The notes below the pieces were generated by a model. It was not told the origin of the DNA. It saw only the letters and a program-made list of their open reading frames with translations, and searched no databases. A DNA stretch of 64,000 nucleotides. Origin: Nocardioides humi. Its GTDB lineage: Bacteria; Actinomycetota; Actinomycetes; Propionibacteriales; Nocardioidaceae. Below, piece after piece: positions 1 through 64,000 of the stretch. Made by a program: the position numbers and the translations under genes. Position 1 is the first letter of the stretch. Every line of letters begins with the position of its first letter. The DNA lies in contig NZ_CP041146.1 of the NCBI RefSeq assembly GCF_006494775.1, positions 3,968,001 to 4,032,000 on the forward strand, written 5' to 3'.

Positions 1-228
1 GTCCACTGGTTCAGCGCTCTTCCGGGACTGCTCAGCCTTGTGGGGCTGCTGCTCCACCACACGGCCTACCGGCGGGCCTGGCGGGTGACCGTCGAGCCCG
101 CTGCTTCGAGCGGCAGCGCGATCCAGGTCGGCGGCGACCTCGACAAGGTGCGGTCGATGCGGGTGTTCGCGGAGCTCGTCGACTGGCTCGAGAGTGGACG
201 GCACGTCGACGACTTCCCGGTCGGGTGA
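1..228 (+). CDS. C-terminal fragment of a membrane protein, unknown function
   Basis: The reading frame is open from base 1 and ends in a stop at 226-228, so only the last 75 residues are inside the window. The first 20 or so residues visible are hydrophobic (FSALPGLLSLVGLLLHH) and look like the end of a membrane helix. They are followed by a charged soluble tail ending DDFPVG. An internal ATG at 40 would give 62 residues but would cut the helix, so the gene most likely begins upstream of the window. I do not recognise the family. It converges on the rhamnose genes across the hairpins at 295-355. Confidence 0.55.
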   Translation, partial: VHWFSALPGLLSLVGLLLHHTAYRRAWRVTVEPAASSGSAIQVGGDLDKVRSMRVFAELVDWLESGRHVDDFPVG

Positions 229-294
229 TCGGGCGGGTCGCTCCGATGCCGTCCCACCAGTCTCATTCGTCTCATGCGACGGGCGGTTCATGCA

Positions 295-355
295 CTTGTC
301 AGGTGTTGCAACCCCTGACAAGCGCATGGATCCCCGGACATCCGGGGATCCATGC
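295..355. terminator. Two adjacent hairpins between convergent genes, likely bidirectional terminator
   Basis: Bases 324-338 and 341-355 form a perfect 15-bp stem with a 2-nt loop (arm GCATGGATCCCCGGA). Just before it, 295-303 and 314-322 form a 9-bp stem (CTTGTCAGG) around a GTTGCAAC palindrome. Both lie between the convergent ends of the membrane-protein fragment and rmlCD. There is no U-tract, which is common for actinobacterial hairpin terminators. Confidence 0.65.
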
Positions 356-370
356 AGCAGCCAGCCCAGC

Positions 371-391
371 CACGCAGCTCAGCCACGCAGC

Positions 392-396
<5 letters not shown>
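371..396. repeat. 13-bp tandem duplication over the rmlCD stop codon
   Basis: CACGCAGCTCAGC occurs twice back to back (371-383 and 384-396). The second copy contains the reverse-strand stop codon of rmlCD (392-394), so the duplicated copy lies just outside the gene. Confidence 0.8.
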
Positions 397-3771
<3,375 letters not shown>

Positions 3772-3802
3772 CGCGAGCCCGTCGCAGATCGTGCTCGCCG
3801 CC

Positions 3803-3829
3803 CGGTCCTCGCTGCGCTCGGACCGCGGG
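3803..3829. repeat. Dispersed palindromic repeat, copy 1
   Basis: A 27-base element of the form CGGTCC...GGACCGCGGG with centre TCGCTGCGCTC lies between the convergent ends of rmlA and the GT2 gene (gap 3772-3945). The reverse complement of 60567-60593 matches it with one mismatch. The rest of the gap is GC-rich and imperfectly repetitive, without a credible gene. It may act as a bidirectional terminator or a REP-like element. Confidence 0.7.
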
Positions 3830-3945
3830 CTTCGCACGATGCGGCTTCGCCGCCGTGCGCCGCGCTGCCGCGTGCGCCGTCGAGCCCGGTAGGTGGTTGC
3901 GTCCGCGTGGCGGCAAGACCGAGCGTGGACGAGACGGAGCGTGGA

Positions 3946-5508
3946 TCAGCGACCGCGCAGCCGGCCCAGCAGACCCCTGCGGGCGGGCGGCTCCTCGGCG
4001 GGGACCCGCAGGAGCAGCCCGTCCTGCGCGGAGTAGTCCAGGACGATCGGCCCGACCTGCGTGCCGGCGGGCAGGTCGCTGAACGCCCGCTTGATGCCGG
4101 TGCGCCCGTCCAGCTCGCACATCCCGAGCACCAGGTGGGCGCCCGGCGGCACCGGGCCGCCCATCGCGGCCGTCCGCGGGTCGAAGCGCGCGGTGAACCG
4201 GCCGGCCGGCTCGAGCGTGCCGTCCTCCTGCTCGACCAGATCGACCGCCGAGGTCGCCGGCAGCAGCCAGTTGACCCGGGTCGGTGCGTGCCGGATCGCG
4301 ACGTCGACGAAGGCGCCCGAGACGTCCGCGCTCGGCGTCAGCCCGCGCTCGGCGAGCAGACCGGCCAGCGGCTCGGGCAGGTCGCGCACGATGCTCCCGT
4401 CCGGCGTACGACGGGCGAACGGCTGCCCGGGGACCCGACTCCAGGCCACGGTGCCGGTCACGGTCACACCGCCGTCGCCGGCGTCCTCGACCGCCGTGAC
4501 GGTGAACTCCGGCTTCCGGTCGATCCCGTCGCGCAGGAAGTCGGCTGCCGCCTCGGCGTACCCGGCTCGGAACAGGGTGATCGCCACCCGGCTGCGCTCG
4601 GGGAGCAGCGCGTCCAGCTCGGGCGGCACGTACGCCGCCAGCATCCGCGCCACCTCGGCCCGCGCCTGCGCCACGGAGGCGTCCTCGGGGTCGGCGCGCT
4701 GGCCGAGCTGCGAGACCAGCCGCACGTGGACGTTCTGGGCGAGCAGCTCGTCGCGGATCCCCGGCGTCTCGACCTCCGCGATCAGCCGGAACAGCCTGTC
4801 GAGATAGGGCCAGTACTCCGGATCGCCGCTGTAGTCGAGCTTCGTGCCGTCGCTGGACGTCGAGTTGTTCTCGGCGGTCTTGCGCCAGTGGTAGAACGGC
4901 GTCGAGCTCAGCAGCGCCACCTGCGGCTCGCGCCGGATCACGCCGACGTGGAAGAACAGGTCCTCCCACAGGTGTCGCGGCGCCTCCGGGAACCGGATGT
5001 CGTGCTCCAGCAGGTACGTCCGCCGGTACAGCTTGTGCGGTGTCATCGGCAGCAGCCCGCGCAGCGGCTCGTCCCGGGCGTCCGGGCTGTCGTGGGTGTA
5101 GTGCGTGAGCCCCCACCGGGCGATCTGGGTCCGCACCTCCTTGCCGTTGACCACGTCGGCGCCCGCCTCGTCGCCCAGCGCGACGCCGGCGCGGAGCGCG
5201 TCGGGATACAGCTCGTCGTCGTGGTCCATGAAGAGCACGTAGCGCCCGCGCGCCTCCCGGACACCGACATTGCGCGGCCGGCTCGGCCACCCCGACGCCT
5301 CCAGGACGAACGCGCGGTAGTTGGCCCGCGGTGCCGCGATCCGCTCGATCCGCTGCGCGGTGTCGTCGGGCGAGCCGTCGTCGAGCAGCAGCACCTCGAT
5401 CTCGGCCTGCGGCAGGGTCTGCGCGTCCAGCGACGCGATCGCCCGGTCCAGCCCGGGCCCGGAGCGGTAGGTCGGGATCACGACGGACACCGCAGGAGCC
5501 TCGGCCAT
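3946..5508 (-). CDS. Family 2 glycosyltransferase
   Basis: Probably transfers a sugar during cell-surface polymer synthesis; donor and acceptor cannot be read from sequence. The N-terminal domain is classical GT-A fold: VSVVIPTYRS near residue 8, LLLDDGSPDD near 40, and FMDHDDELYPDAL near 93, where the DHD supplies the metal site. After about residue 280 comes a beta-rich C-terminal region of some 230 residues, ending in a basic RRGLLGRLRGR tail. It lies beside rmlA, so a rhamnosyltransferase is possible but unproven. A TAGACT box 6 nt before the ATG suggests leaderless transcription. Confidence 0.85.
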   Translation of the reverse strand: MAEAPAVSVVIPTYRSGPGLDRAIASLDAQTLPQAEIEVLLLDDGSPDDTAQRIERIAAPRANYRAFVLEASGWPSRPRNVGVREARGRYVLFMDHDDELYPDALRAGVALGDEAGADVVNGKEVRTQIARWGLTHYTHDSPDARDEPLRGLLPMTPHKLYRRTYLLEHDIRFPEAPRHLWEDLFFHVGVIRREPQVALLSSTPFYHWRKTAENNSTSSDGTKLDYSGDPEYWPYLDRLFRLIAEVETPGIRDELLAQNVHVRLVSQLGQRADPEDASVAQARAEVARMLAAYVPPELDALLPERSRVAITLFRAGYAEAAADFLRDGIDRKPEFTVTAVEDAGDGGVTVTGTVAWSRVPGQPFARRTPDGSIVRDLPEPLAGLLAERGLTPSADVSGAFVDVAIRHAPTRVNWLLPATSAVDLVEQEDGTLEPAGRFTARFDPRTAAMGGPVPPGAHLVLGMCELDGRTGIKRAFSDLPAGTQVGPIVLDYSAQDGLLLRVPAEEPPARRGLLGRLRGR

Positions 5509-5514
5509 GCCCGA

Positions 5515-5520
5515 AGTCTA
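5515..5520 (-). promoter_or_regulatory. -10 box, leaderless GT2 gene
   Basis: TAGACT on the minus strand lies 6 nt before the ATG at 5508. This matches TANNNT and places the transcript start at the start codon. Confidence 0.55.
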
Positions 5521-5577
5521 GTGTCGCGCCATGCGCCGGGTGGCGCACGTCGCGGGGGAGATCCCCGGCCGCGAGCG

Positions 5578-5636
5578 CCACCGGCCACCGGCCACCGGCC
5601 ACCGGCCACCGGCCACCGGCCACCGGCCGCCGGCGC
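5578..5636. repeat. 7-bp tandem repeat (CCGGCCA)n
   Basis: Six exact copies of CCGGCCA (5581-5622) are preceded by a partial copy and followed by two degenerate ones (CCGGCCG, CCGGCGC). The array lies between the divergent GT2 and folP genes, about 40-95 bp upstream of the folP start. Confidence 0.95.
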
Positions 5637-5661
5637 TGAGAGCGCTGACTGCGCCGACCAC

Positions 5662-5667
5662 TAGGGT
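5662..5667 (+). promoter_or_regulatory. -10 box, leaderless folP
   Basis: TAGGGT lies 7 nt before the ATG at 5675, so the folate operon transcript would begin at or next to the start codon. No Shine-Dalgarno site is visible. Confidence 0.6.
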
Positions 5668-5674
5668 TTCGGGC

Positions 5675-6553
5675 ATGACTGCTCCGCCGGCCCCGCTGGT
5701 GATGGGGGTCGTCAACGTCACGCCGGACTCCTTCTCCGACGGGGGCCGGTACGACGACCCCGAGCGCGCGATCGCCCACGGTCGCGAGCTGCTGGCGCAG
5801 GGCGCCGACATCCTCGACGTCGGCGGCGAGTCCACCCGGCCCGGGGCGACCCGGCCGCTGCTCGCGGAGGAGCTCGACCGCGTCGTACCCGTCATCGAGG
5901 CCCTCGCCGGCGACGGCGCGACGGTCTCGGTCGACACCATGCGCGCCGAGGTCGCGGCCCGTGCGGTCGACGCCGGCGCCCGGATCGTCAACGACGTCTC
6001 CGGCGGCCTGGCCGACCCGGAGATCCTCGACGTGGTGGCGCGCACCGGTGCGACCTACGTCGCGATGCACTGGCGCGCCCACAGCGACCGGATGCAGCAG
6101 TTCACCGAGTACGACGACCAGGGTGGCGTGGTCGCCGCCGTGCGCGCCGAGCTGGCGGAGCGGGTCGCGGCCATCCGCGCCGCGGGGGTCCGCGACGAGC
6201 AGGTCGTGCTCGACCCCGGGCTGGGCTTCGCCAAGCTGGCGCACCACAACTGGGAGCTGCTGCGGCGGCTCGACGTCCTGGCGGGGCTCGGGTTCCCGCT
6301 GCTCGTCGGGGCCAGCCGCAAGACCTTCCTCGGCCGGCTGCTCGAGGACGCCGCGGGCGAGCCGCGGCCGGTGGGGGAGCGGGAGGCGGCCGGGGTGGCC
6401 CTGAGCGGCCTGCTGGCGGCGGGACTCGGCGGGGCGGCGGTGTGGTGCCTGCGCGTCCACGATGTGCGTGCCCACCGCGACGCGCTCGCCGTTGCGGCAC
6501 AGTGGGGGCCAGCCGCGGATCGGGCCGTGGCGCCGGAGAGGGACGGGGAATGA
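5675..6553 (+). CDS. folP: Dihydropteroate synthase
   Basis: Condenses hydroxymethyl-dihydropterin pyrophosphate with para-aminobenzoate to give dihydropteroate; it is the sulfonamide target. The 292-residue TIM barrel begins MGVVNVTPDSFSDGG and has DVGGESTRPGA, NDVSGG, LDPGLGFAK and GASRKTFLG, all pterin-site signatures. An in-frame start at 5531 would add a low-complexity translation of the heptamer repeat, so I chose the ATG at 5675 behind the TAGGGT box. It is the first gene of a tightly coupled operon, overlapping folB by 4 bp. Confidence 0.95.
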   Translation: MTAPPAPLVMGVVNVTPDSFSDGGRYDDPERAIAHGRELLAQGADILDVGGESTRPGATRPLLAEELDRVVPVIEALAGDGATVSVDTMRAEVAARAVDAGARIVNDVSGGLADPEILDVVARTGATYVAMHWRAHSDRMQQFTEYDDQGGVVAAVRAELAERVAAIRAAGVRDEQVVLDPGLGFAKLAHHNWELLRRLDVLAGLGFPLLVGASRKTFLGRLLEDAAGEPRPVGEREAAGVALSGLLAAGLGGAAVWCLRVHDVRAHRDALAVAAQWGPAADRAVAPERDGE

Positions 6554-6957
6554 CGGACGAGCTGAGCATCCTCGGCATCGAGTGCTTCGCCCACCACGGC
6601 GTCTTCGACCACGAGCGACGCGACGGCCAGGTCTTCAGGATCGACCTGACCCTGGGCATCGACACGGCCCCCGCGGCCGCCTCGGACGACTTGCGCAACA
6701 CTGTTGACTACGGAAGCCTCGTCGACCAGGTCGTGGCCGCCGTGACGAGGGACCCGGTCGACCTGATCGAGACCCTCGCGCAACGGATCGCGGACACCTG
6801 CCTGTTGGACCCTCGTGTTGAATGGGTGCGTGTGACCGTCCACAAGCCGGATGCGCCGATCCAGGCGACGTTCGCCGACGTACAGCTCACCATCACCCGC
6901 CGCCGTGAGGCGGCAGGGGTGGGAGACCGAACCGGGAAGGCAGAGGGCCCAGCATGA
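6550..6957 (+). CDS. folB: Dihydroneopterin aldolase
   Basis: Cleaves 7,8-dihydroneopterin to hydroxymethyl-dihydropterin and glycolaldehyde. The 135-residue protein has the FolB pattern: LGIECFAHHGVFDHERRDGQ, TVDYGSLV, LIETLAQRIAD and a VTVHKPDAPI strand carrying the catalytic Lys. It overlaps folP and folK by ATGA at each end. About 15 extra polar residues trail the domain. Confidence 0.94.
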   Translation: MTDELSILGIECFAHHGVFDHERRDGQVFRIDLTLGIDTAPAAASDDLRNTVDYGSLVDQVVAAVTRDPVDLIETLAQRIADTCLLDPRVEWVRVTVHKPDAPIQATFADVQLTITRRREAAGVGDRTGKAEGPA

Positions 6958-7523
6958 CCGAGACCCCCAATCCGAATATCGTCGACGCGGACACGCTGAC
7001 CGGCGAGATGCGGCCGATCCGGCGGGTGGTGATCGCTCTCGGCTCCAACCTCGGCGAGCGCTTCGCGACCCTCCAGGGCGCGCTCGGCGCCCTCGCCGAC
7101 ACCCCGGAGGTCTGGGTCACCGGGGTCTCCCCGGTCTACGAGAGCACGCCGGTCGACTGCCCGCCCGACGCCCAGAACTTCCTCAACGCGGTCGTGCTCG
7201 CCGACACCACCCTGTCGGCCCACCGCCTGATCGACCGGGCCCTGGCCATCGAGGACGCCTTCGAGCGCGAGCGCAGCGAGGTCAAGAACGCCCCGCGCAC
7301 CCTCGACGTCGACCTGATCGTGGTCGGCGACCGCCGCAGCGACACCGACGAGCTCCGCCTGCCGCATCCCCGCGCCCACGAGCGGGCGTTCGTGCTGCAG
7401 CCCTGGCTCGACGTCGAGCAGGACGCCGTCCTCCTCGACCGCGGCCCGATCGCCGACCTGCTGGCGGCGATCGGCACCGACGGCCTGACCCGCCGCGACG
7501 ACCTGGTGCTCGAGACGGAATGA
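6954..7523 (+). CDS. folK: 2-amino-4-hydroxy-6-hydroxymethyldihydropteridine pyrophosphokinase
   Basis: Pyrophosphorylates hydroxymethyl-dihydropterin with ATP, making the FolP substrate. The 189 residues contain IALGSNLGERFATLQ, FLNAVV and the family signature RTLDVDLIVVGD, followed by LRLPHPRAHERAFVLQPW. About 22 residues precede the domain. The ATG overlaps the folB stop by 4 bp. Confidence 0.94.
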   Translation: MTETPNPNIVDADTLTGEMRPIRRVVIALGSNLGERFATLQGALGALADTPEVWVTGVSPVYESTPVDCPPDAQNFLNAVVLADTTLSAHRLIDRALAIEDAFERERSEVKNAPRTLDVDLIVVGDRRSDTDELRLPHPRAHERAFVLQPWLDVEQDAVLLDRGPIADLLAAIGTDGLTRRDDLVLETE

Positions 7524-7530
7524 CCTCGGC

Positions 7531-8052
7531 GTGAGCCGGGACCCGGTCCAGCCGCCGGAGGAGCCCGAGCAGCCTCCGGGACCCTCGCCGGACGGGCTCC
7601 GGCCGACCGGGCTGCCCACCGTCCTCGGCTGGGCCGCGGTCGGACTCGTCGCCGGCTGGGCCGTCCAGCCGCTGTGCGACCGGCTGGGCGTCGTACCCCC
7701 GCTGGTGTCGGCCCCGCAGCCCCTCGCGCTGCTGCTGCTCGCCGCGATCCTGGGGTACGTCGCCTGGGTCACCCACCGCGCCGTGCACGTGCGCCGCGAG
7801 CGGCTCGAGGCGCACCAGGCCGTCAACCGGCTGGTCCTGGCTCGGGCCAGCGTGCTGGTCGCGGCGCTGGTGACGGGCGGCTACGTCGGCTACGCGCTCT
7901 CGTGGATCGGCGACCCGGCCGAGCTGGCCGACGAGCGGATGGCGCGGTCGTTCGCCGCGGCGGCGTGCGCGCTCGCGGCGGTGGTCGCGGGCCTCTTCCT
8001 CGAGCGGGCCTGCCGGGTCCGCGACGACGATCCGCCCGCCGGCCGAGGCTGA
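7531..8052 (+). CDS. DUF3180 family membrane protein
   Basis: A 173-residue protein with a Pro-rich N-terminus and four predicted membrane helices (about residues 30-50, 63-85, 102-125 and 138-158). Its position right after folK is the usual one for DUF3180 in actinobacteria. The function of the family is unknown to me. The GTG at 7531 follows the folK stop by 7 bp, so it is probably the last gene of the folate operon. Confidence 0.8.
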   Translation: MSRDPVQPPEEPEQPPGPSPDGLRPTGLPTVLGWAAVGLVAGWAVQPLCDRLGVVPPLVSAPQPLALLLLAAILGYVAWVTHRAVHVRRERLEAHQAVNRLVLARASVLVAALVTGGYVGYALSWIGDPAELADERMARSFAAAACALAAVVAGLFLERACRVRDDDPPAGRG

Positions 8053-8096
8053 GCGCCCGGGTTTCAGGGTGGCGCGCCGGGGAGAGGCTGCGCTCC

Positions 8097-9074
8097 ATGC
8101 GCCTGCTCACCGCTCTCGCCCTGTCGCTCTCGCTCGGCCTGGTCGCCGCGCCCGCCGGCGCCCGCGCGGCCGCGGCGCCCGACCCGCAGACCCTGGCCGC
8201 CTTCGACGCGGCCGTCACGCTGTCGTACGGCACCGCGTGGCAGAGCGAGAGCGGCACCGTCACGGAGGCCTGCACCGACGCCGAGGACGGCGACAGCGTC
8301 ATGGTCATCGACTACGACGTCCGGACCGGGACCAAGCGGATCCGCACGGCCGAGGAGAGCGACGTGCCGCGCCAGGTGATCGAGCGCGGCCGGACCCGCT
8401 ACGCCCGCACCGCCCCCGCCGTCCGCAAGTCGCTGCGGGTGCACCGCGCGCCGGTGCCCGCCAAGTGGATCAAGAGCCGGGCCGCGGTCGCCGGCGCCGA
8501 CCCCTCGGAGGAGCTGTGGGGCGACGAGGACGGCCCGCTCATCAGCACCGACCAGTGGGACGAGCTCACCATGAGCGCCAACCCGGGCGGCGGCGCCACC
8601 TTCACCGGCACCACCACGTACGGGATGACGGCGTACGGTCACTACGTCTTGTCGATCACCGCGGTGAGCGACGCGGCCGGCCGGCTGGTCCGGGTCGACG
8701 CACGCCACGAGCAGGTGGGCGCGGGCGGTGCGGTCGAGAGCGTCGAGACCTGTGCCCTCACCTGGACCTGGGCCCGGCCGCAGATCACGATCCCGAAGAA
8801 GGCCCGGGCCAACAAGCACAAGGTGCGCTACCAGTGGGAGCGCAAGGGCGTCGCGCGGGCGATCCGGACGACTTGGCAGGCCAACGAGCGGCTCGAGGCC
8901 GGCGCGAGCGAGGCCGAGGTCGTCGCCTGGCTGCACACCAAGGTCGCGGCGAAGCAGCGGCGGGCGCTGGGCATCAAGCTGATCCAGGGCAAGGCCAAGC
9001 GGGGCGCCAAGCCCGCGATCGCCTTCAAGATCACGGTGCGCGACGGGACGGCGTCGTACAAGCCGGTGCGCTGA
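8097..9074 (+). CDS. Secreted protein of unknown function
   Basis: A 325-residue protein with a clear signal peptide: MRLL followed by a hydrophobic run, and probable cleavage after AGARA near residue 24. The mature part is mostly polar with two Cys in strand-like segments (VTEACTD and VETCALTW). It carries DYDVRTGTKRI, GTTTYGMTAYGHYVLS and a basic C-terminus. The pattern of short beta strands suggests an LppX/LprG-like extracellular fold, but this is only an impression; I do not recognise the family. Longer upstream starts overlap the DUF3180 gene and lose the signal peptide. Confidence 0.75.
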   Translation: MRLLTALALSLSLGLVAAPAGARAAAAPDPQTLAAFDAAVTLSYGTAWQSESGTVTEACTDAEDGDSVMVIDYDVRTGTKRIRTAEESDVPRQVIERGRTRYARTAPAVRKSLRVHRAPVPAKWIKSRAAVAGADPSEELWGDEDGPLISTDQWDELTMSANPGGGATFTGTTTYGMTAYGHYVLSITAVSDAAGRLVRVDARHEQVGAGGAVESVETCALTWTWARPQITIPKKARANKHKVRYQWERKGVARAIRTTWQANERLEAGASEAEVVAWLHTKVAAKQRRALGIKLIQGKAKRGAKPAIAFKITVRDGTASYKPVR

Positions 9075-9152
9075 CGCCGCACCGCACGAGCCCTGTGACG
9101 GTTGGGACGGATGTGACGAGCGTGTCTACCGCGTCCCGGCGCTCGGGAGGCT

Positions 9153-9158
9153 TACCGT
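9153..9158 (+). promoter_or_regulatory. -10 box, leaderless coiled-coil protein gene
   Basis: TACCGT lies 7 nt before the ATG at 9166, which selects that codon over the overlapping GTG at 9157. Confidence 0.55.
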
Positions 9159-9165
9159 GCTGGTT

Positions 9166-9762
9166 ATGACTTCCCCTGTCATGTCCGGCCACCGCCGCCG
9201 TCAGCGGTCGACCCGTGTCGTGGTCGCCGTGCTCCTCCTCGTGCTCGCGACGCTCGCCGTCGCCGGCACGGCCGTGACGGGATCCTGGGTCCTCGTCACG
9301 CTCGCCGCCGTCGCCGCCCTCGTGCTCGGCGCGGCCGCCACCAAGATCACCCACTCCGAGCTCCTGGACTCCCGTCAGGAGGCAGCCCGCGACCGCGCCG
9401 ACCAGGCGCGCGCGTACGCCGAGCTGACCGAGGTCCGCACGGCCGAGAACGTCGAGTTCGCCGCCGACATGACCGGCAAGGTCGCCAAGCGCGACGCCAC
9501 CATCGCCCGCCTGGAGAAGCGGCTCGGCGACGCCGCGGCCGAGCTGGCCGACGCACGCCGGGAGCTGGTGGAGTCGGGCGAGCGCGCCGAGGAGGCGCAG
9601 CGCACCATCGACCGGCTCACCCAGCAGCTGGCCCACGCCGAGGAGCGGGCCGGCCAGGCCGTCGTCCGGGTCGCCGAGCTGGAGGCCGAGCTCGACATCC
9701 TCACCGCCCAGATCCACGCCCTCGAGGCCCAGGCGCGCACCCAGGCCCGCCGCCCCGCCTGA
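9166..9762 (+). CDS. Two-helix membrane protein with long coiled coil
   Basis: A 198-residue protein. A basic N-terminus is followed by two membrane helices (about residues 17-36 and 41-60). The rest is a heptad-rich coiled coil of about 130 residues dense in Ala, Glu and Arg (for example ITHSELLDSRQEAARDRADQ). This architecture suits a cell-envelope scaffold or septum-associated protein. It lies between the folate operon and the polymer island, where mycobacteria also carry a membrane protein, as I recall. The family is not identified. Confidence 0.75.
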   Translation: MTSPVMSGHRRRQRSTRVVVAVLLLVLATLAVAGTAVTGSWVLVTLAAVAALVLGAAATKITHSELLDSRQEAARDRADQARAYAELTEVRTAENVEFAADMTGKVAKRDATIARLEKRLGDAAAELADARRELVESGERAEEAQRTIDRLTQQLAHAEERAGQAVVRVAELEAELDILTAQIHALEAQARTQARRPA

Positions 9763-9781
9763 CCCACTGATCCCCGCTAGG

Positions 9782-9787
9782 TAGCAT
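9782..9787 (+). promoter_or_regulatory. -10 box upstream of the GT2/TagF fusion gene
   Basis: TAGCAT lies about 42 nt before the TTG start. A GGAAGGA site (9812-9818) lies between, so this transcript would have a short leader. Confidence 0.45.
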
Positions 9788-9829
9788 CGGGCGACCCTGA
9801 ACTCGTCGACCCGGAAGGACGCTGCCGCC

Positions 9830-12800
9830 TTGGCACTCGACCGCGCCCGCGCCCAGCAGGGCCTGATCCGGCTCGCCAAGGCAGGACCCGGCCGGCTGCG
9901 GGGGCCCGTGGGGCGGGCCACCCGGCGGTTCCGGGGGGAGTTCTCCGGGCCGCTGGTGACGGTGGTGCTGCCGGTCAGCGACGACGACACCACCCGGATC
10001 GGCACCTGCCTGGACTCGCTGAAGGTCCAGACCCACCGCAACCTCGAGGTCCTGGTCGTGCGCTTCGGGCGGCACGAGCGGGTCACCGCCACCGTGCGCG
10101 AGCACGCCGCCCAGGACTGGCGGATCAAGACCCGGATCCGGGTCGAGAGGTCCCTCGCGGCGGCCCGCAACACCGGCGTCGCGGCCGCGTCCGGCGAGCT
10201 GGTGGTCGTGGTCACCAACGGCGGCGACGACTTCGTCCACACCGGCATCGAGCGGCTGGTCGAGGCGCACCGACGCTCGGCGTCGCCCGTGGTCGTGGGC
10301 GCGATGCGCGAGCCCGACATCGCGGGCTGGATCCCCGACTCGGCGTACGACGCCGCCCACCACACGCCCGTGCGCGCCACCACGCTCGCCGCCACCCCCG
10401 TCGCCGTCACCGACCTCGGGCTGGGCAACAAGCTCTTCACCCGGACGTACTGGAAGCGGGCCGGCCTGCGGTTCACCGACGAGTTCCCCGACGGCGCCGA
10501 CGTCGCGCTCGGGCTGCTGGAGCGGGCGCCGGCGTTCGACCTGCTCACGGACTTCACCTACATCCCCACCGACCGGCGCGACGGCGTCCAGGTCGGCACC
10601 GTCCCCGACGTCCTCAGCGGGTTGCCCGACTGGATCGACCGCAACGACCACACCTGGCACCGGGTCGAGGCGCTGGGGCTGCCCGAGGTCCGGGAGTGGT
10701 TCCTGTGGGGCGTGCTCGACACGGCCGTGCAGCCGCTCATCGCCGACGTTGAGCGGGCCGACGGGCGCCAGTGGCAGACGCTGCGCGACCACGTCGCGAT
10801 GCTGCTCCAGGCGGCCGACGAGCACGTCTGGGCCCGCCTCAACGCCGAGGCGCGGGTGAAGCTGTGGCTGCTGCAGCACGATCACCGCAAGGCTCTCGAG
10901 GACTTCCTCGGCGCCCGGCTCTTCACCCGCGGCAACCGGCCCACCGAGGTCCGTGACGGCAAGGTCTGGGCGCTGCTGCCGCACCACGACGACACCCGGC
11001 TCGGCATCCCGCCGGAGCTGTTCGAGATGACCGCCGACGAGACCCGGTTCCGGGCGATGCTGCGCGAGGTCCGCTGGATCGACGCCACGACCCTCGAGCT
11101 GACCGTCTTCGCTGCCATCGACTTCGTCCACATGACCGGCCTCCCGGCGATCACCTGCGCCCTCGTCGACCGGGAGACCGGACAGCGCCTCCCGCTCGAG
11201 GTCCGTCGGTTCCGCGACGCCCGCGCCAACCAGGCGCTGCGGCGCCACCAGGACTTCTCCTGGGGCGCCTTCGACGCCATCGTCCCGGTCGCCGAGGTCG
11301 TCGCGGCCACCGCCGGGGGGACCGCCACCTGGGTCGTCGAGGTCGAGATCGACGTCGACGGCGTACGACGCTCCGGCGCCGTCCCGCTCATCGACGAGCA
11401 GGCCTCGGCCGGGTTCATCGGCCGCGACCACCTGGCGCCCCGCCCGGTCGCGGGCGCCGTGGTCGCGTTCAACCCGCGCTCGGACGTCGTCGGCCTGCGG
11501 GTCCGCCCCGATGCCGGACCCCGGCTGCGCTCGCTCGAGGTCGACGGCCGTACCGTCGCCGGCGTCCTCGACCAGCCGCCCGGCGGCACGACCCGGGTGA
11601 CCGGCGTACGCGTCACCCAGGGCACTCAGCAGGTCCGCGCCGAGATCAGCACGACCCCCGAGGGCGCGGCCTTCCGGCTGCAGCTGCCCGCGGCCTGGAC
11701 CGGCCAGCGCCGCTGGCAGGTGCGCGCGCTCACCGCCGACGGCCAGGAGGTCGTGCTCGGCTGGCCCGCCGCCGCCCCCCAGTGGCTCGGCGTCGGCACC
11801 GGTGAGGTCGTCGGCTCCCGCACCGCCAGCGGCGACACCGAGCTCTACGAGACGGCCGACACCCTCGTCGTCGACGACCTCGTCGTCGAGGGCCTGCGGC
11901 TCACCGTGGCCGGCCACTGGCTCGGCGTACCTCCCTCCGGCGATGTCCGCCTCGCCCTCCTCACGCAGGCCGGCGGCACCGAGGTCCTCACCACCGAGCT
12001 CGAGCCCGGCGACGCTCCCGGCGAGGTCCGGGCGAGCGTCGAGCTGACCGTCGACCGCTGGGGCCTCGGCGCGCGTCCCCTCGCCCCTGCTTGGCTCTGG
12101 CTCGCCGTGACCGGCAACGGCACGACCACCCGCGCGCTCCTCGGCGAGCGCGGCATCGACCGGCTGCACCACTTCATGGTCGGCACGGAGCACCCCGGCT
12201 ACTCCGCCCGCGTCGTGCAGGAGGGCCGGGTCGCCGGCGTCGAGCTGCTGCCGCCGGTGCCGGTCGAGGACCGGGTGCCCTACGGCCAGACCCGGCTCCA
12301 GGAGTGGTACGCCGACGGCGACATCCCGCTCGAGCCCGACGCCGTCTACTTCCAGTCCTATGTCGGCGCGTCCGCGACCGACAGCCAGCGCGCGCTCCAC
12401 GAGGAGCTGCGGCGTACCCGGCCCGAGCTCACGCTCTACTGGGGCGTCGCGTCGGCGGCGTCCTGGGTGCCCGAGGGCGGCGTGCCGGTCGTGATGACCA
12501 CCCGCGAGTGGTACCGGGTGATGGCCGCCGCCGGGCGACTGTGCATGAACATCGACCCCGAGCGCTGGTTCCGCAAGCGCCCCGGCCAGCGGCTGCTGCA
12601 GACCTTCCACGGCTACCCGTCGAAGTCGATGGGCATCCGGATGTGGGACGCCAAGCACTACCCGCCGCGCCGGATCGAGCTGGAGCTCGCCCGCACGTCG
12701 AAGCAGTGGGACCTGATCCTCACCCCCGAGCCGGACATGGACCAGTACTACCGGCGTGAGTACGCCTACGACGGCCCGATCCACAGCGAGGGCTACCCCC

Positions 12801-13420
12801 GCGACGACGCGCTCGTGGGCGATCGCGCCGCCGTCGTACGGGAGGACGTGCGGCGCCGCCTCGGCATCGAGGACCACCAGAGGGCGATCCTCTACGCCCC
12901 CACCTGGCGCGACGACCAGGCCACCAACTGGCGCGCGGCCGACGCCGTCCACCACCTCGACGTCGCCTCCGCCGCCCGCGAGCTCGGCCCCGACTACGTC
13001 CTGCTGCTGCGCGGCCACCGCTTCCACAACCCCGCCGGCGACGGCGCGGGGGCGACGCGCTTCCTCGACGTCACCGAGTACCCCGAGATCAACGACCTGA
13101 TCCTGGCCGCCGACGCCGCGGTGCTCGACTACTCCTCGCTGCGCTTCGACTTCGCCCTCACCCGGCGACCGATGGTGTTCCTGGTGCCCGACCTCGCGAC
13201 GTACGTCGGCGGCGTGCGCGGCTTCCTCTACGACTACGGCCCCACCGCCCCCGGCCCCCACGTCGACACCGCCGAGCAGGTCGTGGAGCTGCTGCGCGAC
13301 ATCGACGGCCTGCAGCGCAGGTACGCCGACGCCATGGAGGCCTTCCACCAGCGGTTCAACCGGTTCATGGACGGTCACGCCGCGGAACGGGTCGCGGCCG
13401 CCTTCTTCGGCGACGCCTGA
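9830..13420 (+). CDS. GT2 glycosyltransferase fused to CDP-glycerol/ribitol phosphotransferase (TagF-like)
   Basis: A 1196-residue probable wall teichoic acid polymerase. Residues 40-300 are a family 2 glycosyltransferase (VTVVLPVSDDD, SLAAARNTGVAAASGELVVV). Residues 360-800 are a long beta-rich linker. Residues 830-1190 form a TagB/TagF-type domain with TFHGYPSKSMG near 923, LYAPTWRDD near 1022, LLLRGHRFH near 1062 and LDYSSLRFDF near 1100, the polyol-phosphate transferase signatures. The TTG start follows a GGAAGGA site by 11 nt. Its neighbour CDP-ribitol synthase (18194) could supply its donor. The enzyme would act at the inner membrane face. Donor choice between CDP-glycerol and CDP-ribitol is inferred from context. 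Confidence 0.87.
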   Translation: MALDRARAQQGLIRLAKAGPGRLRGPVGRATRRFRGEFSGPLVTVVLPVSDDDTTRIGTCLDSLKVQTHRNLEVLVVRFGRHERVTATVREHAAQDWRIKTRIRVERSLAAARNTGVAAASGELVVVVTNGGDDFVHTGIERLVEAHRRSASPVVVGAMREPDIAGWIPDSAYDAAHHTPVRATTLAATPVAVTDLGLGNKLFTRTYWKRAGLRFTDEFPDGADVALGLLERAPAFDLLTDFTYIPTDRRDGVQVGTVPDVLSGLPDWIDRNDHTWHRVEALGLPEVREWFLWGVLDTAVQPLIADVERADGRQWQTLRDHVAMLLQAADEHVWARLNAEARVKLWLLQHDHRKALEDFLGARLFTRGNRPTEVRDGKVWALLPHHDDTRLGIPPELFEMTADETRFRAMLREVRWIDATTLELTVFAAIDFVHMTGLPAITCALVDRETGQRLPLEVRRFRDARANQALRRHQDFSWGAFDAIVPVAEVVAATAGGTATWVVEVEIDVDGVRRSGAVPLIDEQASAGFIGRDHLAPRPVAGAVVAFNPRSDVVGLRVRPDAGPRLRSLEVDGRTVAGVLDQPPGGTTRVTGVRVTQGTQQVRAEISTTPEGAAFRLQLPAAWTGQRRWQVRALTADGQEVVLGWPAAAPQWLGVGTGEVVGSRTASGDTELYETADTLVVDDLVVEGLRLTVAGHWLGVPPSGDVRLALLTQAGGTEVLTTELEPGDAPGEVRASVELTVDRWGLGARPLAPAWLWLAVTGNGTTTRALLGERGIDRLHHFMVGTEHPGYSARVVQEGRVAGVELLPPVPVEDRVPYGQTRLQEWYADGDIPLEPDAVYFQSYVGASATDSQRALHEELRRTRPELTLYWGVASAASWVPEGGVPVVMTTREWYRVMAAAGRLCMNIDPERWFRKRPGQRLLQTFHGYPSKSMGIRMWDAKHYPPRRIELELARTSKQWDLILTPEPDMDQYYRREYAYDGPIHSEGYPRDDALVGDRAAVVREDVRRRLGIEDHQRAILYAPTWRDDQATNWRAADAVHHLDVASAARELGPDYVLLLRGHRFHNPAGDGAGATRFLDVTEYPEINDLILAADAAVLDYSSLRFDFALTRRPMVFLVPDLATYVGGVRGFLYDYGPTAPGPHVDTAEQVVELLRDIDGLQRRYADAMEAFHQRFNRFMDGHAAERVAAAFFGDA

Positions 13421-13465
13421 GCGTCGTTGGGTGTGCGGGGCGGGGGCGGGCAGCCGGCCCCCGGC

Positions 13466-13653
13466 GCTGTAACACGTCGTTCGCTGCTCTACCAGCCGCA
13501 TGACGTCGGTGGAAGCGGTCTGTGCCGGGCTGCTGGAGCAGGTACGCGGCGGCTAGGTGGGCGAACGACGTGTTACAGCAGGCTCGCGGCGGCCAGAGCA
13601 GCGAACGACGTGTTACAGCGGGCAGAGGCTTGCCGCTTACAGCGGGCAGAGGC
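13466..13653. repeat. Cluster of inverted and direct repeats
   Basis: A 25-bp element at 13466-13490 recurs as its exact reverse complement at 13595-13619. A 19-bp core (GCGAACGACGTGTTACAGC) also occurs at 13561-13579, giving two direct copies and one inverted copy. A 17-bp direct repeat (TTACAGCGGGCAGAGGC) follows at 13613-13629 and 13637-13653. They fill the 296-bp gap 13421-13716 between the TagF fusion and the first sulfotransferase-like gene; no gene is evident there. Confidence 0.95.
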
Positions 13654-13674
13654 GTGCCGCCGAGCACCGGCATC

Positions 13675-13680
13675 TAGGAT
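13675..13680 (+). promoter_or_regulatory. -10 box of the sulfotransferase-like operon
   Basis: TAGGAT lies 36 nt before the ATG at 13717, with a GAAGGAG ribosome-binding site between. Confidence 0.5.
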
Positions 13681-13716
13681 CGGGGGTCCCGACCGACCGA
13701 AGGAGCTGCCGCAGCC

Positions 13717-14919
13717 ATGCGCCCAGTCGACCTGCCGGACGCCCTGCCGGACGGCTCGCGGTTCATCCACATCGGCCTGCCCAAGACCGGTACGACGGCC
13801 CTGCAGGGCGCGCTCGACCGCGCGCGGCCGCGGTTGGAGGAGCTCGGCGCCCACAACGTCGGCCGGGGCCGGCACGAGATGCGGGTCGGCCAGGTGGCGG
13901 CGGGCGGGCTCGCGGAGTTCTGGCAGGGCCGGTGGGAGGACCGGTGGCAGGCGCTCGCGGCGGAGTTCCGCGGCTCGGAGGCGCGGTGCACGTTCTGGTC
14001 GAGCGAGTCGCTGAGCCACGCGACCGGTGACCGGGTGCAGTACCTCGCCGACCAGCTCGGCGCCGACACCCACGTCGTGGTCACCCTCCGCCCGCTGGCG
14101 CCGCTCATGGTGTCCCAGTGGCAGCAGTGGCTGCGCCGCCGCGGCACGCAGTCGCTGGAGGAGTGGGCGGCCAACCAGTTCGCGGCGGTCACGGTCGAGG
14201 GCGAGGTGACCATCGACTACATCCGCTTCATGCCGTCGCTGCACCGGTTCAGCCTGCGCCGGATCATCGAGGAGTGGGGACCGGTCTTCGGCGAGGACCG
14301 GATCGTGCTCGTCGTCCCCGATCCGGTCGACCGCGACCGCACCTTCCGGGTCTTCGAGGCCCTGATGGGTGTCCCCGAGGTGCTCGAGGCCGTGCCCGAG
14401 GGCAACGCGTCGCTGCCCTACCCCGAGGCCGAGATGCTGCGGCAGTTCAACCGCGCCTACACCGACCACGGCGGCGACCATCCCACCTGGATGGAGGCGA
14501 TCGGCGTGCTCGCCCGCGTCCCGCTGCGCGACTACACCAACACGCTCACTCCCCACCCGATCCGCGCGCCGCGGTGGGTCGCCGAGCGCGCCAACGAGTA
14601 CGCCGCCGCCTGGAACGCCGCCGTCGAGGACTCCGGCGTCACCGTCGTCGGCGATCTCGCCGACCTGCTCGTCGACCCGGCCGGCTACGCCGAGGAGGTC
14701 GAGGTGCCCGCCACCGTCGACGTCGAGAGCGCCGGCCGGCTGATGGACGTCGCGTTCACGGCGGCGCTCCGGCACGCCGCCCGCCAGCACGACAGCGCCC
14801 CGGCGACGACGTCCGAGCTGACGACGCCCGACCTCACGACGCCCGACCTCACGACGTACGGCGGCCGCCAGCTGCTCGGCGAGCTCGGCCGCCGCGCCCG
14901 GCGACGGGTGAGCCGATGA
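13717..14919 (+). CDS. Sulfotransferase-like protein 1
   Basis: A 400-residue cytosolic protein with the PAPS-binding loop HIGLPKTGTTALQ at residues 18-30 and an Arg/Ser 3'-phosphate site (LRPLAPLMVSQWQQWL near 128-143), the two hallmarks of PAPS-dependent sulfotransferases. Substrate unknown. It starts a coupled set with the next two genes (ATGA overlaps), downstream of the TagF fusion, so a wall-polymer acceptor is plausible. Near the C-terminus a 15-bp in-frame tandem repeat encodes LTTPDLTTPDLTTYGG, followed by a basic tail (GRRARRRVSR) shared with its paralogue at 16980. Sulfated product is an inference. Confidence 0.72.
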   Translation: MRPVDLPDALPDGSRFIHIGLPKTGTTALQGALDRARPRLEELGAHNVGRGRHEMRVGQVAAGGLAEFWQGRWEDRWQALAAEFRGSEARCTFWSSESLSHATGDRVQYLADQLGADTHVVVTLRPLAPLMVSQWQQWLRRRGTQSLEEWAANQFAAVTVEGEVTIDYIRFMPSLHRFSLRRIIEEWGPVFGEDRIVLVVPDPVDRDRTFRVFEALMGVPEVLEAVPEGNASLPYPEAEMLRQFNRAYTDHGGDHPTWMEAIGVLARVPLRDYTNTLTPHPIRAPRWVAERANEYAAAWNAAVEDSGVTVVGDLADLLVDPAGYAEEVEVPATVDVESAGRLMDVAFTAALRHAARQHDSAPATTSELTTPDLTTPDLTTYGGRQLLGELGRRARRRVSR

Positions 14920-15758
14920 GCCTGCTCCAGGTCCCCGACGCCCGGGCGGGGATGAACGCCTTCGCGGTGCCCACCTGGTGGGCGTCCCTGGAGGACGAGC
15001 GGATCGCCCGCGACGACGACGAGCTGCCCGACGTCACGGTCGTCGACCTCGACCCGGCCGTGCTGCCGGCGGACCGCACGCTGCTCGTGGTCGGCGCCGT
15101 CGCGGAGCTGCTGCCCGAGCCCACCACCGACGCCCTCGCCGCCTGGGTGGGCGAGGTCCGTGCGCTCCACACCGCCGCCGCGCCGGTCCACCTCGCGGTC
15201 TCCCTCGACGAGGTGACCTCCCTCGAGCAGCTGCTCACCCTCGCCGCCGGCCGCCGCTGGCCCCCTTTCGACGCCGTCGCCGCGGCCACGCACACCGCCG
15301 CCGACCCGGTGCCGCCGCAGAGCGTCCCCGGCGGCCAGGAGACGGCTCGCGCCTACGCCGACGCGCTCGTCGCCCAGGTCGAGGTGCTGCTCCCGCCGGC
15401 CTGGCAGACCGCGACCGACGGCGCCTCGGACGCCGTCGCCTGCATCAGTCGCGCGCTCGACACCGACCCCGACGTGGGTCCCGCCGAGGCCCGGGTCCTG
15501 CGCGACGCCTGCCGGGCCGCGCTCGCCGGCCTGGAGGCCGACGGCGTGACGATCAGCGGCCCGCGCGACGCCCTGCTGTGGCCGGTCCCCGCCGAGCACG
15601 GGCTGGTCCCGATCGACGTCGCGGCCGACACGGCGCTGGAGGTGATGCTCGGCCAGCTCGAGCGGCCGGCCGATCTCGCGCCCGACCGGCCCGTCGTCGT
15701 ACCCCTCGATCGGGTCCCTGCCCGCGAGCTCGTGGCGCGGCTGAGGGGACCCCGATGA
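14916..15758 (+). CDS. Hypothetical protein within sulfotransferase-like operon
   Basis: A 280-residue soluble protein, acidic and rich in Ala, Asp and Val, with no signal peptide or membrane segment. I see alternating strand/helix segments (DVTVVDLDPAVLPADRTLLVVGAV, PVHLAVSLDEVTSLEQLLTLA) that would suit a Rossmann-like fold, but no catalytic motif. It overlaps its neighbours by 4 bp on each side, so it is translationally coupled to two sulfotransferase-like genes and probably shares their pathway. Function not recognised. Confidence 0.7.
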   Translation: MSLLQVPDARAGMNAFAVPTWWASLEDERIARDDDELPDVTVVDLDPAVLPADRTLLVVGAVAELLPEPTTDALAAWVGEVRALHTAAAPVHLAVSLDEVTSLEQLLTLAAGRRWPPFDAVAAATHTAADPVPPQSVPGGQETARAYADALVAQVEVLLPPAWQTATDGASDAVACISRALDTDPDVGPAEARVLRDACRAALAGLEADGVTISGPRDALLWPVPAEHGLVPIDVAADTALEVMLGQLERPADLAPDRPVVVPLDRVPARELVARLRGPR

Positions 15759-16969
15759 TCGAGCCGCTGCCCGACGGCACCACCCTGGTCCACATCGGGC
15801 CCTACAAGACCGGCACCACCGCCATGCAGGGCGCGCTGTGGGAGGCCCGCGACGCGCTCGCCGGGCACGGCGTCGCCTATCCCGGCGAGCTCGCCCACGA
15901 GATGAACGCCTCGATGGCCGTCGCGCTCGGCCGGGTCGACCCGGGCAAGGACATCGACGCCTTCCGGCAGCGCTGGTACGACCTGGTCGCCGCGCTGCAC
16001 GAGACGCGGCCCCGGATCGGGGTGCTGAGCAGCGAGGTCTACTGCGAGGCCACCGACGCCGGCGCGCGCACCGTCCTCGACGCGCTCGGGCCGCGCACGC
16101 ACGTCGTGATCACCGCGCGGCCGATCGTCCGGCTGCTCGGCTCCCAGTGGCAGCAGTACGGCCAGAACGTCCCCGTGCCGCCGTACGACGCGTGGCTGCG
16201 CGCGATCCTCGACCAGTTCGACGTCCCTGACGGTGGGACGGTCACGCCGTCCTTCTGGCAGCGGCACCGCCACGACCGGCTGGTCGAACGCTGGGTCGGC
16301 CTGGTGGGCGGCGACCGGGTCACCGTGATCGTGGTCGACGACCGCGACCACCGCGGCCTGCCCGCCGCGTTCGAGGCGCTGCTCGGCCTGCCCGAGGGGC
16401 TGCTGCGCCCACCGGCGGACAAGACCAACCGGTCGCTGACCCATCCCGAGGCAGCGCTGATGCAGGAGCTCGTCGACCGCACCTCGCAGGCGCCGTGGTC
16501 GAGCGCCGACCACGGGCGGTTCATCCGCTTCGGGGCGGCCCGCGGGCTGCAGGCGGCGCCGCCCGACCCCGACGCCGAGCGGCTGCTGACCCCCGGCTGG
16601 GCGATCGACCGGGCGCTCGCGGCCGGCGCCGGCATGGCCGAGCGGATCGCGGCCTCCGGCGCCCGGGTGATCGGCGACCTCGGCCTGCTCTCCGACCGCG
16701 CCCTCGCGCCCGCCGAGGGCGAGAACACCCCGGTCGGCGCCATCGACCCCGGCGCCGCGGCCGCCCTCGCCGTCGGGATCATCACCAAGCTCACCGGCGT
16801 GCACCCCCGTCCCGAGCACCGCGACCTCGCCGGACCGGTCGAGCGCGCCGCCTGGTCGCGGCACCGCGCCGTCGCGGAGGAGCTGGAGCGGCAGGCCCAG
16901 GACACGACGTCCCGCGCGGTGCTGCGCGAGCTCGGACGCCGCGGCCGGCGCCGGCTGCGCGGCTCGTAG
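15755..16969 (+). CDS. Sulfotransferase-like protein 2
   Basis: A 404-residue relative of the other sulfotransferase-like proteins here. The phosphate-binding loop is VHIGPYKTGTTAMQ (residues 12-25) and the second site is TARPIVRLLGSQWQQYG. A conserved FWQRHRHDRLVERWVGLVG block matches the genes at 19584 and 33706. It also has the late TPGWAIDRA helix and ends in a basic RRGRRRLRGS tail. It overlaps the hypothetical gene upstream by ATGA. It is the most divergent of the five copies, so it may use a different acceptor. Confidence 0.7.
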   Translation: MIEPLPDGTTLVHIGPYKTGTTAMQGALWEARDALAGHGVAYPGELAHEMNASMAVALGRVDPGKDIDAFRQRWYDLVAALHETRPRIGVLSSEVYCEATDAGARTVLDALGPRTHVVITARPIVRLLGSQWQQYGQNVPVPPYDAWLRAILDQFDVPDGGTVTPSFWQRHRHDRLVERWVGLVGGDRVTVIVVDDRDHRGLPAAFEALLGLPEGLLRPPADKTNRSLTHPEAALMQELVDRTSQAPWSSADHGRFIRFGAARGLQAAPPDPDAERLLTPGWAIDRALAAGAGMAERIAASGARVIGDLGLLSDRALAPAEGENTPVGAIDPGAAAALAVGIITKLTGVHPRPEHRDLAGPVERAAWSRHRAVAEELERQAQDTTSRAVLRELGRRGRRRLRGS

Positions 16970-16972
16970 GAT
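16967..16972 (+). promoter_or_regulatory. -10 box, leaderless sulfotransferase-like gene 3
   Basis: TAGGAT overlaps the stop codon of the previous gene and lies 7 nt before the ATG at 16980, so this gene may have its own leaderless promoter. Confidence 0.5.
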
Positions 16973-16979
16973 TCCTGCG

Positions 16980-18170
16980 ATGTCCACCTCGACCGGCCTG
17001 CCCGCAGCGCTGCCCGACGGCGCGCGACTGCTGCACATCGGGATGCCGAAGACCGGCACCACGGCGCTGCAGCACTCCCTGTGGGCCGCCCGGGAGGCGC
17101 TCGAGGCGCAGGGCGCGCACAACGTCTCCCGCCGCGCCCACGAGAAGAAGGTGGCGCTCACCGCGGCGGGCAGCGACCGCGACTACTGGGTGCCCCGCCC
17201 CGGCCGCTACCAGGAGCTCACCCAGGAGTTCCGCACCTCCGACGCGCGGGTGAGCTTCTGGTCGAGCGAGGCGCTGTCGTTGGCGTCGGTGGAGCGGATC
17301 CGCGGGCTGCGCGAGGAGCTCGGGCCGTCGTATCTCGTCTGCACGATCCGCGCCCTCGCGCCGCAGCTGGCCTCGCGGTGGCAGCAGGGGCTGCGCCGCG
17401 GCTCGGTCCATCCGCTGGAGGACTGGCTGCGCACCCGCTTCGCCGAGGAGCCGCGCGACGCCGACGTGCACGCCCCGCTCCGGTCCGGCCAGGCGCTGCG
17501 CCGGATCGACCCGCGCCGGATCATCGCGCAGTGGGGCAGCGTGTTCGGCGAGGACCGGATCGTCTTCGTCGTCCTCGACCCGACCGACCACCACTGGCTG
17601 CTGCGCTCCTTCGAGGCCCTGCTCGGCGTCGACGAGGTGCTGGAGCTCACCGCGTCGGGGAACATCTCGCTGCCGTTCCCCGAGGCCGAGATGCTGCGCC
17701 ACTGCGCCATCGCGTACGCCGAGCACGACGGCGACCCGGGCGCCTGGATGGCCACGGCCGGCGACCCCCGGGCCGTCAAGCTCCGCGGCGTGGTCCAGGC
17801 CGCGCCCAGGCACCCGACCCGGGTGCCGCGCTGGGCGGCCGAGCAGGCCAACGAGTACGTCGCCGACTGGGTCGAGGCGATCACCCGCTCCGACGCCACG
17901 CTCGTCGGCGACATCGCCCACCTGAGCGTCGACCCCGCGGCGTACCCCGAGCGGCTCGAGGTGCCGACCGCACTCGACGTCGCCTCCGCCGGCCGGATGA
18001 TGGACGCCTACTTCCGGGTCGGCCTGAAGCTGCCGCCGGCCCCCGCCCCGCCGCCCGCCCCGACACCCGCGCCGTCGTCCTCGCCGTCGTCGGCCCTCGC
18101 ATCGGCGAGCGGCTCCGCGATCCTGCAGGAGCTGCGCCGGCGGGCGCTCCGCCGAATCCGCTCTCGCTGA
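16980..18170 (+). CDS. Sulfotransferase-like protein 3
   Basis: A 396-residue paralogue of the protein at 13717, with LHIGMPKTGTTALQ at residues 18-31, GAHNVSRRAHE, SFWSSEALSLAS and IRALAPQLASRWQQGLRR as the Arg/Ser site. It shares FPEAEMLR and the WxxExANEYxA helix. The C-terminus has a Pro/Ala/Ser-rich linker (PAPAPPPAPTPAP) before a basic RRRALRRIRSR tail, which may dock on the membrane or on an anionic polymer. The pair 13717/16980 looks like an older tandem duplication split by two genes. Confidence 0.7.
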   Translation: MSTSTGLPAALPDGARLLHIGMPKTGTTALQHSLWAAREALEAQGAHNVSRRAHEKKVALTAAGSDRDYWVPRPGRYQELTQEFRTSDARVSFWSSEALSLASVERIRGLREELGPSYLVCTIRALAPQLASRWQQGLRRGSVHPLEDWLRTRFAEEPRDADVHAPLRSGQALRRIDPRRIIAQWGSVFGEDRIVFVVLDPTDHHWLLRSFEALLGVDEVLELTASGNISLPFPEAEMLRHCAIAYAEHDGDPGAWMATAGDPRAVKLRGVVQAAPRHPTRVPRWAAEQANEYVADWVEAITRSDATLVGDIAHLSVDPAAYPERLEVPTALDVASAGRMMDAYFRVGLKLPPAPAPPPAPTPAPSSSPSSALASASGSAILQELRRRALRRIRSR

Positions 18171-18193
18171 CCGCCCGTGGGAGACTGCGGCCC

Positions 18194-19600
18194 ATGACGA
18201 GGAATGTCGCCGTCCTGCTCGCCGGCGGTGTCGGAGCCCGGGTCGGACTGGACATCCCGAAGCAGCTCATCAAGGTCGCCGGGAAGACCCTGCTCGAGCA
18301 CACCCTGCTCGCGCTGCACGACCACCCCGACGTCCACGAGGTCGTCGTGATGATGACGCCCGGCCACACCGACGCGGTCCGCGACATCACCCGAGGGGGC
18401 GGGTATCCCAAGGTCGCCGCGATCCTCGAGGGCGGCGAGACCCGGAACGACACCACCCAGCGCGCCATCGACCACCTGGTCGCGACCGGCGACGCCGCGA
18501 CCACCCGGATCCTGCTGCACGACGCGGTCCGGCCGCTGGTGACGCCCCGGATCATCGGCGAGTGCTTCACCGCCCTCGACGGCTACCCGGCCGTCGACGT
18601 CGCCATCCCGTCGGCCGACACGATCATCGAGGTCGCCGCCGACGACACCATCCGCAGCATCCCGCCGCGCGCCTCGCTGCGCCGCGGCCAGACCCCGCAG
18701 GCGTTCCGCCTCGACGTCCTCGCCCGCGCCTACGAGATCGCCGCCGACGACCCGCACTTCACCGCCACCGACGACTGCAGCGTCGTGCTGAAGTACCTGC
18801 CGGACGAGCCGATCATCGTGGTCCACGGCGACGACCGGAACATGAAGGTCACCGAGCCGATCGACGTGTTCATCGCCGACAAGCTGTTCCAGCTCACCGG
18901 CATCGACCTGCCCCGCGCCAAGGACGACGCCGGCTACCGCGCGGCCCTGGAGGGCAGGACCATGGTGGTCTTCGGCGGCAGCTACGGCATCGGCGCCGAC
19001 ATCGCCGAGCTCGCCGAGTCGTACGGCGCCACGGTGCTCACCTTCAGCCGGTCGACCACCGACACCGACGTCGGCCGGCGCGCCGACGTCGCGGCCGCGG
19101 CGAAGGAGGCGGTCGCCAAGGCCGGCTCGATCGACTTCGTCGTCAACACCGCGGGTGTGCTGCCCCGCGGTGAGCTGATCGAGACCACCGAGGAGACGGT
19201 CTACGCCGCGACCGAGATCAACTACCTCGGCCCGATCTTCATCGCCCAGGAGTTCTACCCGCACCTCGCCGCCACACAGGGCGCGCTGCTGCTGTTCACC
19301 TCCAGCTCCTACACCCGCGGCCGCAGCGGCTACAGCCTCTACTCCTCGGCCAAGGCCGCCACGGTCAACCTCACCCAGGCGCTCGCCGACGAGTGGGCCG
19401 ACTCCGGCGTCCGGGTCAACTGCATCAACCCCGAGCGGACCGCCACCCCGATGCGCACCAAGGCCTTCGGCCAGGAGGCGCCCGGCACCCTGCTGGACTC
19501 CCAGACCGTCGCGCACACCTCCGTCGACGTGCTCATCTCCGACCAGTCGGGACACGTCTACGACGTCCGCAAGGACGACCCCTTCACGCTCGGCGACTGA
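18194..19600 (+). CDS. CDP-ribitol synthase: cytidylyltransferase fused to SDR reductase
   Basis: A 468-residue bifunctional enzyme of the TarI/TarJ kind. Residues 1-235 are an IspD-family cytidylyltransferase (AVLLAGGVGARVGLDIPKQLIKVAGKTLLEH, HDAVRPLV, RGQTPQAF, DDCSVV, KVTEP). Residues 256-468 are a short-chain dehydrogenase (GGSYGIGADIAE, NTAGVLPRGE, catalytic YxxxK in YSLYSSAKAA). The same domain order is known in Haemophilus capsule enzymes that reduce ribulose-5-phosphate and activate ribitol-5-phosphate with CTP. This would supply CDP-ribitol to the TagF-like enzyme at 9830. Its 3' end overlaps the convergent gene by 17 bp. Confidence 0.85.
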   Translation: MTRNVAVLLAGGVGARVGLDIPKQLIKVAGKTLLEHTLLALHDHPDVHEVVVMMTPGHTDAVRDITRGGGYPKVAAILEGGETRNDTTQRAIDHLVATGDAATTRILLHDAVRPLVTPRIIGECFTALDGYPAVDVAIPSADTIIEVAADDTIRSIPPRASLRRGQTPQAFRLDVLARAYEIAADDPHFTATDDCSVVLKYLPDEPIIVVHGDDRNMKVTEPIDVFIADKLFQLTGIDLPRAKDDAGYRAALEGRTMVVFGGSYGIGADIAELAESYGATVLTFSRSTTDTDVGRRADVAAAAKEAVAKAGSIDFVVNTAGVLPRGELIETTEETVYAATEINYLGPIFIAQEFYPHLAATQGALLLFTSSSYTRGRSGYSLYSSAKAATVNLTQALADEWADSGVRVNCINPERTATPMRTKAFGQEAPGTLLDSQTVAHTSVDVLISDQSGHVYDVRKDDPFTLGD

Positions 19601-20692
19601 ACCTGCGGCGCGGCGCCTGCTCCGGTTCCGGCGGGGGAGCCGTCGTCCGCGCGAGCCGCTCGGCCGCCAGGGCGAGCCCGGCGCCGAACCACGCCGCCAC
19701 CCCGGCATCGATCGCCGCCGGCGGCTCGGGAGTGGACGCGACCCCCGCGAGCCCGGTCGCCGCGATCGCGTCGAGGTCGCCGTACACGGGGACGCCGAGG
19801 GCCCGGATCGCCTCGGCCATCTCCCGCCCGATCGCGTTGGCGCGGGCGACCGCCCAGTCGGGCGTGACCAGCCCGGGCTCGCCGGGGGCGGGCTCGCGCT
19901 CCTTGACGTGGTCCTTGAGGTGGCGGAACAGCCGCACGTAGTGGTCCGGCCCCAGCCCGAGCGCCGCGAAGTCGACGTTGAACCGGCGCAGCAGCTCGGC
20001 CTCGTCGGCGGTCAGCGAGCGGTTCTCCCGCGCGTCCTGGCCGGCCAGGGTCTCGGGCCGCAGACCGAGCAGCCGCTCGAAGGTGTGGGGGAGGAACCGG
20101 TGGTCCGCCGAGTCCAGTACGACGACCACCACGCGGTCCGCGCCGACGTGCGCGGCCCAGCGCCGGACCAGCTCGTCGTGCCGGTGGCGGGTCCAGAACT
20201 CCCGCGGCTCCGGCGCGCTGGTGTCGTCGGCGAGCACCATGCGCAGCCAGTCGTCGTACCGGTGAGGGCTCTGCCGCTGCAGGCCCTGCTGGTACTGCGA
20301 CGACAGGATCCGGGCCAGCGGCCGCAGCGTGACCGCCACCCAGAGGTCGGCCACGCCCACGTCGGCGACCACCCGGGCGATCTGCTCGTCGGAGGCGTCG
20401 GAGAGGAACTCGCTGCTGAACACTCGCCGCTCGTCGCTGTCCGCGGTCAGGTCGCCGACGACGGCGCCCCACGCCCGCTCGGCCCGGACCGGGTCGCGCC
20501 CCGCGACCATCCGCCCGGTGACGTACCGTGCGGCCTTCGCGTCGTGCCGGCTCCGCGACACGTACCGCACGCCCTGTCCGGCCAGGTCCGCCCGCGCCTG
20601 GTGGAAGGCGCTCTGCAGCGCCGTCGTCCCGGTCTTGTGCGGCCCGACGTGCAGCAGCCGGGCCCCGGGGGCAGCGGGGACGGCGTCGACAT
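19584..20692 (-). CDS. Sulfotransferase-like protein 4, frameshifted near the N-terminus
   Basis: The C-terminal 328 residues are open from 20570 down to the stop at 19584 and closely match the gene at 33706 (SRSRHDAKAARYV, FSSEFLSDASDEQI, LRPLARILSSQYQQGLQ, WTRHRHDELVRRW). The ATG at 20692, with a TAGGGT box 7 nt upstream, encodes MSTPSPLPPG in another frame. The P-loop region (LLHVGPHKTGTTALQ) continues in the frame of the body but has no start codon after an in-frame TAG. Adding one base in the C5G4 run at 20663-20671 joins the frames as LPPGARLLHVGPHKTGTT. Either an assembly under-call or true inactivation. Confidence 0.75.
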
Positions 20693-20699
20693 GCGACCG

Positions 20700-20705
20700 A
20701 CCCTA
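20700..20705 (-). promoter_or_regulatory. -10 box, leaderless sulfotransferase-like gene 4
   Basis: TAGGGT on the minus strand lies 7 nt before the ATG at 20692. It supports that ATG as the true start despite the frameshift. Confidence 0.55.
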
Positions 20706-20771
20706 GGCCAGGCCACGCCCGTGTGATGCAGGCCACCGGACCGACCCGTTCCCGGGCCCCGCGCGCAGGCG

Positions 20772-20777
20772 TACCGT
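20772..20777 (+). promoter_or_regulatory. -10 box of the DUF2520-panC-panD operon
   Basis: TACCGT lies about 120 nt before the ATG at 20897, giving an unusually long leader for this window. Confidence 0.45.
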
Positions 20778-20783
20778 TGAGGT

Positions 20784-20801
20784 GTCCCGGAACCCCGGGA
20801 C
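20784..20801 (+). promoter_or_regulatory. Hairpin at the 5' end of the DUF2520-pan leader
   Basis: GTCCCGG (20784-20790) pairs with CCGGGAC (20795-20801) around an AACC loop, just downstream of the TACCGT box. It would be the first structure in the RNA, stabilising the 5' end or regulating the roughly 110-nt leader. No known riboswitch is recognised. Confidence 0.4.
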
Positions 20802-20896
20802 GACACCACTGAGCACAACGTCCGGTACCCACACCGGCTCCCGACCCGCCGAGCGGGGCGGCGAGTGGTCGGAGGGACGGGAACGAAAGGTTCACG

Positions 20897-21805
20897 ATGT
20901 CCCACCTCTTCCGTGTGGGTGTGATCGGCGCGGGCCGGGTCGGCGCCGTCCTGGCCGCGGGTCTCCGCGCAGCCGGCCACCCCGTCGTCGCCGCAGCGGG
21001 CGAGTCCGACGCCTCGCGCCGGCGCGCCGCCGAGCTCCTGCCCGGCGTCCCGCTCCGCAAGCCGAGCGACGTGGCCCGCGAGGCCGAGCTCCTGCTGCTG
21101 ACGGTCCCCGACGACATGCTCCCCAACGTCGTGAAGGTGCTCGCCGACTCCGGCGCCCTCCACGCGGGCCAGGTGGTCGCCCACACCTCGGGCCGCCACG
21201 GCCTCGCCGTCCTCGCGCCCGCCGCCGCGGTCGGCGCCCGGGTGATCGCGCTGCACCCGGCGATGACCTTCACCGGCACCTCCGTCGACCTCGAGCGGCT
21301 CCACGGCTGCGTCTTCGGCCTCACCGCGGGCGCGGACGAGCGGGCGATCGCGGAGGGCCTGGTCGCCGACCTCGGCGGCCGGGTGACCTGGGTGCCGGAG
21401 GAGATGCGCACGCTCTACCACGCGGGCCTCGCCCACGGCGCCAACCACCTGGTCACCCTCGTCAGCGAGGCGATGGGCCTGCTCGGCGCCGCCGGCGTCG
21501 ACGACCCGGCCGGCACCCTGCGCCCCCTGCTCGACGCGGCCCTCGACAACGCGCTCGCCCACGGCGACGCCGCGCTCACCGGCCCGATCGTCCGCGGCGA
21601 CGTCCAGACGGTCGCGGCCCACCTGAAGGACATCTCCGCCAACGCGCCCGACACCGTGCCGTCGTACGTCGCGATGGCGTGGGCCACCCTCGACCGCGCG
21701 GTCACCGACGGGCGGCTGCTGCCGATCCGGGCCCAGGCGATCGCAGGAGTGCTCAGCGCGTACGGCGACCGTCGCGTCCTCTCGCCCCGGGTGGAGTCGG
21801 CATGA
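20897..21805 (+). CDS. Rossmann-fold/DUF2520 oxidoreductase-like protein next to panC
   Basis: A 302-residue protein with VGVIGAGRVGAVLAAGLRAAGH at the N-terminus (NAD(P)-binding GxGxxG) and a C-terminal helical DUF2520 half (LYHAGLAHGANHLVTLV, GPIVRGDVQTV, HLKDI). It resembles ketopantoate-reductase or pyrroline-reductase-like enzymes in layout. Its ATGA overlap with panC and the same pairing in other actinobacteria suggest a role in pantothenate synthesis, perhaps as a ketopantoate reductase substitute. That role is inference; no panE or panB is seen in this window. Confidence 0.82.
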   Translation: MSHLFRVGVIGAGRVGAVLAAGLRAAGHPVVAAAGESDASRRRAAELLPGVPLRKPSDVAREAELLLLTVPDDMLPNVVKVLADSGALHAGQVVAHTSGRHGLAVLAPAAAVGARVIALHPAMTFTGTSVDLERLHGCVFGLTAGADERAIAEGLVADLGGRVTWVPEEMRTLYHAGLAHGANHLVTLVSEAMGLLGAAGVDDPAGTLRPLLDAALDNALAHGDAALTGPIVRGDVQTVAAHLKDISANAPDTVPSYVAMAWATLDRAVTDGRLLPIRAQAIAGVLSAYGDRRVLSPRVESA

Positions 21806-22686
21806 CCACCCTCACCCTGCCGGCTGTCGCACGCAGCCGGGCGGATCTCGCGGGCCTGCTCGGCGCACGCTCGGGCTCGGTCGTGCTGGTGCCCACGATG
21901 GGCGCCCTGCACGAGGGCCACGCGATGCTGATGCGGATCGCCCGCGAGCGCGCGGGCGCCGACGGCACCGTCGTCGTGTCGGTCTTCGTCAACCCCCTGC
22001 AGTTCGGGCCCGGCGAGGACCTCGACCGCTACCCGCGGACCTTCGACGCCGACCTCGAGCTCGCCGCCACCGAGGGCGTCGACGTGGTGTTCGCGCCGGT
22101 CGTGGGGGAGATGTACCCCGACGGCGTGCCCCACGAAGGCGTCCCCTCCGAGGCGGTCACCGTCCAGCCCGGACCGCTCGCCGATCTCCTCGAGGGCGCC
22201 AGCCGGCCCGGCCACTTCCGCGGCGTGCTGACCGTGGTCGCCAAGCTTTTCGGCCTGGTCCGGCCCGACGTCGCGGTCTTCGGCGAGAAGGACTACCAGC
22301 AGCTCGCCCTCATCCGGCGGATGGTGTCCGACCTGTGCCTCGGCATCGACATCGTCGGCGCCGCCACCGACCGGGAGCCCGACGGCCTGGCCCGCTCCAG
22401 CCGCAACCGCTACCTCGACGCCGAGCAGCGGCAGCAGGCGGTGGCGCTCAGCCGGGCGCTGCGCGCGGCGCAGGAGCGGGCGTCGTACGGCGTCCCGGCG
22501 GCGCGCTGGGCCGCCATGAGCGTCCTGAAGTCCGCACCCGGCGTCGAGCTCGACTACCTCGCCCTGACCACCACCGGCCTCGGTGAGCTGCCCGACTACC
22601 CCGAGCCCGGCACCGAGGGCCGGATCCTCGTCGCCGCCCGGGTCGGCACCACCCGGCTCATCGACAACCTGCCTCTGCAGTTCTGA
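21802..22686 (+). CDS. panC: Pantothenate synthetase
   Basis: Joins pantoate and beta-alanine using ATP. The 294-residue protein has [14 protein letters not shown] (the HxGH nucleotide motif), [37 protein letters not shown] and SSRNRYLD, all diagnostic. The ATG overlaps the DUF2520 stop by 4 bp. It works with panD, which makes its beta-alanine. Confidence 0.95.
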
Positions 22687-22705
22687 ACCCTCCAGGGAGA
22701 CTCCC

Positions 22706-23125
22706 ATGCTGCGCACCATGATGAAGAGCAAGATCCACCGCGCGACGGTCACCCAGGCCGACCTCCACTACGTCGGCTCGGTCACCGTCGACGAGGACCT
22801 CCTCGAGGCCGCCGACCTGCTGGCCGGCGAGCTCGTGCACATCGTCGACATCACCAACGGCGCCCGCCTGGAGACCTACACCATCGCCGGCGAGCGGGGC
22901 AGCGGCGTGATCGGCATCAACGGCGCCGCCGCCCGCCTGGTCCACCCCGGCGACCTGGTGATCCTCATCGGCTACGGCCAGATGACGACCGAGGAGGCGA
23001 AGGAGCACCAGCCGCACGTCGTCTTCGTCGACGCCGACAACAAGATCATGGCGACCGGGTTCGACCCCGCCGAGACCTTCGGCGACCCGGCGCTCGCCCG
23101 CGGGGACGTGACGGCGACGCGCTGA
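22706..23125 (+). CDS. panD: Aspartate 1-decarboxylase precursor
   Basis: Makes beta-alanine from aspartate with a pyruvoyl cofactor formed by self-cleavage. The 139-residue precursor has [19 protein letters not shown], so cleavage is expected between Gly24 and Ser25, plus the [10 protein letters not shown] and [17 protein letters not shown] segments. It follows panC by 19 bp with an AGGGAG site. The acidic C-terminal tail after residue 115 is longer than in E. coli, as in other actinobacteria. Confidence 0.95.
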
Positions 23126-23126
23126 G

Positions 23127-23132
23127 TAGTCT
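23127..23132 (+). promoter_or_regulatory. -10 box, leaderless nadB
   Basis: TAGTCT lies 6 nt before the ATG at 23139, giving the nad genes a possible promoter separate from panCD. Confidence 0.5.
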
Positions 23133-23138
23133 GCTGGG

Positions 23139-24808
23139 ATGCCCGACACGTTGCGCCTGCCCGGGCGCCTCACCGCGCCCAGCCCCGGCTGGACGACGCG
23201 CGCCGACGTCGTCATCGTCGGCTCCGGCATCGCCGGCCTCACCGCCGCCCTCCGGCTGCGCGGGTCCGTCGACCGGATCCTCGTCGTCACCAAGGACGTG
23301 CTCAACGCCGGCTCGACCCAGTGGGCGCAGGGCGGGATCGCCGCCGCGCTCGGTCCCGGCGACACCCCCGAGCAGCACGAGGCCGACACGCTCGTCGCCG
23401 GCGCGGGGGCCTGCGACCTCGACGCCGTCCGGGTGCTCGTCAACGAGGGCCCCGAGGCGGTCCGCGAGCTGATCGCGCTCGGCACCAACTTCGACCACAC
23501 CGACGACGGCGAGCTGTCGCTGACCCGCGAGGGCGGCCACCACCGCGACCGGATCGCGCACGCGGGCGGCGACGCCACCGGCGCCGAGATCCAGCGGGCG
23601 CTGATCGCCGCGATCGAGGCCGCTCCCGACATCGAGGTGATCCAGCACGCGCTGGCCGTCGACCTGCTGCTCGGCGAGGACGCAGCGGGTACGACGGGCG
23701 TGGCGGGCCTGACCCTGCACGTCATCGGCGAGGGCGAGCGCGACGGCGTGGGCGCCGTCCACTGCCGGGCGGTCGTGCTCGCCAGCGGCGGCCTCGGCCA
23801 GGTGTTCTCCCAGACCACCAACCCGTCGGTGTCGACCGGCGACGGGATGGCGCTCGCGCTGCGGGCCGGGGCGACCCTGCGCGACCTGGAGTTCGTCCAG
23901 TTCCACCCGACCGTGATGTACCTCGGCCCCGACTCCCGCGGCCAGCAGCCCCTCATCTCCGAGGCGGTCCGCGGCGAGGGCGCCTTCCTCGTCGACGACG
24001 ACGGCACCCGGATCATGGAGGGCGTCCACGAGCTCGCCGACCTGGCGCCCCGCGACGTCGTCGCCAAGGCGATCATGAAGCGGATGCTGGAGACCGGGCG
24101 TCCGCACATGTGGCTCGACGCCCGGCACCTCGGAGCCGAGTTCTGGGAGCGCCGCTTCCCGACCATCCTCGCCACCGCCCGCTCCCACGGCATCGACCCG
24201 GTGACCGAGCTGATCCCGGTCGCGCCGGCCTGCCACTACGCCTCGGGCGGCGTGCGCACCGACCTGTACGGCCGCACCGACCTGCCGGGCCTCTACGCCA
24301 CCGGCGAGGTCGCCTGCTCCGGGGTCCACGGCGCCAACCGGTTGGCCTCCAACTCCCTGCTCGAGGGCCTGGTGTTCTCGCGCCGGATCGCCGAGGTGCT
24401 GCCCGGCGAGCTGCCGGCCTGGCGCGAGCCGTCCGCCGACCGCCGTACCGCCGGCCTGGTCGCCGGCGACATCCGCCGCGAGCTGCAGGAGACGATGACC
24501 TCGCGCTCGGGCGTGCTGCGCTCCGCGCCCGGCCTGGCCGAGGGCGCCGCGGTGCTCGACAAGCTCGCCGGCCACGCCGCCGAGGCCGTCGACCAGGCCT
24601 CCTGGGAGGCCACCAACCTGCTCACCATCAGCGCCGCGCTCGCCGGCGCCGCCGCGCTGCGCGAGGAGACCCGCGGGTCCCACTGGCGCGACGACTTCCC
24701 CGAGCGCGACGACGCGCACTGGGCCGGGCACTTCGACGTGACCATGGACGACGGCGTCACCACCGTCGCGTTCGTCCCCGCCCCGCGACCGACGGCGGTC
24801 TCGGTTGA
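23139..24808 (+). CDS. nadB: L-aspartate oxidase, apparent frameshift in the last codons
   Basis: FAD enzyme that oxidises aspartate to iminoaspartate in de novo NAD synthesis. It has VVIVGSGIAGLTAAL, NAGSTQWAQGGIAAA, the HHRDRIAHAGGDATG active-site region, EFVQFHPT and ASGGVRTD. The frame has no stop where the protein should end; it runs on through nadC out of frame and into coaX. Adding one C to the CCCC run at 24781-24784 gives FVPAPATDGGLG and a TGA at 24806-24808 that overlaps the nadC TTG start (TTGA). This coupled arrangement is the expected one, so a missing base is likely. Corrected length about 556 residues. Confidence 0.9.
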
Positions 24809-25719
24809 TCGCCCGCACCCCGTACGACGACCTGCCGGCCGCGCTCGTCGACGAGATCGCCGGCGCCGGGCTGGACCCGCGAGCCGTCTACGACCACGTC
24901 GTCCTGGCCTTCGAGGAGGACCTGCCGGGGGGCGTCGACGACGTCACCAGCGACGCGATGCCCGACATGGGCCACGCGGTGGCCGACATCGCGGCCCGGG
25001 AGCCGGGCGTGGTGGCCGGTCTCGCGATCGCCGAGCTCGCCTTCACCTACGCCCTCGGCGACACCGTGAAGGTCACCGATCGAGTGCCCGACGGCACCCG
25101 GGTGGCGCCCGGCGACGTCGTGCTGACGGTCTCCGGGCCGGTGCGCGGCGTGCTGACCGCCGAGCGCACCGCCCTCAACTTCGCCTCCCACCTCTCCGGC
25201 GTCGCGACCGCGACCTCTCGCTGGGTCGACGCGCTGGCCGGCACCCGCGCCCGGGTTCTCGACACCCGCAAGACCCTGCCCGGCTGGCGCGCGCTGCAGA
25301 AGTACGCCGTGCGCTGCGGCGGCGGCGTCAACCACCGACTCAGCCTGGTCGACCGGGCGATGGTCAAGGACAACCACGCGGTCGCGGCCGGCGGCGTCGT
25401 GGCGGCGTACCAGGCCGTCGTCGCCGCCCATCCCGGCCTGCGGGTCGAGGTCGAGGTGATGGACCTCGACGAGCTGCGCGCGGTCCTCGCCGCCGGCTGC
25501 ACCGAGATCCTGCTCGACAACATGAGCACCGCCGACATGGCAGAGGCGGTCCGGATCAACGACGCGGCCGGACGGCCGGCGACCCTGGAGGCCTCCGGCG
25601 GACTCACCCTCGAGCGCGCCCGCGAGGTCGCCGAGACCGGGGTGGACTTCATCTCGGTGGGGGCGCTCACCCACTCGGTGATCGTGTTCGACCTCGGCCT
25701 GGACTTCCGGACGGACTAG
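24805..25719 (+). CDS. nadC: Nicotinate-nucleotide pyrophosphorylase (carboxylating)
   Basis: Converts quinolinate and PRPP to nicotinate mononucleotide. The 304-residue protein has EEDLPGGVDDVTSDA, AERTALNFASHLSGVAT, the DTRKTLPGWRALQKYAVRCGG block, HRLSLVDRAMVKDNH and EASGGLTLE. The TTG start overlaps the corrected nadB stop, which explains the rare start codon. No nadA lies in this window. Confidence 0.94.
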   Translation: MIARTPYDDLPAALVDEIAGAGLDPRAVYDHVVLAFEEDLPGGVDDVTSDAMPDMGHAVADIAAREPGVVAGLAIAELAFTYALGDTVKVTDRVPDGTRVAPGDVVLTVSGPVRGVLTAERTALNFASHLSGVATATSRWVDALAGTRARVLDTRKTLPGWRALQKYAVRCGGGVNHRLSLVDRAMVKDNHAVAAGGVVAAYQAVVAAHPGLRVEVEVMDLDELRAVLAAGCTEILLDNMSTADMAEAVRINDAAGRPATLEASGGLTLERAREVAETGVDFISVGALTHSVIVFDLGLDFRTD

Positions 25720-25724
25720 CGGCC

Positions 25725-26498
25725 ATGCCCTTGCTCGCCGCCGACATCGGCAACGCCCACACCGTCCTCGGCCTCGTCGCCGACGGCGCGGTGCACGCCG
25801 ACTGGCGGGTGTCCACCGCCGAGCACCGGACGGCCGACGAGTGGGCGGTGCTGCTCCGCGGGCTGCTCGGCAGCCGCGAGCAGGAGGTCACCGGGATCGC
25901 GGTGTGCGCCACCGTGCCGGCCGTCCTCAACGTGTGGCGCGAGATGCTGCCCGCGCACTTCCCCGACATCCCCTGCGTCATCGTCGAGCCCGGCATCCGC
26001 ACCGGCGTCCCGATCCTCGTGGACAACCCGCGCGAGGTCGGCACCGACCGGATCGTCAACGCGCTCGCCGCGGCCGCCGACTTCGAGTGCCCGGCGATCG
26101 TCGTCGACTTCGGCGGCACCGCCACGACGTACGACGTGGTCGACGAGCAGGGCCGGTACGTCGGCGGCGCGATCACGCCCGGGATCGAGATCTCCCTCGA
26201 GGCGCTGAGCCGCGGCGGCGCCCAGCTGCGGATGGTCGAGCTGGTCCGCCCGCGCGGCGTGATCGGCAAGAACACCGTCGAGGCGCTGCAGTCCGGCATG
26301 GTGTTCGGCGTCGCGAGCCAGGTCGAGGGCATGGTCGAGCGACTCACCACCGCGCTCGACTGCTCGCCCGCCGACGTCTCGGTCATCGCCACCGGGTACC
26401 TCGCGCCGCTGGTCGTCGAGGAGTGCCGCTGCTTCACCCACCGCGCGCCCTGGCTCACCCTGCGCGGGCTGGAGCGGGTGTTCCTCCGCAACACCTGA
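25725..26498 (+). CDS. coaX: Type III pantothenate kinase
   Basis: Phosphorylates pantothenate, the first step of CoA synthesis, and so uses the product of panC. The 257-residue ASKHA-fold protein has LLAADIGNAHTVLGL (phosphate 1), REVGTDRIVNALAA, VVDFGGTATTYDVV (catalytic Asp region) and GGAITPGIEISLEAL. The ATG lies 5 bp after nadC. It sits in the same frame as nadB, which is why a misread stop creates a spurious joint frame. Confidence 0.94.
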   Translation: MPLLAADIGNAHTVLGLVADGAVHADWRVSTAEHRTADEWAVLLRGLLGSREQEVTGIAVCATVPAVLNVWREMLPAHFPDIPCVIVEPGIRTGVPILVDNPREVGTDRIVNALAAAADFECPAIVVDFGGTATTYDVVDEQGRYVGGAITPGIEISLEALSRGGAQLRMVELVRPRGVIGKNTVEALQSGMVFGVASQVEGMVERLTTALDCSPADVSVIATGYLAPLVVEECRCFTHRAPWLTLRGLERVFLRNT

Positions 26499-26520
26499 GC
26501 CCGGGTGAGAGCATGGCGAC

Positions 26521-28917
26521 GTGGTGGGTGCGACCGGGCGGGCAGATGCCGACCTGCCGGCGAGCATCGCCGCGGCGCTGGGCGAGCTGAGGGCGCGGGC
26601 CGGCTCGCCGTCGTACCAGCAGATCGCGCTGCGGATCTCCGCGGCCCGGCAGCGGCGGGGACTGGCGCCCGGCGAGACGGCGGTGTCGCGCAGCACCGTC
26701 TACGACTGCTTCCGCCCGGGCCGGTCGCGGCTGAACGCTCCGCTGGTGCTGGAGATCGCCGCCGCCCTGGACGCGGACGAGGGCACCCTCGGCCGGTGGC
26801 GCGAGGCACTGGTGGAGCGGCAGCGGGCCGGGACCAGCCTGGTGGTCCGGGTGGACGAGGGACTGCCCGATCCGCCGCTGCTGATCGGTCGCGACGACCT
26901 CGTGGACCAGCTCGCGGGCGGAACGGGGAACGTGGTGGTCAGCGGGATGCCCGGGGTGGGCAAGACCGCGCTGGCGCTGGCGGTCGCCGTGCGGATCGCT
27001 CCGCGCTTCGACCGAGTGCTGCGCGTCAACCTCGACGGCTTCACCGAGGGCCGGATCCCGCCCGAGACGGCGACCGTGCTCGACGGCCTGCTCCGGTGCC
27101 TGCTGGGCGGACCGGCCGCGGTCGGCGACCCGCTCCAGCACTACCGGGACCTGCTGTCCGCGCGACGGGTGCTCCTGGTCCTCGACAACGCCGCAGGCCC
27201 GGAGCAGGTCGCCGAGCTGCTGCCGCCGGGGGACGCGAGCGTCGCGCTGGTCACCAGCCGGGTCGAGTTCCCGGAGGCGGAGGGGCTGACTCGGGCCCGG
27301 CTCCCCGCGCTCCCCGCCGAGGCGGCGGCCCTGCTGCTGGCCACCGTGTCGGGCCGGCCGTCCGGGGTGGACGACGCCGACCTCCACGCCCTGGCGGCGA
27401 CCACGGGAGGCCTTCCCCTCGCCCTGACCCTCCTCGGCCGCCGGGTCCGTGAGCACCCGGACTGGCCACTGGCCGACCACCGCGACGCCCACGAGCAGCG
27501 GCTGCGGCTGCTCGCCCTCGACGACGGGCTGCACGGGTCGCTGGCGCAGTCCTACGCGGCCCTGGACCCCGACGCCGCCGCCGCGCTCCGGCTGCTGGCG
27601 CTGGCTCCGGGCACCGATCTCGGGGATGACGCGGCGCGCGAGCTGCTGGGAGCCGGGACCGGCGACGGCGCGGCGAGCCGGACGGCGCTCGAGGGGCTGG
27701 CGACCGCCAGCCTCGTCTCGTCGGTCCGGCCGGGTCGGTGGGAGCTGCACGACCTGGTCCGCCGGTTCGCCCGCCGGATGTCGCTGGACGTCGATCCGCC
27801 CAGCACCCTCGCCGAGGCCGGTCGGCGGCTCCTCGAGCACTACCTCGCGGAGGCGACCCGGGCGGTGGCGGTGATCTACCCGCGCTCGATCGCCGACTGG
27901 TACTGGCCCCACGACACCGCCGCCACGACCGACGAGGTCGGCGCGCTGGACTGGCTGGGGGAGGAGCAGGCCAACCTGGTGCACGCCGTCACCTGGGCCG
28001 CCGAGGCGGGCTGGGACGAGCTCACGGTGCGGCTGGCGACCGTGCTCTGGGCCTATCTGGCCGACCGCAGCGAGGCCGCGACCAACCTGGTGCTCCAGCG
28101 CCACGCCCTCGCGGCGGCGGAGCGCGCGGGAGACGCCCTCGGGGTCTCGGTGTGCCGCCGCAACCTCGGGCAGACCCTGGGCAGGCTGGGTCGTCCGGAC
28201 GAGGCCGGGCCGATGCTCGAGGAGGCCCTCGCCGCGAGCGAGGCGCTGGGCGACCGGCTCGGTGTCGTCCAGGCCCGCAACGCGCTGGCCAATGTCGTGC
28301 ACATGCGCGGTGACAACGACGAGGCCGTCCGGCTGCTCGCGGCCAATGTCGAGGACCGTCGGGCCGCGGCCGACGTCCACCTCACCAACGCGCTGCTCAA
28401 CCTCGGCGTCGTCCTCACCCGCATGGACCGGAGCGAGGAGGCACTGGCCCGACTCCAGGAGGCCGGCGCGCTGGCCGAGACGCAGGCCTGGGTCGCCGGG
28501 GAGCAGCTCGCCGCCAACAACGTCACCACCCTGCTCCAGGAGGCGGGCCGGATCCGGGAGGCGGAGGTGGCCGCCACCCGCGCGCTCCGGCTCGCGCGGC
28601 GGCTGCGGCGTCCTCGGGGCATCGCGTACGCCACCTCCACCCTCGCCTCGGTCCGCTACGACCTCGGCGACCTGGACGAGGCGATGCGCGTCAACGACGA
28701 GGCGCTCCGGCTGGCCCGCGAGGTCGGCGTCCGGGAGCTGGAGGCGATGACGCTGAGCAACGCCGGCGACTACCTCCGCGCCACCCGTCCCGACCTGGCC
28801 CGAGAGCACTACCTCGCCGCTCGCGTCGTGGCCGAGCAGATCGGCAACGTCTTCGAGCGCGACCGGGCCGCCGAGGCGCTGCACGAGCTCGACGGACACG
28901 ACGGCCCGACCGGCTGA
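26521..28917 (+). CDS. STAND-type NTPase regulator with HTH, NB-ARC and TPR domains
   Basis: A 798-residue signal-transduction ATPase. Residues 10-100 resemble an Xre-type helix-turn-helix (SYQQIALRISAARQRRG, VSRSTVYDCFRPGRSRLN). Residues 120-400 form an NB-ARC module with Walker A GMPGVGKTALA near 142, Walker B RVLLVLDNAAG and the GGLPLALTLLGRRV motif. A winged-helix part (WELHDLVRRFARRM) follows, and residues 500-790 are TPR repeats (RNLGQTLGRLGRPDEAGPMLEEALA). Such proteins act as ligand-gated transcription regulators or in defence; the HTH favours regulation. The GTG start lies 22 bp after coaX. Target and ligand unknown. Confidence 0.85.
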   Translation: MVGATGRADADLPASIAAALGELRARAGSPSYQQIALRISAARQRRGLAPGETAVSRSTVYDCFRPGRSRLNAPLVLEIAAALDADEGTLGRWREALVERQRAGTSLVVRVDEGLPDPPLLIGRDDLVDQLAGGTGNVVVSGMPGVGKTALALAVAVRIAPRFDRVLRVNLDGFTEGRIPPETATVLDGLLRCLLGGPAAVGDPLQHYRDLLSARRVLLVLDNAAGPEQVAELLPPGDASVALVTSRVEFPEAEGLTRARLPALPAEAAALLLATVSGRPSGVDDADLHALAATTGGLPLALTLLGRRVREHPDWPLADHRDAHEQRLRLLALDDGLHGSLAQSYAALDPDAAAALRLLALAPGTDLGDDAARELLGAGTGDGAASRTALEGLATASLVSSVRPGRWELHDLVRRFARRMSLDVDPPSTLAEAGRRLLEHYLAEATRAVAVIYPRSIADWYWPHDTAATTDEVGALDWLGEEQANLVHAVTWAAEAGWDELTVRLATVLWAYLADRSEAATNLVLQRHALAAAERAGDALGVSVCRRNLGQTLGRLGRPDEAGPMLEEALAASEALGDRLGVVQARNALANVVHMRGDNDEAVRLLAANVEDRRAAADVHLTNALLNLGVVLTRMDRSEEALARLQEAGALAETQAWVAGEQLAANNVTTLLQEAGRIREAEVAATRALRLARRLRRPRGIAYATSTLASVRYDLGDLDEAMRVNDEALRLAREVGVRELEAMTLSNAGDYLRATRPDLAREHYLAARVVAEQIGNVFERDRAAEALHELDGHDGPTG

Positions 28918-29034
28918 CCGGCCGGCCGGTATCGGGATTGCTGTTCGGGTTTGTCCGAGCGGGCTGACCGCGCCGGTCGCGCGGCGGCAGCATCGGGTCC
29001 GTCGCCACGACCGCCCTTCTCAGGAGGCCCTCGA

Positions 29035-30345
29035 ATGACCAGCCCGACCTCGACCGCCGGCCGCGTCGGCGTCCTCGCCGCCGGTGCCTCCGCGGCCCTG
29101 GCGATGACCCTGAGCGCCGTCGTCACGCCGGTCCCGGCGCAGGCGGTCGTCCCCGCGGCCGCGGAGGTGCCGGCCCGCGCCGCCGCGGGCTGGCGGCTCG
29201 TGGGCGCCTGGGACGTCGCGGCCTGGTCCCCCCGGCTGGCCGTCTCGCCGACGGGCGACGTGTGGGTCTCCCAGCCCTACCCCGGCCGGCTGGTGCGCTA
29301 CTCCGCCGCCGGTGCCCAGCTCGCGAGCTTCCCGGCGCCGAGCGGGGTGGCGCCCGCGATGGACGTCGACGCGGCCGGCAACGTCCACCTCGTCGGCTGG
29401 AACGACGAGGCGACCGATGCGGTCCAGGTGCTGTCGCCGGGCGGCGCCGTGGTGCGCTCCTATGCACCCTTCGGGCCCGCGGGAGGTCCCCACGGCGACG
29501 TGGACCTCGACCCGACCGACATCGGGCTGGACCCGGCCGGCAACGCGTTCCTCGTCGAGTCCGACCTCCGAGCCGGCTGGCACGACGAGTTCCTCGCCAA
29601 GTACGACGCGACCGGGCACCGGCTCTGGAAGAGGGGCTCGACGACCGCCGGCGGGATCATGGCCGAGCAGACGGAGGTGGTCGCGGGCGCGGGCGGCACC
29701 TCCTATGTCGCCAGCCCGGCCGCCGACCGGATCGTCGTGCACGACGCCTCCGGGAATGTCGCGGGCGGGTTCGGCCAGCTCGGCGGCGAGCCGGGCCGGT
29801 TCAGCACGCCGGTCGGGCTGGCGTTCTCGCCGTCGGGCACGATCGCGGTGGTCGACGGCACCGACCGGGTCCAGGAGTTCGCCGCCGACGGGACCTACCT
29901 CGCCACCCTCGTGACGCCGCACGGCGACAACGACGACGTGGACTTCTCCGCCGACGGCTCCACGATGTACGTCCTCGGCGACGGCCAGGTGCTGCGCTAC
30001 CAGCGCACTGGCGGAGCAGGCGTCGTGGGCAAGAAGGTGAAGGCGGCCGGGAAGAAGGCCACGTTGAAGCTGACCTGCCCGGCCACCGCGGTCTCGGGCT
30101 GCGTGGGCAAGGCGCGGCTGCAGCAGAAGGTGCGCAAGGGCCGCAAGAAGGTCGAGGTGACGGTGGCCCGGGGGGCGTACGCGCTGCCGGCCGGCGCCTC
30201 CGCGAAGGTCAAGGTGCGCCTCACCAAGGCGGGCCGGGCCGCGCTGCGAGGAAGGCGCGTGGTGAAGGTGACCATCACGCTGAGCCCGCAGGTGGGCGGC
30301 CAGCCGGTCACCGTCAAGGGCAAGCTGGTCCGACGCAAGCGCTGA
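29035..30345 (+). CDS. Secreted NHL-repeat beta-propeller protein
   Basis: A 436-residue exported protein. Residues 1-38 are a signal peptide (hydrophobic AAGASAALAMTLSAVV, cleavage near AQA). About six NHL-type blades follow (SPRLAVSPTGDVWVSQPYPGRLVRYSA is one, GEPGRFSTPVGLAFSPSGTIAVVDG another). From about residue 335 comes a Lys/Arg-rich tail with short beta segments and two Cys (LKLTCPATAVSGCVGKA), found in many actinobacterial surface proteins. An AGGAGG site precedes the ATG. It may bind wall polymer or substrate outside the cell; function unknown. Confidence 0.8.
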   Translation: MTSPTSTAGRVGVLAAGASAALAMTLSAVVTPVPAQAVVPAAAEVPARAAAGWRLVGAWDVAAWSPRLAVSPTGDVWVSQPYPGRLVRYSAAGAQLASFPAPSGVAPAMDVDAAGNVHLVGWNDEATDAVQVLSPGGAVVRSYAPFGPAGGPHGDVDLDPTDIGLDPAGNAFLVESDLRAGWHDEFLAKYDATGHRLWKRGSTTAGGIMAEQTEVVAGAGGTSYVASPAADRIVVHDASGNVAGGFGQLGGEPGRFSTPVGLAFSPSGTIAVVDGTDRVQEFAADGTYLATLVTPHGDNDDVDFSADGSTMYVLGDGQVLRYQRTGGAGVVGKKVKAAGKKATLKLTCPATAVSGCVGKARLQQKVRKGRKKVEVTVARGAYALPAGASAKVKVRLTKAGRAALRGRRVVKVTITLSPQVGGQPVTVKGKLVRRKR

Positions 30346-30372
30346 GCCGGCGCCCGGCGCGGGCCCGCCGCC

Positions 30373-31014
30373 TCAGCCGGGGCGGACGCCGAGCCAGGTG
30401 AGCACCGCGACCACCCGCCGGTTCTCGGTCGAGTCGCTCAGGCCGAGCTTGTCGATGATGCTCGTGACATGGGACTCCACGGTGCGGTCGGTCAGGAACA
30501 GCCGTGCCGCGATGCCGGCGTTGGTGCGCCCCTCGGCGACCAGCGCGAGCACCTCCCGCTCCCGTGGCGTGAGCCGCGCGAGCGGCCCGTCCCGGCTCGC
30601 GCCCAGCAATGAGGAGACGACCTCGGGATCGAGCGCGGAGCCGCCGCCGGCCACACGCCGCAGGGCGTCGAGGAAGTCGTCGACGTCGAGGACCCGGTCC
30701 TTGAGCAGATAGCCGAACCGCCCGGAGCCGGCGAGCTCCACGGAGTGCTTGGACTCCACGTGCTGGGAGAGCAGGACGATGGCGAGGGAGGGGTGGCTCG
30801 CCCGCAGCGCCTTGGCGGCCCGCGCGCCGTCGTCGGTGCCGTCGGGAGGCATCCGTACGTCGACCACGACCAGGTCGGGGGTGGTCTCGGTGACGACATC
30901 CACGAGCGCGACCGCGTCGGCGGCCTTGCCGACGATCTCGTGCCCGGCGTCCTCCAGCAGCCGGGCCAGGCCCTCGCGGAAGAGGGCGGAGTCCTCGCCG
31001 ATCACGATGCGCAC
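30373..31014 (-). CDS. NarL/LuxR-type response regulator
   Basis: A 213-residue transcription factor. The receiver domain has acidic residues E7-D8, phospho-acceptor D52 (VVVDVRMP) and K104 region (YLLKD). The C-terminal LuxR helix-turn-helix is LTPREREVLALVAEGRTNAGIAARLFLTDRTVESHVTSI. The GTG start at 31014 overlaps the end of the kinase gene by 13 bp, so the pair is co-translated. Likely partner of the kinase at 31002-32954; the divergent membrane gene at 33098 is a candidate target. Confidence 0.9.
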   Translation of the reverse strand: MRIVIGEDSALFREGLARLLEDAGHEIVGKAADAVALVDVVTETTPDLVVVDVRMPPDGTDDGARAAKALRASHPSLAIVLLSQHVESKHSVELAGSGRFGYLLKDRVLDVDDFLDALRRVAGGGSALDPEVVSSLLGASRDGPLARLTPREREVLALVAEGRTNAGIAARLFLTDRTVESHVTSIIDKLGLSDSTENRRVVAVLTWLGVRPG

Positions 31015-32954
31015 GGCAGGATCACCTCCACCGTGGTGCCCCGGCCGGCCGGGCTGCGCACGGACAGCCGGCCGCCGAGGGCGGCCACCCGGTCGGCCAT
31101 CGCCGAGCTCGGCGCGATGACGGCGCCCCCGCGGCCGTCGTCGGTGACGTGCACCGTCACCGCGCCGCCGTCCCGGGCCACCCGGAGCACGATCCGGGTC
31201 GCGTCGGCGTGCTTGACCGCGTTCGTGACCGCCTCGGCGATGACGAAGTACGCCGTCGTGGCCACGTCGTCGGGCAGCAGCACGTCCTCGACGGCCAGGT
31301 CGATCGGCATCGGCAGGCTGCGGACCAGCCGGGAGATGGCGGCGGGGAGCCCGTCGTCGAGCGCGCTCGGACGCAGCCCGTGGGCGATCTGGCGCAGCTC
31401 GGCGACCGCCGTCCCGATCTCCGCGACGGCCTCGTCGAACAGCCCCGGTACGTCGACCGTGCCGTCGGCGAGGTGACGCTGCGCGAGCCGCATCGACATG
31501 CCCAGCGCGACGAGGCGCTGCTGGGCGCCGTCGTGGAGGTCGCGCTCGAGGCGCCGCCGCTCGTCGTACCCGATCTGGACCAGGCGGGCCCGGCTCGCCT
31601 CGACCTCGCGCAGCGCACGGCCCAGCTCCTCCCGCACGCGCACCACCTCGACCATGGTCGTGGCCCGGGCGGCGACATCGCGCAGCACCTCGACCGACGG
31701 GCCGCCCGGTCCGGGGACGAGGCGGCCGATCACCGCGCCGCCCAGCTCGACGGGGACGCCGTCGCCCGGCCCGTCGCGGTCGTCGAGCACCACCCGCAGC
31801 GCCGGGTCTCGTAGGGCGGTCCGCAGCCGCTCCTCGAGCTGCTCGGGACGCGCGAGGCCGGCCGCGACGTCGCGGTGCAGCTGGTCGACGGCGGCGTTCC
31901 CCGCGCGACGCCGGGGGTAGAGCCGGCGGTCGACCTGGCGCTGCAGCCACGCCCGCAGCGGGGCGAAGGCGAGCACGGCGAGCACCGTGACGGTCACGGC
32001 GACCGGGACGGAGCCCCTGCCGGCGGTGGCCCCGGCCAGCCCGGTGGCGGTGGCGTAGAAGGCGAGGAGGACGGCGGTGGCGAGGGTCCAGGTGACCACC
32101 GCGACGAGCGCCCGGTCGACGCCGTACAGGTCGTGGCGCAGCATCGCGATCCCGACGCCGACCGGGATGCCGAGGATGCCCGCCGCGAGCACTGCCAGGC
32201 TGCCCCACCGGGGCTCGCCCCAGATCGCGATCTCCCCCAGGCAGACGACGGGGTAGAGCGCGACCCCGAACCCGCCCAGCGCGAGCCACTTGACCTGCAG
32301 GCGCTGCACCGCCCCGGCCCTCCGGTAGCGCACGACCAGCGAGACCGCGCTCGCCAGGACCAGGACGACGAGGACGAGCACGAACGGGGGAGAGTCGCTG
32401 CCGGACGGCCCGGCGAGGAGGCCGGGCGGCTCGTTGCGGGGCAGGAAGTCCAGCGGCGGGCGGAACGGCTCGCCCGCGAGCGCGGCCCACGCCATCGCCA
32501 GGAGGGCGACGGCCACGAGGGCCGGCGGCAGCCACCGCCACCGGCGGCCGGGGAGCCGGCCGTCGGGGAAGTACAGCAGCAGGAGGCCGACCGCCGCCAT
32601 GCAGGCCAGTGCGCTCTGGTCCCACGCGGCCTCCAGCCAGACGAAGGACCCCGCCCGCTCGTGGTCGGTCGCGAGCCACGAGCGGACGTTCTCCTTCGCG
32701 CACACGTGCGCTGCCGTCGCGCCGACCAGGGCGAGCAGCACGGCGACCCGACCGCTGCCCGGGTCTCCTGAGCCGTCGGGACGCCGGGCGATCATCACCG
32801 ACAGCCCGGCGGTCAGGGGTGCGGCGACGAGGCCGACGGCCACCATCAGGGCCGCGGACCTGCCGGGCGCGAGCAGGGCGAAGACGACCGCCGTCGCCAG
32901 GCACAGGGCGGCCACCACGGCCAAGGCCCAGGTGGCCCGTCGCTGCCCCGTCAT
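31002..32954 (-). CDS. Membrane histidine kinase (HisKA_3 type)
   Basis: A 650-residue sensor kinase with about eight N-terminal membrane helices (residues 8-330) and a short GAF-like cytoplasmic part. The dimerisation helix ERRRLERDLHDGAQQRLVALG has the phospho-accepting His near residue 472. The ATPase domain has EAVTNAVKHA (N box) and DDGRGG (G box). The ATG at 32954 starts at MTGQRR just before the first helix; the longer frame upstream adds an unlikely polar extension. It phosphorylates the overlapping response regulator. The multi-helix sensor suggests a membrane or lipid-borne signal. Confidence 0.88.
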   Translation of the reverse strand: MTGQRRATWALAVVAALCLATAVVFALLAPGRSAALMVAVGLVAAPLTAGLSVMIARRPDGSGDPGSGRVAVLLALVGATAAHVCAKENVRSWLATDHERAGSFVWLEAAWDQSALACMAAVGLLLLYFPDGRLPGRRWRWLPPALVAVALLAMAWAALAGEPFRPPLDFLPRNEPPGLLAGPSGSDSPPFVLVLVVLVLASAVSLVVRYRRAGAVQRLQVKWLALGGFGVALYPVVCLGEIAIWGEPRWGSLAVLAAGILGIPVGVGIAMLRHDLYGVDRALVAVVTWTLATAVLLAFYATATGLAGATAGRGSVPVAVTVTVLAVLAFAPLRAWLQRQVDRRLYPRRRAGNAAVDQLHRDVAAGLARPEQLEERLRTALRDPALRVVLDDRDGPGDGVPVELGGAVIGRLVPGPGGPSVEVLRDVAARATTMVEVVRVREELGRALREVEASRARLVQIGYDERRRLERDLHDGAQQRLVALGMSMRLAQRHLADGTVDVPGLFDEAVAEIGTAVAELRQIAHGLRPSALDDGLPAAISRLVRSLPMPIDLAVEDVLLPDDVATTAYFVIAEAVTNAVKHADATRIVLRVARDGGAVTVHVTDDGRGGAVIAPSSAMADRVAALGGRLSVRSPAGRGTTVEVILPCAS

Positions 32955-33097
32955 GGGCTCATTGTGGGCGCTCTCGGAGGGGTGCGCCTCCGTGCTGCCC
33001 ACGACCCCGGATCGGGTGGTCGCCGCGATGTGCCGGGCCGGCGGGATTCCTAGCGTCGTGGGCGTCCACCTCGTCCCCGAACGCCCTGGAGGCAACC

Positions 33098-33688
33098 ATG
33101 ACGAACGCATCGGCGACCGCGCCCCTCGCGGCTCCGGCCACCTCACGATCCCTGGCGCTGCCGTTCACCGTCGGCAGCGTGCTCACCATCCTCGGAGCGG
33201 TCGGCTACATCGCTCTCAACGGCATGGAGCCGCGGGAGGCCTTCCAACACCCCGTGACCATCCCCTCGGCGGTCGCCGTCGTCTCCGGCTGCCTGGTGCT
33301 GTCCCTCGGCCTGGCCCGCTGGCGCGCGGACGTCCCCACCTGGGCCGTCCTCGGCGCCGCCGTCGGAGTCGCGCTCGCGGCCTGCTCGTCGTACGAGATC
33401 CTCTCGACGCTCCGTGCCGTGGCCGCCGGCACGGACGACGCGACCTTCCGCGAGCTCACCTTCGAGAGCACCGCGATCCTGGTCCCGCTCTTCGCGAAGT
33501 CGGCGATCCTGCTGGTCTGCCTGGTCACGATCGGCGTCACCGGCCTGCGCCGCAGGGCACTCCCGAAGCCGGCCGCCGTCGCCTTCGTCGTCGCCGGCGT
33601 CGTCTCGCTGTTCCCCGTCCCGATGCCCGGCCTGATCGTGCTGTCGATCGCCCTGCTGCTCACCGCCCGGCGCGCCACCTCGCTGTGA
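33098..33688 (+). CDS. Small integral membrane protein, divergent from the kinase
   Basis: A 196-residue protein with four to five hydrophobic helices (about residues 19-45, 52-72, 82-103, 130-150 and 160-185) and no recognisable catalytic motif. A CTGGAGG site precedes the ATG. It is transcribed away from the two-component system with a 143-bp shared upstream region (32955-33097), so it may be regulated by it. Family unknown. Confidence 0.72.
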   Translation: MTNASATAPLAAPATSRSLALPFTVGSVLTILGAVGYIALNGMEPREAFQHPVTIPSAVAVVSGCLVLSLGLARWRADVPTWAVLGAAVGVALAACSSYEILSTLRAVAAGTDDATFRELTFESTAILVPLFAKSAILLVCLVTIGVTGLRRRALPKPAAVAFVVAGVVSLFPVPMPGLIVLSIALLLTARRATSL

Positions 33689-33705
33689 CGGAGCTCAGCC
33701 CGCAT

Positions 33706-34818
33706 TCAGCGGCGCAGGCGGGCGCGGATCCGGGACAGCAGGCTCCGGCCCGCCGACGGGGCGGACGGCCGCGGGGCGTCGAGGCGCTGGAGCCCCCGCG
33801 CCACGCCGATGCCGAGATGGGCGGCGAGCTCGGGGTCGACGCTCGTCGTGACGACGGTGGCGTCGGCGCCCGTCAGGGGGACGTCGGTCAGCTGGGCGAG
33901 ATCGCCGCGGACGTCGACGCCGAGCTCGCGGATGCCGTCGGCCATCTCCCGAGCCACCTCGTTGGCCCGGGCGATGGCCCAGTCGGGCGTGACGATCCGC
34001 GGCTCGTCCGGAGGCGGGACCCGGTCCTTGAGGTGGGCGCCGATGTCGATCAGCATCCGGGCGTGCGCCTCCGGGCGCAGCCCGAGCCGGCGGTACTGCG
34101 CGTTGAACCGGCGGACCACCTCCGCCTCCGCGGCCGTGAGCGAGCGGTTCTCCAGGGCCTCCTGCGACGTCAGCGTGCCCGCGCGCAGGCCGAGGAGGTC
34201 CTCGAAGGTGCGGGGCAGGAACTGCCGGTCCGACGGGTCGAGCACGACGACCACGACCCGGCTGCGCCCGATCCGCTCCGCCCACCGGCGGACCAGCGCG
34301 TCGTGCCGGTGCCGCAGCCAGAACTGGCGCGGCGCCGACCGCGGGTGGCCGGGGTCGAAGATCGAGCGCAGCCACTCGTCGTACTCGCGCCGCCCGCCGC
34401 TCTGCAGCCCCTGCTGGTACTGCGAGGACAGGATCCGGGCGAGCGGGCGCAGCGTGACCACCACCCACAGGTCCTCGCGCCCGACCCGCTCGATGATCTC
34501 GTCCATCTGCGCGTCCGTCGCGTCGGAGAGGAACTCGCTGCTGAACAGCCGGCGCTCCACCCCGGGCCCGCGCAGCCCGGCCACGATCCGCTCCCAGCGC
34601 TCCTCGGCCGCCCGGGCGTTCGAGCCGGTGACCAGGCGCCGGGTGACCCACCGCGCCGCGGACGCGTCGTGCCGGCTGCGGGAGAGATATCTCACGCCCT
34701 GGCCGTCCAGCTCGGCGCGGGCCTGGTGCAGCGCGCTCTGCAGCGCCGTGGTCCCGGTCTTGTGCGGGCCGACGTGCAGGATGCGTGCCCCCGGCGGAAG
34801 CGCGGCAGAAGTCGTCAC
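33706..34818 (-). CDS. Sulfotransferase-like protein 5
   Basis: An intact 370-residue homologue of the frameshifted gene at 19584. LHVGPHKTGTTALQ (residues 14-27) is the PAPS loop and LRPLARILSSQYQQGLQ the Arg/Ser 3'-phosphate site. Shared blocks are FSSEFLSDATD, WLRHRHDALVRRWAERIG, ENRSLTAAEAE and TPDWAIARANE. It ends in a basic LLSRIRARLRR tail. The GTG at 34818 has a TATCCT box 6 nt upstream; an upstream ATG at 34893 would add a His/Arg-rich extension that crosses this box, so I reject it. It lies about 13 kb from its paralogues, next to lsr2. Confidence 0.75.
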   Translation of the reverse strand: MTTSAALPPGARILHVGPHKTGTTALQSALHQARAELDGQGVRYLSRSRHDASAARWVTRRLVTGSNARAAEERWERIVAGLRGPGVERRLFSSEFLSDATDAQMDEIIERVGREDLWVVVTLRPLARILSSQYQQGLQSGGRREYDEWLRSIFDPGHPRSAPRQFWLRHRHDALVRRWAERIGRSRVVVVVLDPSDRQFLPRTFEDLLGLRAGTLTSQEALENRSLTAAEAEVVRRFNAQYRRLGLRPEAHARMLIDIGAHLKDRVPPPDEPRIVTPDWAIARANEVAREMADGIRELGVDVRGDLAQLTDVPLTGADATVVTTSVDPELAAHLGIGVARGLQRLDAPRPSAPSAGRSLLSRIRARLRR

Positions 34819-34824
34819 GCGGTC

Positions 34825-34830
34825 AGGATA
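34825..34830 (-). promoter_or_regulatory. -10 box, leaderless sulfotransferase-like gene 5
   Basis: TATCCT on the minus strand lies 6 nt before the GTG at 34818 and decides that start. Confidence 0.5.
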
Positions 34831-34922
34831 GTGATGGCGCCGGGAATGCGAGCCTCCAGGCGAATCCGCATTTCCCGCAACGCGCGCGTTCACCGCTAAT
34901 GCGATGATTCCGGAAATGCTGC

Positions 34923-34928
34923 TAGTGT
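34923..34928 (+). promoter_or_regulatory. -10 box of lsr2
   Basis: TAGTGT lies in an AT-rich stretch 71 nt before the lsr2 ATG, giving a leader of about 65 nt. Confidence 0.45.
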
Positions 34929-34937
34929 GCGAAGAGT

Positions 34938-34959
34938 CGATAATCCGATTCGTTTATCG
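34938..34959 (+). promoter_or_regulatory. Inverted repeat in the AT-rich lsr2 leader
   Basis: CGATAA (34938-34943) and TTATCG (34954-34959) flank TCCGATTCGT. The region 34900-35000 is strikingly AT-rich for this DNA. As Lsr2 binds AT-rich DNA, this could be an autoregulatory site; that is inference. Confidence 0.45.
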
Positions 34960-34999
34960 GACCCGATTCCATATTCTCTATTCGCCCAGCGAGGAATAC

Positions 35000-35335
35000 A
35001 TGGCACAGAAGGTCAACATCGTCCTCGTCGACGACATCGACGGCAGCGAGGCGACCCAGACCGTCTCCTTCGGTCTCGACGGCGCCAACTACGAGATCGA
35101 CCTCAACGACAAGAACGCCGGCAAGCTGCGCGACGCGCTGGCGGCGTACGTCGGGCACGGCCGCAAGGTCGGCCGCGCCGGCGGCGCCAAGCGCGGTGGC
35201 CGCGCCGTTGTCGCCGCCGCCGGCGGCGCCTCGGCCAAGGAGGTCCGCGCCTGGGCCCGCGACAACGGCTTCACCGTCCCCGAGCGCGGCCGCATCCCCG
35301 CCGAGGTCCGCGAGGCGTACGACGCGAAGCACTGA
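35000..35335 (+). CDS. lsr2: Lsr2 nucleoid-associated silencer
   Basis: A 111-residue H-NS-like protein that binds AT-rich DNA and silences foreign genes in actinobacteria. The N-terminal oligomerisation domain (MAQKVNIVLVDDIDGSEATQTVSFGLDG, YEIDLNDKNA) and the C-terminal DNA-binding domain (EVRAWARDNGFTVPERGRIPAEVREAYDAKH) are intact. The minor-groove hook is RGR in PERGRIP. A Gly/Ala/Lys-rich linker separates them. A GAGGAA site precedes the ATG. It is followed by a strong hairpin. Confidence 0.96.
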   Translation: MAQKVNIVLVDDIDGSEATQTVSFGLDGANYEIDLNDKNAGKLRDALAAYVGHGRKVGRAGGAKRGGRAVVAAAGGASAKEVRAWARDNGFTVPERGRIPAEVREAYDAKH

Positions 35336-35346
35336 CGGTGCGTGGA

Positions 35347-35386
35347 GGGTGCAGGAATCGCCGCTTCAGCGGCGATTCCTGCACCC
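35347..35386 (+). terminator. Perfect 19-bp hairpin after lsr2
   Basis: Bases 35347-35365 and 35368-35386 are exact reverse complements (arm GGGTGCAGGAATCGCCGCT) around a TC centre, 12 bp after the lsr2 stop. There is no U-tract. It separates lsr2 from the next rightward gene. Confidence 0.8.
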
Positions 35387-35475
35387 GCCCCGCCCGCCAT
35401 CCCCCGCCCGGGGGAGCGCCGGATCCGCTCCGGCGAGGGTGGTGAGGCCGGCGCGCGCGGCCCGAGGATGAGGTC

Positions 35476-36711
35476 ATGCCGAACGACCTCCTGACCCCGC
35501 ACGACCGGCCGGTGCCGGCGTCGTACCGCGTGGCCGCGATCACGGCGAGCCTGGTGGTGTTCGTCTGCTTCGCCACCGCCGCCTGGTACCCGTGGTTCGT
35601 CGAGCAGATGTCCTGGTCGGTGGGACCGAGCGACGTGGTCGCGGGGTTCCTGGTCCTGATCCTCGTCGTCCTCATGCCGTCGGCGCCGTGGCTGGCGTTC
35701 CGCTGGCCGGCCTTCGCGATCGCGGTCGCGTGCCTGCCGCTGGTGCCGACGGTGCTGAGCCCCTGGACCGCGCCGCTGCACTTCGGCGTCCTGGCCACGC
35801 TCGGGGCGGTCGCGCTCACGACGTCGTGGCGGCGGCCGCGGATCGCGGTGGGCGCCATCGCGCTGGCGATGCTGGTCGTCCTGGTGTGGGTGGTGACCGG
35901 CGGCGACATGGAGGCGCCCTTCGGGTCCCATATCGACCTGGAGTACGGCGGCGGGCCGCTCTCGGTGGCCATCGCCTACGGCATCGGGTTCGGCCTCCTG
36001 CTCGCCTTCGTGCTGTGGTTCCGCTCGACGGCGATGCGCGAGGAGCACCGGGTGCGGCTGGTGGCGCACGAGAGCGCCGTGAGCGAGCAGGGCGCGGTGG
36101 TCGCCGAGCGGGCCCGGCTGGCCCGCGACCTGCACGACGTGGTCGCCCACCACGTGTCCCTGATCGCGGTGCGCGCCGAGACCGCGCCGTACACCGAGCC
36201 CGACCTGGAGCCCGCCGGCCGGCGGGTCCTCGCCGAGGTCGCGGCCGAGGCGCGGCTCGCGCTCGACGAGCTGCGCGGGGTGCTCGGCATCCTCGGCCGG
36301 GCCGGGGACGCCGAGCGGGCCCCGCAGCCGACCCTGGCCGACGTGGCGGCGCTCGTGGAGCGCACCCGCAGGTCCGGCCAGGAGGTCCGCCTCGCCGGCG
36401 ACGTGCAGGCCCCGGTCGGGGCGGCGGCCGGGTACGCGGCGTACCGCGTCGTGCAGGAGGCGCTCACCAACGCCCGCAAGCACGCCCCCGCGGCGCCGGT
36501 CGAGGTCACGGTGAGCACGACACCGCGGCTGCTCGAGGTCGCCGTCGCCAACCCCGTCGCGACGCCACCGACCGACCTCGGCGGCGGGCGCGGCCTGGCC
36601 GGCATGCGGGAGCGGGTGGAGGCGCTCGGCGGCCGGCTCCGGGTGCAGGCGGCCGGCGAGCGGTTCGTCGTCGAGGCCACCATCCCCACGGGAGGGCCGG
36701 ATGTCGGATGA
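35476..36711 (+). CDS. Membrane histidine kinase (HisKA_3 type), second system
   Basis: A 411-residue sensor kinase. Five to six helices occupy residues 18-185. The dimerisation helix ERARLARDLHDVVAHHVSLIAV has phospho-acceptor His220. The ATPase part has VVQEALTNARKHAP and GGGRGLAGMRERVEALGG. It belongs to the DesK/LiaS-like class with no large extracellular domain. Its 3' end overlaps the response-regulator gene by 11 bp. No stimulus can be read from sequence. Confidence 0.88.
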   Translation: MPNDLLTPHDRPVPASYRVAAITASLVVFVCFATAAWYPWFVEQMSWSVGPSDVVAGFLVLILVVLMPSAPWLAFRWPAFAIAVACLPLVPTVLSPWTAPLHFGVLATLGAVALTTSWRRPRIAVGAIALAMLVVLVWVVTGGDMEAPFGSHIDLEYGGGPLSVAIAYGIGFGLLLAFVLWFRSTAMREEHRVRLVAHESAVSEQGAVVAERARLARDLHDVVAHHVSLIAVRAETAPYTEPDLEPAGRRVLAEVAAEARLALDELRGVLGILGRAGDAERAPQPTLADVAALVERTRRSGQEVRLAGDVQAPVGAAAGYAAYRVVQEALTNARKHAPAAPVEVTVSTTPRLLEVAVANPVATPPTDLGGGRGLAGMRERVEALGGRLRVQAAGERFVVEATIPTGGPDVG

Positions 36712-37363
36712 CCCGATCCGGGTGGTCGTCGCCGACGACCAGCCCGTCATCTGCTCCGGCTTCGCCGCGCTGCTCGACGCCCAGCCCGGGATCGAGGTGG
36801 TCGGCACCGCCGGCGACGGGCGCGCGCTGATCGCGCTGGTCGCGAGCACCGGGCCCGACGTGGCGCTGGTCGACGTACGGATGCCGGAGCTGGACGGCAT
36901 CGAGGCCACCCGGCTGATCACCGCCGACCACCCGACGAAGGTGCTCATCCTCACGACCTTCGACCTCGACGCCTACGTGTACGACGCCGTGCGGGCCGGC
37001 GCGAGCGGGTTCCTGCTCAAGGACGCCACCGCGGAGCGCCTCGTCGAGGCGGTGCGGATGGTCGCCGAGGGGGCCGTGCTGCTGGCGCCCGCGGTCAGCC
37101 GCCAGCTGGTCGCGGCCCGCTTCGCCGACGTACCCGGTGCCCGGCCCGAGCCCGCCGCCGCCCGCGACCTCAGCCCGCGGGAGCGGGAGGTGCTGCTGGA
37201 GCTCGCCACGGGCCGCTCGAACGCCGAGATCGCCGCCGAGCTCCACATCGCCCCGGAGACGGTGAAGTCGCACGTCGCGGAGGTGCTGCGCAAGCTGGGG
37301 CTGCGGGACCGGATCCAGGCGGTGGTCTACGCCTACGAGCACGGACTCGTGTCACGCGGCTGA
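36701..37363 (+). CDS. NarL/LuxR-type response regulator, second system
   Basis: A 220-residue partner of the kinase at 35476. The receiver has DD at 12-13, phospho-acceptor D58 (VALVDVRMPELDG) and FLLKD. The LuxR helix-turn-helix is LSPREREVLLELATGRSNAEIAAELHIAPETVKSHVAEVLRKLGL. The 11-bp overlap with the kinase indicates coupled translation. Confidence 0.9.
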   Translation: MSDDPIRVVVADDQPVICSGFAALLDAQPGIEVVGTAGDGRALIALVASTGPDVALVDVRMPELDGIEATRLITADHPTKVLILTTFDLDAYVYDAVRAGASGFLLKDATAERLVEAVRMVAEGAVLLAPAVSRQLVAARFADVPGARPEPAAARDLSPREREVLLELATGRSNAEIAAELHIAPETVKSHVAEVLRKLGLRDRIQAVVYAYEHGLVSRG

Positions 37364-37383
37364 CGCCGCGCGGCGTGGTGCGC

Positions 37384-38922
37384 TCAGCGCAGGCCGGGAG
37401 GCAGGACCGGCTCCGGCGGCGGGTGCTCCCATTCGGTCCTGCCGCGCTCGAGCTCGTCGTTGAGGCCGGTGAAGTCCGCCTGGCTCCCCTGGTCGGCGCC
37501 CTCGATCCACCCGGCCGCGATCGCGAGCTCCTTGCCGGCGTCGACCAGCTCCCGGGCGGATCCGGTGGCGACCTTGTCGAACTCGCCCAGGATCTCGGCG
37601 ACGTTCTCCTGCGGGCCACTGGTGCCGTAGCCCAGCGGCCAGCCGCGGGTCCAGATGTCGGCGGGCGCGAGACCGTAGGTGTCGTCGGCGGCCTGGGCGA
37701 AGATGGTGGCGATGATCGGCACCTGGTTGATCCCGATGTCCTGCAGGGCGCCGGTGTGCACTCTGATCTGCTCGGCCGTGGTGATCCCCGGGTCGAGGCC
37801 GGCGCCGGGGTGGATGTGGAGGTAGTCGACCTTCACGCTCCCGATGTCCTCGTTGAGCCGGCGGGCGCAGTGGTAGAGCACCTCCTCCTGGTGGAACGTG
37901 GCCCGGCGCAGGGTCAGGATGGCCTCTTCGAAGTTGGTCGCGACCTGCTCGGCCGTCGAGGCCGAGAGCGGCGGGGGAGGCGTGGTGTCCTCGGTGTTCT
38001 CGGGGATGACGGCCTGCAGGAATCCGGCGACCGCCGAGGCGCCCTTGAGGACGGTGCCGGCGGGGGCCGGGACGAAGGTCCCCGCGAGATCCGTGAAGGC
38101 CTTGAAGATCTTCAGGTCGAAGTTGAAGTCGAAGGCGGGCGGCTCGTAGTGGAAGGCGGCCTCGGCCGCCTCGCACAGCTTCATGATGTCGACCCCGGCC
38201 TCCTCCCACAGCTTGGCCTCGCCGCCCAGGATGAGGGTGAGGCCGTAGGCGATCTGGCCCTGGTTCTGCATGACGGTCCCGGCGCGGACCGGGCCGTACT
38301 TGCTGCGGAAGGCGTAGACCATGTTCGAGTCGACGTCGGCGCCGACGTACTCGGAGAACAGGTCGAACGCCGTGGTCCGGTCCGGATCGGTGAAGGTGGG
38401 ACGCCACTCCTCCGCGCTCTGGCCGCCGAAGCCGCTGGTGGGGGTCAGCCCCTGGACGGCGGCGTTGGCCTTCGCGGCCTCCTGGGCGAAGCGGCTGTGA
38501 TCGGGAAGGGTGTCCCACCCCTCGAGGGCGGCGTCGATCCGCTCCAGCCACGGGTGGTAGAGGGACGTCCACGGATCCGTCTGGCACACGTAGCCCGGGA
38601 ACCCGTTGATCTCCTCCTCGCGCACGATCGTGCTGCCGGGCGGGAACACGTTGTGGGTGAGTGGGCTCCCGGGGTCGCGGTCGAGGCCCCCGTAGGCGTT
38701 CATCGCCGGCCCCAGCACGAAGTACTGCACGTTGCCGGTCGGACCGCTCACCGGCGGCAGGGTCGGACCCTCCAGTGCCGGGTACGGCGCGAACACGCCC
38801 CCGAACCCCGTCGTCGCGTCACCCTCCCAGCCGGGCTCCCTCACCTGGAGGTCCATCTTGATGGCGTTGTGGGCGATCGTCTTCTTGAAATTGGTGATCG
38901 CCTGGCTCGAGTACGCGGTCAC
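37384..38922 (-). CDS. Hypothetical 512-residue protein divergent from clpC
   Basis: A soluble protein without signal peptide or membrane helix. It starts VTAYSSQAITNFKKTIAHNAIKMDLQV after a good GGAGGAG site; the in-frame ATG at 38988 lacks one. It contains PWTSLYHPWLERIDAAL, a long helical stretch (GTVMQNQGQIAYGLTLILGG), a Pro-rich loop (TEDTTPPPPLSAST) and ELERGRTEWEHPPP at the end. The helical, WxG-flavoured layout is reminiscent of type VII (ESX) secreted or phage-like proteins, but I cannot assign a family. It shares a 188-bp regulatory region with clpC. Confidence 0.7.
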   Translation of the reverse strand: MTAYSSQAITNFKKTIAHNAIKMDLQVREPGWEGDATTGFGGVFAPYPALEGPTLPPVSGPTGNVQYFVLGPAMNAYGGLDRDPGSPLTHNVFPPGSTIVREEEINGFPGYVCQTDPWTSLYHPWLERIDAALEGWDTLPDHSRFAQEAAKANAAVQGLTPTSGFGGQSAEEWRPTFTDPDRTTAFDLFSEYVGADVDSNMVYAFRSKYGPVRAGTVMQNQGQIAYGLTLILGGEAKLWEEAGVDIMKLCEAAEAAFHYEPPAFDFNFDLKIFKAFTDLAGTFVPAPAGTVLKGASAVAGFLQAVIPENTEDTTPPPPLSASTAEQVATNFEEAILTLRRATFHQEEVLYHCARRLNEDIGSVKVDYLHIHPGAGLDPGITTAEQIRVHTGALQDIGINQVPIIATIFAQAADDTYGLAPADIWTRGWPLGYGTSGPQENVAEILGEFDKVATGSARELVDAGKELAIAAGWIEGADQGSQADFTGLNDELERGRTEWEHPPPEPVLPPGLR

Positions 38923-39003
38923 GCTGCTCCTCCTGGCCCCCGTGTCAAATGCCTGGACAGGTGCCCGGTCCCGGGGTTGCCAAACCATGGGCGTGTGAGG
39001 CTC

Positions 39004-39021
39004 CGTTCGCTGACAGCGGAC
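39004..39021 (+). promoter_or_regulatory. Predicted ClgR operator upstream of clpC
   Basis: GTTCGCTGACAGCGGAC contains CGC-TGACA-GCG (39008-39018), a full match to the CGCYNANRGCG core I recall for ClgR, activator of clp genes in actinobacteria. Its centre is about 48 bp upstream of the expected transcript start from the TAGGGT box at 39049. Confidence 0.6.
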
Positions 39022-39048
39022 GGATCAGGGTCCTTGGGCCGGAACGCG

Positions 39049-39054
39049 TAGGGT
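39049..39054 (+). promoter_or_regulatory. -10 box of clpC
   Basis: TAGGGT lies 56 nt before the clpC ATG. No good -35 is visible, which fits an activator-dependent promoter. Confidence 0.45.
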
Positions 39055-39110
39055 GTGAGCGGGGTTGTAGACCCTGAGAACAGCCCCGTGTGACGTGTGA
39101 GGAGCGTGCA

Positions 39111-41666
39111 ATGTTCGAGCGGTTCACAGACCGTGCCCGCCGGGTGGTCGTGCTGGCCCAGGAAGAGGCCCGCATGCTCTCCCACAACTACATCGGGACC
39201 GAGCACATCCTGCTCGGTCTCATCCACGAGGGCGAGGGTGTCGCCGCCAAGGCGCTCGAGTCGCTGGACATCTCCCTGGAGGCGGTGCGCGCCCAGGTCG
39301 AGGAGATCATCGGCCAGGGCCAGCAGGCGCCGTCCGGCCACATCCCCTTCACCCCGCGTGCCAAGAAGGTCCTCGAGCTGTCCCTGCGCGAGGCGCTGCA
39401 GCTCGGCCACTCCTACATCGGCACCGAGCACATCCTGCTCGGCCTGATCCGGGAGGGCGAGGGCGTCGCCGCCCAGGTCCTGCAGAAGCTCGGCGCCGAC
39501 CTCAACCGGGTCCGCCAGCAGGTCATCCAGCTGCTCTCCGGCTTCCAGGGCAAGGAGGGCACCGCCGCGGCGGCCAGCACCGGCAGCTCGAGCAGCGGCG
39601 ACACGCCGTCGTCCTCGCTCGTGCTCGACCAGTTCGGCCGCAACCTGACCCAGGACGCCCGCGAGGGCAAGCTCGACCCCATCATCGGCCGGGCCGCCCA
39701 GATCGAGCGCGTGATGCAGGTGCTGTCGCGGCGCACCAAGAACAACCCGGTGCTCATCGGCGAGCCCGGCGTCGGCAAGACCTCGATCGTCGAGGGCCTG
39801 GCCCAGGACATCGTCAAGGGCAATGTCCCCGAGACGCTCAAGGACAAGCAGATCTACACCCTCGACCTGGGTGCGCTGGTCGCCGGCTCGCGCTACCGCG
39901 GCGACTTCGAGGAGCGCCTGAAGAAGGTGCTCAAGGAGATCCGTACGCGCGGCGACATCGTCCTGTTCATCGACGAGATCCACACCCTGGTCGGCGCCGG
40001 CGCGGCCGAGGGCGCGATCGACGCGGCCTCGATCCTGAAGCCGATGCTGGCCCGGGGCGAGCTGCAGACGATCGGCGCGACCACCCTCGACGAGTACCGC
40101 AAGTACCTCGAGAAGGATGCGGCGCTGGAGCGCCGGTTCCAGCCGATCCAGGTGCCGGAGCCGTCGATCGCCGACACGATCGAGATGCTCAAGGGCATCC
40201 GCGACCGCTACGAGGCGCACCACCGGGTGACCATCACCGACGAGGCGCTGGTCTCGGCCGCGACCCTGGCCGACCGCTACATCTCCGACCGGTTCCTGCC
40301 GGACAAGGCGATCGACCTGATCGACGAGGCCGGCTCGCGGCTGCGGATCCGCCGGATGACGGCGCCCGCCGACCTGCGCGAGTACGACGACAAGATCGCC
40401 GAGGTGCGCCAGCGCAAGGAGGCGGCCATCGACGGGCAGGACTTCGAGGCGGCCGCGCGCCTGCGCGACGAGGAGAAGCAGCTGATCCTGAAGAAGTCCG
40501 AGCGCGAGAAGCAGTGGCGCGCGGGCGACATGGACGAGGTCGCCGAGGTCGACGAGGAGCTGATCGCCGAGGTGCTCGCCGTGGCGACTGGCATCCCGAT
40601 CGTGAAGCTCTCCGAGGAGGAGTCCACCCGGCTGCTCAAGATGGAGGACGAGCTCCACAAGCGGGTCATCGGCCAGGACGAGGCGGTCAAGGCGCTCTCG
40701 CGCGCGATCCGTCGTACCCGTGCCGGCCTGAAGGACCCCAAGCGCCCCGGCGGCTCGTTCATCTTCGCCGGCCCGTCCGGCGTCGGGAAGACCTGGCTGT
40801 CCAAGACGCTGGCGGAATTCCTCTTCGGCGACGAGGACGCGCTGATCCAGCTCGACATGTCGGAGTTCGGCGAGAAGCACACCGTCTCGCGGCTGTTCGG
40901 CTCGCCTCCGGGCTACGTCGGCTACGAGGAGGGCGGCCAGCTCACCGAGAAGGTGCGCCGCAAGCCGTTCTCCGTGGTCCTCTTCGACGAGGTAGAGAAG
41001 GCCCACCCCGACATCTTCAACAGCCTGCTGCAGATCCTGGAGGAAGGTCGCCTGACCGACTCCCAGGGCCGGGTCGTGGACTTCAAGAACTGCGTCATCA
41101 TCATGACCACCAACCTCGGCACGCGTGACATCGCCAAGGGCATCAACCTGGGCTTCAACCAGGCCGGCGACGCCGCAGGCTCCTACGAGCGGATGAAGAG
41201 CAAGGTGTCCGAGGAGCTCAAGCAGCACTTCCGCCCCGAGTTCCTCAACCGCGTCGACGAGATCATCGTGTTCCCGCCGCTGTCGCAGGAGCAGATCGTC
41301 GCGATGGTCGACAACATGATCGCCGCGGTCGAGGTCCGGCTGAAGGACCGCGACATGAAGATCGAGCTCACCCAGGCCGCGAAGAACCTGCTCGCCGAGC
41401 GGGGCTTCGACCCGGTCCTCGGTGCGCGGCCGCTGCGGCGTACCGTCCAGCGCGAGATCGAGGACGTGCTCGCCGAGAAGATGCTGTACGGCGAGGTCGG
41501 CCCCGGCCAGATCGTGCTCGTGGACGTCGACGGCGAGGGCGCCGCGGCGACCTTCACCTTCGAGGGCCAGAAGGTCGGCGACCTCCCCGACCTGCCTCCG
41601 CTCGAGACGGTCGGCGAGGGCGGCGACGCCGGCGAGGGCGACCTGCCCGCCGCCGGCAACGACTGA
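39111..41666 (+). CDS. clpC: ATP-dependent Clp protease ATPase subunit ClpC
   Basis: An 851-residue AAA+ unfoldase feeding the ClpP1P2 protease. It has two N-terminal repeats ([17 protein letters not shown] and [17 protein letters not shown]), first ATPase with Walker A GEPGVGKT, a UVR/coiled middle domain ([30 protein letters not shown]), and a second ATPase with GPSGVGKT and [14 protein letters not shown]. The C-terminus is acidic and Gly-rich. The ATG at 39111 follows a GAGGAG site. It ends before a 20-bp palindromic terminator, so it is monocistronic. Confidence 0.97.
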
Positions 41667-41690
41667 CCCGGCGCGCCCGTACGCCTGATC

Positions 41691-41730
41691 CGCACCGACC
41701 CGTCGCGTTCGAACGCGACGGGTCGGTGCG
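41691..41730 (+). terminator. Perfect 40-bp palindrome after clpC
   Basis: Bases 41691-41710 and 41711-41730 are exact reverse complements (arm CGCACCGACCCGTCGCGTTC), starting 25 bp after the clpC stop and followed by TTCTC. This is a very strong hairpin terminator. Confidence 0.88.
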
Positions 41731-41789
41731 TTCTCGGGGCCGGGCGGCCGCGAAACCTGGCTGTCACGCGCGTCCTGCACCATGCCGTC

Positions 41790-42536
41790 ATGGGCATGCA
41801 CGCACCTCGTCGTACCGAGGACCAGACCCGGCGCATCCGTGACCTGCTGCGGGCGAGCATCGTCGCCGGCGACTACGCGTCGAACGTGCTCCCGTCGGAG
41901 GAGGAGCTGCGGGCCGAGTTCGACGCACCACGCGCCTGTATCCGCGAGGCGCTGCTGCTGCTCCAGGACGAGGGCATGGTGGACCGGGTCCGCGGGCAGG
42001 GCACCTTCCTCCACGGCGGACGGACGTGGTACTCGATGCGGGAGCTGCACGGGGTCGAGGACCCGCAGGAGGACAGCATCTGGAGCGGCCGGATGCAGAC
42101 CACGCTGATCGACTGGAGCACGGTCCCCGCCATGCCGCCGGTCGCGCGGCTGCTGGCCGTCGACGACGGCGAGCCGGTCCTGCGGATCGACTACGTCGCC
42201 CTGCTCGACGGCGTCTCGACCGGCTACGCGACCAACTACATGGCGGAGCCGGAGGCCGCCCGTGTGTCGCCCGAGATGATCGAGAACGACTTCTACGCCA
42301 TGCTCACCCGAGCCGGCATCGAGGTCGGCCGCAGCACCTTCCACATCGAGACCGCGCTCGCGGACCACCAGGACGCGCAGATCCTGGACATCGTCGCCGG
42401 CGAGCCGGTGATGGTGCTCGAGGAGGTCGTGTACGACGGCGCCGACCGCCCGTTCGACGTCGCGTTCTGCCGCACCCGCCGCCAGACGGCCCTGTTCTCG
42501 CGGGAGAGCCTCTCGACGGCCGTCCCCGGAGCCTGA
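41790..42536 (+). CDS. GntR-family regulator with UTRA domain, first copy
   Basis: A 248-residue HutC-subfamily transcription factor. The winged helix-turn-helix (RIRDLLRASIVAGDY, LPSEEELRAEFDAPRACIREALLLLQDEGMVDRVRGQGTFL) is followed by a UTRA ligand domain (from about residue 85, ending PFDVAFCRTRRQTALFS). It starts the amide island and has its own terminator-separated transcript, 178 bp from the second GntR gene. Probably senses an amide or its product. Confidence 0.87.
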   Translation: MGMHAPRRTEDQTRRIRDLLRASIVAGDYASNVLPSEEELRAEFDAPRACIREALLLLQDEGMVDRVRGQGTFLHGGRTWYSMRELHGVEDPQEDSIWSGRMQTTLIDWSTVPAMPPVARLLAVDDGEPVLRIDYVALLDGVSTGYATNYMAEPEAARVSPEMIENDFYAMLTRAGIEVGRSTFHIETALADHQDAQILDIVAGEPVMVLEEVVYDGADRPFDVAFCRTRRQTALFSRESLSTAVPGA

Positions 42537-42587
42537 CCGACCCGGTCCGGCTCGGCGTTCGCCCGGCGGAGCCCCGGCGCTGGGCCG

Positions 42588-42618
42588 CCCGCGATCGGCG
42601 TTATGGCCCGCGATCGGC
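42588..42618. promoter_or_regulatory. Direct repeat between the two GntR genes, possible operator
   Basis: CCCGCGATCGGC occurs at 42588-42599 and 42607-42618, a 19-bp period or nearly two helical turns. CGGCGTTA follows the first copy and recurs near 42660. The position upstream of the transporter operon fits a GntR operator, without direct proof. Confidence 0.4.
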
Positions 42619-42714
42619 TCGTTCCACGCGGGGAAGGGCGGCGGAGCGCGGCGAAACTTCGGCGTTACGGGGCGAACAGGCAGTCGGAAACGTGGCCTAC
42701 GAACAATCCTCGCC

Positions 42715-43473
42715 ATGACCCGGTCGAACACACTCCACCGTCGTGGCCCGCACCGACCCGCGGTGCGCTGGCTGCGTGACGCGCTGTGGTCGGAGGTGAT
42801 GAGCGGAGGCTTCTCGGGCGGTCTGTTCCCCCGCGAGGCCGACCTCATGAAGTCCTACGGCGCCTCGCGGTCCACCGTTCGCGAGGCGATCGACCTGCTC
42901 CGGCGCGAGGGGATCGTGGAGCGGATCCAGGGCACGGGCACCCTGGCCGTCGCCCACCGCAACACCATGAAGCTGGTCGAGGCGCACGGCTTCGGCGACA
43001 GCGTGCAGCGCGCCATGCCCGGCACCGCCAGCCGCGTCCTGGCCCACGAGATCGTGCCCATGCCGCGCGCCGCGGCCCGCCGTCTCGCCTGCGAGCCCGG
43101 TGAGGACGCGCTCCTCATCGAGTACGTCGGCTACCAGTACGGCCAGATCCTGGGGCTCTACTCGAACTACGTCCGCTTCCCGCAGGCCGAGTCCGTCCGC
43201 ACCACGCCGTTCCGGACGCACTGGTACGCGCTGCTGGAGAAGGCCGGCATCACCATCGGGGAGACCGACTTCCTCATCGAGGTCATGGCCGCCGACCAGC
43301 TGCTCGCCGGCATCCTCGAGATGGAGGTGGGCCGGCCCGTGCTGGCCATGGAGCAGGTGATCCGCGACGACGCGGGCGACGCCTTCAACTACGCGGTCCT
43401 GCGCAGCCGGGGCGACCGGATGTCCGTCCTGTCCCAGGCCATCAGCCCGACCTTCGGCATCCGGAAAGGCTGA
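42715..43473 (+). CDS. GntR-family regulator with UTRA domain, second copy
   Basis: A 252-residue relative of the first GntR protein. The helix-turn-helix region is LWSEVMSGGFSGGLFPREADLMKSYGASRSTVREAIDLLRREGIVERIQGTGTLAV; the UTRA part has LGLYSNYVRFPQAE and ends FNYAVLRSRGDRMSVL. It lies 3 bp before the first permease gene and is therefore the first gene of the transporter-amidase operon, probably controlling it. Confidence 0.87.
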   Translation: MTRSNTLHRRGPHRPAVRWLRDALWSEVMSGGFSGGLFPREADLMKSYGASRSTVREAIDLLRREGIVERIQGTGTLAVAHRNTMKLVEAHGFGDSVQRAMPGTASRVLAHEIVPMPRAAARRLACEPGEDALLIEYVGYQYGQILGLYSNYVRFPQAESVRTTPFRTHWYALLEKAGITIGETDFLIEVMAADQLLAGILEMEVGRPVLAMEQVIRDDAGDAFNYAVLRSRGDRMSVLSQAISPTFGIRKG

Positions 43474-43476
43474 CCG

Positions 43477-44409
43477 ATGACCCGATTCGTCCTCCGCCGG
43501 CTCGGCTACGGCGTTCCCGTCCTCTTCGGCGTGGCGGTGATCGTCTTCGGCACCGTCAAGCTGATCCCCGGCGATCCTGCCGCGCTGCTCGCCGGCACCG
43601 GCGCGTCGGAGGAGACCAAGGAGCAGGTACGCCGCAGCCTCGGGCTGGACCAGAACATCGTGGTCCAGTTCTGGAACTGGCTGACCAACGCCGTCCAGGG
43701 CGATCTCGGCACCAGCATCGCCCAGCACCGCCCGGCCCGCGAGCTGGTGGTCTCCGCGTTCGGCAACACGCTGGTCCTCGCGGCGTACGCGCTGGTCCTC
43801 GCGCTGGTGCTCGGCATCGCGCTCGGAGCCGTCGCGGCACTGCGGCCGACCACGGTCCTGGGCAGGATCTGCGGCGCGATCAGCTCGGTGTCGGTGTCGG
43901 CGCCGCAGTACTCCGTCGCGCTGCTGTTCATCATCTACCTCTCGCTCGGCACCGGCCTGTTCCCGGTCTCCGGCATGCACGACGTCAACGGCGGCGGCTT
44001 CGGCGACCTGCTCTGGCACGGCTTCCTGCCCGCGCTCACCTCCGCCCTGGTGCCGGCCGGCATGATCGGCCGGGTCTTCCGGGCCTCGCTGCTGGAGGTG
44101 CTCGGCATGGACTTCGTCGAGGCGCTGCGCGCCCGCGGGCTGTCCCCGCGCCAGGTGCTGGTCCACGCGATCCACAACACCCTGCCCTCCCTGCTGACGG
44201 TCGCCGGCCTGCAGGTCGGCTACCTGCTCGGCGGCGTCGTGTTCGTCGAGACCATCTTCAGCTGGCCCGGCCTCGGCAGCCTGCTGTTCAGCGCCATCTC
44301 GACCAGGGACCTGCCGGTCACCCAGGCGGGCGTGCTCGTCAGCGCCGCCGCCTTCGTCCTCGTCAACATCGCCGTCGACACCGCCCACGCGCTCATCGAC
44401 CCCGAGTGA
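43477..44409 (+). CDS. Oligopeptide-type ABC transporter permease 1 (DppB-like)
   Basis: A 310-residue inner-membrane protein with six helices. The N-terminus TRFVLRRLGYGVPVLFGVAVIVF and KLIPGDPAALLAGTGAS are typical of DppB/OppB. The coupling loop MDFVEALRARGLSPRQVLVHAIHNTLPSL docks the ATPase. Co-transcribed with permease 2, two ATPases and a binding protein. Confidence 0.92.
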   Translation: MTRFVLRRLGYGVPVLFGVAVIVFGTVKLIPGDPAALLAGTGASEETKEQVRRSLGLDQNIVVQFWNWLTNAVQGDLGTSIAQHRPARELVVSAFGNTLVLAAYALVLALVLGIALGAVAALRPTTVLGRICGAISSVSVSAPQYSVALLFIIYLSLGTGLFPVSGMHDVNGGGFGDLLWHGFLPALTSALVPAGMIGRVFRASLLEVLGMDFVEALRARGLSPRQVLVHAIHNTLPSLLTVAGLQVGYLLGGVVFVETIFSWPGLGSLLFSAISTRDLPVTQAGVLVSAAAFVLVNIAVDTAHALIDPE

Positions 44410-44416
44410 GGAACGC

Positions 44417-45313
44417 ATGACCACCACCACGGCGGACATCGCCGCCTCGACCGCATCGCCCGCCCGGCCGGTCAGCCGGCGGCGTCGGACCCGCGCCCGC
44501 ACCCGCCGGCCCCTCGCCCTCTGGATCTACGGCGGTCTCGCCGGGCTCCTGGTCCTGCTGGGACTCGTCGGGCCGTGGCTCGTCGGCGACGTCACCACCA
44601 ACGTGATGACCCAGCGGCTGCTCCCTCCGGGCTCGGCCGGACACCTCCTCGGCACCGACGGCCAGGGACGCGACGTCCTCGCGCGGGTGGTCGCCGGCGC
44701 CCGGCCGAGCATGGTCTCCGCGCTGCTGCCGGTGGCGATCGGCGCCCTCGTCGGCAGTGCGATCGGCATCCTGGCCGCCATGGGGCCGGGATGGCTGCAC
44801 TCGCTGATCATGCGGACGGCGGACGTGTTCTACGCCTTCCCCGCGGTGCTGCTGGCGATCGCGATCGCCGCCGCCCTCGGCCCGGGCACGATGACCACGG
44901 TCATCTCGCTGTCCGTCGTCCTCGTCCCGCCGATCGCGCGGATCGCCGAGACGGAGACCATGCGGCTCAAGGGGATGGACTTCATGGAGGCGGCGTACGC
45001 CAGCGGGGCCGGCACGTTCGCGATCGCCCGCCGGCAGGTGCTCACCAACGTGCTGCCCACGCTGCTGGTCTATGCCACCAGCCTGATCGGCCTCGCCCTG
45101 GTGTTCGCCGGCGGCATGTCCTTCCTCGGCCTGGGCGTGGCGCCGCCGCACCCCGAGTGGGGCCAGATGATCAACGAGCAACGGCAGAACATGTACACCG
45201 CGCCGATGACCGCCCTGATCCCGGCTCTGGTGATCTTCGGCGCCTCGCTCGTCTTCAACCAGCTCGGCGACGCGCTGCGCGACGTCCTCGACGTACGACG
45301 GAAGGGCCGGTGA
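44417..45313 (+). CDS. Oligopeptide-type ABC transporter permease 2 (DppC-like)
   Basis: A 298-residue permease with an Arg-rich N-terminus (RRRRTRARTRR) before the first helix. It has the DppC marker LLGTDGQGRDVLARVVAGARPSM and the coupling loop MDFMEAAYASGAGTFAIARRQVLTNVLP. FLGLGVAPPHPEWGQMINEQRQ near the end is also typical. It pairs with the DppB-like protein to form the channel. Confidence 0.92.
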   Translation: MTTTTADIAASTASPARPVSRRRRTRARTRRPLALWIYGGLAGLLVLLGLVGPWLVGDVTTNVMTQRLLPPGSAGHLLGTDGQGRDVLARVVAGARPSMVSALLPVAIGALVGSAIGILAAMGPGWLHSLIMRTADVFYAFPAVLLAIAIAAALGPGTMTTVISLSVVLVPPIARIAETETMRLKGMDFMEAAYASGAGTFAIARRQVLTNVLPTLLVYATSLIGLALVFAGGMSFLGLGVAPPHPEWGQMINEQRQNMYTAPMTALIPALVIFGASLVFNQLGDALRDVLDVRRKGR

Positions 45314-45317
45314 CGAC

Positions 45318-46316
45318 GTGACCGAGAGCCACCTGCAGGTCACCGGCCTGCACACCACCTTCGGCAAGGGGGACGGCGCCGTCCGTGCGGTGCGCGGCGT
45401 CGACCTGGAGGTCGAGCCCGGCGGCACCTTCGTGCTGCTCGGCGAGAGCGGCAGCGGCAAGTCCGTCACCGCCCGCTCGATCCTGCGCCTCTACGGGGGG
45501 AACGCGACCATCACCGGATCGGTCGTGCTGGGTGGGGTCGACCTGGCCGCCCTCTCCGAGCGTGAGATGCGCGCCCTGCGCGGCTCCCGGATCGGGATGG
45601 TGCCGCAGGACCCCACCGGCGCGCTCGACCCGCTGCGCACCATCGGCTCCCAGCTCGTCGAGGTGCTGGTCACCCACGACGTGGTAGCGGACCGCAAGGC
45701 CGCCAAGACCCGCGCGGTCGAGCTGCTCGAGAAGGTGGGCATCGCCGACCCGGCGCGGATCGCCGGCGCCCGCCCGCACCAGCTCTCCGGCGGCATGCGG
45801 CAGCGGGCGGTGATCGCCATCGCGATCGCCTGCGAGCCGGACGTGCTCATCGCCGACGAGCCGACCACGGCGCTCGACGTGACCGTCCAGGCTGCGGTCC
45901 TCGAGCTGTTCCGCGAGCTGCAGCGCTCGCTCGGGACCTCGCTGCTCATGGTCACCCACGATGTCGGCGTGGCCGAGGAGCTCGGCGGCACCGTCGGCGT
46001 GATGTACGCCGGCACCATGATGGAGACCGGCCCGATCAGCGAGGTGCTCGCGCAGCCGCGGCACCCCTACACCCGGGGGCTGCTCGCCTCCCTCCCTCTC
46101 CCCGGGGTGGCCCGTGGTCAGCTGCAAGTGATCCCCGGCCGCCCGCCGCTGACCGGCGAGGTCGCCGACGGATGCTCCTTCGCGGCCCGCTGCACCGAGG
46201 TCCGGTCGTCGTGCCGGACCACCCCGCCGCCCCTCGTCGCGGTCGGCCCCGGCCGCCACGCGGCCTGCCCCATCGTCAACGGCCAGCAGGAGGCCTGGAA
46301 GGAGGGCGCGGCATGA
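45318..46316 (+). CDS. Oligopeptide-type ABC transporter ATPase 1 (DppD-like)
   Basis: A 332-residue ATPase: Walker A GESGSGKSVTA near residue 41, the Q-loop region MVPQDPTGALDPLRT, signature LSGGMRQRAVIAIAIA, Walker B VLIADEPTTALD and the H-loop TH. The C-terminal oligopeptide extension has the Cys cluster CSFAARCTEVRSSCR, known to bind Fe-S or metal in Dpp ATPases. GTG start. It overlaps the next ATPase gene by ATGA. Confidence 0.92.
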   Translation: MTESHLQVTGLHTTFGKGDGAVRAVRGVDLEVEPGGTFVLLGESGSGKSVTARSILRLYGGNATITGSVVLGGVDLAALSEREMRALRGSRIGMVPQDPTGALDPLRTIGSQLVEVLVTHDVVADRKAAKTRAVELLEKVGIADPARIAGARPHQLSGGMRQRAVIAIAIACEPDVLIADEPTTALDVTVQAAVLELFRELQRSLGTSLLMVTHDVGVAEELGGTVGVMYAGTMMETGPISEVLAQPRHPYTRGLLASLPLPGVARGQLQVIPGRPPLTGEVADGCSFAARCTEVRSSCRTTPPPLVAVGPGRHAACPIVNGQQEAWKEGAA

Positions 46317-47305
46317 GCACCGTGCTCGAGACCCCCGAGGTCGCGCCCACCTCGGGACGCAGGAGGCCACTGATCCTGGTCAACGACCTCACCAAGACCT
46401 TCGGCAACGGCGTGCGTGCCGTGTCCGACGTCAATCTCACCCTGTACGCCGGCGAGACGCTCGGCATCGTCGGGGAGTCCGGCTGCGGCAAGTCCACCAC
46501 CGCGAAGATGATGCTGCGGCTGCTCGAGCCCGACTCCGGCGAGGTCCTCTTCGACGGGGCCGACATCCACCGGCTGCGGGGCAGGGAGCTGAAGGCGCTG
46601 CGCCGCCGCCTCCAGGTGGTGCCGCAGAATCCGCAGACCAGCCTCAACCCGCGGCTGACCATCGCCGAGTCGATCGCGTTCAACATGAGCGCGCACGGCT
46701 TCTCCCGGGCCGAGCGGGCCCGCCGGATCCCGGACCTGCTCGACCGCGTCGGCCTCGACCCGTCGTACGGCGAGCGCCACCCGCACCAGATGTCAGGCGG
46801 CCAGCTGCAGCGCGCCGCGATCGCGCGGGCGCTGGCCACTGACCCGGAGGTCGTGATCTGCGACGAGGCTGTGAGCGCGCTCGACAAGAGCGTTCAGGCG
46901 CAGGTGCTCAACCTGCTCGCCGACCTGCAGCGCGAGCTCGGCATCGCCTATGTGTTCATCAGTCACGACCTGGCGGTCGTCGAGCACATCTCCGACCGGG
47001 TCGCCGTGATGTACCTCGGCCGGGTGGTCGAGGAGGGCGCCGCCGAGGAGATCTGGAACGACCCACGCCATCCCTACACGGCGACCCTGCTGTCCTCCAC
47101 ACCCGGCCCCGACCGGTCCCGGATCGTGCTCGACGGCGAGCTGCCGAACCCGGCGGCCCCGCCCTCCGGATGCGGGTTCCGGACCCGGTGCCCCCTCGCG
47201 GCCGACGTCTGCGCGCAGGAGTGGCCGACCCTCACCGTCCGCACCCCGCTGCACCACGCGTCGTGCGTCCACCAGGACCCGGTTCCGTTGATGCGACCCG
47301 CCTGA
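46313..47305 (+). CDS. Oligopeptide-type ABC transporter ATPase 2 (DppF-like)
   Basis: A 330-residue ATPase: Walker A GESGCGKSTTAK, Q-loop VVPQNPQTSLNPR, signature MSGGQLQRAAIARALA, Walker B VVICDEAVSALD. Its C-terminal Cys motif is CGFRTRCPLAADVC. It is the usual second ATPase of a Dpp/Opp heterodimer, coupled to the first by a 4-bp overlap. Confidence 0.92.
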   Translation: MSTVLETPEVAPTSGRRRPLILVNDLTKTFGNGVRAVSDVNLTLYAGETLGIVGESGCGKSTTAKMMLRLLEPDSGEVLFDGADIHRLRGRELKALRRRLQVVPQNPQTSLNPRLTIAESIAFNMSAHGFSRAERARRIPDLLDRVGLDPSYGERHPHQMSGGQLQRAAIARALATDPEVVICDEAVSALDKSVQAQVLNLLADLQRELGIAYVFISHDLAVVEHISDRVAVMYLGRVVEEGAAEEIWNDPRHPYTATLLSSTPGPDRSRIVLDGELPNPAAPPSGCGFRTRCPLAADVCAQEWPTLTVRTPLHHASCVHQDPVPLMRPA

Positions 47306-47314
47306 CCCCACCCC

Positions 47315-47330
47315 GCGGCAGCGCTGCCGC
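47315..47330. repeat. 16-bp perfect palindrome between the ATPase and binding-protein genes
   Basis: GCGGCAGCGCTGCCGC lies in the 102-bp gap 47306-47407. In dpp-type operons a hairpin here can make mRNA for the abundant binding protein more stable or attenuate read-through. That role is inferred. Confidence 0.5.
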
Positions 47331-47407
47331 CCGAGTTCCCTCTCCACGCCGAACGCCGACCGCTCTCGGAGGTCGGGCGGTCGGACCTGCCCGAAAGGTC
47401 GATCCGC

Positions 47408-49032
47408 ATGCCCTCGTCCACACCGCGCCCGCCCCACGCGAGTCCTCCGCGTCCCCTCCGCCGCCTGCTGCTGGCGCTGGCGGCCGCCCTGCTGGTCGTC
47501 CCCTCGCGGCGTGCGGCGGCGGTGGCGCGGCCGCACCGGCCAGCGAGAAGGGCGTCCTCACGATCGCGATGACCGCGGCCGACGTACCGAGTCCCGACAC
47601 GATCCTGGCCGGCGGCCAGGGCTACGAGGGCTACCGGTTCATGGGCAACTCGCTCTACGACTCCCTCACCAAGTGGGACCTCCAGCAGGGCGACGAGACG
47701 CCGGGGATCATCCCGGGGCTCGCCGAGTCCTGGGACATCGACGAGACCAGGACGAAGTGGACCTTCCACCTGCGCGAGGGCGTCACCTTCCACGACGGCA
47801 CCCCGTTCGACGCCGACGCGGTCGTCTACAACTTCGACCGGTACATGAACCCCGAGGCGCCGCAGTACGACCAGACCGTCTCGGGCCGGGCCGGGCTGAC
47901 CGCCGCCGGCGTCAAGTCCTACCGCAAGGTCGACGACAGCACGTTCGAGATCACCACCAACGGCGTGTGGTCGCACCTGCTGGAGGACATCGTGTTCCTC
48001 TACATCGCCAGCCCGACCGCGATCCAGACCTACGGCAAGGATTACGCCGACCACCCGGCCGGCACCGGCCCGTTCGCGTTCGAGTCCCTCACCCGCGGCC
48101 AGCAGGCCGTCCTCGTCGCCAACGAGGACTACTGGGGCGGCGCGCCGAAGGTCGACAAGCTGGTCCTCAAGGCCATGCCCGACGTCTCCGCCCGCCTGGC
48201 CGCGCTCCGCGCCGGCGAGGTGAACTGGGTCGAGGCGCCCAACCCCGACGACATCGCCGGCCTGGAGAGCGACGGCTACCAGGTCCTCACCAACTCCTAC
48301 GACCACATCTGGCCGTGGATCCTCAACGTCCGGACCGGACCGCTCAGCGACGCCAAGGTGCGCCGCGCGCTGAACCTCGCGATCGACCGCGAGTCGATGG
48401 CCACGGACCTGCTCAAGGACACCGCGGACCCGGCCCTGCAGGTCGCCCCGAAGGCGAGCGCGGCGTACCGCGAGGACAACGACACCTTCTCCTACGACCC
48501 CGCCGAGGCCAAGCGGCTGCTCGCCGAGGCCGGCTACCCCGACGGCTTCTCGATGTCGGTCTCGTACCCGACGTCCGGCTCCGGCAACATGCAGCCCGGC
48601 CCGATGAACCAGCTGCTGCAGAGCGACCTGGCGAAGGTCGGCGTCAAGGTCGAGCTCAAGCCGATCGAGTGGGCCGCGATGCTCACCGAGTTCGAAACCG
48701 GGAAGATCCCGGACGACGCCGACGCGGTCAACATCTCGCTGACCTTCATCCAGGAGGCCTTCTGGGGCATGGGCTTCGCGACCGGTGGCTACACCAACGT
48801 CGGCGGCTACAGCAACCCCGAGGTCGACAAGCTCCTCGGCGAGGCCCAGGTCGAGCTCGACCACGACAAGCGCTACGACATCTACGCGCAGATCGCCGCC
48901 GTCGTCGACCAGGACGCGCCCTGGCTGGACGTCGTCAACGACCGCAACCCGCGCGCCCTGAGCCCCGACGTGAAGGGCTTCATCCAGCCCAAGTCGTGGT
49001 TCGTGGACCTCACCACCGTCAGCGTCGGCTGA
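47408..49032 (+). CDS. ABC transporter substrate-binding lipoprotein (SBP_bac_5 type), frameshifted in the signal peptide
   Basis: The extracellular binding protein of the transporter. The ATG at 47408 after GAAAGG encodes a signal peptide (MPSSTPRPPHASP, LLLALAAALLVV), but the lipobox LAAC and mature protein (GGGGAAAPASEKGVLTIAM) are one frame off. Adding a C to the CCCC run at 47500-47503 gives VVPLAAC and an intact lipoprotein of about 541 residues. Family 5 markers include WTFHLREGVTFHDGTPFDADAVVYNFDRY, HPAGTGPFAFES and RRALNLAIDRESMA. The other possible start, GTG/ATG upstream at 47170, lies inside the ATPase gene. Probable assembly error. Confidence 0.85.
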
Positions 49033-49093
49033 TCGAGCCGGCCGTACCACCCATCCGCAGCACTCTCCGCAGCACCGAAAGGACGGCATCGCC

Positions 49094-49288
49094 ATGCCCG
49101 AGAACACCCCCACCGACCGCGAGATCGTGACCGCCCTGCTCGCGATGAACGGCATCAGCCCGACGCCCGAGGAGGTCGACCAGATGGTCGCCGCCTACCC
49201 GCAGAGCCGGGAGGGCGTCGAGGCGCTCTACACCATGCCCGGCGTCCGGTACGCCGAGCCCGCCGTCACCTTCGACCCGCGCGTCTGA
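49094..49288 (+). CDS. AtzG/GatC-like small amidase subunit (DUF4089-like)
   Basis: A 64-residue protein (MPENTPTDREIVTALLAMNG..., ending YAEPAVTFDPRV). The pattern of an N-terminal helix, a conserved PEEVDQMV helix and a late 'EPA..F.P' motif resembles AtzG, the GatC-like partner that supports the amidase AtzE in cyanuric-acid breakdown. It lies 13 bp before the first of three amidase genes, as atzG lies next to atzE. A GAAAGGA site precedes its ATG. The assignment is moderate because the protein is so short. Confidence 0.6.
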   Translation: MPENTPTDREIVTALLAMNGISPTPEEVDQMVAAYPQSREGVEALYTMPGVRYAEPAVTFDPRV

Positions 49289-49301
49289 ACGGGAGCCTGC
49301 C

Positions 49302-50771
49302 ATGACGACCACGCTCGAACCGGGCAGTGCCGCCCCCGCCGAGGCCGGCGCCACCTCCGGGATCGCCACGATCGCCGAGGCGGCGGCTGCCCTCCGCGCC
49401 GGCACGACGACCAGCGTCGACCTGGTCAACCAGGTCCTCGCCGTCGCCGACCGGCTCGACGCCGCCACCGGCATGTTCCTCGACCGCTACACCGAGTCCG
49501 CGCTCGCGGCGGCCGAGGCGGCCGACGCCGACCTCGCGGCGGGCAAGGACCTCGGCCCGCTGCACGGCATCCCACTCGGCATCAAGGACATCATCACCAC
49601 CGCCGAGGGACCGACCACGGCGCAGAGCATGATCCACGACCGCACCGCCCTCGCGGGCGACGCCGTGGTGGTCGAGCGGCTGCGCTCGGCCGGCGGGATC
49701 GTGATGGGCAAGCTCACCACCTCCGAGTTCGCGATCGGGGCGCCCGACGGGTGGAGCGGGATGCCGGTGCCGCGCAACCCGTGGTCGCTCGAGCACTCGC
49801 CGGGCGGCTCCAGCGCGGGATCCGGTGTCGCGGTCGCCGCCGGCGGCGTGCTCGGCGCCCTCGGCACCGACACCGGCGGCTCCATCCGGATCCCCGCCGC
49901 CTACTGCGGCATCACCGGCCTGATGCCGACTTTCGGCCGGGTGCCGAAGTCGGGCTGCGTGCCGCTCGGGTTCAGCCTCGACCACATCGGACCGATGGCC
50001 CGCTCCGCCAAGGACTGCGCGCTGATGCTCGACGTCATGGCCGGGTACGACGCCAGCGACCTGTGTGCGATCGACGTACCCGCCGACGACTACTCCGGCG
50101 CGCTGACCGGCGACCTGACCGGCGTACGGATCGGCGTGGACCGGCTGGCCCGGTTCGGCGGGGACGCCGAGGACCCGGCCCTGCCCGGAGCCTTCGACGC
50201 CGCGGTCGCCGCCCTGGCCCAGCGGGGCGCCGAGATCGTGGAGATCGAGTTGCCGTTCTACGACGAGATGTCGACCGCCGACTGGGTGATCATGCTCAGC
50301 GAGGCACTCTCCTATCACCGCCCCGACCTGCAGTCACGATGGCTCGACTACGGCAGCGCCACGCGCCGGATGCTCAAGCAGGGCGCGCTCTACTCGGCGA
50401 TGGACTACGTCCAGGCCCAGCGCGCGCGGACCGTCGGCGTCCAGGCTCTGAACGCCGTCTACGAGACCGTCGACCTGATCGTCACGCCCACCGCGGCCGC
50501 CGGTGCGCCGGCCATCGACGCGCTCTACCGGATGGCGGCGGCCCCTGGGAAGGGCCTGTTCTCCTCGATCTACACCGGCTACTGGGACACCACCGGGAAC
50601 CCGGTGCTCAGCCTGCCCATCGGCCTCACCGCCGAGGGGCTGCCGCTCGGGCTGCAGATCGCGGGCCGGCCCTTCGAGGAGGCGCTCGTCCTCCGCGCGG
50701 GCGACGCCTACCAGCAGGTCTCCGACTGGCACCTGCAGGTGCCGACGACCTCTGTGGCGGTGGTGGCATGA
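49302..50771 (+). CDS. Amidase-signature hydrolase 1
   Basis: A 489-residue amidase-signature enzyme. Catalytic residues are Lys95 (GIPLGIKDIIT), cis-Ser170/171 (GGSSAGSG) and nucleophile Ser194 (GTDTGGSIRIPA), so it should be active. It has an N-terminal extension of about 20 Ala/Gly-rich residues not found in copies 2 and 3. The C-terminal TGYWDTTGNPVLSLPIGLTAEGLPLGLQIAGRPFEE is typical of GatA/AtzE relatives. It overlaps amidase 2 by ATGA. Substrate unknown. Confidence 0.9.
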   Translation: MTTTLEPGSAAPAEAGATSGIATIAEAAAALRAGTTTSVDLVNQVLAVADRLDAATGMFLDRYTESALAAAEAADADLAAGKDLGPLHGIPLGIKDIITTAEGPTTAQSMIHDRTALAGDAVVVERLRSAGGIVMGKLTTSEFAIGAPDGWSGMPVPRNPWSLEHSPGGSSAGSGVAVAAGGVLGALGTDTGGSIRIPAAYCGITGLMPTFGRVPKSGCVPLGFSLDHIGPMARSAKDCALMLDVMAGYDASDLCAIDVPADDYSGALTGDLTGVRIGVDRLARFGGDAEDPALPGAFDAAVAALAQRGAEIVEIELPFYDEMSTADWVIMLSEALSYHRPDLQSRWLDYGSATRRMLKQGALYSAMDYVQAQRARTVGVQALNAVYETVDLIVTPTAAAGAPAIDALYRMAAAPGKGLFSSIYTGYWDTTGNPVLSLPIGLTAEGLPLGLQIAGRPFEEALVLRAGDAYQQVSDWHLQVPTTSVAVVA

Positions 50772-52207
50772 GCGACGACAGCACCGTTCCTCTGACCCTG
50801 ACCGGGGTGGCGGCCGCGCTGCGGGCCGGCACGGTGACCAGCGTCGAGCTGGTTCAGCGGGCCGTCGCCGTCGCGGATGCCCAGGACGCCGCGGTCGGGA
50901 TGTTCGTGGACCGCTACACCGAGTCCGCCCTGGCGGCGGCGGAGGCGGCTGACGCGGATCTCGCGGCCGGTCGGGAGGTCGGGCCGCTGCACGGCATCCC
51001 GCTCGGCATCAAGGACATCATCACCACCCGCGAGGGCGTCACCACCGGGCAGAGCCTGGTGCACGACCGGGACGCGATGTCGGGCGATGCCGTCGTCGTG
51101 GACCGGCTCCGCTCCGCCGGCGGCATCGTGCTGGGCAAGCTGACCACGATGGAGTTCGCCATCGGCGCGCCGGACGAGACCAAGCCGTTCCCGATCCCGC
51201 GCAACCCCTGGCACCTCGAGCACTGGGCGGGCGGCTCCAGCTCCGGCTCGGGCAGCTCGGTCGCGACCGGTGCGGTGCTCGGCGCGCTCGGCACCGACAC
51301 CGGCGGCTCGATCCGGATCCCCGCGTCCTTCTGCGGGATCTCCGGGCTGATGCCGACCTTCGGCCGCGTGCCGAAGTCGGGCTGCATCCCGCTCGGCTAC
51401 AGCCTCGACCACATCGGACCGATGGCCCGCTCCGCCAGGGACTGCGCGGTGATGCTCGAGGTGATGGCGGGGTACGACGCCAGCGACCTGTGCGCGATCG
51501 ACGTGCCGGCCGATGACTACTCCGGTGCGCTGAGCGGTGACCTGAGCGGTGACCTGAGCGGGGTGCGGATCGGGGTGGACCGGCTGGCCCGGATCTCCGG
51601 CGCGTACGAGGACCCGTCGCTCCCGGCGGCCTTCGACGCCGCCGTCGCCGTGCTGGAGGCGCGCGGCGCCACGGTCGTCGAGGTCGAGGTGCCGTTCTAC
51701 GCGGAGATGTCGACGGCGGACATGGTCATCATGCTGAGCGAGGCCTTCGCCTATCACCGCCCGGACCTGCAGTCGCGGTGGGAGGACTACTTCGCCGCGC
51801 TCCGCAAGATCGTCGGCATGGCGGTGTTCTACACCGCCGCCGACGTCGTCCAGGCCCAGCGCGCCCGCACCGTCGGGATCCGGGCGCTGAACGCGGTCTA
51901 CGAGACGGTCGACCTGATCGTCACCCCGACGGCCGCGGGCGGCGCGATGTCCTTCGAGGACCTCGCCCAGGGTCTCCTGGGACTGCGGAACCCCAGCTTC
52001 ACCGGCTACTGGGACACCACCGGCAACCCGGTGCTCAGCGTTCCGATGGGATTCACGGCCGGCGGCCTGCCGCTCGGTCTCCAGGTCGCCGGCCGCCCGT
52101 TCGAGGAGGCCCTCGTGCTGCGTGCCGGCGACGCCTACCAACAGGCCACGGACTGGCACCTGCGGGTGCCGACGCCGGCCGAGCTCACGGAAGGAGCGGC
52201 GGCATGA
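50768..52207 (+). CDS. Amidase-signature hydrolase 2
   Basis: A 479-residue close paralogue of amidase 1 over its whole length, with Lys82, cis-Ser157/158 and Ser181 all intact. Relative to copy 1 it has a four-residue insertion: a 12-bp tandem repeat encodes LSGDLSGDLSG near residue 255 where copy 1 has LTGDLTG. Between the GIKDII and TGGS motifs the PDETKPFPIPRNPWHLEHW loop differs from copy 1 but matches copy 3, which may tune the substrate pocket. It overlaps both neighbours by ATGA. Confidence 0.9.
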   Translation: MSDDSTVPLTLTGVAAALRAGTVTSVELVQRAVAVADAQDAAVGMFVDRYTESALAAAEAADADLAAGREVGPLHGIPLGIKDIITTREGVTTGQSLVHDRDAMSGDAVVVDRLRSAGGIVLGKLTTMEFAIGAPDETKPFPIPRNPWHLEHWAGGSSSGSGSSVATGAVLGALGTDTGGSIRIPASFCGISGLMPTFGRVPKSGCIPLGYSLDHIGPMARSARDCAVMLEVMAGYDASDLCAIDVPADDYSGALSGDLSGDLSGVRIGVDRLARISGAYEDPSLPAAFDAAVAVLEARGATVVEVEVPFYAEMSTADMVIMLSEAFAYHRPDLQSRWEDYFAALRKIVGMAVFYTAADVVQAQRARTVGIRALNAVYETVDLIVTPTAAGGAMSFEDLAQGLLGLRNPSFTGYWDTTGNPVLSVPMGFTAGGLPLGLQVAGRPFEEALVLRAGDAYQQATDWHLRVPTPAELTEGAAA

Positions 52208-53631
52208 CCGTCACCGAACCCACCACCCCCACCACCGAGCACCTGACCATCGCCGACGCTGCTCGGGCGCTGCGCGACGGCACCGTCACCAGCGTCCAGC
52301 TCGCCGAGCAGGCGATCGCGGCCGCGGACCGCCTCGACGATCGGGTCGGCACCTATATCAGCCGCTACGACGAGACCCTGCTCGCGTCGGCCGCCGCCGC
52401 CGACGCCGACCTCGCGGCCGGCACGGACCTCGGTCCACTGCACGGGATCCCGCTCGGCATCAAGGACATCATCACCACCCGCGAGGGCGAGACCACCGCC
52501 CAGTCGCTGGTGCTGGACCGGTCCTGGGGACAGGGCGACGCGGTCGTCGTACGACGGCTCCGGGAGGCGGGCGGGCTGATCACCGGCAAGCTCACCACCA
52601 TGGAGTACGCGATGGGCGCGCCGGACCCCGAGAAGCCGTTCCCGATCCCGCGCAACCCGTGGAACCTCGACCACTGGCCGGGCGGCTCCAGCTCGGGCAC
52701 CGGCAGCGGCGTCGCGGCCGGCATGTTCCTCGGCGGTCTCGGCACCGACACCGGCGGCTCGATCCGGATCCCCGCCATGTTCTGCGGGATCTCCGGGCTG
52801 ATGCCGACCTTCGGCCGGGTGCCGAAGTCGGGCTGCGTGCCGCTGGGCTACAGCCTCGACCACATCGGCCCGATGGCGCGGTCCGCCCACGACTGCGCCG
52901 TGCTGCTCCAGGCCCTCGCCGGGTACGACGCCAGCGACCTGTGCGCGATCGACGAGCCGGTCCCGGACTACGCGGCGGCGCTCACCGGCGACCTGACCGG
53001 ACTGACGATCGGCGTCGACCGCACCAGCGGCGCCGACCTGGCGCCGTACGTCGATCCGGCGCTGGCGCCGGCCCTCGACGCCGCGATCGCGCAGCTGGAG
53101 GCCTGGGGCGCGAGCGTCGTCGACGTCACCCTGCCCCACTACGAGCTGACGATGGCCAGCCTGTGGCCGATCAACGCCGGCGAGTCGGGCGCCTACCACC
53201 GCCCCGACGCACAGACCCGGCTCGCCGACTACGCGCGGACCATCCGGCTGGGCCTGGGCAGCGGCACCTTCTTCAGCGGTGCCGACTACGTGCAGGCGCA
53301 GCGGGTGCGACGGGTGGCCACCCTGGCCGTGGCCGAGCTGTTCGGGCAGGTCGACCTGGTGCTGACGCCGTCCGCCTGGCAGGGCGCGCTGTCGATCGCG
53401 GATCTCACCGAGGGTGACAGCGCCTCCTGGATCCGGACCGTCAACACGCCGTACTGGGACGTCACCGGACACCCGGTGATCACCGTCCCCATCGGCTTCA
53501 CCGGGGCCGGGCTCCCACTCGGCATGCAGCTGGCCGGTCGGCCGTTCGACGAGGCCACCGTTCTTCGCGCCGCCGACGCCTTCCAGAGGGACACCGACTG
53601 GCATCTCGCGGTCCCGGCGATCGCGGCCTGA
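52204..53631 (+). CDS. Amidase-signature hydrolase 3
   Basis: A 475-residue third paralogue, with Lys87, cis-Ser162/163 and Ser186 intact. It is the most divergent copy: its C-terminal half (YELTMASLWPINAGESGAYHRPDAQTRL, TYWDVTGHPVITVPIG-type region) differs from copies 1 and 2, which implies another substrate or role. It overlaps amidase 2 by ATGA and ends in a region duplicated over its stop codon (53620-53647). Confidence 0.9.
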   Translation: MTVTEPTTPTTEHLTIADAARALRDGTVTSVQLAEQAIAAADRLDDRVGTYISRYDETLLASAAAADADLAAGTDLGPLHGIPLGIKDIITTREGETTAQSLVLDRSWGQGDAVVVRRLREAGGLITGKLTTMEYAMGAPDPEKPFPIPRNPWNLDHWPGGSSSGTGSGVAAGMFLGGLGTDTGGSIRIPAMFCGISGLMPTFGRVPKSGCVPLGYSLDHIGPMARSAHDCAVLLQALAGYDASDLCAIDEPVPDYAAALTGDLTGLTIGVDRTSGADLAPYVDPALAPALDAAIAQLEAWGASVVDVTLPHYELTMASLWPINAGESGAYHRPDAQTRLADYARTIRLGLGSGTFFSGADYVQAQRVRRVATLAVAELFGQVDLVLTPSAWQGALSIADLTEGDSASWIRTVNTPYWDVTGHPVITVPIGFTGAGLPLGMQLAGRPFDEATVLRAADAFQRDTDWHLAVPAIAA

Positions 53632-53647
53632 GAATCGCGGCCTGAGA
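53620..53647. repeat. 14-bp tandem duplication over the amidase 3 stop
   Basis: ATCGCGGCCTGAGA occurs twice in a row (53620-53633 and 53634-53647). The first copy holds the stop codon of amidase 3; the second only adds spacer before the next ribosome-binding site. It looks like a recent replication-slippage event. Confidence 0.85.
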
Positions 53648-53655
53648 GGAGAGAC

Positions 53656-54237
53656 ATGACCACGGCACTGCTCGTCATCGACATGCAGAACGGCTTCGTC
53701 CACGACAAGGGCTCGCTGCCCAGCAACGGCAACGGGCTCCCGAACACCGCCGCGGTGATCGCCGAGAACCGGGACCTGATCGCGGAGGCGCGTCGCCTCG
53801 GCGTCCCGGTGATCTACACCCGGCACGTGTTCCGACCCGACTTCGTCGAGGCGCCCGCGCGGATGGAGATGCTGAAGACGATGGAGCCGGCCCCGCTCGT
53901 CCGCGGCTCCTGGGACGCCGAGGTGGTCGACGACCTCGCGCCCGCCGACGGGGACGTGATCATCGACAAGAGCCGGTACGACGCCTTCCTCTACACCGAC
54001 CTGGAGACCGTGCTCCGCGGCAAGGGGATCACCCGGCTCCTGGTCACCGGCGTGGTCACCAGTGTCTGCGTCGAGTCGACGGTGCGCTCGGGCCACCAGC
54101 GCGACTTCGACATGCTCGTCGCCTCGGACTGCGTCTCGGCGCCGGAGTCCCAGCACGGGCCGGCGCTGGAGGTGATGGCCGCGGTGTTCGCCGAGGTCGC
54201 GCCGTGGCGCGAGCTCGTGGCGGCCCACCTGCGCTGA
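53656..54237 (+). CDS. Isochorismatase-fold cysteine hydrolase
   Basis: A 193-residue hydrolase with the triad Asp9 (LVIDMQNGF), Lys105 (DKSRYDAF) and Cys138 (GVVTSVCVEST with the usual cis-peptide). Family members include nicotinamidase, biuret hydrolase, N-carbamoylsarcosine amidase and RutB, all acting on C-N bonds. Its place at the end of the amidase operon suggests it hydrolyses an upstream or downstream amide in the same pathway. An AGGAGAG site precedes the ATG. Substrate not determinable here. Confidence 0.9.
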   Translation: MTTALLVIDMQNGFVHDKGSLPSNGNGLPNTAAVIAENRDLIAEARRLGVPVIYTRHVFRPDFVEAPARMEMLKTMEPAPLVRGSWDAEVVDDLAPADGDVIIDKSRYDAFLYTDLETVLRGKGITRLLVTGVVTSVCVESTVRSGHQRDFDMLVASDCVSAPESQHGPALEVMAAVFAEVAPWRELVAAHLR

Positions 54238-54255
54238 TCCCGCCGCCCCGGTGGG

Positions 54256-55128
54256 TCAGGGGAGGGCGTAGCGGCCGTCGGGCTGCTCGGCCACCAGGCC
54301 GTCCGCGATGAGCGAGGCGAGGGCGCGCTCCCGCTGGGGCACGTCGTCCCAGGCGGCGTCGAGGCGCTCCTTGGGCACGCTGCCGTGGGTGTCGCGGAGC
54401 ACGGCGAGCAGCCGGCCACGGCACTGGCGGTCGGTGCCGGCGTAGGTCTGCACGGGGCGCGGCGGGCCGTCGTACGCCGGGGCGCCGGCCTGCTGCCAGG
54501 CGCAGGCGTCGGTGACGGGGCAGCCGCCACAGCGGGGACGGTCGGCGGTGCAGACGAGGGCGCCGAGCTCCATCACGGCGACCGACCAGGTCGCCGCGGT
54601 CGGCGGGTCGGCCGGCAGCAGCTCCGCGCCGAGGTCGCGCTCGGCGCGGGTCACCGAGCGCGCCGGGAACTCCGTGCCGGTCACGGTGCGCGCCAGCACC
54701 CGCCGGACGTTGGTGTCGAGGACGACCTGGCGCTGGCCGTACGCGAACGCCGCGACCGCGGCGGCCGTGTAGTCGCCGACGCCCGGCAGCGCCAGGAGGT
54801 CGTCGTAGGAGTCCGGGACCACGCCGCCGTGGTGCTCGGTGATCGCCGTCGCCGCGGCGTGCAGCCGCAGCGCGCGCCGCGGGTAGCCGAGCCGTCCCCA
54901 GGCCCGGACCGCCTCGCCCGACGGCTCCGCCGCCAGCGCGACCGGGGTCGGCCAGCGGGCCAGCCAGGCCTCGTGGACCGGCAGCACCCGCGCGACCGGC
55001 GTCTGCTGGAGCATGAACTCGCTGACCAGCACCGACCACGGCGTCGCGTCGGGGCGCCGCCACGGCAGGTCGCGGGCGTGCTCGTCGTACCAGCGCAGGA
55101 TCGGCTCGACCAGGGTGCTCGTCGTCAT
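54256..55128 (-). CDS. mutY: A/G-specific adenine DNA glycosylase
   Basis: Removes adenine mispaired with 8-oxoguanine. The 290-residue protein has catalytic Glu37 (SEFMLQQTPV), a helix-hairpin-helix (LLALPGVGDYTAAAVAAFAYG), Asp138 (VVLDTNVRRVLA) and a 4Fe-4S cluster C193-x6-C200-x2-C203-x5-C209. It is shorter than the E. coli enzyme; the C-terminal 8-oxoG-reading domain seems absent or reduced to a winged-helix-like tail. Converges on the hydrolase gene with an 18-bp gap. Confidence 0.92.
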   Translation of the reverse strand: MTTSTLVEPILRWYDEHARDLPWRRPDATPWSVLVSEFMLQQTPVARVLPVHEAWLARWPTPVALAAEPSGEAVRAWGRLGYPRRALRLHAAATAITEHHGGVVPDSYDDLLALPGVGDYTAAAVAAFAYGQRQVVLDTNVRRVLARTVTGTEFPARSVTRAERDLGAELLPADPPTAATWSVAVMELGALVCTADRPRCGGCPVTDACAWQQAGAPAYDGPPRPVQTYAGTDRQCRGRLLAVLRDTHGSVPKERLDAAWDDVPQRERALASLIADGLVAEQPDGRYALP

Positions 55129-55209
55129 CGCAGGTTCATTGTGACCTGTCGATCACGGCGCGCCACGCCGGGACCGGCGGGTCAGCGAGGATCGCGGGTC
55201 GCGGCTGGC

Positions 55210-55215
55210 TACCGT
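55210..55215 (+). promoter_or_regulatory. -10 box, leaderless membrane-protein gene
   Basis: TACCGT lies 6 nt before the ATG at 55222 and supports that start over a much longer frame that overlaps mutY. Confidence 0.5.
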
Positions 55216-55221
55216 CGTCCC

Positions 55222-56037
55222 ATGTCCACGTCCCGCCGTCCGGGCGCCGCTCGCGGTGCGGCGACCCGAGGACCGCTCCCGCCGGGGGTGTACTGGCGGC
55301 GCCGGGTGTTCGTGCTCGGCCTCGCCTTCGCGCTCGTGTTCGTGATCGCCCGCCTGCTCACCGCGGGCAGCGACGGCCGCTCGGGCGAGCAGCCGGCGGC
55401 GGAGCAGGCCGGTGGCCGGGTCGAGGTGACCGGGACCGTCACCGCCGGCGAGGACGCCGCCGCCGCGGAGACGGGCGGCTCGGAACCGGCCGACCCGGTC
55501 GGCGCGGCCGACCCGGGCGGGACCGAGCCCGCCACGGTGCCCACCACGCCCACCCTCGCCGAGCCCCAGGGGGAGTGCACCCCGTCCGACGTCCTCGTCA
55601 CGCCGTCGATCGCCGAAGGCGCCGTGGCCGGACGCGACGTCCCGGTGACGCTCTCGCTGCAGACCCGCAAGTCGGAGGCGTGCACCTGGCAGGTCGCCGG
55701 CGACAGTGTCGTCGTGAAGGTCTCCCAGGGCGGCAAGGACGTGTGGACCACCCGTCAGTGCCCCAAGGCGGTGCCCGCCCAGCCGGTCGTCGTACGACAG
55801 GCCGTGGCGACCGTCGTCCAGCTCACCTGGCCCGAGGCCCGCGAGTCCACCGACGGCTGCACCCGCAACGCCGGCTGGGCGAAGCCCGGGAAGTTCACCA
55901 TCGCCGCCGCCGCGCTCGGCGGTGAGCCCGCGGAGGCCCAGTTCGCGCTCGGCGCGCCGGCTCCGGAGACGATCCAGGTGACGCTGAAGGAGAAGAGGAC
56001 CAAGAAGGCCAAGAAGCCGAAGACGCCGACGAACTGA
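55222..56037 (+). CDS. Single-pass membrane protein with extracellular beta domain
   Basis: A 271-residue protein. One membrane helix lies at residues 28-45 (RRVFVLGLAFALVFVIARLL). A Gly/Ala/Pro-rich linker (to about residue 112) leads to a compact domain with four Cys (GECTPSD, EACTWQV, TRQCPKA, DGCTRNAG), likely two disulfides outside the cell. The C-terminus is Lys-rich (KRTKKAKKPKTPTN). It sits between mutY and disA, where I recall mycobacteria having a conserved membrane protein of the same plan. Function unknown. Confidence 0.78.
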   Translation: MSTSRRPGAARGAATRGPLPPGVYWRRRVFVLGLAFALVFVIARLLTAGSDGRSGEQPAAEQAGGRVEVTGTVTAGEDAAAAETGGSEPADPVGAADPGGTEPATVPTTPTLAEPQGECTPSDVLVTPSIAEGAVAGRDVPVTLSLQTRKSEACTWQVAGDSVVVKVSQGGKDVWTTRQCPKAVPAQPVVVRQAVATVVQLTWPEARESTDGCTRNAGWAKPGKFTIAAAALGGEPAEAQFALGAPAPETIQVTLKEKRTKKAKKPKTPTN

Positions 56038-56090
56038 CCGACTCGCTCCCGGGTCCGTTTGCGGCGCGGGAGCCGGGGGAGGAGCGGTCT

Positions 56091-56483
56091 GTGCACACGT
56101 CGCGAATCGCCGGGACCGCAGCCGGCCTGTTGCTGGCCGTCGCTCTGACCGGATGCGGTGGCTCGCCCGGCGACGCCAGCAGTGAGGACTTCTGCGCCGT
56201 CTGGAAGGCGGACTCCGGGAACGACGTCGACGCCGTACGGGACCGGGCCGAGGACCTCGACGAGGTCGGGACGCCCGGTGACATCGACGACGCGGCACGG
56301 AACGGGTTCGAGGTGTTCGTCGAGCAGCTCGGCGAGGTCGACGAGGCGCAGCTCAGGGAGCTCGACCAGGTGGCGGCGGACGCGTCCGGCCTCGCCGACG
56401 TCTACGGGATCGACGAGGACGACGCCGCCGACGTCATCGCCTTCTTCGACTACGCCAACGGGACCTGCGCCGACGCGGGATGA
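56091..56483 (+). CDS. Small putative lipoprotein
   Basis: A 130-residue acidic protein with a lipoprotein signal: GTAAGLLLAVALTGC, lipobox LTGC with Cys22. The mature part (CAVWKADSGNDVDAVRDRAEDL, GFEVFVEQLGEVDEAQLRELDQVAADASG) is a helical bundle of Asp/Glu-rich helices with two further Cys. The GTG start lies behind a GGAGGAG site. Unknown function. Confidence 0.78.
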   Translation: MHTSRIAGTAAGLLLAVALTGCGGSPGDASSEDFCAVWKADSGNDVDAVRDRAEDLDEVGTPGDIDDAARNGFEVFVEQLGEVDEAQLRELDQVAADASGLADVYGIDEDDAADVIAFFDYANGTCADAG

Positions 56484-56497
56484 GCCGGTGACCGGCC

Positions 56498-57571
56498 TCA
56501 GACGTAGCGCTCGAGGATGGTCGACTCGGCGAGGCGGCTGAGGCCCTCGCGGACGCTGCGGGCACGGAGCTCGCCGACGCCCTCGACGGCCTGGAGGTCG
56601 TCGATGCCGGCCGAGAGCAGCTTCTGCAGGGTGCCGAAGTGGTCGACCAGGCCCTCGATGACGGCGGTGGGCAGGCGCGGGACCTTGGTCAGCAGGCGGT
56701 ACCCACGCGGGGCGACCGCGCCGTCGAGGTGCTCGCCGGTGCCGATGCCGAGCACCCGGGCGACGGCCGAGGGGTCGACCAGGTCGGTGGAGGAGAGCTG
56801 CTCCAGCTTGGTGAGCAGGTCGAGGGGGTCGCGGCTGCGGCGGCGGGAGGGGACGTAGTCGCGGATGACCAGCTCGCGCTCGGTGTCGACGCCGGTCACC
56901 AGCTCCTCGAGCTGGAGCGCGAGCAGGCGGCCGTCGGTGCCGAGCTCGAGGACGTAGTCCTCGATCTCGCGGGCGATCCGGCTGACCATCTCCAGGCGCT
57001 GGGCGACGACGGCGACGTCGCGCACGGTCACCAGGTCCTCGATCTCCAGCGCGGACAGGGTGCTGGAGACCTCGTCGAGGCGCAGCTTGTAGCGCTCCAG
57101 GGTCGCCAGCGCCTGGTTGGCGCGGGAGAGGATCTGGCCGGAGTCCTCGAGCACGTGGCGGGTCTCCCCGACGTACGCGGCGATGATCTGCATCGACTGC
57201 GACACCGAGATCACGGGATGGCCGGTCTGCTTGGCGACCCGGTCGGCGGTGCGGTGGCGGGTGCCGGTCTCCTCCGACGGGATGCTCTGGTCGGGCATCA
57301 GGTGCACGGCCGCCCGGATGATCCGGTTGACGCCGCCGTCGACGATGATCGCGCCGTCCATCTTGGCGAGCTCGCGCAGGCCGGTGGCGGTGAACGGCAC
57401 GTCGAGCTCGAACCCGCCCGTGCACAGGCTGTCGACCAGCCGGTCCTGCCCGAGCACGATCAGCGCGCCGGTGCGCCCACGGAGGATCCGCTCGAGCCCG
57501 TCGCGCAGGGGCGTACCCGGTGCGATGGACGCGAGGGCCTCGCGGAGTCGGGGGTCGGCCGACGTGACCAC
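56498..57571 (-). CDS. disA: DNA integrity scanning diadenylate cyclase DisA
   Basis: Makes the second messenger c-di-AMP and scans DNA for branched structures. The 357-residue protein has the DGA motif (D72-A74, [11 protein letters not shown]) and RHR motif (R105-R107, GTRHRTADR), a helical spine and a C-terminal HhH DNA-binding domain ([19 protein letters not shown]). I chose the GTG at 57571, preceded by GGGAG. The GTG at 57613 overlaps the -10 box TAGGGT and cannot be transcribed from it. It lies beside radA, as in many Gram-positives. Confidence 0.94.
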
Positions 57572-57611
57572 TGGGTTGCTCCCTGCTCGATGTGCTGCTC
57601 GGACGTAGGTC

Positions 57612-57617
57612 ACCCTA
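57612..57617 (-). promoter_or_regulatory. -10 box of disA
   Basis: TAGGGT on the minus strand, 41-46 nt before the GTG at 57571. Confidence 0.5.
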
Positions 57618-57732
57618 TCCGCGCGGTGCCGTGGTCATGCGTGGATATCCGGGTCTGGTGGGTCTCGGGGCTGGTTTCGTCTCGTGGTTGGTCTGGGCAG
57701 CCGCACGGTAGCCGACCGTCCCCCGCCGTCAA

Positions 57733-57754
57733 GGACCGTCGCTTCGCTCCGTCC
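57733..57754. repeat. Dispersed palindromic repeat, related copy
   Basis: GGACCGTCGCTTCGCTCCGT followed by CC shares the centre TCGCTTCGCTC with the elements at 3803 and 60567. It lies in the 335-bp gap 57572-57906 between disA and radA. The rest of the gap holds the disA promoter and low-complexity GCC-rich repeats with no believable gene. Confidence 0.55.
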
Positions 57755-57906
57755 GCTGCGCCGCGGCTTTCGGCCGCCCCGCCCATCGGCCTGCGGGCCA
57801 CCGCCGACGCCGTTGCGCTCGCGCCCGCCGACGTGCCGCCCGCCGATGCGCCCGCCGCTGACGCGCCTGCCCTGCGCCGGGCGGCCGCAGGCGACGCGGC
57901 GGCCCG

Positions 57907-59337
57907 CTACTCGACCACCTCCAAGGCGTGCTTCGTCCGGCGGTCGAGGTGGAGGGCGGCCAGCGCCGAGGCGACGTCGGGGACCTCGACGACCCGCATG
58001 CCGTCGACGGTCCGCTCGCCGCCGGTGCGTCGGACCCCCTGGGCGGTGCCGGGGTCGGCGGGGACCACGGCCATCGCGAAGCCGAGGCGGGCGGCCTCGG
58101 CGAGTCGCTGGGGGAGGTCGCGGACCCGGCGCAGCTCGCCGGAGAGCCCGATCTCGCCGAGCGCGACCACGCCGGCCGGTGGCGCGCTGACGAAGTGGGC
58201 GGAGGCGATCGCGACGGCGAGGGCGAGGTCGGCGCCGGGGTCGCTGAGCCGGGCGCCGCCGACGGTGGAGGCGAACACGTCGTGCTGGTGGAGCCGGATG
58301 CCGCAGTACTGCTGGAGCACGGCGAGGATCATCGCCAGCCGGGAGCCGTCGACGCCCGAGGTGGTACGGCGGGGGCGCTCGGCGGGGGAGAGGGTCACCA
58401 GGCCCTGCACCTCGGCGAGCAGCGGGCGTCGTCCCTCCATGGAGACGGCGACGCACGTGCCGGGGACGCGGCCGTGATGGCGCTCGACGAAGATGCCGGT
58501 CGGGTCCTCGACGGTGCGGATGCCGTCGGGGCCGAGGTCGAAGCAGCCGACCTCGTCGACCGGGCCGAACCGGTTCTTGACCGCGCGGAGCATCCGGAAG
58601 CGGGAGTTGCGGTCGCCCTCGAAGTGCAGGACGACGTCGACGAGGTGCTCCAGCACCCGCGGCCCGGCGATCGCGCCGTCCTTGGTGACGTGCCCGATCA
58701 TCACGACGGTGATGTCGCGGCTCTTCGCCATCCGCACCAGCGCCTGCGCGACCTCCTTGACCTGGGTGACCCCGCCCGGGACGCCGTCGACCCCCGAGGC
58801 GCCGATGGTCTGCACCGAGTCGATCACGACGGTGCTCGGCCGAACCTGCTCGATGTGGGTGAGCACCGCCCCGAGGTCGGTCTCGGCGGCGAGGTAGAGC
58901 TGGTCGTGGATGCCGCCCGTGCGGTCGGCGCGCAGCCGGACCTGGGCGGCCGACTCCTCGCCGGTGACGTAGAGCGTGCGCTGCCGGGCGGCGGCGGTCC
59001 GGGCGGCGACCTCCAGCAGCAGGGTCGACTTGCCGACGCCGGGCTCGCCGGCGAGGAGGACCGCGGCGCCGGGCACCAGCCCGCCGCCGAGGACCCGATC
59101 GAGCTCGGGCACCCCGGAGCGGTGGTGGACGGCCCGCTCCGCCGAGACCTGGCCGATGGGCACTGCGGCGTGCGTGACGGGCGCGGCCGTCGTACGGCTC
59201 GACGAACCGGACGAGGCGACCGCGACCTCGGACACCGAGCCCCACGCCTGGCACTCGCCACAGCGGCCCACCCAGCGCGCGGTGGACCAGCCGCACTCGC
59301 CGCAGCGGTAAGTCGAACGTGTTTTCGAACCAGCCAT
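57907..59337 (-). CDS. radA: DNA repair protein RadA
   Basis: A RecA-like ATPase that processes branched recombination intermediates. The 476-residue protein has a zinc finger (YRCGECGWST, GRCGECQAWG), Walker A GEPGVGKST, the RadA-specific KNRFG motif and a C-terminal Lon-protease-like domain (GLSGELRRV). The ATG at 59337 lies 7 nt after a TACTGT box; frames further upstream are shadows. A LexA-like box lies in the first codons. Confidence 0.95.
   Translation of the reverse strand: MAGSKTRSTYRCGECGWSTARWVGRCGECQAWGSVSEVAVASSGSSSRTTAAPVTHAAVPIGQVSAERAVHHRSGVPELDRVLGGGLVPGAAVLLAGEPGVGKSTLLLEVAARTAAARQRTLYVTGEESAAQVRLRADRTGGIHDQLYLAAETDLGAVLTHIEQVRPSTVVIDSVQTIGASGVDGVPGGVTQVKEVAQALVRMAKSRDITVVMIGHVTKDGAIAGPRVLEHLVDVVLHFEGDRNSRFRMLRAVKNRFGPVDEVGCFDLGPDGIRTVEDPTGIFVERHHGRVPGTCVAVSMEGRRPLLAEVQGLVTLSPAERPRRTTSGVDGSRLAMILAVLQQYCGIRLHQHDVFASTVGGARLSDPGADLALAVAIASAHFVSAPPAGVVALGEIGLSGELRRVRDLPQRLAEAARLGFAMAVVPADPGTAQGVRRTGGERTVDGMRVVEVPDVASALAALHLDRRTKHALEVVE
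59313..59328 (-). promoter_or_regulatory. LexA-like SOS box at the start of radA
   Basis: On the coding strand TCGAAA-ACAC-GTTCGA matches the actinobacterial LexA consensus TCGAAC-N4-GTTCGA at 11 of 12 positions. It covers about +10 to +25 of the leaderless radA transcript, where a repressor would block initiation or elongation. Codons here could produce it by chance, so it is a candidate. Confidence 0.45.
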
Positions 59338-59344
59338 GGGCACG

Positions 59345-59350
59345 ACAGTA
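59345..59350 (-). promoter_or_regulatory. -10 box, leaderless radA
   Basis: TACTGT on the minus strand lies 7 nt before the ATG at 59337. Confidence 0.55.
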
Positions 59351-59407
59351 GAGCAGAGTGCCGACGCAACCGCCCTGGCGCGCGGTGGCTGTGGAAAAAC
59401 GCCGTGA

Positions 59408-59413
59408 CAGAAT
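59408..59413 (+). promoter_or_regulatory. -10-like box of the LacI gene
   Basis: CAGAAT lies 6 nt before the GTG at 59420. It departs from TANNNT at the first base but has the leaderless spacing. Confidence 0.35.
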
Positions 59414-59419
59414 CGTGCG

Positions 59420-60454
59420 GTGGACACCCCTCGACCGCCGGCGACGCTCGCCGACGTCGCCGAGCGGGCCGGCGTCTCCCGGCAGACCGTGTCCAACGCG
59501 ATCAACAACCCCGACCTGCTGCGACCCGACACGCTCACCCGGGTGCAGCAGGCCATCGAGCACCTCGACTACACGCCCAACCAGGCGGCGCGGCACCTGC
59601 GCACCCGCTCCTCGCACCTGGTCGGCCTGCGGCTGAGCCCGGCGCAGGAGTTCACCGCCAACATGGCGATGGACCGGTTCGTGCACGCGCTCGTGGAGGC
59701 CTCGCGCGAGGCGGGCTACCACGTGCTGCTGTTCTCCGGCGGCCGCGTCGCGGAGGGGGAGCAGCCCGACCCCCTCGGCGGGTACGACGACCTCCTCCGC
59801 TCCACGGCCGTGGACGCGTTCGTGGTGACCGACACCTACCTCGGCAACCCGCAGACGGTCGGCCTGGCCCGGAGGAGGGCGCCGTTCGTGGCGTTCGGGC
59901 GGCCGTGGGACGACCCGGCGGCGAGCCATCCGTGGGTGGACGTCGACGGCGCGGCCGGCGTCGAGGCCGCGACCGAGCACGTCCGTGAGCAGGGACACGA
60001 GCGGATCGCCTGGCTGGGCTGGCAGCCCGGCTCGCGGATCGGCGAGGACCGGCGGGCGGGCTGGCACCGCGCGATGACCGCCCTCGGCCTGCCGACCGCC
60101 GGCCTGGAGGCGGCCGTCGAGGACAGCGTGCTGGCCGGCGGCCGGGCGGCCGCGTCGCTGCTCGAGTCGAGCGCGCCGACGGCGTTCGTGTGCGCGTCCG
60201 ACACGCTCGCGGTCGGAGTGCTCGGGGCGCTGTCCGACCGCGGGCTGGAGCCGGGCCGCGACGTGGCGGTGGTCGGCTTCGACGACTCCCAGGTCGCCCA
60301 GGTGATGGGCCTGACGTCGGTCCGGCAGCCGTTGGAGGAGGTGGCGGTCCACCTCGTCGCGGCGCTCCGCACACTGCTGGCGCCCGGCCACGCCGCCCAG
60401 AGCGGCGTGCTCCTCCAGCCCGCCCTCCAGGTGAGGACCTCCAGCGTCCGGTAG
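59420..60454 (+). CDS. LacI-family transcriptional regulator
   Basis: A 344-residue repressor. The helix-turn-helix and hinge are ATLADVAERAGVSRQTVSNAINNPDLLRPDTLTRVQQAIEHLDYTPNQAARHLRTR, followed by a periplasmic-binding-like sensor domain (LVGLRLSP, AFVCASDTLAVGVLGALSDRGLEPGRDVAVVGFDDSQVAQ, TSVRQPLEEV). It is transcribed away from radA, with no sugar-uptake genes next to it, so its target is unknown. Confidence 0.92.
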   Translation: MDTPRPPATLADVAERAGVSRQTVSNAINNPDLLRPDTLTRVQQAIEHLDYTPNQAARHLRTRSSHLVGLRLSPAQEFTANMAMDRFVHALVEASREAGYHVLLFSGGRVAEGEQPDPLGGYDDLLRSTAVDAFVVTDTYLGNPQTVGLARRRAPFVAFGRPWDDPAASHPWVDVDGAAGVEAATEHVREQGHERIAWLGWQPGSRIGEDRRAGWHRAMTALGLPTAGLEAAVEDSVLAGGRAAASLLESSAPTAFVCASDTLAVGVLGALSDRGLEPGRDVAVVGFDDSQVAQVMGLTSVRQPLEEVAVHLVAALRTLLAPGHAAQSGVLLQPALQVRTSSVR

Positions 60455-60566
60455 CCCGCACCGCTCACCGCCGACACCAGCGTCTTGTCGCCAGGAAACC
60501 TCGGATGACGCCTATCTCGACCGCGTGGCCGGCAGCGTGGCGCCCGCGCGAAGCGCATCGAGGACG

Positions 60567-60593
60567 CCCGCGGTCCGAGCGAAGCGAGGACCG
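60567..60593. repeat. Dispersed palindromic repeat, copy 2 (inverted)
   Basis: The reverse complement of these 27 bases differs from 3803-3829 at one position. It lies between the convergent ends of the LacI and methyltransferase genes (gap 60455-60634), the same kind of site as copy 1. No gene is seen in the gap. Confidence 0.75.
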
Positions 60594-60634
60594 TGCGGCG
60601 CCCTCGATCCGGCGACACGCTCGGCCAAACCAGC

Positions 60635-61336
60635 TCAGAATGTCTTCGACCAGAGGTTGACGGCGTAGTCGACCTCGACGCCCTCGTGCTCGCGCAGCAC
60701 CTCGTCGGCGAGCTCGCGGGTGAACTCGATCCGTACGACGGCCTCCAGGTCCGCGCGCGACGCGAACCGCCAGCCCATGTCGACGCGGTCGAGGGTCCAG
60801 CCGCGCAGGCTCCAGAACCGCTCGGTCTCCTCGGGCGGGTCGAGATGGGGGTACCCGCGCCGGAACCAGCCGCCGAAGGTCGAGCGGGAGCCGTCGTTGT
60901 CGATGACCAGCGCGACCCCGCCCCGGCGTACGACGCGGTCCAGCTCGGCGAGGCCGGGCTCGCAGCCGCGGCCGAAGAAGTACGCCCACCGCGCGTGGAC
61001 CACGTCGACGGACGCGTCGGGCAGGGGGATCTCCTGAGCGGTGCCGCGCAGCACCTCCGCGTCGGCGACCCCGCGGGTGCGCAGCCGGCGGCCGGCGAGC
61101 TTGGCGAGCCCGGCGTGCGGCTCGACGCCGACGACCTTCGCAGCGGTCGATGCGAAGGCGGGCAGGTGGAAGCCGGTGCCGCAGCCGAGGTCGAGCACGA
61201 CCCGGCCGTCCCAGTCGGCGCGCCGACGCATCGCGGACCACAGTCGTCCGTCCGGGTCGGCGGCGCGGTTCTCGAGCTCGTACGTCGCCGTGTGGTGCCA
61301 GATGTTGGGGCTGGGGATGGTGCCCCGGGGCTGCAT
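60635..61336 (-). CDS. SAM-dependent methyltransferase
   Basis: A 233-residue class I methyltransferase: VVLDLGCGTGFHLPAFAS (SAM motif I), VVGVEPHAG with the acidic end of strand 2, and DASVDVVHARWAYF (motif post I/IV). It resembles type-11 methyltransferases that modify small molecules. ATG at 61336. It ends in the gap with repeat copy 2. Substrate unknown. Confidence 0.87.
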   Translation of the reverse strand: MQPRGTIPSPNIWHHTATYELENRAADPDGRLWSAMRRRADWDGRVVLDLGCGTGFHLPAFASTAAKVVGVEPHAGLAKLAGRRLRTRGVADAEVLRGTAQEIPLPDASVDVVHARWAYFFGRGCEPGLAELDRVVRRGGVALVIDNDGSRSTFGGWFRRGYPHLDPPEETERFWSLRGWTLDRVDMGWRFASRADLEAVVRIEFTRELADEVLREHEGVEVDYAVNLWSKTF

Positions 61337-61355
61337 CAGGTCGAACGGACGAGCG

Positions 61356-61994
61356 TCAGATGCGGACGATGCCGTCCGGGGTGAGCACCTGCGCGGCGAG
61401 GATGCCGGGCGTGCCGTGCGGGGCGACCCACTCGACCTTCACGTCCTCCAGCGGCGCCTCGACGGTCTCGCCGAGCCACTCGCTGACCCGCTGCGGGTCG
61501 CCGGCGATCTCGATGCCGGCCAGCGACACGCTGCCGTCGGCGCCGGTCGAGGGGTGCAGGTCGGCCGGGACGTCCCACTGCAGGAAGAACGGCAGCTGCG
61601 GGTCGGCGATCAGGCCGTTGATGCCGATCTGCTTCCAGCGCAGCTCGGTGCCGTCGGGGCGGTGCCGCGAGCCGGGTACGGCGGACCGGCCGAGCCGCTG
61701 CTCGACGATCGCGATGTCCGGGACGGCCACGGCCCAGCCGAGCCAGCCGCCGCCGAGGGCGGAGCGGGCGCGCACGGCCTGGCCGAACGGCGCCTTGTCG
61801 GAGGCGGGGTGGTCGAGCACCTCGACCACTTCGAGGTAGGTGCTGTCGGTCAGCGGGAGGATCATGTTGCGGGTGCCGAAGCGCGGGTGCACGCCGCCGT
61901 CGACGAACTCACGCCCGATCACTGCGCCCAGGCGGGCAGCAGTGCTCTCGAGTCCGTCGGGTCCTGCCGCGTAGGAGAGATGGTCCAGGCGCAT
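61356..61994 (-). CDS. VOC-family (glyoxalase-like) protein
   Basis: A 212-residue protein with a glyoxalase-like fold: RLDHLSYAAG at the N-terminus and paired beta-alpha-beta-beta-beta units (FGTRNMILPLTDSTYLEVVEVLDHP, GWAVAVPDIAIVEQRLG, PFFLQWDVPADLHP). It looks like the DUF3175/glyoxalase-like subgroup of metal-dependent or sensor proteins. I use the third ATG (61994), 7 nt after a CAGAAT box; ATGs at 62003 and 62012 are possible. Substrate unknown. Confidence 0.8.
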   Translation of the reverse strand: MRLDHLSYAAGPDGLESTAARLGAVIGREFVDGGVHPRFGTRNMILPLTDSTYLEVVEVLDHPASDKAPFGQAVRARSALGGGWLGWAVAVPDIAIVEQRLGRSAVPGSRHRPDGTELRWKQIGINGLIADPQLPFFLQWDVPADLHPSTGADGSVSLAGIEIAGDPQRVSEWLGETVEAPLEDVKVEWVAPHGTPGILAAQVLTPDGIVRI

Positions 61995-62001
61995 GCCAGA
62001 C

Positions 62002-62007
62002 ATTCTG
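62002..62007 (-). promoter_or_regulatory. -10-like box, VOC gene
   Basis: CAGAAT on the minus strand lies 7 nt before the ATG at 61994. Confidence 0.35.
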
Positions 62008-62075
62008 AGCATGCCCGCAGAGGTCCGACGAATCGGGGTCGCTGTCTCTTGACGTCGAGAAGGCTGCGGGAGCGC

Positions 62076-62876
62076 TCAACGGGGGTCGGCGGGGTGCAGT
62101 GCGAGCGCCGATCGCGAGCGCAGATGGGCCTCGCAGTGGCGCACCAGCTCGTCGTACGCCTCCCGCCCCATCAGCGCGACGAGCTCGGCCTCGTTGGTGA
62201 CGTAGACCGGCTCGACGCCCACGTGGGCCTCGGTGTTGCCGGAGCAGTACCAGTCCAGGTCGTGGCCCCCGGGTCCCCAGCCGCGGCGGTCGTACTCGGT
62301 GATGGTCACCTCGACGTACGACGACCCGTCCATCCGCTCGATCTCGGCGAAGGTACGGCGGATCGGGAGCTGCCAGCACACGTCCGGCTTGGTCTCCAGG
62401 GGGTTGCGCCCGAGCTCGAGCGCGAGGCCGTGCAGGGCGCAGCCGGCGCCGCCGGCGAAGTCGGTGCGGTTGGCGAACACGCACGAGCGCTGGCCGCCGA
62501 CCTCGTGCATGCGCGTCTTCCGCTCGCCGTCCTCGTCCTTCTCGACCCAGTCCTTGCGCTTCACCGGCCGGCCGGGGTGGAACTGCCAGTGCTCCGGCGT
62601 CAGCTGCCGCACGAAGCCCTCGACCCGCTTCTCGTCGGCCTTGTCGGCGAAGTGCGCGCCGAGCGTGCAGCAGCCGACGTCGGGGGAGTCGGCGTAGATG
62701 CCGGCGCAGCCGCTGCCGAAGATGCAGGTGAAGGACGACGTGAGCCAGGTGAGGTCGCACTTGAGGACCTCGGTCTCGTCGGCCGGGTTGGTGAACTCCA
62801 CCCACGCGCGGGGGAAATCGAGCGGGACCTCGGGCACTCGCCCCAATCTAGTGGAGCCCTGGTCATCCTGGCTCAT
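62076..62876 (-). CDS. Cys-rich conserved protein, metal-binding candidate
   Basis: A 266-residue soluble protein with eight or more Cys in a conserved-looking order: [55 protein letters not shown] and WYCSGN. This resembles the Cys pattern of YkgJ-type zinc/iron-chelating proteins (CxxC...CC...), so metal binding is likely. No catalytic motif is recognised. It is divergent from ppx across 20 bp, and such a pairing is common in actinobacteria as far as I recall. Confidence 0.75.
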
Positions 62877-62884
62877 TGCGCTAG

Positions 62885-62890
62885 TACCGT
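62885..62890 (+). promoter_or_regulatory. -10 box, leaderless ppx
   Basis: TACCGT lies 6 nt before the ATG at 62897. Confidence 0.5.
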
Positions 62891-62896
62891 GGACGT

Positions 62897-63835
62897 ATGC
62901 GTCTGGGTGTGCTCGACATCGGCTCGAACACCGGCCACCTCCTGGTGGTCGACGCCCACGGCGGCGCGGCGCCGTTGCCGGCGTACTCCTACAAGGAGCC
63001 GCTGCGCCTCGCCGAGCACCTCGACGAGCACGGCGACGTGTCGCCGACCGGCATCGACGCCCTGACGGCGTTCACCGCGCAGGCGCTCGTCGTGGCCGAG
63101 GAGAAGGGCTGCGAGGAGATGCTCTCGTTCGCCACCTCCGCGGTCCGCGACGCCGGCAACTCCGAGGAGGTGTTGGCCCACGTCGAGGCGCAGACCGGCG
63201 TACGGATCGCGGTGCTGCCGGGCGAGGACGAGGCGCGGCTGACGTTCCTCGCCGTACGACGGTGGTTCGGCTGGTCGGCCGGGCGGCTGGCGGTCTTCGA
63301 CATCGGCGGCGGGTCCCTGGAGATCGCGGCCGGGTCCGACGAGCGGCCGGACGTCGCGTGGTCGCTGCCGCTGGGGGCGGCCCGGCTGGCGCGCTCGGAG
63401 TTCGCGGCGCAGCCGGACGAGGACCAGCTGCGGCAGATCCGGCGCCGGATCCGCGCCGACATCGCCCGCGACGCCGGCCACCTGCTGCGGGCGGGCGCGA
63501 CGCACCGGGCGTCGGCGACGTCGAAGACCTTCCGCTCCCTGGCCCGGATCTGCGGCGCCGCGCCGTCGGCCGAGGGACAGCTGGTGCCGCGCGTGCTCCC
63601 GTTGGCGGAGCTGCGGCAGTGGATCCCCAAGCTGGTGGCGATGACGCCGGAGGAGTTGGCGGCGCTGCCGGGCGTCTCGCCCAGTCGCACCCACCAGATC
63701 GTGCCGGGCGCGCTCGTCGCCGAGGCGTGCATGGACATCTTCGACCTCCCCGAGCTGGAGGTCTGCCCGTGGGCCCTGCGCGAGGGCGTGATCCTCGAGC
63801 GGATCGACAAGCTCAGCGTCAACGACCCGTCATGA
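62897..63835 (+). CDS. ppx: Exopolyphosphatase / guanosine pentaphosphatase family (Ppx/GppA)
   Basis: A 312-residue ASKHA-fold phosphatase that cleaves polyphosphate or pppGpp. It has [17 protein letters not shown] (phosphate 1), [30 protein letters not shown], and [12 protein letters not shown] (phosphate 2). It is the short form without the C-terminal HD domain, as in the actinobacterial Ppx proteins. It overlaps the next gene by ATGA. Confidence 0.9.
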
Positions 63836-64000
63836 GTGTCGGCGGGCCGGGGCGTCCCCGGATCGGGCTCTCCACGAGCTCGGTCTACCCGGAGTCGACC
63901 GCCCACGCCTTCGCGTACGCCGCGTCCGTCGGCTACGAGGCGGTCGAGGTGATGGTCGGCATCGACGCGCTGTCCCAGCAGGTCGACGCCGTCCGGCAGC
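63832..64000 (+). CDS. Sugar phosphate isomerase/epimerase-like TIM barrel, N-terminal part
   Basis: 56 residues remain inside the window ([42 protein letters not shown]...). [11 protein letters not shown] and GYEAVEVMV match the first two strands of xylose-isomerase-like TIM barrels. It is coupled to ppx by ATGA and runs off the right edge. Confidence 0.72.

Follow-up and report, generated by a model that had tools for sequence, protein, structure and literature searches.

A locus in Nocardioides humi probably builds a teichoic acid-like surface polymer that contains ribitol phosphate, and sulfates it. This reading draws on the domain content of the encoded proteins, the predicted fold of one sulfotransferase-like protein (g12), the residues of its putative PAPS site, the presence in the genome of PAPS synthesis genes together with an APS-type reductase, and the linkage of the genes across the genus. 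An earlier note on this DNA had proposed a sulfated teichoic acid-like polymer locus from the sequence alone, and the proposal stands as the best explanation of the data; neither of two partly run refutation tests, of the PAPS site and of the PAPS genes, refuted it. If the reading is correct, a sulfated ribitol teichoic acid would place a strong, fixed negative charge on a bacterial surface polymer, which would probably affect how the surface binds ions, how phages adsorb and how surface proteins behave. It would also offer, in a short gene set open to testing, bacterial relatives of the heparan sulfotransferases, and the sulfate dressing of the polymer would parallel animal heparan sulfate.

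The locus and its proposed polymer-building genes

The window is a stretch of 64,000 bases (NZ_CP041146.1, positions 3,968,001-4,032,000) from the 6.22 Mb single-contig genome of Nocardioides humi. A simple codon-based gene call on the window yielded the following map.

392..3771, mixed strands, g1-g3: rmlC/rmlD fusion g1 (-), rmlB-like gene (-) and rmlA-like gene (+), from the gene calls
3946..5490, - strand, g4: TarS-like GT2, proposed polymer glycosyltransferase (PF22181, PDB matches)
9830..13420, + strand, g11: GT2/TagF fusion, 1196 residues (PF00535 and PF04464, Pfam)
13421..13716, no strand, intergenic stretch: 18-base repeat, two direct copies and one inverted
13717..14919, + strand, g12: sulfotransferase-like, PKTGTT, R125...S133
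14916..15758, + strand, g13: no fold assigned; start and stop overlap g12 and g14
15755..16969, + strand, g14: sulfotransferase-like, YKTGTT (alignment, profile match of 399 bits, motifs)
16980..18170, + strand, g15: sulfotransferase-like, PKTGTT (alignment, profile match of 463 bits, motifs)
18194..19600, + strand, g16: fusion of IspD-type cytidylyltransferase and SDR, proposed CDP-ribitol synthase (PF01128 and PF00106)
19584..20692, - strand, g17: sulfotransferase-like gene, its reading frame broken by a frameshift ahead of the PAPS loop in the present assembly
33706..34818, - strand, g28: fifth sulfotransferase-like gene, HKTGTT, ∼13 kb outside the locus first noted (alignment, profile, motifs)

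The 4-base overlaps between g12 and g13 and between g13 and g14 bear out the claim that a hypothetical gene, g13, is coupled to the sulfotransferases; together with the short gaps that follow (10 bases between g14 and g15, 23 between g15 and g16), they suggest that g12-g16 form an operon. A scan for promoters and terminators found none. The possibility that the sulfotransferase-like genes are false open reading frames was rejected, based on their codon-position signal and their conservation in relatives.

The GT2/TagF fusion proposed for g11 is confirmed by Pfam matches to PF00535 (44.5 bits) and, at the C-terminal end, PF04464 (259.6 bits). The best PDB match of residues 829-1188 is TagF (E 6.9e-48), with TarL and Cps3D weaker; this TagF is the S. 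epidermidis protein according to the excerpts of PMC10299916. The protein scores below the cut-offs of the NCBIfam TarF and TarL models, and by its domains and PDB match it is predicted to be a polyol-phosphate transferase of the TagF/TarL type. The assignment of g16 as a CDP-ribitol synthase is likewise supported, in that PF01128 and PF00106 occur in one protein, a fusion of IspD-type and SDR domains, and its best PDB match is ribitol-5-phosphate cytidylyltransferase 1 (E 1.5e-32), ahead of IspD proteins. This protein would supply both activities needed for CDP-ribitol, cytidylyltransferase and reductase; we infer its substrate, because its score against the NCBIfam ribitol model (147.4 bits) is under the cut-off of 166.

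The TarS_linker domain (PF22181) is found in g4 at 34.1 bits (Pfam cut-off 27), and g4 matches PDB entries 8bz4 (E 1.1e-55) and 5tz8 (E 1.1e-23), the latter of which we take to be S. aureus TarS. Jointly, g11, g16 and g4 point to ribitol phosphate as the polymer unit; glycerol phosphate is compatible with the sequences too. The g1 protein matches TIGR01214 and TIGR01221, both below their cut-offs, and g2 and g3 were named by eye; g1-g3 possibly supply dTDP-rhamnose.

In the mechanism that we propose, g16 would reduce ribulose-5-phosphate and then form CDP-ribitol, and g11 would extend the chain, with polyol phosphate added by its TagF domain and a sugar by its GT2 domain. The TarS-like g4 may attach a sugar to the ribitol, and rhamnose is one possibility. 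Sulfate from PAPS would be transferred by g12, g14 and g15 (and by g17 and g28 where these are intact) to hydroxyls of the polymer or of its sugars, in the cytoplasm and before export, and g13 may act as a partner of g12 and g14.

Sulfotransferase-like proteins and the supply of PAPS

Sulfotransferases are recognized by two motifs, a 5'-phosphosulfate loop and an Arg/Ser site for the 3'-phosphate. The loop reads PKTGTT in g12 and g15, YKTGTT in g14 and HKTGTT in g28, an R-x7-S-x2-Q motif is present in all five open frames examined, and both the PAPS-loop residues and the 3'-phosphate Arg/Ser are conserved across the family alignment, including in g12, g14 and g15. The earlier note had counted four sulfotransferase-like genes and credited each with both motifs. 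This is correct for g12, g14 and g15, which are intact, and extends to the fifth gene, g28, which had been missed, but not to the fourth, g17, in which the HKTGTT stretch is out of frame with the ATG at 20692. The open frame of g17 spans 19584-20570, and in the HKTGTT frame there is no ATG, GTG or TTG between the upstream stop and the motif. Orthologues of g17 are intact in five of seven named loci from relatives (L041, L042, L043, L045 and L047; 367-379 residues), and none was found at its place in the other two (L044 and L046). The g17 gene here is either a pseudogene or the product of a sequencing error.

Nothing in Pfam or NCBIfam recognizes the four intact members of the window or the g17 open frame at E ≤0.1; g28 has one sub-threshold match to DUF5614, and PHROGs returned no match for g12, g13 or g28. 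The assignment of g12, g14, g15 and g28 draws on motifs, homologues and fold; the superfamily of PAPS-dependent sulfotransferases is not as such defined by a match to a curated model. PF17784 does match 15 of the 66 rows of the family alignment (E ≤0.01). A structural check favors the claimed PAPS site: the predicted structure of g12, the one sulfotransferase for which a model was made, has a sulfotransferase fold according to Foldseek, with modest TM-scores (3rnl 0.38/0.58), and the family keeps the residues of the PAPS loop and of the 3'-phosphate site. The fold matches those of heparan sulfate 3-O-sulfotransferase and of the NDST sulfotransferase domains at 12-16% identity, although the protein here is bacterial, and E97 is a candidate for the catalytic base. 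Among named sequences, the best matches to g12 come from Nocardioides, with 81-83% identity at the top of the list, and the homologues in the seven named Nocardioides/Pimelobacter loci are 65-84% identical.

The g13 protein has 22 other homologues, the named ones all from Nocardioides, and no match in Pfam, NCBIfam or PHROGs. Its model has a pLDDT of 66, with no confident structure past about residue 110, and no Foldseek match at E ≤0.001. In all seven named loci, g13 sits between two sulfotransferase genes.

Genes for PAPS synthesis were found in the genome, namely an APS kinase along with CysN and CysD. The single APS kinase domain lies in a 553-residue protein, whose gene is followed by a TauE gene, and CysN and CysD genes lie within ∼7 kb of it; CysN and CysD were named from sequence, neighborhood and matches to GTP_EFTU and PF01507. 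The host is therefore predicted, from its gene content, to activate sulfate to PAPS by means of ATP sulfurylase and APS kinase. The other PF01507 gene is a CysH with CC...CxxC and ECGIHS, which we take to be the mark of APS reductases; a CysH of this type implies that cysteine synthesis would not need PAPS, which weakens the idea that PAPS is needed for cysteine only. In a genome from another family of the order (L059), a member of the sulfotransferase family is the immediate neighbor of CysN; genes for CysD, an APS kinase and TauE come next.

A lower-GC region of the N. humi genome (L015 7843-18687, ∼4.33-4.34 Mb) holds a WbsX gene, a second TagF gene and a methyltransferase gene, which adjoin CysN, CysD and the APS kinase. 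The APS kinase of this region is fused to a low-molecular-weight phosphatase domain.

Conservation of the locus across the genus

The linkage of TagF, synthase and sulfotransferase is old and mostly kept within the genus, based on a sample of 147 genomes in which the counts of neighbors are lower bounds, among the matches listed. Counted were TagF matches of at least 190 bits (hereafter strong), full synthases and sulfotransferase rows of at least 259 bits; six partial synthase matches (E 9e-61 to 6e-75) and sulfotransferase rows below 259 bits were left out. Among the matches listed, strong TagF is found in 49 genomes and a full synthase in 43, and 39 of the 43 synthases have a strong TagF no more than 10 kb away. 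Similarly, 29 of the 49 genomes with strong TagF have a sulfotransferase within 10 kb, and in all 29 the synthase is also within 10 kb, again among the matches listed. A sulfotransferase occurs near TagF in 29 of the 40 genomes with a synthase within 20 kb, compared to none of the nine without (among the matches listed), at least one of the nine (G031) lying on a contig of just 3.7 kb that is too short to be informative; no sulfotransferase is within 20 kb in 11 of the 40 genomes with TagF and synthase, among the matches listed. Of the family members that score at least 350 bits in the 147 genomes, 51 of 55 are within 20 kb of a TagF (at least 72 bits) or a full synthase, among the matches listed.

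A quick tree of TagF domains shows a single change for the synthase and five for the sulfotransferase. Since the synthase changes once, the genome counts are not independent, and we rejected the association of synthase and sulfotransferase (Fisher p 8e-5) as independent statistical evidence, due to this single split.

The gene order g11-g12-g13-g14 is kept in all seven named loci, which, with the 51 of 55 family members near TagF or synthase, speaks against a chance grouping. In these loci g15 is present in five and, as fetched, g16 in six; fol genes lie upstream in six and the DUF2520 gene (g18) downstream in all seven. The loci of relatives add further sulfotransferase families (PF03567 and PF13469). 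The named strains that carry the locus, Nocardioides daeguensis, N. albidus and Pimelobacter simplex, make a direct chemical check of the polymer possible.

Members of the sulfotransferase family also occur elsewhere. The N. humi genome has 11 matches. Six of them fall beyond the window, one as a fragment of 42 bits, and none of these six is near either of the two TagF genes. Outside the genus, we fetched 14 loci from 13 of at least 18 genomes with a match; TagF is nearby in three (L056, L057 and L060) and is not seen in the other 11, and in L061 the sulfotransferase gene escaped the simple gene caller. With six of 11 matches in the own genome away from TagF, and 11 of 14 fetched loci beyond the genus without it, the family is likely to have other substrates too. 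Two family genes of N. humi (L018 7067-11935) lie with a GT2 gene and a gene of LicD/methyltransferase type in a separate surface-modification cluster. In four genomes from another family of the order (L048-L051), a lone family member adjoins a gene for a protein of ∼600 residues with hexapeptide repeats (Pfam on L048); the fetched 20 kb hold no TagF, a context which suggests further roles for the family.

The 296-base gap between g11 and g12 contains an 18-base sequence in two direct copies and one inverted copy. The window contains no further copy, even when as many as 3 mismatches are allowed, and the remaining 63 of 65 loci have no exact 16-base match. Five of the seven named loci from relatives have 5-9 bases at this place, and the other two have 48 and 205.

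The nature of the proposed polymer and its decoration

The proposed pathway resembles wall teichoic acid synthesis in S. aureus and B. subtilis W23 (TarI, TarJ, TarF/TarL, TarS) in its supply of CDP-ribitol, its domain of the TagF/TarL type and its TarS-like glycosyltransferase, but differs in the fusion of GT2 to TagF and of the IspD-type domain to SDR, in a genome that lacks TagA and in the sulfotransferases of the locus. The TagA/TarA domain of classical wall teichoic acid synthesis (PF03808) has no match in the N. humi genome. Five LCP-domain genes are present, all outside the locus; there is no export gene between g11 and g17 and no ligase gene in the locus. The capsule system of H. influenzae type b is alike in that one protein (Bcs1) makes CDP-ribitol, by reducing ribulose-5-phosphate and then activating the product with CTP, and one large multidomain TagF-like protein (Bcs3) polymerizes (excerpts of PMC10299916). 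However, the partner domains in Bcs3 are a PRPP-using ribosyltransferase and a phosphatase, where g11 has a GT2, and the account of this capsule, as excerpted from PMC10299916, mentions no sulfation.

These comparisons bear on a sub-question of the favored explanation, that is, whether the polymer, though synthesized and sulfated in the proposed manner, is capsule-like or a secreted teichoic-type polymer, unlinked to peptidoglycan. We hold this tentatively as a minority possibility: the H. influenzae type b capsule is likewise the work of a CDP-ribitol synthase and a polymerase with a TagF domain (PMC10299916, in excerpt), TagA is absent and g11 weakly matches a TagF-like capsule polymerase in the PDB, while the actinobacterial host with its five LCP-domain genes and the TarS-like g4 speak for the wall, neither decisively. 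It is less probable still, and in our view unlikely, that the sulfotransferases act on another surface molecule, such as an exopolysaccharide, glycolipid or glycoprotein, with the fol-panC interval serving as a hot spot for surface genes. The family members away from TagF, both in the own genome (six of 11) and beyond the genus (11 of 14 fetched loci), would fit such a role, as would the second polysaccharide-type region, with a second TagF and WbsX, that adjoins CysN/CysD/APS kinase at 4.33 Mb. Yet the genes are flanked by those for the polymerase and the CDP-ribitol synthase, the ends of some of them overlap, the g11-g14 order is kept in seven of seven named loci, and 51 of 55 high-scoring members are within 20 kb of TagF or synthase (among the matches listed).

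We consider it highly improbable that the proteins are inactive, or are PAPS-independent P-loop transferases. The lack of a curated sulfotransferase match for the proteins of the window and the frameshift in one copy could be read in this manner, but the match to a sulfotransferase fold, the conserved PAPS loop and R/S site, the PF17784 matches in 15 of 66 rows and the member beside CysN/CysD/APS-kinase genes all argue for PAPS-dependent enzymes.

The nearest precedent that we found comes from the actinobacterium Pontimonas salivibrio, for which PMC6106888 predicts from the genome a cell wall sulfated by PAPS-dependent sulfotransferases. That polymer is a polyrhamnose, at least two teichoic-acid genes are missing, and the excerpts of PMC6106888 draw no link of sulfotransferases to TagF or a CDP-ribitol synthase. 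The sulfated capsule of Cobetia marina KMM 1449 (PMC11766843, in excerpt) is alike in its genes for PAPS synthesis, sulfotransferase and dTDP-rhamnose, and its polymer carries sulfate and pyruvate; it differs in that the organism is marine, the capsule has ABC-transporter genes and an NMR-determined structure, and neither TagF nor CDP-ribitol appears in the text of PMC11766843 searched. The phrase 'sulfated teichoic acid' is absent from the open-access literature searched, outside of which most subscription chemistry lies, such that a described sulfated wall polymer may exist. Among the open-access papers listed that pair teichoic acids with sulfotransferases, with PAPS or sulfation, or with Nocardioides, none was recognized as describing a sulfated teichoic acid.

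The usual decorations of teichoic acids are D-alanine and sugars. Pyruvate is a further one (PMC6801904, in excerpt), and the distribution of polysaccharide pyruvyl transferase genes differs from that of the sulfotransferases: one is found within 30 kb in seven of the 20 strong-TagF genomes without sulfotransferase compared to none of the 29 with it (among the matches listed), a limit set after the rows were inspected, and within 20 kb in four of 20 compared to none of 29 (among the matches listed). Two of the seven genomes (G001 and G114) have no synthase; in G092, the pyruvyl transferase gene is directly 3' of the synthase. G105 and G108 were scored as without sulfotransferase, and each has one ∼23-25 kb from strong TagF, beside a weaker TagF. 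On the tree, which is quick, uses one TagF domain per genome and includes G139 with a domain other than its best-scoring one, the contrast amounts to five changes and three supported independent pairs and is not significant.

We give roughly even chances to a broader idea: that Nocardioides and its close relatives have, within the ribitol teichoic-acid locus flanked by fol genes and panC, an exchangeable acid-decoration cassette, with heparan-sulfotransferase-like sulfation in most lineages and pyruvylation in some of the others. Sulfated ribitol teichoic acids would then form a class found across the genus. A pyruvylated ribitol teichoic acid is described for Nocardiopsis metallicus in the excerpts of PMC6801904, and those of PMC11766843 cite a paper on Nocardioides albus teichoic acid beside NMR data for pyruvylated glucose.
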